A stretch of DNA of 37,343 nt. It comes from Nitrospiraceae bacterium. GTDB lineage: Bacteria > Nitrospirota > Nitrospiria > Nitrospirales > Nitrospiraceae. The notes under the pieces are model-generated. The model was given only the letters and a program-made list of their open reading frames with translations. It did not search any database and was not told the DNA's origin. Positions 1 through 37,343 of this stretch are shown in pieces. The translations under genes were made by a program, and so were the position numbers. The stretch is from the NCBI GenBank assembly GCA_900299325.1, contig OMJK01000178.1:1-37343 (forward strand), written 5' to 3'. Numbering within the stretch: position 1 is the stretch's first letter; the number at the start of each line of letters is the position of its first letter.

Positions 1-1388
1 CCAAGCTTGGCGTTCAGCATGCGGAGCAGATCCGCGGCGATCTCCTGTTCGAAGGGCCGCAGCGGCAGTGCCTTGATCCATGCGGCGGTTTCTTCCACGG
101 TCAGCTCGGCGACCTGGTGAATGTCCCGTCCGGCAATCTTCACGTAGCGCGCGTCCGGTTTCAGGCGGCTGCCGCGGCAGGCGGGACATTCAAAGGGCGT
201 GCGGTAGCGGCTGAGCAGGACGCGGACGTGCAGCTTGTACCGTTTGCCTTCCAGGTACTCGAAGAACTCGTTGACGCCTTCGAACGTCTTGTCGCCGTCC
301 CACAACAACTGTTGCGTCTCTTTCGGCAACAACCTGAAAGGGGCGGCGAGGTCCACGCCCTGCCGTTTCAGGGCCAGCAGCATCTGCTTCTGCCACCAGT
401 CGCCGCTGGGCTTGCTCCAGGGTTCGATTGCGCCCTGTACGAGCGACTTGTTGTGATCGGGGACGACCAACTCCGGATCGTAGCGCAGCACGTTGCCGAA
501 GCCTTTGCATTCCGGGCAGGCGCCGACCGGGTGATTGAACGAAAACAGAATAGGACGCAGCGGCTCGAACGTGCGGCCGCAGCCCGGACAGGCATAGCCG
601 GTATGGTAGGACTGGAGGCCGTGGCCGATGACGTCGGCGGCGCAGCGGCCGTCTCCCTCGCGAAACGCTGTTTCGATCGCTTCGACGAGCCGCGACCGGT
701 CGCTGTCGCGGATGATGAGGCGGTCGAGGACGACCGACAGCGATCGGTGCCGATGCAGTGGAGGATGCGCGGTCTCCTGCAACTCGATCACGTCGCCGCC
801 CGCGTTGACTCTGGTGAAGCCACGCGTCAGCAGCGATTGCACGAAAGCCGGTTCCGCCTTTGCCGACGGAGTCGCGACGGGAAACAGGATCATCGCCCGC
901 GCGTCGGGATAGCGCGCCAGCAGATCGTCAGCGACGCCGGCGGGGTGGAACGCGCGGGCCTCCTGCCGGCAGTCCGGGCAGGTGGGCCGGCCGATTTTGG
1001 CGAACAGCAGGCGCAGCAGATCGGCGATCTCGGTGGCCGTGCCGACTGTGGAACGGGCCGTGCGGACCTGGTTTTTTTGCTCGATGGCGATCGCCGGGCG
1101 GACGTTCAGAATCCGGTCGACGTCGGGCCGGGCGACTTTCTCCAGAAACATGCGGGCGTAGGTGGAGAGCGATTCGACATAGCGCCACTGGCCTTCGGCG
1201 AACAGCGTGTCGAAGGCGAGCGAGGACTTGCCCGATCCCGAGAGGCCGGTAATGGCCGTCACCCGGTTGTGGGGAATGCGGAGCGACAGGTTTTTCAGGT
1301 TGTTCTGGCGCGCGCCTTCGACGATCAGGTCGCCGGACGAACCGGTGGCCAGAGGGGTGGGTTCCGCGGCGGGAGTCGGATGAGCCAT
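1..1388 (-). CDS. uvrA: Excinuclease ABC subunit A (UvrA), N-terminal part, truncated by the left window edge
   Basis: Reverse-strand reading from ATG at 1388: MAHPTPAAEPTPLATGSSGDLI...NLKNLSLRIPHNRVTAITGLSGSGKSSLAFDTLFAEGQWRYVESLSTYARMFL; Walker A plus UvrA zinc-finger region (YACPGCGRTFEPLRPILFSFNHPVGACPECKGFG). Missing from the ORF track because there is no stop in the window. Confidence 0.96.
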   Translation of the reverse strand, partial: MAHPTPAAEPTPLATGSSGDLIVEGARQNNLKNLSLRIPHNRVTAITGLSGSGKSSLAFDTLFAEGQWRYVESLSTYARMFLEKVARPDVDRILNVRPAIAIEQKNQVRTARSTVGTATEIADLLRLLFAKIGRPTCPDCRQEARAFHPAGVADDLLARYPDARAMILFPVATPSAKAEPAFVQSLLTRGFTRVNAGGDVIELQETAHPPLHRHRSLSVVLDRLIIRDSDRSRLVEAIETAFREGDGRCAADVIGHGLQSYHTGYACPGCGRTFEPLRPILFSFNHPVGACPECKGFGNVLRYDPELVVPDHNKSLVQGAIEPWSKPSGDWWQKQMLLALKRQGVDLAAPFRLLPKETQQLLWDGDKTFEGVNEFFEYLEGKRYKLHVRVLLSRYRTPFECPACRGSRLKPDARYVKIAGRDIHQVAELTVEETAAWIKALPLRPFEQEIAADLLRMLNAKL

Positions 1389-1500
1389 AAATGGGCCATG
1401 CTAGCAAGCCGCATCTGCCGCATCAACGGTGATTTCAGGGAAAGGGCTTGGCGAATTCTCGTCCGGATGAGAGGATGGGCCTGTTCTGCATACCGGTCGA

Positions 1501-2079
1501 ATGGGAGCGGCTCTAGTGTCGTCCTTGTATCTGCATCTCGGTCGCCAGCTGGCGCAGCTGTTAGGCGCCAAACTTCAGGACGCCTCGGCCGAGGCGCTGC
1601 GGGATCTGGCGCGGGCGTACGATCCCTCGGCTACCGACGCGCGCATCAACGCCGAAGTGTTTCTCCTCCACAAATATCTGCTGGTGCAGGCCTGCGTCGG
1701 CGCGTTCCCCGAATCGGAAGCCGAGCAGGTGGTGGCCGGGTTCTTTGCCGCGCTGAACGAACGGGCCGACGGGCTGGAATTCGGATCGGAACGCCAGGTG
1801 GCGATGGAGCAGATGTGGCGGCTGCGGGCCGGGGAGTTCGACCGGCCGTTTGCGAAGGACCGCGAGCAGTTTCTCGACGAAACGTCCGGTGCGCTCCACT
1901 GGAAGCACACCATCGATCAATTCTGCCAGAACATCCGCCAGCTCGAGCGGCCTCCCGACATCTGGTCGGGCACCGGCGGTCCCTCTCATCAAGCCAGCCG
2001 GTCCGTGACCGACATCCTCGACAAGATGCTCCATGCGGTCGGCGAGCTGAATCGGCTTAATTTCTCCAAGCCCGCGTAG
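1501..2079 (+). CDS. Conserved hypothetical protein, 192 aa
   Basis: Intact ORF downstream of divergent uvrA; no family recognised. Confidence 0.6.
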   Translation: MGAALVSSLYLHLGRQLAQLLGAKLQDASAEALRDLARAYDPSATDARINAEVFLLHKYLLVQACVGAFPESEAEQVVAGFFAALNERADGLEFGSERQVAMEQMWRLRAGEFDRPFAKDREQFLDETSGALHWKHTIDQFCQNIRQLERPPDIWSGTGGPSHQASRSVTDILDKMLHAVGELNRLNFSKPA

Positions 2080-2157
2080 CAGGCTGTTGAAAAAGCCTCC
2101 CAGCGAAACCCGCGTGACGCGTGATGGGTGATGCGCAGGGAAGCTTTTCGTCGACGG

Positions 2158-2496
2158 TTACCGCAAAGCCAGTTTCAGCAGCCCCACGCACCCCATATAG
2201 AGCGCGAGTGAGCCGAGCATCGCCGGCCAGAAGCCGAAGCGCGGCACGCCGGCGACCATGGCGGTGACGTAGACGATCCACGGCGGGACGAACCACAGCA
2301 GATGTTTGGCGTACCCGACGATGGCGTCGCTGCCGCCGTTCAGGTACATCAGCACGAACGTTGCGCCGGTGATGGCGGGAAACGTGCTGGCGAAGGCGGC
2401 CAGAAACGATTTGCCCTGCGAGCCCAGATACGTCGAGAGGCTCACGATCGTGCCGCCCAGGAGAAAGTAGATGGCATATTTCACGATGTCGTTCAC
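2158..2496 (-). CDS. Small multi-pass membrane protein (DUF3147-like)
   Basis: 112 aa, about 4 hydrophobic helices (MNDIVKYAIYFLLGGTIVSLSTYLGSQGKSFLAAFASTFPAI...); upstream AGGAGGACCAC on the minus strand resembles an RBS. Confidence 0.6.
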   Translation of the reverse strand: MNDIVKYAIYFLLGGTIVSLSTYLGSQGKSFLAAFASTFPAITGATFVLMYLNGGSDAIVGYAKHLLWFVPPWIVYVTAMVAGVPRFGFWPAMLGSLALYMGCVGLLKLALR

Positions 2497-2532
2497 GGTG
2501 GTCCTCCTCGAATGAACAACGAATGGTCGGTG

Positions 2533-3219
2533 CTACGGTAGCAACACCGAGCGGACGGCGCAATACATGACGATCACCTCGACGGCGTGCGCCACGATTG
2601 TGAGATAGAGATTGCGGGTGTGGAGCCACAGCAGGCCCCAGACCAGGCCGTCCCACACGGCGATCCAGTGCAGATGCCGGAACGTGGAGACCATGAAGGG
2701 ATCGCATGCAAAGGTCAGGGCGCTGAGTAGCAGGGCAAGAGGCGAGTGGCGAGCGGCGAAAGGGTTCTTCAAGCATCGGGATTCGAGGACCGCCAGGCGT
2801 CCGAGCAGGAAGCCGCGGAAGTTCACTTCCACGAACCAGGCGATGGCGCAGATGAACCAGGGGACCATGACGAGGAATGGAAGCTGCGCATGCGGGGTGG
2901 TGTTCAGAAACGCGATGTCGTAGCCGAGTGCCGGCGTCAGAATCAGGATGACCGCCGTATTCAGCCCGCCCAGCAGCAGCCCTGTCAGCAGGCCCGACCG
3001 CAATCCCTGCGGAAGGCCCCGCGGAGACAGCCCGAGCCGATCAACGACGCCGTCGTTGTGTGCCGCCCATCGCGCCAGGGCCAGATAGGCGATGACCTGC
3101 GGCGCGAATTGAATCGCGGTTGCATCTTGAAGGGAAACGGGGAGGGCGTAGTAGCCGGCCGTGGCGGCAAGGGGGAGCAGCGCCAATGCCGCGCCCCGTT
3201 CTTCGGCGGCCGCCGTCAT
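2533..3219 (-). CDS. CPBP-like (CAAX/Rce1-type) intramembrane protein, possibly catalytically degenerate
   Basis: Multi-pass protein with WFVEVNFRGFLLGRL and a C-terminal HLHWIAVWDGLVWGLLWLHTRNLYLTIVAHAVEV block typical of CPBP architecture. Confidence 0.6.
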   Translation of the reverse strand: MTAAAEERGAALALLPLAATAGYYALPVSLQDATAIQFAPQVIAYLALARWAAHNDGVVDRLGLSPRGLPQGLRSGLLTGLLLGGLNTAVILILTPALGYDIAFLNTTPHAQLPFLVMVPWFICAIAWFVEVNFRGFLLGRLAVLESRCLKNPFAARHSPLALLLSALTFACDPFMVSTFRHLHWIAVWDGLVWGLLWLHTRNLYLTIVAHAVEVIVMYCAVRSVLLP

Positions 3220-4781
3220 TACTGGAGTTGGAGGTTGTACCGGTCCAGCGTGGTGGCTTTGTGGCGGGCCAGATTCGAGAGCGACTTGTTGTAGTCCAGG
3301 ATTGCCCGCAGTTCGTTGCCCTGCGCGGTGGCCAGATCCCGCTGGAAGTCCAGCACGAAGCGCGTGGTGCTCAGGCCGACTTTCAAGCGTTCCTGTTCGG
3401 CCTGCAACTGTTTCTCCGCCATGATGCGCGCGGAGCGCGTGGTCTCGATACGCTTGAAGTCGGTTTGCACGCGACGCACCGCCTCGCGGACGCCCACGAT
3501 GATCTGCTGGCGCACGCTCGCGAGCGAGGCCTCCGCGTTCTTGGCTTCGAGCTGGCGCTTATTATAGGTGCTGATGGCCGACCGGTTGCCCAGCGGATAG
3601 CTCAAGACCAGCCCAGCGCCATAGTTGTAGAAATCGCCGCTGAAGTTCCGGCTGACTGATTGGCCATAGTCTCCGCCGAGGCCGGCCAATCCCATCGTGC
3701 CCTGGAACGACAAGGTCGGGAGCAGCTGGTTCTTGGCGAATTTGCTGTTGATGTCGCTCGTCTCGGCGTTCTTTTTGGCCTGCACGATCTCCGGCCGCTG
3801 CTCGATGGCCGTGTCGATCGCTTCCTGCAGGCTGATCGGCGCCAATACCGTGACTGGTTGATCGCTGGGGGTCACCCGGAGGTCGTGCCGCAGTTCGTCT
3901 TCGCTCGGGTTGAGCAGCCGGCGCAAGAGATCTTCCTGATCGCGGATCGCTTTTTCGGCGACGAGGACCTGCTCGACCCGCGACGCGACCGCCGCTTCCG
4001 CCTGCAGGACGTCGACGATAGACATGACGCCGGCCTTGGCCTTCGCCCGGTTGCTCGCCAGCAGTTCTTCCGCCGCCTTCATGGCGGCCTGCGCCACTTT
4101 CAAATTTTCGTTCGCGAACACCAGTTCCCAATAGCTCTGCTCGACCGTCGCAATAACAGTGAGCACGCGGTCGCGGAACACGTGCTGCTCGACATCGGCG
4201 TTGTTCTGGGCGATCTTGATGAAGGTCTTGGTGACTTCGAAGCCGGCGTTCCGCAGCAGCGGCTGGGTGAGTGTGAGCGCCAGCCCGCCCGTATAGGCCG
4301 GGTTGTACAGGAAGCCGCTGGCGACCTCCGGGTTCACGTTAGTGCGCGCCGGGCTGTAGTTCAGGTCGACGTTGCCGCCGGTCGGCAGGTTTTGCGTGGC
4401 GTCGACGGTGACGGACGTTGTGCGCTGATCGAAGACCTGGATGCCCGTGAGAGTATTTCCGGTTCCGCCGAACACCGGACGGTTGAGCGGGTTGACGGTG
4501 CGGTTGTACTGACTGTTCAAGCTCAACGTCGGATCGAATTTGGCCTGTTCGACGGTGATGTCGGCCAGCCGGCTCTCTTTGGTCTGGCGGCTGATCGAGA
4601 TATCCAGATTATTTTGCAACGCCCGCAGGGCGGCATCGGCCAGCGAGAGCGTCTCCCTTAGCTCCACGGTCTGAACGGGCTTCACGGGATCCTGTCCGCC
4701 GGACAGAGCGGGGACGGAGAGCGTCACCGCTACAGCGGCGATCACTGTGCGCATCATCGACGAGCAGGGACGGGTGCGCAT
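3219..4781 (-). CDS. TolC-family outer membrane efflux protein
   Basis: MRTRPCSSMMRTVIAAVAVTLSVPALS signal peptide, paired coiled-coil repeats (LSLADAALRALQNNLDISISRQ..., ISLQEAIDTAIEQRPEIVQAKKNAE). GGAGG lies 7 nt upstream of the chosen ATG; the ORF extends to 4844. Confidence 0.85.
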   Translation of the reverse strand: MRTRPCSSMMRTVIAAVAVTLSVPALSGGQDPVKPVQTVELRETLSLADAALRALQNNLDISISRQTKESRLADITVEQAKFDPTLSLNSQYNRTVNPLNRPVFGGTGNTLTGIQVFDQRTTSVTVDATQNLPTGGNVDLNYSPARTNVNPEVASGFLYNPAYTGGLALTLTQPLLRNAGFEVTKTFIKIAQNNADVEQHVFRDRVLTVIATVEQSYWELVFANENLKVAQAAMKAAEELLASNRAKAKAGVMSIVDVLQAEAAVASRVEQVLVAEKAIRDQEDLLRRLLNPSEDELRHDLRVTPSDQPVTVLAPISLQEAIDTAIEQRPEIVQAKKNAETSDINSKFAKNQLLPTLSFQGTMGLAGLGGDYGQSVSRNFSGDFYNYGAGLVLSYPLGNRSAISTYNKRQLEAKNAEASLASVRQQIIVGVREAVRRVQTDFKRIETTRSARIMAEKQLQAEQERLKVGLSTTRFVLDFQRDLATAQGNELRAILDYNKSLSNLARHKATTLDRYNLQLQ

Positions 4782-4794
4782 ACAGCCTCCTTGA

Positions 4795-4844
4795 TCGACA
4801 GCCTCGATAGGAGCATAGTATACTTGTTTCACGGTCATTGTCAT
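4795..4844. promoter_or_regulatory. Candidate bidirectional promoter with shared palindromic -10 (AGTATACT)
   Basis: Plus: TCGACA (4795-4800)-N18-TATACT (4819-4824). Minus: ATGACA (4844-4839)-N16-TATACT (4822-4817). Flanked by divergent ORFs. Confidence 0.55.
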
Positions 4845-5280
4845 GAATCAATTCATCCTCAGCAAGTGCCGTTCTTTCAGAATCGGGCGCACGCTCGTGG
4901 CGGGCGGTGTGCTGGTTCTGCTGTTGGGGGTGTTGCCGCCCGCGCCGGCCGAAGCGCAGACGATCACGAGTGTGCGATCGTTCGACGGCGGCGTGGCCCC
5001 GCTGTTCAATCTTACCGGACCGGGCAATCTTTATCTCGATAACCAGGGCACGCAGGGGTTTCTCTACACGCCGGCGCAAAACTTCCAGTCGTACAGTTTT
5101 CGGAATCCCACCACCGGCCAGGCGTGGAGCGGAGCGTTGACGACGCTGGGTCCGCAACTGTCCATCGGCCTCATTCAGGGCGCCAACCAGACCGGCTCGC
5201 CGCTCGTGCTGCCCGCTCCGCCGCGGCAATCACCGGCGCTTCTTCCCATCGAGTCGACACTCCTCGACGAGGTTCCGTAA
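4843..5280 (+). CDS. Secreted hypothetical protein with signal peptide
   Basis: MNQFILSKCRSFRIGRTLVAGGVLVLLLGVLPPAPAEAQ then a soluble 100-aa domain; divergent from the TolC-family gene. Confidence 0.6.
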   Translation: MNQFILSKCRSFRIGRTLVAGGVLVLLLGVLPPAPAEAQTITSVRSFDGGVAPLFNLTGPGNLYLDNQGTQGFLYTPAQNFQSYSFRNPTTGQAWSGALTTLGPQLSIGLIQGANQTGSPLVLPAPPRQSPALLPIESTLLDEVP

Positions 5281-5289
5281 GCCTGAAAG

Positions 5290-6801
5290 TTAGTTTGCCA
5301 GCTGCCAGATCAGTGCGAGGGCAAACTGCGCGGCGGATCTGAGGATGGCGGGGTCCATCGTGTCCGCGCTGTCGGTCGGCTGGTGGAAATGGGGATGCAC
5401 GCCGCCGCTGACGATCGTGACCGTCGGTACGCCGGCTTCTTTGAACGGCACATGATCGCCGCCGGGGAAGAATCCAAAGAGATCGAGTTTATCCGCAAGG
5501 CCTGATGCACGTCCCGCCTCCTGCGCCGGCTGCTTATCGAGTCCCGTGATGCCGACGGTCAACCGTCCGTTGCCGATGCCGGCGTGATCGATGTTGATCA
5601 TCGCGGCGGTCGATGTCAGCGGGGCGGGCGGACGGGAAACGTACAGCCGCGATCCGAGCAAATCTTTTTCCTCTCCGCTGAACGACACGAACACAATCGT
5701 CCGTGCCGGGCGCCATCCGCTTTTCGCCAGGACCCGGCTCACCTCCAGGACAACGGCGGTGCCGGAGGCGTTATCGTCGGCGCCGGGAAACAGCAGGCCG
5801 GCGGTTCGGCCTAAATGATCCCGATGGGCGCCCACCACAATCGTGTCCGGACCGGTTCCGGGAATCAGCGCGAGCGCGTTCGTCAGGAGTCCGTCCTGAG
5901 CCGTAGTCTTCCAGCGCAGCAGCGCATAGGCATCCGTGCGCACCGATCGTGCAGTTGAAGTACTGTTTAAGTGCTCCTGCAATTCGCGCAACCGTCCCGA
6001 TTGCGCGCCGTCGCGTCCGGCCAGGATGGCCGCGGCCAACGGTGTGCTGATCCAGGCGCCGGGAAGGGCGTCGGCCATCGGCATCTGGGCGTAGAAAGCG
6101 CTGGGGATGCCGGTCAAGCCGCGGCGCAGTTCATACGCATTCAACACAGGACCTGCGGCGGTGAGATAGGCGAGCGCGCCGTGTGCCCGCGCCAACCGGA
6201 CCTTGTCCGCATGGCTGAGCGAGGCTGTCGCGTGATCCGGTTTGCCCCGGAGAAAGAGGACCACCGCGTTGCCGGCGTCGATACCCGCATAGTCCTCTGC
6301 GGTTCCGTAGCCGACAAAGAAGATGGGCGCTTGCACGTCGACCGAGGGTGCATCGAGGATGGGCAGATACTCGGCACCCAGCTGGGTGGCATGCAGGCCG
6401 TCCGCCGGGCCGATTCGCAGGACGGGATCCGGATCGATCCTGGGGGCCGAGAGGACCGAGGTCATGAGGCCGGCGGCGCCAAGGTGCGAGATGCCTTTCC
6501 CTGTCACCCGGTCGATGATGGCCGCCGGCGACAGGCCGGATGTGCGGAACTGTTCGGCCACCCAGGTTGCGGACCGGAGATCGTCTTCGGTGCCGGCTTG
6601 CCGTCCGCGAAACTCCGGGCCGCTTAAGGTACGAATGTCGGCCAGCATCCGGTCGGTCGACACGGCGGCGAGGGCGTCGGCCAAGACGTTCTCGTTTTGC
6701 GGCGCGGACAGAGCTGTGTTCAGTCCTTCCAAGAGGAGGCCGATGAAGAGAATCAGAACGGGGAGTGCGTACATTCGATGAGAGAGGCTAGTAGTCTGCA
6801 T
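5290..6801 (-). CDS. M28-family zinc peptidase (secreted aminopeptidase-like)
   Basis: GAHRDHLG, PGADDNASGTA, FSGEEKDLLGS, INIDHAG, GGVHPHFHQPTDSADTMD match the M28 metal-binding/catalytic pattern. Confidence 0.9.
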   Translation of the reverse strand: MQTTSLSHRMYALPVLILFIGLLLEGLNTALSAPQNENVLADALAAVSTDRMLADIRTLSGPEFRGRQAGTEDDLRSATWVAEQFRTSGLSPAAIIDRVTGKGISHLGAAGLMTSVLSAPRIDPDPVLRIGPADGLHATQLGAEYLPILDAPSVDVQAPIFFVGYGTAEDYAGIDAGNAVVLFLRGKPDHATASLSHADKVRLARAHGALAYLTAAGPVLNAYELRRGLTGIPSAFYAQMPMADALPGAWISTPLAAAILAGRDGAQSGRLRELQEHLNSTSTARSVRTDAYALLRWKTTAQDGLLTNALALIPGTGPDTIVVGAHRDHLGRTAGLLFPGADDNASGTAVVLEVSRVLAKSGWRPARTIVFVSFSGEEKDLLGSRLYVSRPPAPLTSTAAMINIDHAGIGNGRLTVGITGLDKQPAQEAGRASGLADKLDLFGFFPGGDHVPFKEAGVPTVTIVSGGVHPHFHQPTDSADTMDPAILRSAAQFALALIWQLAN

Positions 6802-6937
6802 CGCAGCAATACGCCGGCGTGCGTTGTGAGTGGATGGCGAACTGTCAGACTATAGCATAGGATGCCAGTAGGGGTTTGGCGGAGGCTCTTTTCTTTTAGC
6901 GGAGCACAACGGTATCATAGGCGCACGGAGGCGAACG

Positions 6938-7201
6938 GTGTCGGCAGGCGGGTCAGGGCACGGCATTTACGATCATCTCTATAAGCGGTTTTTCGAGAAC
7001 CGCGATCGCCATCAGGGTTACGAGTTTCAGCATGCGCCGGGGGGCAGTGTGGCGCCGCCGACGGTGTCGTTCGGTCAGAAGCTGCGGTGGTGGACATGGG
7101 ATCGGTGGCAGCGCCGCAAAAAGATTCTCGCCGAGCGCGACCGGCTGCAAGCGGACATTCTCCGCATCAAACAGAGTTCCAGTCCGAACAAGCCTCAGTG
7201 A
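6938..7201 (+). CDS. Hypothetical protein, 87 aa (GTG start)
   Basis: ORF MSAGGSGHGIYDHLYKRFFENRDRHQGYEFQHAPGG..., basic coiled C-terminus. Confidence 0.45.
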   Translation: MSAGGSGHGIYDHLYKRFFENRDRHQGYEFQHAPGGSVAPPTVSFGQKLRWWTWDRWQRRKKILAERDRLQADILRIKQSSSPNKPQ

Positions 7202-7221
7202 ACCAGCGGAAAGGTCGTTCG

Positions 7222-8010
7222 ATGATGCGCGCTATCCAAGGGGATCGCCAGATGAGGCCTATCGTATCCGTCATAGCGTTGCCGCTGATTGTCGGCAGCC
7301 TCCTGATGACGGCCAGTGCGGCATCGGCCGTGCAGCGGGAGACGCAGGAGGAAAAGGAAACGAACTACAAGCGGCAGCAGCAGGGCGGGCTGTTTCAGAA
7401 GTGGACGTTTGATCAGGACAAGCCGAACGAGGTTCCGGCAGGATTCGCCGGGCTGTCCTCGAACAGCCAACAAGCCACGTGGACGATACAGCCGGATGCC
7501 ACTGCGCCGTCGAGTCCGAATGCGGTTACGGCATCGGCATCGTGCGAGGCCGGGCCCTGCTACCGGTTGTTGATCGCACAGGGGCTGAATTACGAGTACC
7601 CGGACTTGACGGTCCGGTTCCGGGTGACCGATGGAAAGCCGGCGTCCGGCGGGATGGTCTTCGGGGTGAAGGACGCCGGGAATTTCTATGCGGCCGTCGT
7701 GGACGTCGCCGGAAAATTCGCGCAGGTGGTGCGGGTGGTCGACGGGCAGGAGACGGTCCTGGGGCAGGCGCCGGTCAAACTGAAGCCGGTCGACTGGCAT
7801 ACGCTGCGGGTGCAACGGAATACGATCATCAGCAAGGATTTTATCGAGACCTTCGTCGACGGCGTGCTGGTGCTGTCGGTGGAAGATCAGACGCTCGGGC
7901 TCGGCCAGGTCGGGTTGCTGTTGACGGGGTCGTCCATGCTGGCGTTCGACAATTTTCATGCGGTGCCGCTGTTTTCGCACCGGCCGATGTCGCCCCCCGC
8001 GGCCTATTGA
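7222..8010 (+). CDS. Secreted protein with concanavalin/DUF1080-like beta-sandwich domain
   Basis: Signal peptide (MRPIVSVIALPLIVGSLLMTASAASA), then YPDLTVRFRV...GGMVFGVKDAGNFYAAVVDVAGKFAQVVRVVDG...DWHTLRVQRN...FVDGVLVLSVEDQTLGLGQVGLLL. Confidence 0.65.
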   Translation: MMRAIQGDRQMRPIVSVIALPLIVGSLLMTASAASAVQRETQEEKETNYKRQQQGGLFQKWTFDQDKPNEVPAGFAGLSSNSQQATWTIQPDATAPSSPNAVTASASCEAGPCYRLLIAQGLNYEYPDLTVRFRVTDGKPASGGMVFGVKDAGNFYAAVVDVAGKFAQVVRVVDGQETVLGQAPVKLKPVDWHTLRVQRNTIISKDFIETFVDGVLVLSVEDQTLGLGQVGLLLTGSSMLAFDNFHAVPLFSHRPMSPPAAY

Positions 8011-8266
8011 ATCCGGCCCGATGCAGGTTTTCGCTCTCTGCTTGCCTTTTTCCGCGAGGCTGCGATAGCATACACTTCCTTGACTGCGGAAGGCCTGGCA
8101 GTCCGGTATCGAACGTACAAGGCCTGAACGGTTGTTGTTTTGGGCGTGCCCGGGACCCGATCGGAAGCTAGAGCTAAGTCGCCGCTGTGTTGACGTCTTC
8201 GGCCCATTCCTTCCTCGTTTCGTTCTCGAGTCCAGGACAACACCATTTTCTCAAAGGAGGAACCCA

Positions 8267-8569
8267 ATGGGTTCGAAGATTTACGTGGGTGGATTGCCGT
8301 ATTCAACGACCGAGCAGCAGCTGAGCGATCTGTTCGCTGCGCACGGGTCTGTCGCATCGGCGCGGATTATCACGGACAAGTTCACGGGCCAGTCCCGTGG
8401 ATTCGGTTTCGTGGAAATGTCGTCCGATTCCGAAGCGCAGACGGCGATTACCGCGTTGAACGGCACGCAGTTAGGCGGCCGGACGCTGACGGTAAATGAG
8501 GCGCGTCCTCAAGAGCCACGTTCCGGTGGCGGAGGCCGTGGTGGATTCGGTGGAGGCGGCCGGCGGTAA
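8267..8569 (+). CDS. RRM-domain RNA-binding protein, glycine/arginine-rich tail
   Basis: MGSKIYVGGLPYSTTEQQLSDLF...RGFGFVEM (RNP1/RNP2) and GGGGRGGFGGGGRR tail; strong AAAGGAGG RBS. Confidence 0.95.
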   Translation: MGSKIYVGGLPYSTTEQQLSDLFAAHGSVASARIITDKFTGQSRGFGFVEMSSDSEAQTAITALNGTQLGGRTLTVNEARPQEPRSGGGGRGGFGGGGRR

Positions 8570-8593
8570 GCCGCGCGCATTCCGCGTGTAACG

Positions 8594-8626
8594 AAGAGGG
8601 CTGCCGGAGTTTCCGGCAGCCCTCTT
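8594..8626 (+). terminator. Rho-independent-type terminator after the RRM gene
   Basis: Perfect 15-bp stem AAGAGGGCTGCCGGA-GTT-TCCGGCAGCCCTCTT followed by TCATTTTC. Confidence 0.85.
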
Positions 8627-8714
8627 TCATTTTCAGGATGCGGTCCGCACCTGAGGAGTCCGTTTCAGAGTAGTGCCGGTCGGGTGCCTTTGATAAGATC
8701 CCTCCGGAGTCTCC

Positions 8715-10712
<1,998 letters not shown>

Positions 10713-10731
10713 CGCACTCGTCCGGCGGCCA

Positions 10732-10992
10732 TTACATGTGCTTGTACATGAACACCCCGACGAACATGCCGAGCACGCTCAGCAGGTTGATTTTGAGGCT
10801 GAAGCCGATGGTGAGTTTGACCAGGACGAGGTCGATGGTCAGCGGCGGGTTGATGCCCGGCGTGAAATGCGTCGCGAAAACGTTCTGAATGGTCCCGTGC
10901 GGGGCCAACACGTGCAGGATTTCTCCAAGAATTCCGCCAAGTAGTCCACCGATGAGAATGAAGATGAGCAGGACCCAGGGGGATTTCCGCAC
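10732..10992 (-). CDS. DUF4321-like small membrane protein
   Basis: MRKSPWVLLIFILIGGLLGGILGEILHVLAP...LKINLLSVLGMFVGVFMYKHM. Confidence 0.7.
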   Translation of the reverse strand: MRKSPWVLLIFILIGGLLGGILGEILHVLAPHGTIQNVFATHFTPGINPPLTIDLVLVKLTIGFSLKINLLSVLGMFVGVFMYKHM

Positions 10993-11234
10993 GCTAGTTC
11001 CACGGCTCCTGTGGGATCGATGCAGGTGAAATCACTGGAGAAACCATATCGGAAGGTCCCCCGCATGTCAATAAAATCCAGGCCCGTTTCCCTTGACTTC
11101 ACCAGCCCCGGTTCATTACACTGCACGATACACTTTTGCTAGGTTTTTCGAGGCGATCGGAGATAGAGGAGCCTGCCCGACACTGCCTGTCTCGTGCGGC
11201 ACATGATGCACGGGCATCTGCACCGTTTCCGGCT

Positions 11235-11280
11235 CTGAAAATCCTCATCGTATTCCGGGGAATACGCCTCCGGTTTTCAG
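11235..11280 (+). other. Nested inverted repeat in the ffh leader
   Basis: Outer CTGAAAA (11235-11241)/TTTTCAG (11274-11280); inner CGTATTCC (11249-11256)-GG-GGAATACG (11259-11266). Confidence 0.6.
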
Positions 11281-11367
11281 GCCTGCGGTCGTGCATCTGC
11301 CTGCGCATGTCTGCCGGCGATGAACGAGTGGGTTGGATCGTGCGGTAAGACGGTAGAAACGGACGCG

Positions 11368-12714
11368 ATGCTGGACGCGCTCAGTACGAAGTTCGAACAG
11401 ATTCTCAAGAAGCTGCGCGGGCAGGGTGTGCTCACGGAGCAGAATGTCACCGAGGCGTTGAAGGACGTGCGGCTGGCGCTGCTCGAGGCCGACGTCAACT
11501 TCAAGATCGTCAAAGATTTTGTGGAGCGGGTCCGCCTGAAAGCGATCGGGCAGGACGTGCTCAAGAGCCTGACGCCCGGGCATCAGGTCGTCAAAATCGT
11601 CTGGGAAGAATTGCGCGACATGATGGGCGGAGAGCGGGCCGGGCTGGCGCTTCAGTCGGCGCCGCCGACCGTCGTAATGATGGTCGGATTGCAGGGTGCC
11701 GGCAAGACGACGACCTGCGGGAAGCTCGCCCGCCTGTTCAAGAGCCAGGGGAAACGCGTGCTGCTCGTCGCCGCCGATCCGCGACGTCCGGCCGCCGGCG
11801 ATCAGTTGAGCGCGCTGGGGCGCGATCTCGGCATCGATGTCCACCGTTTCGATCAGGCGCAGGCCACGCAGGCCGACGTGGTGCAGATCTGTCGGGCCGG
11901 CGTGACGCGCGGGCGCGAGCAGGGGTTCGATCTGGTCGTGCTCGACACGGGTGGCCGGTTGCACATCGACGAGGAGTTGATGGGCGAGTTGGCGGCCGTC
12001 AAGCAGGCCGTGAGTCCGCAGGAAGTGCTGCTTGTGGCCGATGCGATGACCGGGCAGGACGCCGTCACGATGGCGGGCCAGTTCGATCAGCGGGTCGGCC
12101 TCACCGGCATGATTCTGACCAAAGTCGAGGGCGACGCCCGCGGCGGCGCCGTGCTGTCGATCCGGGCGGTGACCGGCAAGCCGGTCAAGTTTCTCGGCGT
12201 CGGGGAAAAGCTGGATGCGCTGGAGCCGTTTCATCCGGACCGGATGGCGTCCCGCATTCTCGGCATGGGCGACGTGCTGTCCCTCATCGAGAAAGCGCAG
12301 GAAGCCTTTACCGTCGAGCAGGTGGAGCAGGCGCAGCAACGGCTGACCGCCAACACGTTTACCTTCGAGGATTTTCGCGCGCAGATCGGGCAGATGAACC
12401 GCCTCGGCTCGCTCGACCAGATTCTCGGCCTGCTGCCGGGCGGCCAGCAGCTCCGGAGCGCCATCGAAGGCGACAAGCCGGAGCGGGAGATGAAGCGGGT
12501 GGCGGCGATGATCGATTCGATGACGGCCCGTGAGCGCCGCGACCACACGATGCTCAACGGCAGCCGGAAGAAGCGGATCGCGCGCGGCAGCGGCACCAGC
12601 GTGCAGGACGTGAACCGGCTGATCAAACAGTTTTTGTCGGCGAAGAAATTGGCGAAAGCCATGACGGGCGCAGGCGGGCGGCGGCAGCTGGCCCAGCTTA
12701 TGCGCTCGATGTAA
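11368..12714 (+). CDS. ffh: Signal recognition particle protein Ffh
   Basis: MLDALSTKFEQILKKLRGQGVLTEQNV..., GLQGAGKTTTCGKLA, DTGGRLHID, M-domain. Confidence 0.98.
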   Translation: MLDALSTKFEQILKKLRGQGVLTEQNVTEALKDVRLALLEADVNFKIVKDFVERVRLKAIGQDVLKSLTPGHQVVKIVWEELRDMMGGERAGLALQSAPPTVVMMVGLQGAGKTTTCGKLARLFKSQGKRVLLVAADPRRPAAGDQLSALGRDLGIDVHRFDQAQATQADVVQICRAGVTRGREQGFDLVVLDTGGRLHIDEELMGELAAVKQAVSPQEVLLVADAMTGQDAVTMAGQFDQRVGLTGMILTKVEGDARGGAVLSIRAVTGKPVKFLGVGEKLDALEPFHPDRMASRILGMGDVLSLIEKAQEAFTVEQVEQAQQRLTANTFTFEDFRAQIGQMNRLGSLDQILGLLPGGQQLRSAIEGDKPEREMKRVAAMIDSMTARERRDHTMLNGSRKKRIARGSGTSVQDVNRLIKQFLSAKKLAKAMTGAGGRRQLAQLMRSM

Positions 12715-12761
12715 CGGTGGCACTATCAGCGCACTCGATGGGAGTGTAAAGGAGGACAGAC

Positions 12762-13043
12762 GTGGCAGTTCATTTGAGACTTTCCCGTACCGGGCGGCAT
12801 AAACGGCCGATGTACCGGCTGGTGGCCGCCGATTCCCGGAAACCGCGCGACGGCCGGTTTCTGGAGATTCTGGGCATCTTCGATCCGCTGAAAGATGCCG
12901 GTGTGCCCGAGTTGAAACAGGAGCGGGTGCTGACCTGGTTGCGGCACGGTGCGCAACCCAGCGTGACCGTGCGCACGCTGCTGCGGAGAATCGGGCTGTG
13001 GAAGCAGTTCGAGGCGGAAAAGGCCGCGAAAAAGAAGGGCTGA
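12762..13043 (+). CDS. rpsP: 30S ribosomal protein bS16 (GTG start)
   Basis: VAVHLRLSRTGRHKRPMYRLVAADSRKPRDGRFLEILG; AAAGGAGG RBS. Confidence 0.97.
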   Translation: MAVHLRLSRTGRHKRPMYRLVAADSRKPRDGRFLEILGIFDPLKDAGVPELKQERVLTWLRHGAQPSVTVRTLLRRIGLWKQFEAEKAAKKKG

Positions 13044-13048
13044 GATCG

Positions 13049-13573
13049 ATGGCGACGGCGAGCGCGTCCGATCGTGTGACGGTCGGCCAGATCGAACGGC
13101 CCTTCGGCGTCAAGGGAGAGGTCAAGGTCCGCTCCCTGAGCGATGTGCCCGGTCGATTGGAAACGTTGACCGATGTCAGTCTGGTGGCCCGCAACGGCGC
13201 GCGGGTCGAGGCGCAGGTGACCAGCGTGCGCCGGGCCGGCGACCGGTTCATTGTGGGCGTGGCGGGGGGGACGACGCCGGAAGCCGCGGCGCAATGGCGC
13301 GGAGGCTACATCGAAGTGCCGCGCGGCACCGTGCCGGCGCTGCCCGCGAACCAGTACTATGAATGCGATTTGATCGGGTTGACGGTGCGGGACGAGCAGG
13401 GGCGATCGATCGGCACGCTGGAGCAGATCTGGGAGCTGCCGGGGAGCCATGTGTTTGCCGTTCGGGGAACGAACGGCGAAGTGTTGATTCCCGCCGCAAA
13501 GGATCTGATCACGGCGGTCGATCTCGAACAGCGCGTCATGACTGTGCGGATGATCGACGGGTTGGGTGTCTGA
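13049..13573 (+). CDS. rimM: Ribosome maturation factor RimM
   Basis: VTVGQIERPFGVKGEVKVRSLSDVPGR and PRC-barrel; between rpsP and trmD. Confidence 0.95.
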   Translation: MATASASDRVTVGQIERPFGVKGEVKVRSLSDVPGRLETLTDVSLVARNGARVEAQVTSVRRAGDRFIVGVAGGTTPEAAAQWRGGYIEVPRGTVPALPANQYYECDLIGLTVRDEQGRSIGTLEQIWELPGSHVFAVRGTNGEVLIPAAKDLITAVDLEQRVMTVRMIDGLGV

Positions 13574-13574
13574 C

Positions 13575-14369
13575 ATGCTGCGGGTCGATATTCTCACGCT
13601 GTTTCCCGACATGGTGGCGCCGGTGCTCGGACAGAGCATGCTGAAGCGCGCCCAGGACAAGGGTCTGTTGGCCGTGCAGGTGAGAAATCTCCGCGACTTT
13701 ACGCTGGACCGGCACAAGGTGGCGGACGATGTTCCCTACGGCGGCGGCGCCGGCATGGTGATGAAAGCGGAGCCGATTTTGCGCGCGGTGGAGACGCTGC
13801 GTGAAGAAGCCGCCGCGGCCGGCGAGGAGATCCGGCTGCTGTTCCCGTCGCCGCACGGGCGGCCCTTTACGCAGGACTATGCGTCGCAGTTGTCAGCGGA
13901 ACGCCGGCGGATCGTCATTCTCTGCGGGCATTATGAGGGCGTCGACGAACGGGTGCGGACGGCCCTGGCGCCGGAGGAAATTTCCGTCGGAGACTATGTG
14001 CTGACCGGCGGGGAACTGCCGGCGCTGGTGCTGGTCGATGCGGCGGCCCGGCTGATCCCCGGCGTGCTCGGCGATCCCGAGTCGCTGGCGGAGGAATCGT
14101 TTTCCGATTCGCTGCTCGAGTATCCGCACTACACGCGTCCAGCGGACGTGCAGGGAATGGGTGTGCCCGAGGTGTTGCTGTCGGGCCATCACGAGGCGAT
14201 CCGGGTATGGCGCCGCAAACAGGCGCTGCGCAGTACATATCTGCGGCGGCCCGATCTGATCAGAGACCGGGCTTTGAGCGAGGAAGATCGACGGTTGTTG
14301 AACGAAGTCATCAGCGAGGGCGCCGTTCCGGCGCCGATTCGATGTGGGGAGGAAGGGGGAGGCACATGA
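13575..14369 (+). CDS. trmD: tRNA (guanine-N1)-methyltransferase
   Basis: [67 protein letters not shown]. Confidence 0.98.
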
Positions 14370-14770
14370 ACCGGTTAGAGCGCATCCAGAAGTCGTTCAC
14401 GAAAAAATCCGTTCCGAGCTTTCAGATCGGCGACACCGTCCGGGTGCACGTCAAGGTCGTCGAGGGCGAGAAGGAGCGGATTCAGGTTTACGAAGGGGCG
14501 GTGATCGCCCGCAAGGGAACCCTGAACACGGAAACGTTCACGGTCCGGAAGGTGTCGTACGGCGTGGGCGTCGAGCGGATTTTCCCGCTCCACTCGCCGA
14601 TCGTCACGCGCATCGACGTCGTGCGGCAGGGGCGTGTCCGTCGCGCCAAGCTCTATTATCTGCGCGCCAAGAAGGGCAAGTTCGCCAAGCTGGAAGAGCG
14701 CGAGTTCGTCGGCGAGGGGAAGGCGGCCGGACAGCCCGACGCGCCGGCCCCGGAGCCGGTCAAAGCCTGA
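14366..14770 (+). CDS. rplS: 50S ribosomal protein bL19
   Basis: [35 protein letters not shown]...[44 protein letters not shown] overlap with trmD. Confidence 0.98.
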
Positions 14771-14842
14771 ACGGGCCGGTGTCCGGCCGCACACGGCTCC
14801 GGTGGTGATCGTCTGCCGGACCACGGATCGGGGGGAGACCGG

Positions 14843-15484
14843 ATGGAACCCACCGAAGAGTTCGAGCGGGAAGCCTGGCGCTGCGGCTATCGCCGTGTAG
14901 CCGGCGTCGACGAAGCGGGGCGCGGTCCGCTGGCCGGTCCGGTTGTCGCCGCGGCCGTAATTCTGCCGAACCGGTGCCGGTTGGACGGACTGGACGATTC
15001 GAAGCAGCTGTCCGAGGCCCAGCGCGAGCGGTTATACGCCGCGATTGTGGAGCGGGCGGTGGCGGTCGGAGTCGGATCGGCGGAGGCTGGGGAAATCGAC
15101 ACCCTCAACATTCTTGAAGCGACGCGTTTGGCGATGTGCCGGGCGGTCGCCCAGCTGGCCGTTCCGGCCGATTTTCTCCTCATCGACGCCGTCACCCTGC
15201 CTGCCTCCGGACTGCCGTACCGCGCCATCATCAAGGGCGATGCGCTGTCGTGCGCGATTGCTGCAGCCTCGATCATTGCCAAGGTCACCCGCGACCGCCT
15301 CATGGCCGGTTATCACGAGACGTTTCCGCAGTATAATTTTCTCTCGCACAAGGGCTACGGCACGGAAGACCATTTGCAGCGGCTGGCACTCCATGGACCG
15401 TGCGCCATCCATCGCCGGACGTTCGCGCCGGTGCGCGATGTGCTGGACGCGAGGGAGCAGGCAGCGCCGGCGCTGTTCCGTTAA
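14843..15484 (+). CDS. rnhB: Ribonuclease HII
   Basis: [59 protein letters not shown]. Confidence 0.97.
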
Positions 15485-15494
15485 GATAATCGTT

Positions 15495-15884
15495 GTGAAC
15501 ACCCTCGATCCCCGCCACGAGTTCGGTCATGCCGGTGAGGCTGCCGCGGAGCAATTTCTGCGCAACAAGGGCTATCGCATTCTGGAGCGGAATCTGCGCA
15601 CCACGCTGGGCGAACTGGATTTGATTGCCGAAGACGGCCGGGTGCTGGTGTTCGTCGAAGTCAAAGCGCGGACGACCGAAGCGTTCGGCGGCGCGTTGCT
15701 GGCGGTCGATCATCGAAAACAGGCCAAGCTGACGCGGTTGGCCGCCCACTATCTGGCGCAGCGTCACTGGTCGGACCGGGAATGCCGGTTCGACGTCGTG
15801 CTGATCCAGGGCCGGTCTTCGGCCGAGCGGCGCATCGAGCATGTGCGCAACGCGTTCGAGGTGCCGGGCGAGGGAGTATCGTAG
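15495..15884 (+). CDS. YraN/UPF0102 family putative endonuclease (GTG start)
   Basis: GHAGEAAAEQFLRNKGYRILERNLRTTLGELDLIAEDGRVLVFVEVKAR. Confidence 0.9.
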   Translation: MNTLDPRHEFGHAGEAAAEQFLRNKGYRILERNLRTTLGELDLIAEDGRVLVFVEVKARTTEAFGGALLAVDHRKQAKLTRLAAHYLAQRHWSDRECRFDVVLIQGRSSAERRIEHVRNAFEVPGEGVS

Positions 15885-15885
15885 G

Positions 15886-16584
15886 ATGGACGCGGAGCGG
15901 GTGTCTGTGGACGCGATGATTCAACTCATCCATGTCTCGAAGGTCTACGACCGCCGCGCGGCGTTGTCCGACGTCACCCTCGACATCGAGAAGGGCGAAT
16001 TCGTGCTGTTGATGGGGCCGAGCGGCGCGGGAAAGTCGACGCTGCTGCGGATGCTCATCGGTGCGGAACGGCCGGATCAGGGGCAGATTTTCGTGCAGGG
16101 AAAGAACGTCACGAAGCTGCGGCCGTCCGAGGTTCCGTACCTGCGTCGGCGGGTCGGTTCGGTGTTCCAGGATTTCCGTCTGCTACCCAAGAAGTCGGTG
16201 TCCGAGAACGTGGCGCTGCCGCTGGCTGTGCAGGGCGTCTCGCCGGCGGACATCCGCCGCAAGGTGACGGAAGCGTTGCGGGCCGTCGGGGTGGAGCATA
16301 AGCGGGATCAATTGCCGCACAGCCTGTCGGCCGGCGAGCACCAGCGGGTGTGCATCGCCCGGGCGATCGTCAACGGGCCGACGGTGCTGCTGGCGGACGA
16401 GCCGACCGGCAATCTGGATCCGGCCCTGACGGGAGAAATCATCGAATTGTTCAAGCTGATCAACGCGCGCGGCACGACCGTGGTGGTGGCCACGCACGAT
16501 CCGCATGTGATGGGGCTGGTCAACCGCCGCGTCATCACGCTGGTCGGCGGCGTCCTCGCGCCGGACCCGCAGGTGCCGGCATGA
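15886..16584 (+). CDS. ftsE: Cell division ATP-binding protein FtsE (alternative start ATG 15916)
   Basis: GPSGAGKSTLLRML, LSAGEHQRVCIARAIVNGPTVLLADEPTGNLD; followed by ftsX. Confidence 0.95.
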   Translation: MDAERVSVDAMIQLIHVSKVYDRRAALSDVTLDIEKGEFVLLMGPSGAGKSTLLRMLIGAERPDQGQIFVQGKNVTKLRPSEVPYLRRRVGSVFQDFRLLPKKSVSENVALPLAVQGVSPADIRRKVTEALRAVGVEHKRDQLPHSLSAGEHQRVCIARAIVNGPTVLLADEPTGNLDPALTGEIIELFKLINARGTTVVVATHDPHVMGLVNRRVITLVGGVLAPDPQVPA

Positions 16585-17480
16585 GACTCCTCGCCTATGT
16601 GTGCCGGGAAGCCTGGGCGAACGTCCGGACCAACCGGACGACGACGGCAGTGGCAATTCTGACGACGGCCTTCACGCTCGCCTGCGTGGGGATTTTTCTC
16701 CTGGTGTATGTGAATCTGCGGAACGCGACGGGCTGGCTGCAGGACGACATCAAGATCATGGTCTATCTGGACGACCAGCTGCCGGACGAGGCGGCGGTGC
16801 AACTGGAGGGCAAGCTGAGGGCGGACCGCATGGTGGCGTCGGCGCGGTTCATTTCGAAAGCGCAGGCGCTGGGCGAGTTCCGCACGCAATTTCCCGCCGA
16901 TTCGCATCTGCTCGAGGGGTTGGGCGAGAACCCGCTGCCGGCGTCGTTTGTCGTGACGCTGGCGCCGACCGCCCGGTCGCCGGAATCGGTGAAGCGGTGG
17001 GCGGAGCGGGTGCGGACGATCGCCGGCGTGGCGAAGGTCGATTACAGCCAGGAGTGGATCGACGCGCTGGCCGGCACGATCCGGTACCTTGAACTGGCGG
17101 CGATCGGCGTCGGCGTGCTGCTCTCGGCGGCGGCCGTGACGATCATCGGCAACACCATCCGGTTGACGCTCTTCGCGCGGCGCGAAGAGATCGATATTTT
17201 GCGGTTGATCGGCGCGACGCGGGCGTTCATCCGGGTGCCGTATCTGCTCGAAGGCGCATTGCTGGGAGCCTGCGGGAGCGCAGTGTCGTTGCTGGTACTC
17301 AAGATCGGGTTCGAATGGTTCCGTCAGCAGATACAAACCACGGGGCGGTTCGGCGATCTCGGATCGTACCTGACGTTTTTTCCGCCGTCGGTCTGCGTGG
17401 CGCTGGTTGGGATCGGCATGGGGCTCGGCATTGCCGGCAGCTTCGTCTCCGTGCGCCGGTTCGGCGAGGGACGGGCATGA
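16581..17480 (+). CDS. ftsX: Cell division permease FtsX
   Basis: Four TM segments, extracellular ECD1-like domain; ATGA overlap with ftsE. Confidence 0.93.
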   Translation: MRLLAYVCREAWANVRTNRTTTAVAILTTAFTLACVGIFLLVYVNLRNATGWLQDDIKIMVYLDDQLPDEAAVQLEGKLRADRMVASARFISKAQALGEFRTQFPADSHLLEGLGENPLPASFVVTLAPTARSPESVKRWAERVRTIAGVAKVDYSQEWIDALAGTIRYLELAAIGVGVLLSAAAVTIIGNTIRLTLFARREEIDILRLIGATRAFIRVPYLLEGALLGACGSAVSLLVLKIGFEWFRQQIQTTGRFGDLGSYLTFFPPSVCVALVGIGMGLGIAGSFVSVRRFGEGRA

Positions 17481-18652
17481 ACGTCGTGCGCATCATTATC
17501 ATTGCGGGCCTGGTAGGCGCGGCGGGACCGGCCGCGGCCGCCGACGATGCGATCTCCGAAAAGATCGAGCAGGAGCGCAAGACGCTGGAGCAGCTGAAGG
17601 ACAAGATCGAAGAAAAGCGCAAACGCGCGGATGAAGCGGAGAAAAAACGGGAGTCCGTGTTCCAGGGCATTCAATCGCTCGACGAGCGGCTGGTGCGGCA
17701 CCGCCAGGAGTTGTCCGACATCAACCGGAAGCTGCGCCGGAAGGATCGCGAGATCGAATCCATCGGTGAGCAACTGGTGGAAGTCCGAGAGAGTATTCAA
17801 CAGCGGCGCACGGCCATTCTGGCGCGACTCCGCGTGCAATATATGGAGGGGCGGTTCGGGTACGTGAAGGCGTTGCTGGCGGCGGACTCGTACAGCGACT
17901 TTCAGCGCCGCCGACAGTATCTCTCCACGGTATCGCAAAAAGATTATGAGCTGCTGGACGCGTTCCGGGATGATCTGAGCCGCATGGAGGAAGCCGAGCG
18001 GCAGCGCGCGGCGGCGCGGGCCGGCTTAGTGCTCTTCAAGGACGGCCTCGAAAAGAAGCTGGTGGACATCCGTACGCTCCAAAAAGAAAAGAAAGTGGTC
18101 TTGACCAAAATTACCGAGGAAAAAGACTCGTACGAGAAGGCGGTCGAAGAACTGGAGCGGTCGGCTTCGCGGGTCGACAGTCTGTTGCGGGAACTGGAAA
18201 CCAGACGACGGGCGATGGCCATGCGCCCGCCGACCGCGCCGGGCCTGCCGCGCGGCATGAAGGGGGCACTTCCCTGGCCGGCCGACGGCAAGGTGGTGTC
18301 CTTCTTCGGGCGCCAGAAACACCCCACCTTTAATACGTACGTCCAGCGCAAAGGGATCGAAATCCGCACGACGGAAGGCAGTTTCATCCACGCCGTCATG
18401 CCGGGCACGGTGGTCTATGCGGACTGGTTGAAAGGCTACGGACTCGTTATAATCCTGGATCATGCCAACGGGTATTTCTCGCTCTATGCCCACGCCTCAA
18501 AAATCCTCGCCAAGGTCGGCGAGCAGGTGAGCGACGGGCAGCTGATCGGAGAAACCGGAGATACGGGCATGATCGGAGAAAATACCTTATACTTCGAATT
18601 GCGCGAAGGCGCCGAGCCGGTCGATCCGCTGCTCTGGCTGGCCAAGAAATAA
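17477..18652 (+). CDS. envC: EnvC-like murein hydrolase activator (coiled coil plus degenerate LytM)
   Basis: Signal peptide, long coiled coil, C-terminal LytM fold with KGIEIRT and LYFELRE in place of the H-x(3)-D and HxH motifs; ATGA overlap with ftsX. Confidence 0.88.
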   Translation: MNVVRIIIIAGLVGAAGPAAAADDAISEKIEQERKTLEQLKDKIEEKRKRADEAEKKRESVFQGIQSLDERLVRHRQELSDINRKLRRKDREIESIGEQLVEVRESIQQRRTAILARLRVQYMEGRFGYVKALLAADSYSDFQRRRQYLSTVSQKDYELLDAFRDDLSRMEEAERQRAAARAGLVLFKDGLEKKLVDIRTLQKEKKVVLTKITEEKDSYEKAVEELERSASRVDSLLRELETRRRAMAMRPPTAPGLPRGMKGALPWPADGKVVSFFGRQKHPTFNTYVQRKGIEIRTTEGSFIHAVMPGTVVYADWLKGYGLVIILDHANGYFSLYAHASKILAKVGEQVSDGQLIGETGDTGMIGENTLYFELREGAEPVDPLLWLAKK

Positions 18653-18710
18653 CGCCGCTGAACGATCGAGATCGATATACAATGGTAGGACGTCGGGAGA
18701 AGGAAAGGAC

Positions 18711-20036
18711 GTGATGAATATGGAACGGCAGGGAACGGGAAAGTCGTGGGTCATCGGGCCGATGATCGCCGTGGCGCTGCTCTGCGGGGTGCTGATCGGC
18801 AAGGGCTGGGAGCGGACCGGGCACGCGACGGAAACCTACGAAGAGCTGAAGACCTTCTCCGAGGTGCTCAACCAGGTGCAAAAGCACTATGTCGACGAAA
18901 CGAAGCCCAAGGACCTGATCCAGGGCGCCATCCGGGGTATGCTCTCCACGCTCGATCCGCACTCCGCCTACATGACGCCGGAAATGTATAAGGAGATGCA
19001 GGTCGAGACCAAGGGCGAGTTCGGCGGCGTCGGCATTCAGATCGGGGTCAAAGACAATCGCCTGGCCGTCATTGCGCCGATCGAGGGGACGCCGGCCCAT
19101 CGCGCCGGCATCAAGGCCGGCGATTTCATCATCAAGGTCAACGACGATACGACCAAGGATCTGACGCTTATGGATGCCGTCCAGAAGATGCGCGGCCCGA
19201 AGGGCACGAAGGTCAATCTGACGATCCAGCGCGACGGCACGCCCGATCCGCTGCTCTTTACGCTGGTGCGCGACACCATCAAGATCGAGAGCGTGAAGTC
19301 CAAAGTGATCGACAATCTGGGCTACGTCCGGCTCACGCAGTTCCAGGAGGCCACGGGCCGGGACCTGGCGCGCGCCATCAAGCAATTCAAGGATCAGAAG
19401 GTACAGGGCACGATTCTCGACTTGCGGAACAACCCGGGCGGCCTGCTGACGGCGGCCGTCGACGTGTCGGAGCAGTTTCTCCCCAGCGGCAAGCTAGTCG
19501 TCTATACGAAGAGCCGTGAAGGCAAGAAGGACGAGTGGGTGTCCAAGGCACGGGATCAGATGGACGATCTGCCGGTGATCGTGCTCGTCAATGAGGGATC
19601 GGCCAGCGCATCGGAAATCGTCGCCGGTGCATTACAGGACTGGGGACGTGCGGTGATCATCGGGACCACGTCGTTCGGCAAGGGCTCGGTTCAGACGATT
19701 CTTCCGCTGGGGGATGGCTCGGGTTTGCGGTTGACCACCGCGAAATACTACACGCCCAAAGGCCGGTCCATTCAATCCACGGGGATTACGCCGGACATCG
19801 TCGTGAAGCTGGCTCCGCCGGCTGCGCCGGCGGCGGCGAAGCCGGGCGAGAAGGACGCCGATGCCAAGGCGGTGAAGCCGCAGGGCGGGAAACCGTCGGA
19901 TGAAAACGGCGCGAAGAATGGAGCGGCCCCGGCCGGCGATGCGGGCGATCTGTCGCTCGAACAGGATGCGCAGTTGCAGAAGGCGGTCGAACTGCTCAAG
20001 AGCTGGAAGATTTTCAAGGAACTGAAAGTTTCGTAA
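18711..20036 (+). CDS. ctpA: S41-family C-terminal processing peptidase
   Basis: FGGVGIQIG, PDZ domain, NEGSASASEIVAGALQD catalytic Ser, GTTSFGKGSVQ catalytic Lys. Confidence 0.95.
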   Translation: MMNMERQGTGKSWVIGPMIAVALLCGVLIGKGWERTGHATETYEELKTFSEVLNQVQKHYVDETKPKDLIQGAIRGMLSTLDPHSAYMTPEMYKEMQVETKGEFGGVGIQIGVKDNRLAVIAPIEGTPAHRAGIKAGDFIIKVNDDTTKDLTLMDAVQKMRGPKGTKVNLTIQRDGTPDPLLFTLVRDTIKIESVKSKVIDNLGYVRLTQFQEATGRDLARAIKQFKDQKVQGTILDLRNNPGGLLTAAVDVSEQFLPSGKLVVYTKSREGKKDEWVSKARDQMDDLPVIVLVNEGSASASEIVAGALQDWGRAVIIGTTSFGKGSVQTILPLGDGSGLRLTTAKYYTPKGRSIQSTGITPDIVVKLAPPAAPAAAKPGEKDADAKAVKPQGGKPSDENGAKNGAAPAGDAGDLSLEQDAQLQKAVELLKSWKIFKELKVS

Positions 20037-20039
20037 CGG

Positions 20040-20501
20040 CTAGGTCTTCGCCAGGCGCCGGATCGCCTCCAGCAGGGCGTCCTCGGATCCCGAGAAGCCC
20101 GGCATGGTACGTAAGAGGTGGGATTGCACCAGCTGCTCCAGGTCCTGGAGCGACGTGATCCCCAGCCGGTAATATAAATAGGTGACGAGCGAGTCGGACA
20201 ATCCCGGCAGCGTCGCCCAGTGTCGGACGTCATCCGGCAGCGGAGTTTTCAGTTCCTCATAGGCCCGGATCGTGCCGGACTCCAGGTATTCCGCGATCTT
20301 GCCCGCCAGATCGTTCCCGATCCCCTCCAGCGTTTCGAGTTCGCGCCGCGCGGCGATGGCTGTGACGTCTTCCTCCAGCGCCAGAAGCGTCTCGGCGGCG
20401 CGCCGATAGGCGCGGACCCGGTAGGGGTTGGCCCGTTGCGCCGCCAGCAGATCGGCCATGGAACGGAACAGGGCGGCGAGGCGTTCGTTATTGGCGTGCA
20501 T
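20040..20501 (-). CDS. Stand-alone PolX-N-terminal/HhH-type helical protein, 153 aa
   Basis: NNERLAALFRSMADLLAAQRANPYRVRAYRRAAETLLALEEDV...ELETLEGIGNDLAGKIAEYLESG matches the N-terminal 8-kDa plus HhH part of bacterial PolX; no polymerase or PHP domain follows. Confidence 0.8.
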   Translation of the reverse strand: MHANNERLAALFRSMADLLAAQRANPYRVRAYRRAAETLLALEEDVTAIAARRELETLEGIGNDLAGKIAEYLESGTIRAYEELKTPLPDDVRHWATLPGLSDSLVTYLYYRLGITSLQDLEQLVQSHLLRTMPGFSGSEDALLEAIRRLAKT

Positions 20502-20562
20502 GGGTGATTTCCGACCGTACTATTGTGCGATGCGCCCGGTGGCCCAGGCAAGAGCGGGTTTG

Positions 20563-20592
20563 TTGACAACCCGATTTCCGGTCCCCTAGGAT
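20563..20592 (+). promoter_or_regulatory. Candidate sigma70 promoter for thiS, close enough to imply a leaderless mRNA
   Basis: TTGACA (20563-20568)-N18-TAGGAT (20587-20592); ATG at 20601. Confidence 0.5.
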
Positions 20593-20600
20593 GATCCGCT

Positions 20601-20822
20601 ATGCCGGACGCTATCCGGATTCACGTGAACGGCGAATCGCGCGGCTGGCGGGCCGGCGGCACGGTGGCCGAATTGCTCAGCGAGCTGGACATCAAAGCCG
20701 AGCGCGTGGCCGTCGAACTGAACCGGGAAATTCTCGACCGCGCGGCCTTTGCGCAGCGGAGCGTGCGGGACGGCGACCAGATCGAAATTTTAAGTTTTAT
20801 CGGCGGCGGGTCCGGCCGGTAG
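20601..20822 (+). CDS. thiS: ThiS sulfur-carrier protein (beta-grasp), C-terminus GGGSGR
   Basis: MPDAIRIHVNGESRGWRAGGTVAELLSELDIKAERVAVELNREILDRAAFAQRSVRDGDQIEILSFIGGGSGR; next to thiG. Confidence 0.93.
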   Translation: MPDAIRIHVNGESRGWRAGGTVAELLSELDIKAERVAVELNREILDRAAFAQRSVRDGDQIEILSFIGGGSGR

Positions 20823-20846
20823 GGGAGCGGGGAATAGGGGATAACG

Positions 20847-21617
20847 ATGAGCGATACCTTGGTGATAGCGGGCCGGGAATTCCGTTCGCGGCTCTGGGTC
20901 GGGACAGGGAAATATAAGGACTTCGTCGAAACGAAGAGAGCCATCGAGACGTCCGGCGCCGACGTGGTCACTGTCGCAGTGCGGCGCGTCAACATTACCG
21001 ACCGGTCGAAAGACAATCTGCTGGACTACATCGATCCCAAGAAATACACCATCCTGCCCAACACGGCCGGCTGCTACACCGTGGAGGACGCCGTTCGCTA
21101 TGCGCGGCTGGCCCGCGCCGCCGGCGTGTCGGATCTGGTGAAGCTGGAAGTGATCGGCGATGAAAAAACGTTGTTCCCCGACACGGCCGGGCTGATCGAG
21201 GCGGCGAAGATTCTTGTGAAAGAAGGGTTTGTCGTGCTGCCCTATACGAACGACGATCCGATCGTGGCGAAAAGGCTGGTCGACGTCGGCTGTCCCGCCG
21301 TCATGCCGCTGGCGGCGCCGATCGGGTCGGGCCTCGGCATTCGCAACCCGTACAACCTGAAAATCATCATGGAAACCGTCAAGGTCCCGATCGTCGTGGA
21401 TGCGGGCGTCGGCACGGCGTCGGATGCGGCGCTGGCGATGGAGTATGGGGCCGATGCGGTGCTGATGAACACGGCGATCGCGGGCGCGCAGGATCCCATC
21501 GCCATGGCCGAAGCGATGAAGTACGCGGTGCATGCCGGCCGCCTGGCCTACAAGGCCGGCCGCATCCCCCGGAAGCTTTACGCGACAGCCAGCAGTCCCA
21601 TCGAGGGCATGTTGTAG
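20847..21617 (+). CDS. thiG: Thiazole synthase
   Basis: [79 protein letters not shown]. Confidence 0.98.
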
Positions 21618-21636
21618 GTTAAGTGATCAGTGAAGA

Positions 21637-21715
21637 GTGATGAGTGATCAGCGCAGGAAGATTTGAAGACGCTCTTCGACGAGTATTAGCCGTCCCATCA
21701 CACGTCACTCATCAC
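21637..21715. repeat. Imperfect inverted repeat of GTGATGAGTGA motifs (dispersed short repeat family)
   Basis: GTGATGAGTGA at 21637-21647 and its reverse complement TCACTCATCAC at 21705-21715, each flanked by more degenerate GTGA repeats. Confidence 0.6.
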
Positions 21716-21728
21716 GCATCACTTCCTC

Positions 21729-22355
21729 ATGCCTGCCGTTGATTTCCGTCTCCTCCTCGTCACCGACCGCGGTCAAACAGGCGGGCGATCGCTTCCCGCT
21801 CTTCTCCGGTCATCGATTGCCGCAGGTCTTCCCGCCGTGCAGTTGCGGGAGCGCGATCTCCCGACGCGCGAATTGTTGACGCTGGCGCAGGACGTGCGCG
21901 CCGTCACCGAGGTGTCCGCCGTTCCGTTGATGATCAACGACCGGATCGATCTCGTGCTGGCGTTGAATCTGGCCGGCGTGCACCTGCGGGCGAACAGTCT
22001 GCCGGTATCGGTGACGCGACGAGCGCTCGGTCCCGGTCGCATCATCGGCGTGTCGGCGCATGCCGTCGACGAAGCCGCGCGTGCCGGCGACGAGGGCGCC
22101 GACTATGTTGTGTTCGGCCCGATCTTCGACACGCCGTCGAAGCGCGCCTTCGGTTCGCCGCTCGGTCTTGAGCGGTTGGCCGACGCCTGCCGGCGCACGC
22201 GGGTGCCGGTGTTGGCCATCGGCGGTATTACGAGCGGGCGCGTGCGCGAGATTCGTGACGCCGGTGCGCACGGTGTCGCCGTCGTCGGCGCAATTCTGAC
22301 GCGCGACGATGTCGGGACAGCCACGCGTGAACTGTGCGACGCGGTGCGCGCCTGA
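21729..22355 (+). CDS. thiE: Thiamine-phosphate synthase
   Basis: LLLVTDR, LPAVQLRERDLPTREL, MINDRIDLVLALNLAGVHLR, DYVVFGPIFDTPSK, VLAIGGIT. Confidence 0.95.
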   Translation: MPAVDFRLLLVTDRGQTGGRSLPALLRSSIAAGLPAVQLRERDLPTRELLTLAQDVRAVTEVSAVPLMINDRIDLVLALNLAGVHLRANSLPVSVTRRALGPGRIIGVSAHAVDEAARAGDEGADYVVFGPIFDTPSKRAFGSPLGLERLADACRRTRVPVLAIGGITSGRVREIRDAGAHGVAVVGAILTRDDVGTATRELCDAVRA

Positions 22356-22404
22356 AAAATATTTTTTCGCGGCGTCGGACACGATGCACAATCCTGCAGT
22401 CCTG

Positions 22405-22435
22405 TTGACCGCCCCCCTGGGTCGGGTGTTAGAAT
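22405..22435 (+). promoter_or_regulatory. Candidate promoter for the proteasome operon
   Basis: TTGACC (22405-22410)-N19-TAGAAT (22430-22435) upstream of ARC; spacing is long. Confidence 0.35.
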
Positions 22436-22586
22436 CCGAGACAGGCTGAATAGGCGCGTCTTCATGAGTTTCCTGCGCTGTCCAGCGTACGAAAATGGGA
22501 AACAGGAAGAGCAGTGCCAGCCGACTCCGGTCCCTCCGGGATTCCGTGACGCAGTTCACGAAACGTTGTCCGAGGGTGAGACGGAC

Positions 22587-24263
22587 GTGATTCATAAGCA
22601 CGACGAACAGCCCCGCGAAGTCGACAAACTTCGCGTTCAGATTCAGTCGATGGAAGAGGAACTCCGTCGGCTCTATCAATCCCGCTATCAGCTCGATCAA
22701 GCCACCAAGCAGAACGAACGGCTCGCCGCGACGCTCCAGGAAGCCAAGGCGCAGATCGAAGCGCTGCGCGCCGAAGTCGAAAAGCTGACGGCGCCGCCGT
22801 CGACCTACGCCATTTTCTCCAGTTTGAACGAAGACGGTACCGGCAACGTCTATGTGTCGGGGCGGAAGATGAAGGTGAGCCTCCATCCCTCCATTAAGAG
22901 CAAAGCCTTGCGCCGCGGGCAGGAAGTCATCCTCAACGAAGCCCTTAACGTCATCGAGGCGAAAGGCTTCGAGCTGCAGGGCGAGGTGGTGCGGTTGAAG
23001 GACGTGCTGGAAGGTAACCGGGTGCTGGTGACGCTGCATTTCGACGAAGAAAAAGTCGCCGAACTCGGCGATCCCCTGTTGGCCGAGCGGCTGAGCGTGG
23101 GCGATCATCTGCTCTTCGACACGCGGTCGGGGTACGTCATCGAGAAATTGCCCAAGTCGGAAGCGGAAGAATTGGTCCTCGAAGAGGTACCGGACGTCGA
23201 CTACGACCACATCGGCGGGCTGCAGCGGGAGCTCGAACAGGTCCGCGACGCGGTCGAGCTGCCGTTCCTGCATCCCCATCTGTTCGCGGAGTTCAAGCTG
23301 AGCGCGCCGAAAGGCGTGCTGCTCTACGGGCCCCCGGGCTGCGGCAAGACGCTCATCGCCAAAGCGGTGGCCAATTCGATCGCCAAGAAGCTGGGGCATT
23401 TGACGGGCAAACAGGTGCGGAGCTACTTTCTGCACGTCAAAGGTCCCGAGTTGCTCAATAAATATGTGGGCGAGTCCGAGCGCCAGGTCCGCGAAGTGTT
23501 CAAGAAGGCCAAGGAGCGGGCCGAGGACGGCAACCCCGTCATCGTCTTCTTCGACGAGATGGACGCGCTCTTCCGCACGCGGGGCACCGGCATTTCGTCG
23601 GACATCGAATCGACCATCGTGCCGCAGTTCCTGTCGGAGATCGACGGCGTCGAGCGGCTGCGCAACGTCATCGTGATCGGCGCCAGCAACCGTCAGGATC
23701 TCATCGATCCGGCCGTGCTGCGGGCGGGGCGGCTTGATGTGAAAGTGAAAGTCGGGCGGCCGGACGCCGTCGCGGCGCGCGACATCTTCTCGAAGTACGT
23801 GTCCACCGAGCTGCCGTTTGCGCCGGAGGAATTAGAACGGCATGGCGGCGACCGGAAGGCGCTGGTGGAACGGCTGACGACGCTGACCGTCGACACCATG
23901 TATGCGGCGACGGAAGAGAACAAGTTCATCGAAGTGACGTATGCGAACGGTGAAAAGGAAGTGCTCTACTTCAAGGATTTCGCCAGCGGGGCGCTGATCG
24001 AAGGAATTGTGTCCCGCGCAAAGAAGTATGCCGTCAAGCGGGCGATCGCCCAGGAGGGTGTCGGCCTGCGGTCCGAGGATCTCGTGCGCGCCATCCGGGA
24101 AGAATTCAAAGAACACGAAGACCTGCCCAACACCACGAACCCGGACGATTGGGCCAAAGTCGCCGGCAAGAAGGGCGAAAAGATCGTGCACATCCGGACG
24201 ATCAGCGGCGGGCCCTCAGAATCGCGCCAGATCGAAACGGTCACCACCGGCCACTATCTCTAG
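22587..24263 (+). CDS. arc: Proteasome-activating AAA+ ATPase (ARC/Mpa); likely GTG start 22587, alternative ATG 22464
   Basis: N-terminal coiled coil, OB domains, GPPGCGKTLIAKAVANSIA, VIVFFDEMDALFRTRG, C-terminal ...TTGHYL resembling an HbYX proteasome-docking tail. Confidence 0.95.
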   Translation: MIHKHDEQPREVDKLRVQIQSMEEELRRLYQSRYQLDQATKQNERLAATLQEAKAQIEALRAEVEKLTAPPSTYAIFSSLNEDGTGNVYVSGRKMKVSLHPSIKSKALRRGQEVILNEALNVIEAKGFELQGEVVRLKDVLEGNRVLVTLHFDEEKVAELGDPLLAERLSVGDHLLFDTRSGYVIEKLPKSEAEELVLEEVPDVDYDHIGGLQRELEQVRDAVELPFLHPHLFAEFKLSAPKGVLLYGPPGCGKTLIAKAVANSIAKKLGHLTGKQVRSYFLHVKGPELLNKYVGESERQVREVFKKAKERAEDGNPVIVFFDEMDALFRTRGTGISSDIESTIVPQFLSEIDGVERLRNVIVIGASNRQDLIDPAVLRAGRLDVKVKVGRPDAVAARDIFSKYVSTELPFAPEELERHGGDRKALVERLTTLTVDTMYAATEENKFIEVTYANGEKEVLYFKDFASGALIEGIVSRAKKYAVKRAIAQEGVGLRSEDLVRAIREEFKEHEDLPNTTNPDDWAKVAGKKGEKIVHIRTISGGPSESRQIETVTTGHYL

Positions 24264-24274
24264 TCGCCATCTCT

Positions 24275-25777
24275 ATGCACGATCACAAACCGACGAAGAC
24301 CTCCCGGATCCTGGGAACGGAGACGGAGTTCGGCATCGCGTCCAAGGATGCGGCGGCTGCCGATCCCGTGTCGGGCTCGATTGCCGTGATCGGCCACTAT
24401 CCGGGCCTGCCCGCGCCGCAGGCCATCTGGGATTACGAAAACGAAAATCCGCTGCTGGACGCGCGCGGGTTCGAGGTCGACGGCGAACGGGAACGCCCGA
24501 ATCCCGACTACAACCGGCAGCTGAACAAAGTGCTGGCTAACGGCGGCCGGCTGTATGTGGACGGCGCGCACCCCGAGTATTCGACGCCGGAATGCACGAA
24601 CCCCCGGGAAGTGGTGGCATTCGAGCGGGTCGGCGAACGCATTCTTGCCCAATGCCTGCAGCACATGGCGCAGGCCAACGGGCGGGAACACTATGTTCTC
24701 TACAAGAATAATTCCGACGGCAAGGGCAACAGCTACGGGTACCACGAAAACTATCTGGTCGCCCGCTCCGTTCCGTTCGACCGGCTCGTGCACGTGCTGG
24801 CGCCGTTCTTCGTCACGCGATTGATTTTTGCGGGGGCGGGAAAAGTCGGCGCCGAAAATCAGACCAGTCCCACGGAATATCAAATCTCGCAGCGGGCCGA
24901 CTTCTTCGAGTGTCTGGTCGATCTCAACACGATGGTCAAGCGGCCGATCGTCAATTCGCGGGACGAACCGCACGCGGACCATGCCAAGTTCCGCCGCCTC
25001 CACGTCATCGTCGGCGATGCCAACATGGCCGAGCTGTCGACGTATCTCAAGGTCGGCACGCTGGGCATCGTGCTCGATCTCATCGAATCCGGCGCCGCCG
25101 ACCTGCCGCAACTGGATCTGGACGAGCCGGTGCGGGCGATCAAACAGGTGTCGCGCGATTTGGACATGCGCCAGACGTTGAAGCTGGCCGGTGGCCGGCC
25201 GACGACGGCAGTGGCGGTGCAGCGGGCATATCTGCATGCCGCGAAGAATTTCTACGCCTGCCACGAACTCGATCAGGTGACCAAAGATGTGCTGGTGCGC
25301 TGGGAAGACGTGCTCGACAAGCTGGAACGGGACCCCCGGTTGCTGGTCCGGGATCTGGACTGGGTGGCTAAGCGCCATCTGATCGAATCTTATATGGACC
25401 GCAAGGGATGCGGCTGGGAGGATTCGCGCATCAAGCTCATGGATCTGCAGTATCACGATGTCCGGCCCGACAAGGGATTGTTCTATACGCTGGAGCGGGG
25501 GAACCTGATCGAGCGGGTCGTGCGGGACAGCGAAGTCGTGCGGGCGGAATTCACGCCGCCGTCCGGTACGCGGGCCTACTTCCGCGGGCGCTGCGTGAGC
25601 AAGTTCGCCAAGTCGCTCTACGGCGCCAGCTGGACGTCCGTCCTGTTCGACGTCGGCAACACCACGATCAAGAAAGTGCCGCTGATGGAACCGCTCCGGG
25701 GGACGGAGGCGCTCACGGCGGAATTGCTCGACAGCGCCGAGACCGCGGACGCGCTCCTGGCGAAGCTGAAGGCGTGA
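24275..25777 (+). CDS. dop: Deamidase/depupylase of Pup (Dop)
   Basis: SRILGTETEFGIASKD, Dop-loop segment YENENPLLDARGFEVDGERERPNPDYNRQLNKVLANGG, RLYVDGAHPEYSTPE. Confidence 0.95.
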   Translation: MHDHKPTKTSRILGTETEFGIASKDAAAADPVSGSIAVIGHYPGLPAPQAIWDYENENPLLDARGFEVDGERERPNPDYNRQLNKVLANGGRLYVDGAHPEYSTPECTNPREVVAFERVGERILAQCLQHMAQANGREHYVLYKNNSDGKGNSYGYHENYLVARSVPFDRLVHVLAPFFVTRLIFAGAGKVGAENQTSPTEYQISQRADFFECLVDLNTMVKRPIVNSRDEPHADHAKFRRLHVIVGDANMAELSTYLKVGTLGIVLDLIESGAADLPQLDLDEPVRAIKQVSRDLDMRQTLKLAGGRPTTAVAVQRAYLHAAKNFYACHELDQVTKDVLVRWEDVLDKLERDPRLLVRDLDWVAKRHLIESYMDRKGCGWEDSRIKLMDLQYHDVRPDKGLFYTLERGNLIERVVRDSEVVRAEFTPPSGTRAYFRGRCVSKFAKSLYGASWTSVLFDVGNTTIKKVPLMEPLRGTEALTAELLDSAETADALLAKLKA

Positions 25778-25808
25778 GCGCAGTGGTGACGAGTCCGTTC
25801 GCACAACC

Positions 25809-26633
25809 ATGAACCTGCCGTTTCTGCCCAACCACGACGATTCGAGCTTCTTCGATTTCATCTCGAAGCAGCATCCCGACCTGACGATCGGCAACCGCGG
25901 GCTGTCGTCCGCGCCGGCGGGACCGGACGCGTCCCGCGGCGTGCCGCCCATGACGGTGCCGCAGGCCACGACGGTCCTGGCCATCAAATACCAGAAGGGT
26001 GTGGTGATCGCCGGAGACCGGCGGGCGACCGAAGGGTTCCAGATCGCCGACCGGCGGATCGAAAAAGTGTTCAAGATCGATGACCATTCTGCCATGGCCA
26101 TCGCGGGCGCCGCGGGCCCCTGTATCGAAATGGCCAAACTGTTTCAGACGGAACTGGAGCACTATGAAAAGCTGGAGGGCGTGGCGCTCTCCTGCGAAGG
26201 TAAGGCGAACAAGCTGGGCCAGATGGTGAAGGCCAACCTGCCGATGGTGTTTCAGGGCCTCGTCGTCATGCCGCTCTACGTCGGCTTCGACGTGAAACGG
26301 GGCGAAGGCCGCATCTTCAAGTACGACATTACCGGCGGGCGGTACGAAGAGTCGGACTATCACGCGATCGGGTCAGGCGGGAAAGATGCGCGGAATACCA
26401 TGCGGGAACATTTCCAGAAGAATTTTGCGGAAGCCGACGCGCTCAAGCTGGCGTTGATGTCGCTCTACAACGCGGCGGACGACGACGTCGGCACGGGCGG
26501 GCCCGATCTGGTGCGCGGGATTTATCCGACCGCCAAGTGCGTGACGGCCCAGGGGATCGCCGACGTGCCCGACGCCTCCATCCGCGCCGTCTATGACGGA
26601 TTGATCGCCGCGCGCCGCTCGAAGGAGACGTAA
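25809..26633 (+). CDS. prcB: 20S proteasome beta subunit with propeptide
   Basis: Propeptide SSFFDFISKQHPDL resembling the actinobacterial PrcB propeptide, predicted mature N-terminus at T54 (TTVLAIKYQKGVVIAGDRRATEG), ATGGPDLVRGI-like block GTGGPDLVRGIYPTA. Confidence 0.97.
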   Translation: MNLPFLPNHDDSSFFDFISKQHPDLTIGNRGLSSAPAGPDASRGVPPMTVPQATTVLAIKYQKGVVIAGDRRATEGFQIADRRIEKVFKIDDHSAMAIAGAAGPCIEMAKLFQTELEHYEKLEGVALSCEGKANKLGQMVKANLPMVFQGLVVMPLYVGFDVKRGEGRIFKYDITGGRYEESDYHAIGSGGKDARNTMREHFQKNFAEADALKLALMSLYNAADDDVGTGGPDLVRGIYPTAKCVTAQGIADVPDASIRAVYDGLIAARRSKET

Positions 26634-26635
26634 CG

Positions 26636-27322
26636 ATGCCGATGCCCTACTACGTGTCTCCCGAGCAGATGATGCAGGACAAGGCGGAGTACGCCAAGAA
26701 GGGCATCGCGAAGGGCCGCTCGATCATCGTGATGGAATATGCGGACGGCGTGCTGCTGACGGCGGACAATCCGAGCGCGTCGCTGCACAAGATCTCGGAA
26801 GTCTACGACAGCATCGCGTTCGCCGGCGCCGGCAAGTACAGCGAGTTCGAAAACCTCCGCAAGGCCGGCATCCGCCACGCCGATTTGAAGGGCTTCATGT
26901 ACAGCCGCGAAGACGTCACGGCCCGGTCGCTGGCCAACGGTTACTCGCAAAGCCTGGGCACGATTTTCAGCCAGGAGATCAAGCCGCTGGAGGTCGAAAT
27001 TCTCGTCGTGCAGGTCGGCGTGAACGGGCATCCCAACGAGATTTACCGGATTTCTTTCGACGGCAGCATCATCGACGAAAAGAAATTCGCCGTCATCGGC
27101 GGCCGGTCGGAAACCGTGCAGACATTTTTGAAAGACAAGATCGACGGCCAGGTGCCGTCGCTGAAGGCCGCCGTGGCCCTCTGTGTCTCGGCGCTCGAAC
27201 AGACGCCCAATCAGAAGCTCGCTCCCGAGGGACTCGAAATTGCCGTGCTCGAACGGCAGCGGGCCACCCGCAAGTTCCGCCGGCTCTCCACCGCCGATAT
27301 CAAACAACTGCTTGCCTCGTAA
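26636..27322 (+). CDS. prcA: 20S proteasome alpha subunit
   Basis: YYVSPEQMMQDKAEYAKKGIAKGRSIIVMEYADGVLLTADNPSASLHKISEVYDSIAFAGAGKYSEFENLRKAGIRHAD. Confidence 0.96.
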   Translation: MPMPYYVSPEQMMQDKAEYAKKGIAKGRSIIVMEYADGVLLTADNPSASLHKISEVYDSIAFAGAGKYSEFENLRKAGIRHADLKGFMYSREDVTARSLANGYSQSLGTIFSQEIKPLEVEILVVQVGVNGHPNEIYRISFDGSIIDEKKFAVIGGRSETVQTFLKDKIDGQVPSLKAAVALCVSALEQTPNQKLAPEGLEIAVLERQRATRKFRRLSTADIKQLLAS

Positions 27323-27346
27323 TCCCCGTTCGCGGTTCTCCGTGAT

Positions 27347-27378
27347 CTGTTGATCAACAGGGGAGGGGCGTGTATTCT
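27347..27378 (+). promoter_or_regulatory. Candidate internal promoter upstream of pafA with palindromic operator
   Basis: Perfect palindrome CTGTTGATCAACAG (27347-27360) overlapping TTGATC (27350-27355)-N17-TATTCT (27373-27378). Confidence 0.45.
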
Positions 27379-27409
27379 GTCTTCACACGCCATGATGCCT
27401 CCCGGCCCC

Positions 27410-28786
27410 ATGAAACAGCGCATCTTCGGGCTCGAAAACGAGTACGGCCTGATCTTTTCGCCCAACGGGCGCATCTATCTGCCGATGGAGAAGGTGCTGG
27501 GCTACATCTTCGAAGGTTTGATCCCGAACAGCTGGCCGTCCAACGCGTTTCTCGTCAACGGCGCGCGGTTCTACCAGGACACCGGCTGCCATCCGGAGTA
27601 CTCCACGCCCGAGTGTGACAACATTCTGGATCTCGTCGTGCACGACAAAGCGGGCGAGCGGCTGCTCGAAGCCTGCCTCCCGGCGGCGGAGGAGCGGCTG
27701 CGGGAAGAGGGATTGTCCGGGGAAATTTATATCTTCAAGAACAACACCGACTCGCTCGGCAACACCTACGGCTGCCACGAAAACTTCCTGATGCGGCGCG
27801 ACGTCGATTTCTGGAAAGTCACCGAACAGCTGATCCCGTTCTTCGTGACGCGCCAGGTCTACAGCGGAGCGGGCAAAGTGTTGAAGGTGTCGGGCAAGCC
27901 GCAGTTCTTCATCTCGCAGCGTGCCCAGCATATTCACGAGAAGACGTCGTCGTCCACGACCTCGTCGCGCAGCATCATCAACACGCGGGATGAACCGCAT
28001 GCCGACGCGGAACGCTATCGCCGGCTCCACATCATCGTCGGCGATTCCAACATGTCGGAGTACGCGACGTATCTCAAAGTCGGCACGGCGGCGCTGGTGC
28101 TGTCTATGATCGAAGAAGGTTACGCCGTTCACGGGATGGAGTTGGAAGATCCGGTCAAGGCGATCCGGGAGATTTCCCGCGATCCCACATTGAAAAAGAA
28201 GGTGAAGCTGGACGACGGCCGGCAGATGACCGCCATCGAGATTCAGCGGGTCTACCTGGAGCGTGCGAAGGAGTACCTCGATCAGCAGGACCACGAGCCG
28301 CTGCTCGACGACGTCTTCGCCAAATGGGCGGCTATCCTCGACGACCTGGACGACGATCCGATGCAACTGACGCACCAAGTCGACTGGGTGGCAAAGAAGC
28401 ACATCATTCAGTCCTACATCGACAAGAAAGACTGCGGGTGGGACGATCCGCGGGTGTTTCTGCTCGACTTGCAGTATCACGACGTGAAGCGGACACGCGG
28501 GCTGTATTATCTGATGGAGTCCCGCGGGATGGTCGATCGCATTGTCGAAGAGGAGGCGGTGCAGCGTGCCATGTCGACGCCGCCGCAAACGACGCGCGCG
28601 AAGGTGCGCGGGGATTTCATCCGCTTCGCGCGGGCCAAAAACCGGTCGTACACTGTGGACTGGACGTACTTGAAGCTCAACGGCTATTGGGAAGAAACGA
28701 TTCTCTGCATGGATCCCTTCAGCGCGGCCAACCGGCGGGTCGAGGAACTGGTCTCGCAGGTGTCGGGGGCGCGGTTTTACCGATGA
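27410..28786 (+). CDS. pafA: Pup--protein ligase PafA
   Basis: MKQRIFGLENEYGLIF, NGARFYQDTGCHPEYSTPECDN with the conserved catalytic Asp position; lacks the Dop-loop. Confidence 0.94.
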   Translation: MKQRIFGLENEYGLIFSPNGRIYLPMEKVLGYIFEGLIPNSWPSNAFLVNGARFYQDTGCHPEYSTPECDNILDLVVHDKAGERLLEACLPAAEERLREEGLSGEIYIFKNNTDSLGNTYGCHENFLMRRDVDFWKVTEQLIPFFVTRQVYSGAGKVLKVSGKPQFFISQRAQHIHEKTSSSTTSSRSIINTRDEPHADAERYRRLHIIVGDSNMSEYATYLKVGTAALVLSMIEEGYAVHGMELEDPVKAIREISRDPTLKKKVKLDDGRQMTAIEIQRVYLERAKEYLDQQDHEPLLDDVFAKWAAILDDLDDDPMQLTHQVDWVAKKHIIQSYIDKKDCGWDDPRVFLLDLQYHDVKRTRGLYYLMESRGMVDRIVEEEAVQRAMSTPPQTTRAKVRGDFIRFARAKNRSYTVDWTYLKLNGYWEETILCMDPFSAANRRVEELVSQVSGARFYR

Positions 28787-29793
28787 CAGCCCGAACTCTC
28801 CTCTGGAACACCAGGTTCGACAGGGCCGTCATCGTCACGGTCTTGTTGCTGGCGAGCATTTTCCCCGTCGATCTCTTTTCCGGCGCTCCGCCGGCGTCCA
28901 CCGGTGTCGACGGGCAGTACAGCGGCAAGCAGGGGCAGATTCTGCTCGTCAAAGTGCCGGCCGATGAGACCGCGGTGTCGGTGCAGGGCCGCTTTCTGGA
29001 AAGAACCGTGAGCTTTTTCCCCGATCCGAGGGCCGGTGAAGCGCCGGGCTATGTGGCGCTGGTGGGTATCGACATGCAGGACGATCCGGGCACCCACGAG
29101 TTGACGGTCGAGATCAGGAACGGGGAGAAGGTCAAACGCCTCAGGTACAACGTGCTGGTCGTGAAAGAAAAGTTTCATGTCGAACATTTGAAGCTGCCCA
29201 AAGACAAAGTCGATCTGGACGAGAAAGGTTTCGCTAGATGGAAAACGGAGCAGGAACAGGTGAAGCAGGCGTTGGCGGAGGATTCACGGCTGAAACTCTG
29301 GCAGACGGGCTTTCTTGAGCCGGTCAGCGGCCGGCGGACGGGCATTTTCGGCAGCGTGCGCATCATGAACGGCCAGGCGCGCAACCCGCACAACGGCGAG
29401 GACATCGGCGCGCCCATGGGCGCCGACGTGATTGCGACCAACGATGGGACGGTGCGGCTGACGGTGGACCATATTTTTTCCGGCAGGGGCATCTACGTCG
29501 ATCACGGGCTTGGCTTCTACTCGATGTATTTCCATCTCTCCGAGGTGCTGGTGAAGGAGGGGGAAGCGGTCAAGGCGGGGCAGGTCATCGGCAAAGTCGG
29601 CGCCACCGGCCGCGCCACCGGCCCGCATCTCCATTGGGGTGTCAAACTCAACGGCGCCCGCGTCAACCCCTACGCGCTGCTGGATCTACCGTTCAAGAAT
29701 GGCTCAATGCCAGAGAATATAGTCGTCACTCCCGTTTCTGAATCCGCGTCGATACCACTACCGGTTCAGGAGTCCATTCCAGCTAAACAATAG
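28783..29793 (+). CDS. M23-family peptidase (LytM domain, intact motifs)
   Basis: N-terminal TM/signal, NPHNGEDIGAPMG (HxxxD) and GPHLHWGVKLNG (HxH); ATGA overlap with pafA. Confidence 0.9.
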   Translation: MTARTLLWNTRFDRAVIVTVLLLASIFPVDLFSGAPPASTGVDGQYSGKQGQILLVKVPADETAVSVQGRFLERTVSFFPDPRAGEAPGYVALVGIDMQDDPGTHELTVEIRNGEKVKRLRYNVLVVKEKFHVEHLKLPKDKVDLDEKGFARWKTEQEQVKQALAEDSRLKLWQTGFLEPVSGRRTGIFGSVRIMNGQARNPHNGEDIGAPMGADVIATNDGTVRLTVDHIFSGRGIYVDHGLGFYSMYFHLSEVLVKEGEAVKAGQVIGKVGATGRATGPHLHWGVKLNGARVNPYALLDLPFKNGSMPENIVVTPVSESASIPLPVQESIPAKQ

Positions 29794-29935
29794 AAGCGGT
29801 GGTGGAGGTTCAGCTGCAGTTGCTCTCATTCCTGTCGCACCCTCTTGAAGTCTGAAACTGTTCCTGACACCATTTCCTAGTTTATGATGAATCGACTGAC
29901 GCTATAACAATATCAAAGGGGCTTGATTTATTGGG

Positions 29936-30256
29936 ATGTGGATGAACACTGAACAGAGAGGTAGGACGTTAAGTCGCGCTCGAAGATATGCTGCTCTCGG
30001 CATACTAGGGGGGGTTTTTCTGTGTGGTGGAGTTATAGGCATGTGGATCGGTGAAACCTTGATCAAATTGATGCAAGGTGGGGTTACCAATGTCCAAGAG
30101 AGATTATTATCTCCGGCACGCCCAGCGGAAGGTATTGGTGGGTTGGTAGGTATTGTTTTAGGATTTGCTGCAGGTTATTGGGGTTGGAAGAAATTCAGTC
30201 TTGGAATTGGGTTTCTGTCCCCAGCGCAATTGGAGGAGCTATATAAACCGGAATAG
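29936..30256 (+). CDS. Small hypothetical membrane protein in an AT-richer patch
   Basis: 106 aa with two hydrophobic segments; local composition clearly less GC-rich than neighbours. Confidence 0.5.
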   Translation: MWMNTEQRGRTLSRARRYAALGILGGVFLCGGVIGMWIGETLIKLMQGGVTNVQERLLSPARPAEGIGGLVGIVLGFAAGYWGWKKFSLGIGFLSPAQLEELYKPE

Positions 30257-30331
30257 TGAGTAACGAGAAAAGATGTCAGGAGCCATTTATTGTCTGGACG
30301 ATAGGTGAGGGCTCGTTCTTTAACCGCTTTT

Positions 30332-30697
30332 TTATCGTCCAGTGCCGAGCCCGCCCAAGAGCGGCATGAGGCTTTCTGTGCCGGGTCCTTTGCCGTCGCG
30401 CATTGCGTCGCTGAGTTCGTCGAGCAGCCGGCCGGCTTCGGGGTTGACGGATTTGAGTTTGTCGCCGAGGTGTCCGGATAGCAGTTCCCGCTGCACGTCC
30501 GCTTCCGAAAGTTTTCCGTCCTTGATGCTCTGATCCAACATCTGCGCGAGTGCTTGAACTTTCGCATACATGTCCGGCGGCAGACGGTTCAGAATACTCG
30601 CCGCGCCCTGCTGGCCGGTCATTTGAGCGATAGATGACGGGCTAACGAGACTCAAGCCCGCGATCAACACGCATCCAACCGTCAGAAGCTGTTTCAT
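30332..30697 (-). CDS. Secreted hypothetical protein
   Basis: Signal peptide MKQLLTVGCVLIAGLSLVSPSSIAQ plus helical domain. Confidence 0.6.
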   Translation of the reverse strand: MKQLLTVGCVLIAGLSLVSPSSIAQMTGQQGAASILNRLPPDMYAKVQALAQMLDQSIKDGKLSEADVQRELLSGHLGDKLKSVNPEAGRLLDELSDAMRDGKGPGTESLMPLLGGLGTGR

Positions 30698-30845
30698 GTG
30701 CGCCTCCAGTCGATGAAGTCTGCTGAGTCTATTGTCTCCGACTCAGAGTCCGGCACACACAAAAAACACGATTTCATGTGGCTTCGAAAATGGTACAGAC
30801 CATACCCTCGCTCCTGTGGGGAGAGGGGAGGGTGAGGGGAATGAG

Positions 30846-32267
30846 CTAGAACTGAGACTCAATACTGGACGGAGTTTTGTTCAGGACAGTGGCAGCAGCG
30901 CGGGAGAGAGCGGCGTCGTGCTTGTGATCCAGTGAGAACAGGCGGAACTGGATGAGGCGGGTCGGCAGCAGATCCAGAAATTCTTCCAGCGGCTCGGTGG
31001 AGACGCCTTTCGTGCCCGGATCGTAGACATAGAGCGGATTGCCGCGCCGGTCCTTCGGATCGGGCCGCGGGTCCAGCGGGGCCATGTCGACGCGGAACTC
31101 CACGTTCTTGAGATCGGCCGGCAGTTCCTTCGCAATCTGCTTCTCGAAATACTCATGGCCCGGAAAGGCCATGCCGCGCTCCTGCCCCTTTTCCTTGAGC
31201 ACCGTGCTGTAGGCCATCTTCCACTTCACGTCACGATCCAGAATCCGGCCCCATTCCAGCCCCAGCCGGCGCCGCGCGTTCTGGCGGGAGGATTTCCATT
31301 GCCGGACTTCTTCGAGCAGCGACCAGTCGGTCAACGTCAGGTAGTCGTCCATCGCGTTGCGCGGATCGCGCGGGCGCAGCAGCTTCATGGTGTCGCCGAA
31401 GATGTCGCGCAGGTGAATGTCGATGGCCCTGGTCGTCCGATGAAAGTAGACGTTCGAATAGAGGTACATGCGGGTGTTCAGGAACATTTGTAACGCCGGC
31501 AGGCCGGTCTTGTGAATCGTGAAGCCCTTGTCGGTGATGATGGTGTAGTGGATAAGCCGCGTGAGATCGACGGGGCCGACGGCGACGCCGCACATGTACG
31601 AATCACGCAGGACGTAATCCAAGTTGTCGCCGGTGTAGCTGCCGGAAATGACCGGCTGGAGCATGTTCAGCCAGCGCGGGAGTTTGGAGTTGTCTTTCCC
31701 TTTCTCTTTCAGAATCAGATGAGCGATCTGCGCCGGGTCGAGGGATTCGCCCTTTTCGAACGGCCCGGACGGGCTGCGGCGGATCTTCTTGATGATCGGG
31801 CCGAGATGGTCGCGAATGATGATCTGGCCCAGTTTTTCATGAGTCAGATGAAACCCGTGAAGATAATTCTCGTCGAAGAAGTGACAGAACGGGCCGTGTC
31901 CGATGTCGTGGAGGAGGGCGGTCACGCGCAGCAGTCCCTCGATGTAGTTGGCCGACGGCGCATCCGGCACGGCTTTTTTGAGGAATGGGTAGAGATGCCG
32001 GGCGAACCGTCCCGCTACGTGCATGGTGCCTAGCGAATGCACGAAGCGCGTGTGCTCGGCGGAGGGGTAGACCCACCGGGCGCTTTGCAGTTGATAGATG
32101 TACCGGAGGCGCTGCACCCACGGCGAGTCGATCAAATCCTTCTCGGTGCATTCGTGCGGATCGGGGACGGCGAACGGCACGGTGAAGGTGACGTACTTAT
32201 GAATGGGGTCGGCGATCAGCGCTGATCCGTCGTAGGGGGCGTGGGTCGGTTTTTCCACCCGGCTCAT
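30846..32267 (-). CDS. HD-domain phosphohydrolase (dNTPase/SAMHD1-like family)
   Basis: HTRFVHSLGTMHVAGRFARHLYP, LLHDIGHGPFCHFFDENYL, YTGDNLDYVLRDSYMCGV. Confidence 0.9.
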   Translation of the reverse strand: MSRVEKPTHAPYDGSALIADPIHKYVTFTVPFAVPDPHECTEKDLIDSPWVQRLRYIYQLQSARWVYPSAEHTRFVHSLGTMHVAGRFARHLYPFLKKAVPDAPSANYIEGLLRVTALLHDIGHGPFCHFFDENYLHGFHLTHEKLGQIIIRDHLGPIIKKIRRSPSGPFEKGESLDPAQIAHLILKEKGKDNSKLPRWLNMLQPVISGSYTGDNLDYVLRDSYMCGVAVGPVDLTRLIHYTIITDKGFTIHKTGLPALQMFLNTRMYLYSNVYFHRTTRAIDIHLRDIFGDTMKLLRPRDPRNAMDDYLTLTDWSLLEEVRQWKSSRQNARRRLGLEWGRILDRDVKWKMAYSTVLKEKGQERGMAFPGHEYFEKQIAKELPADLKNVEFRVDMAPLDPRPDPKDRRGNPLYVYDPGTKGVSTEPLEEFLDLLPTRLIQFRLFSLDHKHDAALSRAAATVLNKTPSSIESQF

Positions 32268-32288
32268 GGCGCGGGCATCTTAGCCCAC

Positions 32289-32768
32289 TCAGTCGCGGGG
32301 CGGCAATGGCTCGTGCTGGTGTGGGGCGGCGGCGCGACGGTGCTTCGTGACGAAATAATAGGCGGCGGGATAGGCCAGAACTGCGCCGAGGACGCTCAGG
32401 ATCGTGCTGCCCACCACGAACGGCAGGGCATAGGGCTGCACCTGATCGTAAATGGCCATCGCACTGAGATCGCTCCAATCGAAGGGCGGCGGGTCCGGCA
32501 GGCCGAGGAGGCGGGTGCCGATCCAAAAGGTCAGGCCGAGCACCGGGACGATCGTCCACGGGTTGTTGACGGACAGGCCGAGGAACACCGCCAGATAGTT
32601 CAAGCCGAACCACCAGGCGCAGAACATGGCGATGATCGTATGCAGGCCGTAGGGCGCGGAGAACGTGAGAAAAACTCCCATTGCAAACGCGAGGGCCGTT
32701 CGCTGCGGCGATTCCTGTAAATGCAGCACTTGTTTGAGTGTGGATTGGAAGCGTGCGGGTGAGAACAC
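32289..32768 (-). CDS. DUF2062 membrane protein
   Basis: ESPQRTALAFAMGVFLTFSAPYGLHTIIAMFCAWWFGLNYLAVFLGLSVNNPWT. Confidence 0.85.
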   Translation of the reverse strand: MFSPARFQSTLKQVLHLQESPQRTALAFAMGVFLTFSAPYGLHTIIAMFCAWWFGLNYLAVFLGLSVNNPWTIVPVLGLTFWIGTRLLGLPDPPPFDWSDLSAMAIYDQVQPYALPFVVGSTILSVLGAVLAYPAAYYFVTKHRRAAAPHQHEPLPPRD

Positions 32769-32777
32769 GACGGCAGC

Positions 32778-33809
32778 TCAGTGGAAATGTTCGTAACTGG
32801 TCACAGGGAGTGGCCGGACTGATCCATTCGGATATGTTGCGCGGAGGCCTTCGCTTCGCGGGCGAATCGTTCCGATGCGAGTGATACGGCTGCCCCGGTT
32901 TCTTGCCAGTCGTTCGATGCGGGCCTGGTGCTGCGGAGCCACGGTAAAGAGTAATTCATAATCTTCTCCGCCGGCCAGTGCAAGCTGCATGGCATCGCAC
33001 CGTTCAGCCTTAGCATAGGCGCGGCAGGCAGCGGAAATCGGAAGCAGGCGGAGGTCCAGCAGCGCGCCGGTGCGGCTTTCTTCGCAGATATGCCGGAGAT
33101 CGCCGGAGAGGCCGTCGGAAATGTCGATGGCGGCCGTCGCCAGCCGATTCGTGCTGAGTAGTTGTCCAAAGCGGCAGTGCGCGATGGGGCGGCGATGCCG
33201 GCCGATCAAGAAGCGGCGTGCGGCAGCAGCGAGACGCGATGCGCCCGCCCGCGTCCGGCGGGACAGCAGTGCCAGGCCCGCCCGAGAATCTCCGAGTGTG
33301 CCGGTCACGTAAATCGCATCGCCGACGCGCGCCCCGCTGCGCAGCAGAGCGGTGCCGGCCGGTACCGTACCGGTGACGGTGACGCTGATGAAGAGGCCAT
33401 GCGCGGAGGCAGAGGTATCGCCGCCGATCAACGAAACGCGATAGGGGCGGCAGGCCGCCATGAGGCCGCGATAGAGGCGCAGGATGTTCGCTTCCGTTGT
33501 GGATGCGGGAACGGCCAGCGCCACGAGGATATGTTCCGGCCGCGCGCCCATGGCGGCGGCGTCGCTCAAATTGGCCATCGCGGCTTTGTAACCGACGTCT
33601 TCAAAGGAAGCCGTGCGGAGGTCGAAGTGGATGCCTTCAGCCAGCAGGTCGGTGGTCAACACCAGATGGCGGCCTGCCGGGATTGTGGCGATGGCGGCGT
33701 CGTCGCCGATGCCGCGGACAATGGACGGTCCGCCGCGTCCGAACCGCCGGTGCAGGGTGCGGATGAGGGAAAATTCCTGGAGAGGGCGTTTGGCCTTCGG
33801 GCGGGCCAC
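32778..33809 (-). CDS. thiL: Thiamine-monophosphate kinase
   Basis: GIGDDAAIATIPAGRHLVLTTDLLAEGIHFDL, ANLSDAAAMGARPEHILVALAVP, IGGDTSAS, AIDISDGLSGDL, GGEDYELLFTV. Confidence 0.96.
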   Translation of the reverse strand: MARPKAKRPLQEFSLIRTLHRRFGRGGPSIVRGIGDDAAIATIPAGRHLVLTTDLLAEGIHFDLRTASFEDVGYKAAMANLSDAAAMGARPEHILVALAVPASTTEANILRLYRGLMAACRPYRVSLIGGDTSASAHGLFISVTVTGTVPAGTALLRSGARVGDAIYVTGTLGDSRAGLALLSRRTRAGASRLAAAARRFLIGRHRRPIAHCRFGQLLSTNRLATAAIDISDGLSGDLRHICEESRTGALLDLRLLPISAACRAYAKAERCDAMQLALAGGEDYELLFTVAPQHQARIERLARNRGSRITRIGTIRPRSEGLRATYPNGSVRPLPVTSYEHFH

Positions 33810-33819
33810 GGCAACACCG

Positions 33820-36333
33820 CTACGGACGATGGATGACAGGCGGCATGAGCGTCGCGTGCGCCGGACGGCCTGCCGGCGAGCGCCGGTGCGAGGCCGGGCG
33901 AACCGGCTTGCTCCGGGCCGCGGTCGGCGGCGACGACTGCGGTTTCGACGCCGCGGGCGCCGGCTTCTTTCGCCGGAGTGCGATCTTCATCACATCGTCC
34001 ATGGTTTCGGCATAGGCGATGGCGATGCCTTTCAGCAGGTGCTTGGGAATTTCTTCCAGGTCCTTCTTGTTGCGGCGCGGCAGGATGACGGTGCTCAACT
34101 TGGCCCGTTTGGCCGCCAGGATTTTTTCCTTCAGCCCGCCGATCGGCAACACCCGCCCGCGCAGCGTAATCTCGCCCGTCATGGCCAGGTCCCGTCGCGC
34201 GGGTATGCCCGATAGCGCCGATGCGATGGCGGTGGCCATCGTGATGCCGGCGGACGGGCCGTCTTTCGGAATAGCGCCGGCCGGAACGTGGATGTGGAGA
34301 TCCTGCTTGCTGAACATGTCGGGATCGATGTGGAGCGTCTTCTCGCGGGACCGCACGTAGCTCAGTGCCGCCTGCGCGGATTCCTTCATCACATCGCCGA
34401 GATGGCCGGTGAGCGTCAACTGGCCTTTTCCCTTCATCACCGTGGCCTCAATGTACAGGACATCGCCGCCTGATTCGGTCCAGGCCAGGCCGGTGGCCAC
34501 GCCGACTTCGTCCTTCTCCAACTCGGACTCGGGTACATGTTTCGGCACGCCGAGGTACGTGTGCAGATTGCCGGGATTGACCGGAAAGCCTTGGCCCTTG
34601 CCCTCCGCCACCTTCTTGGCGACCTTGCGCATGACGTTGGCGATCTCGCGTTCCAGATTCCGCACGCCCGCTTCGCGGGTGTAATTCGAAATGATCTGTC
34701 GGATCGCCGGCTCGACGATGCGAACGTGCTTGTCCGTGATCCCGTGTTCGTTGAGTTGGCGGGGGATCAGATACTTCTGTGCGATGCCGAGTTTTTCTGC
34801 CTCGGTGTAGCCGGGGATTTCGATGATCTCCATCCGGTCGCGCAGCGCGGGGAGAATCGGGTCGATCAGGTTCGCCGTGGTGATGAACATCACCTCGGTC
34901 AGATCGAACGGCACGCCCAGGTAATGATCGGTGAAGGCGCTGTTCTGCTCCGGGTCGAGCACTTCGAGCAGCGCCGCCGAGGGATCGCCGCGGAAATCCA
35001 TGCCGACCTTGTCGACTTCGTCCAGCATGAAGACCGGATTGCTCGTCCCGGCCTGTTTCATGCCCTGGATGATGCGGCCGGGCAGGGCGCCGACGTAGGT
35101 CCGGCGATGCCCGCGGATTTCCGCTTCATCGCGCACGCCGCCCAGACTGATGCGCACGAATTCGCGGCCGAGCGAGCGCGCAATCGATTTGCCCAGCGAC
35201 GTTTTCCCGACGCCGGGGGGGCCGACGAAGCAGAGAATCGGGCCCTTCATCTTCTCTTTCAGCTTGCGGACGGCCAGGTATTCCAGGATGCGCTCTTTGA
35301 CCTTTTCCAGATCGTAATGGTCTTCGTTCAGCACTTTGTGCGCCGCCTTGAGGTCGAGGTTGTCCTTCGACTTTTTCGACCAGGGCAGCTCCACCATCCA
35401 CTCCAGATAGGTCCGCACCGTGGCGGACTCGGCCGTGTCCGGATGCATTTTTTCAAGGCGCTTGAGTTGCTTTTCGGCCTCCTTCAACACTTTCTCGGGC
35501 ATCTTGGCGTCTTTGATGCGCTTGCGGAATTCCGTCACTTCCTCCGCGCGCTCGTCCAGTTCGCCCAGTTCTTTCTGAATCGCCTTGAGCTGCTCGCGCA
35601 GGAAGTACTCGCGCTGGGTCTTGTCCATCTCGCCCTTGGCCTGCGCCTGGATCTTCTGCTGCATGGACAGGACCTCGATCTCCTTGCCCAGGATGTCGCT
35701 GACCTGGCGCAGCCGCTGGATCGGATCGATGATTTCCAGCACGGCCTGCGTGGCATCGACCTTGAGCCCGAGGTTCGAGGCCACCATGTCGGCGAGCCGG
35801 CCCGGCTCCTCGAGATTCTCGATCACCACCATGACGTCCGGGATGAGCACCTTGCCCAGGCTCACGATGCGCTCGATCTGTTCCTTGACCGTGCGCATGA
35901 CGGCTTCGGATTCCAGCGTCGTGGCGGCGGGTTTGGAGTCGGGGAGCTTGTCGATCCGCACCGAGTAGTAGGGGGCGGTCTGGATGTAATCGGTGACTTT
36001 GCCCTTGGCAATGCCCTGCACCAGGATTTTGATCCGCTCGTCCGGCAGCTTCAGCATCCGCATGACGATGCCGACGGTGCCGATCGCATGGATGTCTTCC
36101 GGTTTCGGATTTTCCAGGTCGAGCGCCTTCTGGGTTGCGAGGAAGATCATCCGGTTGCCCGCCAGCGCCGCCTCGATGGCCTTGATCGACATCTCGCGGC
36201 CGACGAACAGCGGCAGCACCATGTACGGGAACACGACGATGTCACGGACCGGCAGGAGCGGGAGCTGGTCCGGAATCTCGACGTTCTGCGGGGGTTGGAC
36301 TTCCTGATCGTTTTGTTCCTTGGGGTCGCTCAT
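33820..36333 (-). CDS. lon: ATP-dependent protease Lon
   Basis: [74 protein letters not shown] catalytic Ser, [13 protein letters not shown] Lys. Confidence 0.98.
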
Positions 36334-36421
36334 GAGTGCGCTATCCTTCTCGTCTCGGCCGGGTGAAGGTCGTGTCTACACTCTCTTTAACAGCCGGTGG
36401 GGCAAAATGCCAGCGATACAG

Positions 36422-37318
36422 TTATCTCCGGCGGCTGCCGGCGGCAGTTCGCATCCGTCCGGTGAGATAATCGGTAAAATCGGGTCCCAATGACGGATTC
36501 TTGAGCGCAAATTCCACGGTGGCGATCAGGAAACCCAATTTGTCTCCGGCATCGTGGCGCTGCCCTTCGACCTCATGGGCGAACATGGGCGATTTCCTGG
36601 CCAATTCCTTCAGCGCATCGGTCAGTTGGATTTCGCCGTTTTTGCCCGGCTTGGTTTTGCGCAGAATGGGGAAAATTTCGGGTGGCAGCACGTAGCGTCC
36701 GATCACGGCGAGCGTGGAGGGGGCTTCGGCCGGCGCCGGTTTTTCGACCAGGTTCTCGACCAGGTGCAGCCCACGCGCGAGCCGCTTCGGCTGCACGATT
36801 CCGTAGCGGCTGACATCCGCTTTCGGAACGTCCTGAACGCCCAGGACGGCGCCGTTCCGCTTCTTGTAGACGTGAATCAGTTGGGCCAGCGCCGGCACCG
36901 GGGCATCGATGATCTCGTCGCCCAGGATGACCGCGAACGGTTCGTCGCCGATCAGATGCTGGGCGCACAGCACGGCGTGTCCCAGGCCCAGCGCCTCCGG
37001 CTGCCGTACGTAGCAGAAATTCGCGAGGCTCGAGATCCGGCGGATCTGCTCCAGCATCTGGCTTTTGCCGGTTCCCTTCAGATTTTCTTCCAGTTCCACC
37101 GAACGGTCGAAGTGGTCTTCGATGGCCCGTTTGCCGCGCCCGGTGACGACGATGATGTCTTCGATGCCGGCGGCGACGGCTTCCTCGACGGTGTACTGGA
37201 TCAGCGGTTTGTCCACCAGCGGCAGCATCTCTTTGGGCGAGGCCTTGGTGGCGGGCAGGAAGCGGGTGCCGAGTCCGGCGGCCGGGATGACGGCCTTTCT
37301 GACGGTCTGTCGGGACAT
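36422..37318 (-). CDS. galU: UTP--glucose-1-phosphate uridylyltransferase
   Basis: RKAVIPAAGLGTRFLPATKASPKEMLPLVDKPLIQYTVEEAVAAGIEDIIVVTGRGKRAIEDHFD. Confidence 0.97.
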   Translation of the reverse strand: MSRQTVRKAVIPAAGLGTRFLPATKASPKEMLPLVDKPLIQYTVEEAVAAGIEDIIVVTGRGKRAIEDHFDRSVELEENLKGTGKSQMLEQIRRISSLANFCYVRQPEALGLGHAVLCAQHLIGDEPFAVILGDEIIDAPVPALAQLIHVYKKRNGAVLGVQDVPKADVSRYGIVQPKRLARGLHLVENLVEKPAPAEAPSTLAVIGRYVLPPEIFPILRKTKPGKNGEIQLTDALKELARKSPMFAHEVEGQRHDAGDKLGFLIATVEFALKNPSLGPDFTDYLTGRMRTAAGSRRR

Positions 37319-37343
37319 CGAACGGATACTATGTGATGGGTCA

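What the first reader, a model, noticed from the sequence alone, without database searches (positions are those of the whole stretch)
20601..20822. ThiS ubiquitin-fold protein with a masked Gly-Gly C-terminus (...FIGGGSGR)
ThiS is normally adenylated by ThiF on a terminal Gly-Gly. This ORF continues three residues beyond GGG (SGR, then TAG at 20820). Extended beta-grasp sulfur carriers such as QbsE are known to need a JAMM protease (QbsD) to expose Gly-Gly. It therefore predicts a processing protease elsewhere, or use of a non-canonical C-terminus. It lies about 1.8 kb upstream of the Pup-less proteasome locus. Any functional link to that locus is speculation, and a GR ending is not a PafA-type Glu/Gln terminus.
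Basis: partly seen in the sequence, partly recalled or inferred. Interest (0 to 1): 0.6.

Follow-up and report, generated by a model that had tools for sequence, protein, structure and literature searches.

The report
Capped ThiS awaiting trans JAMM processing
In Nitrospira and related bacteria, the protein that carries sulfur for vitamin B1 synthesis is made with a useless, ever-changing tail over its working end, which a protease encoded far away in a cysteine-synthesis gene cluster most likely has to cut off.

Summary
Confirmed: window 20601-20822 (+) encodes a 73-aa ThiS (TIGR01683, 74 bits) ending FIGGG-SGR-stop, first gene of thiS-thiG-thiE. It is not a one-off. In the order Nitrospirales 62 of 64 thi-operon ThiS carry 1-38 residues after an invariant Gly-Gly; in the genus 70 of 70, with 42 different tails. 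Stops directly after GGG are no commoner than chance (2 seen, 2.7 expected), so selection no longer holds the stop there although Gly-Gly itself never changes. ThiS2 is also capped (GGGR) and MoaD is fused to MoaE. In one closed relative the only two ThiF proteins lie in that cluster. Most likely this JAMM uncaps the carriers, thiamin ThiS included. Cleavage is inferred, not shown; outside the order tail and JAMM do not correlate significantly. 'Pup-less' is wrong: Pup (...VQKGGE) is on another contig. Capped carriers plus JAMM are known (QbsE/QbsD, PtmS2/PtmS1); a capped thiamin ThiS across a whole order appears unreported in the papers searched.

The parts
20601..20822 (+). thiS, sulfur carrier protein with capped C-terminus (73 aa)
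   Evidence: TIGR01683 74.1 bits, PF02597 51.8 bits; AlphaFold model, mean pLDDT 90
20802..20810 (+). codons for Gly68-Gly69-Gly70, the normal ThiS C-terminus
   Evidence: Gly69-Gly70 invariant and Gly68 nearly so in 40 aligned Nitrospirota ThiS
20811..20819 (+). codons for the cap Ser-Gly-Arg, predicted to be removed
   Evidence: tail sequence and length differ between species; last residues pLDDT about 52
20847..21617 (+). thiG, thiazole synthase, predicted user of the sulfur on ThiS
   Evidence: PF05690 382.6 bits
21729..22355 (+). thiE, thiamine phosphate synthase
   Evidence: TIGR00693 164.5 bits
22464..24263 (+). mpa/arc proteasomal ATPase, start of the neighbouring proteasome locus; not part of the mechanism proposed
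   Evidence: TIGR03689 736 bits; lies <3 kb downstream of thiG in 61/61 testable Nitrospirales loci

Best explanation
The thi-operon ThiS of Nitrospirales is made as a pro-protein. A JAMM metalloprotease, encoded elsewhere in a cysteine-type sulfur-transfer cluster (ThiS2-CysK-ThiF-ThrC-CysO-ThiF-JAMM), cuts after Gly-Gly(-Gly) and removes whatever follows (SGR here). A ThiF/MoeB-type E1 from the same cluster then adenylates the exposed glycine; it is converted to a thiocarboxylate that ThiG uses to build the thiazole of thiamin. Because the protease accepts any tail, the stop codon is no longer held at GGG and drifts into the thiG leader, where it can overlap the thiG ribosome-binding site and start. 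Shown here: the ORF, the tail in nearly every species, invariant Gly-Gly with variable tail, presence and conservation of JAMM and E1s, caps on other carriers. Inferred from known chemistry: cleavage, the identity of the protease, sharing of the E1, thiocarboxylation.
For: Tails: 62/64 Nitrospirales and 70/70 genus ThiS end beyond FIGGG, 42 distinct tails in the genus. Gly-Gly is invariant in 40 species, so the carrier end is still in use. GGG-stop is no commoner than chance (2 observed, 2.7 expected). Of tails of 5 aa or more, 27/35 contain SD-like cores, and 20/64 stops overlap a possible thiG start, which explains local conservation such as RGQHG. Own genome: one JAMM with full motif (E of ECCG, HSHP..PARPSVTD), two ThiF/MoeB, a second capped ThiS (GGGR) and CysO in one cluster on contig C231. 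JAMM, normally single copy, in 74/79 genus genomes and 48/49 good ones. G140, G029 and G031 break off inside the cluster. Closed chromosome G032: tail TVS, two ThiF only, both in the cluster, one JAMM. ThiS2 has exactly one extra residue (R/L/Q/A/M/V) in all 13 clusters read; MoaD is fused to MoaE or tailed. A family without JAMM (f10, 3 genomes) has GGG-stop. Precedents: capped carriers need a JAMM protease (PMC6006322); DRJAMM cuts MoaD-MoaE (PMC8832034); the E1 MoeZR serves both MoaD and CysO (PMC3227635).
Against: No cleavage data exist. The JAMM is not linked to the thi operon and may serve mainly as a Mec-type CysO-Cys hydrolase. Outside Nitrospirales, tail and JAMM are not significantly associated (p=0.66), and JAMM+ genomes often have untailed ThiS (8 of 17 loci). 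Two or three fragmented genomes (G175, G231, possibly G227) are tailed with no good JAMM found; assembly gaps are likely but not proven. Tails average 8.9 aa against about 23 expected for fully random stops, so length is not entirely free. Species counts are not phylogenetically independent.
Confidence: 0.75

Rival explanations
1. The tail is removed, but by a general carboxypeptidase or housekeeping protease that stops at the glycines or the folded domain; the JAMM acts only on CysO-Cys and ThiS2.
For: The tail is predicted flexible; a few tailed genomes show no good JAMM; JAMM is not linked to thi genes.
Against: Tails up to 38 aa with no shared chemistry suit a Gly-Gly-directed endopeptidase better; known capped carriers use JAMM enzymes (PMC6006322, PMC8832034).
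Confidence: 0.13
2. Thi-operon ThiS is not the working sulfur donor; ThiS2 or CysO supplies ThiG, and the operon ThiS is decaying at its C-terminus.
For: Other, partly uncapped carriers exist (CysO ending AGG); redundancy of carriers is reported in an archaeon (PMC11323500, abstract only).
Against: Gly-Gly and the ThiS body are strongly conserved and thiS stays beside thiG in all 80 loci; decay would hit the glycines too.
Confidence: 0.06
3. The neighbouring bacterial proteasome (Mpa + 20S) trims the tail, which would explain the conserved thiSGE-mpa neighbourhood.
For: thiG is followed by mpa within 3 kb in 61/61 testable Nitrospirales loci, and tails are near-universal in the same group.
Confidence: 0.03
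4. The tail stays on and ThiS works through a non-canonical end or side chain.
For: No protein data exclude it.
Against: Tail residues are unconserved, so they cannot be catalytic; ThiF adenylates the terminal glycine carboxylate in established chemistry; Gly-Gly remains invariant.
Confidence: 0.03

Closest known systems
QbsE/QbsD and PtmS2-PtmS3/PtmS1 capped sulfur carriers with a JAMM protease
   Same: beta-grasp carrier whose Gly-Gly is covered by extra residues; JAMM in the same genome; PtmS2 cap MV, PtmS3 cap C (PMC6006322)
   Different: those serve siderophore or antibiotic pathways with short caps; here it is the thiamin-operon ThiS, the tail varies from 1 to 38 aa between species, and the JAMM is unlinked
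Deinococcus DRJAMM acting on MoaD-MoaE
   Same: JAMM frees a carrier glycine from a long C-terminal extension (PMC8832034); this genome also has a MoaD-MoaE fusion
   Different: substrate is ThiS with a nonfunctional tail, not a fused enzyme
Mycobacterial CysO-CysM-MoeZR-Mec+ cysteine system
   Same: CysO-like carrier, cysteine synthase, MoeB-type E1 and JAMM; one E1 serves two pathways (PMC3227635)
   Different: the Nitrospirales cluster has two E1s without a rhodanese domain, a ThrC-like enzyme and an additional capped ThiS2
Canonical ThiS (E. coli 1f0z/1zud, B. subtilis 1tyg, T. thermophilus 2cu3)
   Same: family and place beside ThiG
   Different: canonical proteins end at Gly-Gly and need no processing
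Geobacter metallireducens ThiS 2k5p/3cwi
   Same: has Lys after GGG in the aligned construct, as ThiS2 here has Arg
   Different: resembles the CysK-linked ThiS2 more than the thi-operon ThiS

Membership tests
ThiS (TIGR01683) | score over curated cutoff across the full domain | tested here: met
   74.1 bits against 37.45, profile 1-64 of 64
ThiS (TIGR01683) | gene next to thiG in a thiamin operon | tested here: met
   thiG 24 nt downstream, thiE next; same in all 80 relatives
ThiS (TIGR01683) | Gly-Gly at the very C-terminus as encoded | tested here: not met
   GGG followed by SGR before the stop; so it is filed as a capped ThiS, not a canonical one
Capped sulfur carriers (QbsE-like) | extra residues after Gly-Gly | tested here: met
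   SGR; 70/70 in genus
Capped sulfur carriers (QbsE-like) | JAMM protease in the genome | tested here: met
   Prok-JAB 69.5 bits with complete motif; 48/49 good genus genomes
Capped sulfur carriers (QbsE-like) | JAMM gene in the same operon | tested here: not met
   JAMM on contig C231, ThiS on C178; in closed N. moscoviensis about 1.1 Mb apart
Capped sulfur carriers (QbsE-like) | proteolytic exposure of Gly-Gly | not testable with these tools
   needs biochemistry
ThiF/MoeB activation | E1-like adenylyltransferase available | tested here: met
   two PF00899 proteins over 270 bits; both only in the Cys cluster in closed G032
PafA-type Pup substrate | C-terminal Glu or Gln | tested here: not met
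   ends SGR; the real Pup ends VQKGGE on contig C101

The most novel reading that the evidence does not exclude
A single, tail-indifferent JAMM is the obligatory maturase of all or nearly all sulfur carriers (thiamin ThiS, ThiS2, capped CysO, MoaD-MoaE) in a whole bacterial order, so one protease gates thiamin, molybdenum cofactor and cysteine sulfur supply and could serve as a shared control point.
Probability: 0.4. Interest if true: 0.65.

Novelty: new variant of a known kind. Interest (0 to 1): 0.45.

Why it matters
ThiS is the textbook carrier that needs no processing, and Iyer et al. 2006 (PMC1779556) noted a complete absence of JAB proteins from thiamine operons. Here the thiamin carrier of an ecologically important order cannot be charged as encoded, which would tie vitamin B1 synthesis to a protease in a cysteine cluster. 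Dozens of natural tails also give a ready-made panel for measuring how tolerant a JAMM protease is beyond Gly-Gly. For annotation, the JAMM in such genomes should be considered a candidate part of thiamin and Moco maturation.

Tried and rejected
The first PF14464 search suggested JAMM-less tailed genomes; a profile of 13 Nitrospirota JAMMs (A1) found the JAMM in most further genomes, and contig breaks explained G029, G031 and G140. The phylum-wide test of tail against JAMM was not significant and is not used as support. Tail as a conserved functional peptide: rejected because close relatives differ; conserved stretches coincide with the thiG ribosome-binding site. 'Pup-less locus' rejected after finding Pup elsewhere. 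Some literature searches gave little because 'ThiS' is read as the word 'this'.

Full report
Observation. The ORF at 20601-20822 (+) is real and ends FIGGGSGR-stop. It is a full-length ThiS by NCBIfam and Pfam, is followed 24 nt later by thiG and then by thiE, and the profile ends at the third glycine, so SGR is extra. Canonical ThiS of solved structure (E. coli, B. subtilis, Thermus) stop at the aligned Gly-Gly.

How general is it. ThiG was used to fetch 80 named Nitrospirota loci; a ThiS lies beside thiG in all. In Nitrospirales 62 of 64 ThiS (window included) have a tail after FIGGG, 1-38 residues long; in the other Nitrospirota loci 9 of 17 do. In the window's own genus 70 of 70 have a tail, with 42 different sequences. 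Gly69-Gly70 are invariant in 40 aligned species while the tails align with nothing. Close relatives differ in tail: bodies 96% identical can have no tail or a 19-residue tail (L046/L051). GGG-stop is found in 2 of 64, against 2.7 expected if the stop fell at random. Tails are nevertheless shorter than random (mean 8.9 against about 23), perhaps because the thiG start limits them; 20 of 64 stops overlap a possible thiG start and 27 of 35 tails of 5 aa or more contain Shine-Dalgarno-like cores. That would explain the few conserved tails (e.g. RGQHG). The AlphaFold model of the window ThiS is confident (mean pLDDT 90) up to the last strand and falls to about 52 at the C-terminal residues. I read this as: the carrier end is under strong selection, the cap is not, so the cap must be removed.

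The protease and the E1. The window's assembly (77% complete) has six ThiS-family proteins, two strong ThiF/MoeB proteins and one good JAMM. Contig C231 carries, on one strand, ThiS2 (ending FYMGGGR), cysteine synthase, ThiF/MoeB, a ThrC-like enzyme, a CysO-like carrier (ending IAGG), a second ThiF/MoeB and the JAMM. The JAMM has the glutamate of ECCG and HSHPHDPARPSVTD and its profile is closest in sequence to solved Prok-JAB 2kks. The cluster is conserved across Nitrospirales. The JAMM, normally one copy, is found in 74 of 79 genus genomes and 48 of 49 of good quality. The single good-quality exception, G140, breaks off inside the cluster, as do G029 and G031. In closed chromosome G032 (OY282373.1) ThiS has the tail TVS, there is one JAMM and only two ThiF, both in the cluster; so if ThiS is charged by a ThiF there, it is one from the cluster.

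Other carriers. ThiS2 has exactly one residue after GGG (R, L, Q, A, M or V) in all 13 clusters read; in the window genome this goes with an ATGA overlap with the cysteine synthase gene. CysO ends at GG or with a few extra residues. MoaD is fused to MoaE in the window genome and in N. moscoviensis, and elsewhere ends in tails such as SGHR or SRGQGG. So caps are common on the carriers of these genomes.

Limits. Across other families of the phylum, tail and JAMM are not significantly associated (9 of 20 JAMM+ and 2 of 7 JAMM- genomes tailed, p = 0.66; G227, G218 and G245 left out as ambiguous). The direction fits: family f10 (three genomes without JAMM) has GGG-stop. JAMM+ genomes often have untailed ThiS, as expected if JAMM permits tails without requiring them. 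G175 and G231 are tailed with no JAMM found; G175 also shows no ThiS2, so the whole cluster is probably missing from the assembly; G231 stays open. No enzyme activity was or could be tested.

Comparison with the known. Capped carriers that need a JAMM protease are known: QbsE/QbsD, and PtmS2 (cap MV) and PtmS3 (cap C) with PtmS1 (PMC6006322). DRJAMM cuts MoaD-MoaE (PMC8832034). MoeZR shows one E1 serving two carriers, and Mec+ is the protease that releases cysteine from CysO (PMC3227635). Iyer et al. 2006 (PMC1779556) proposed JAB release of fused ThiS/MoaD, described ThiS-E1-JAB-cysteine synthase operons, and stressed that thiamine operons hold no JAB gene. What appears new, in the papers I could search, is that the thiamin-operon ThiS of an entire order is capped, with a free-running tail, and would depend on a JAMM in trans. 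I file it as a variant of capped sulfur carriers.

The proteasome. Pup is not absent: G000 C101:5431-5619 encodes MEKQERKQE...FVKNYVQKGGE, and all seven genomes tested have it. The neighbourhood thiS-thiG-thiE-mpa is conserved in 61 of 61 testable Nitrospirales loci, which may be plain conserved gene order; no mechanism links it to the cap.

Noticed in passing
G000 C101:5431-5619 (-), locus L258: Pup/UBact gene ending VQKGGE, unlinked to the proteasome locus of the window; present in all 7 Nitrospirales genomes tested, about 46 kb from thiS in N. moscoviensis.
   Followed up: partly
window 20601-24263: thiS-thiG-thiE immediately upstream of mpa is conserved in 61 of 61 testable Nitrospirales loci and in only 1 of 14 testable other Nitrospirota loci.
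   Followed up: partly
L013 6095-6796 (G000 C77): MoaD-MoaE fusion (junction PPFAGGSPMEQ); in sister species MoaD and MoaE are separate with a tailed MoaD (SGHR, SRGQGG), so fused and split forms alternate inside one order.
   Followed up: partly
L012 975-6363 (G000 C231): Cys cluster with two MoeB/ThiF paralogues of about 270 aa lacking a rhodanese domain and a ThrC-like PLP enzyme between ThiF and CysO; role of the ThrC-like enzyme unclear.
   Followed up: partly
L014 2363-2623 (G000 C58): Further SAMP1/MoaD-like carrier ending ALSGG beside a BNR-repeat-like protein and a methyltransferase; pathway unknown.
   Followed up: no
window 22464-24263: Mpa ends TTGHYL, not the GQYL I recall as typical of mycobacterial Mpa.
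   Followed up: no
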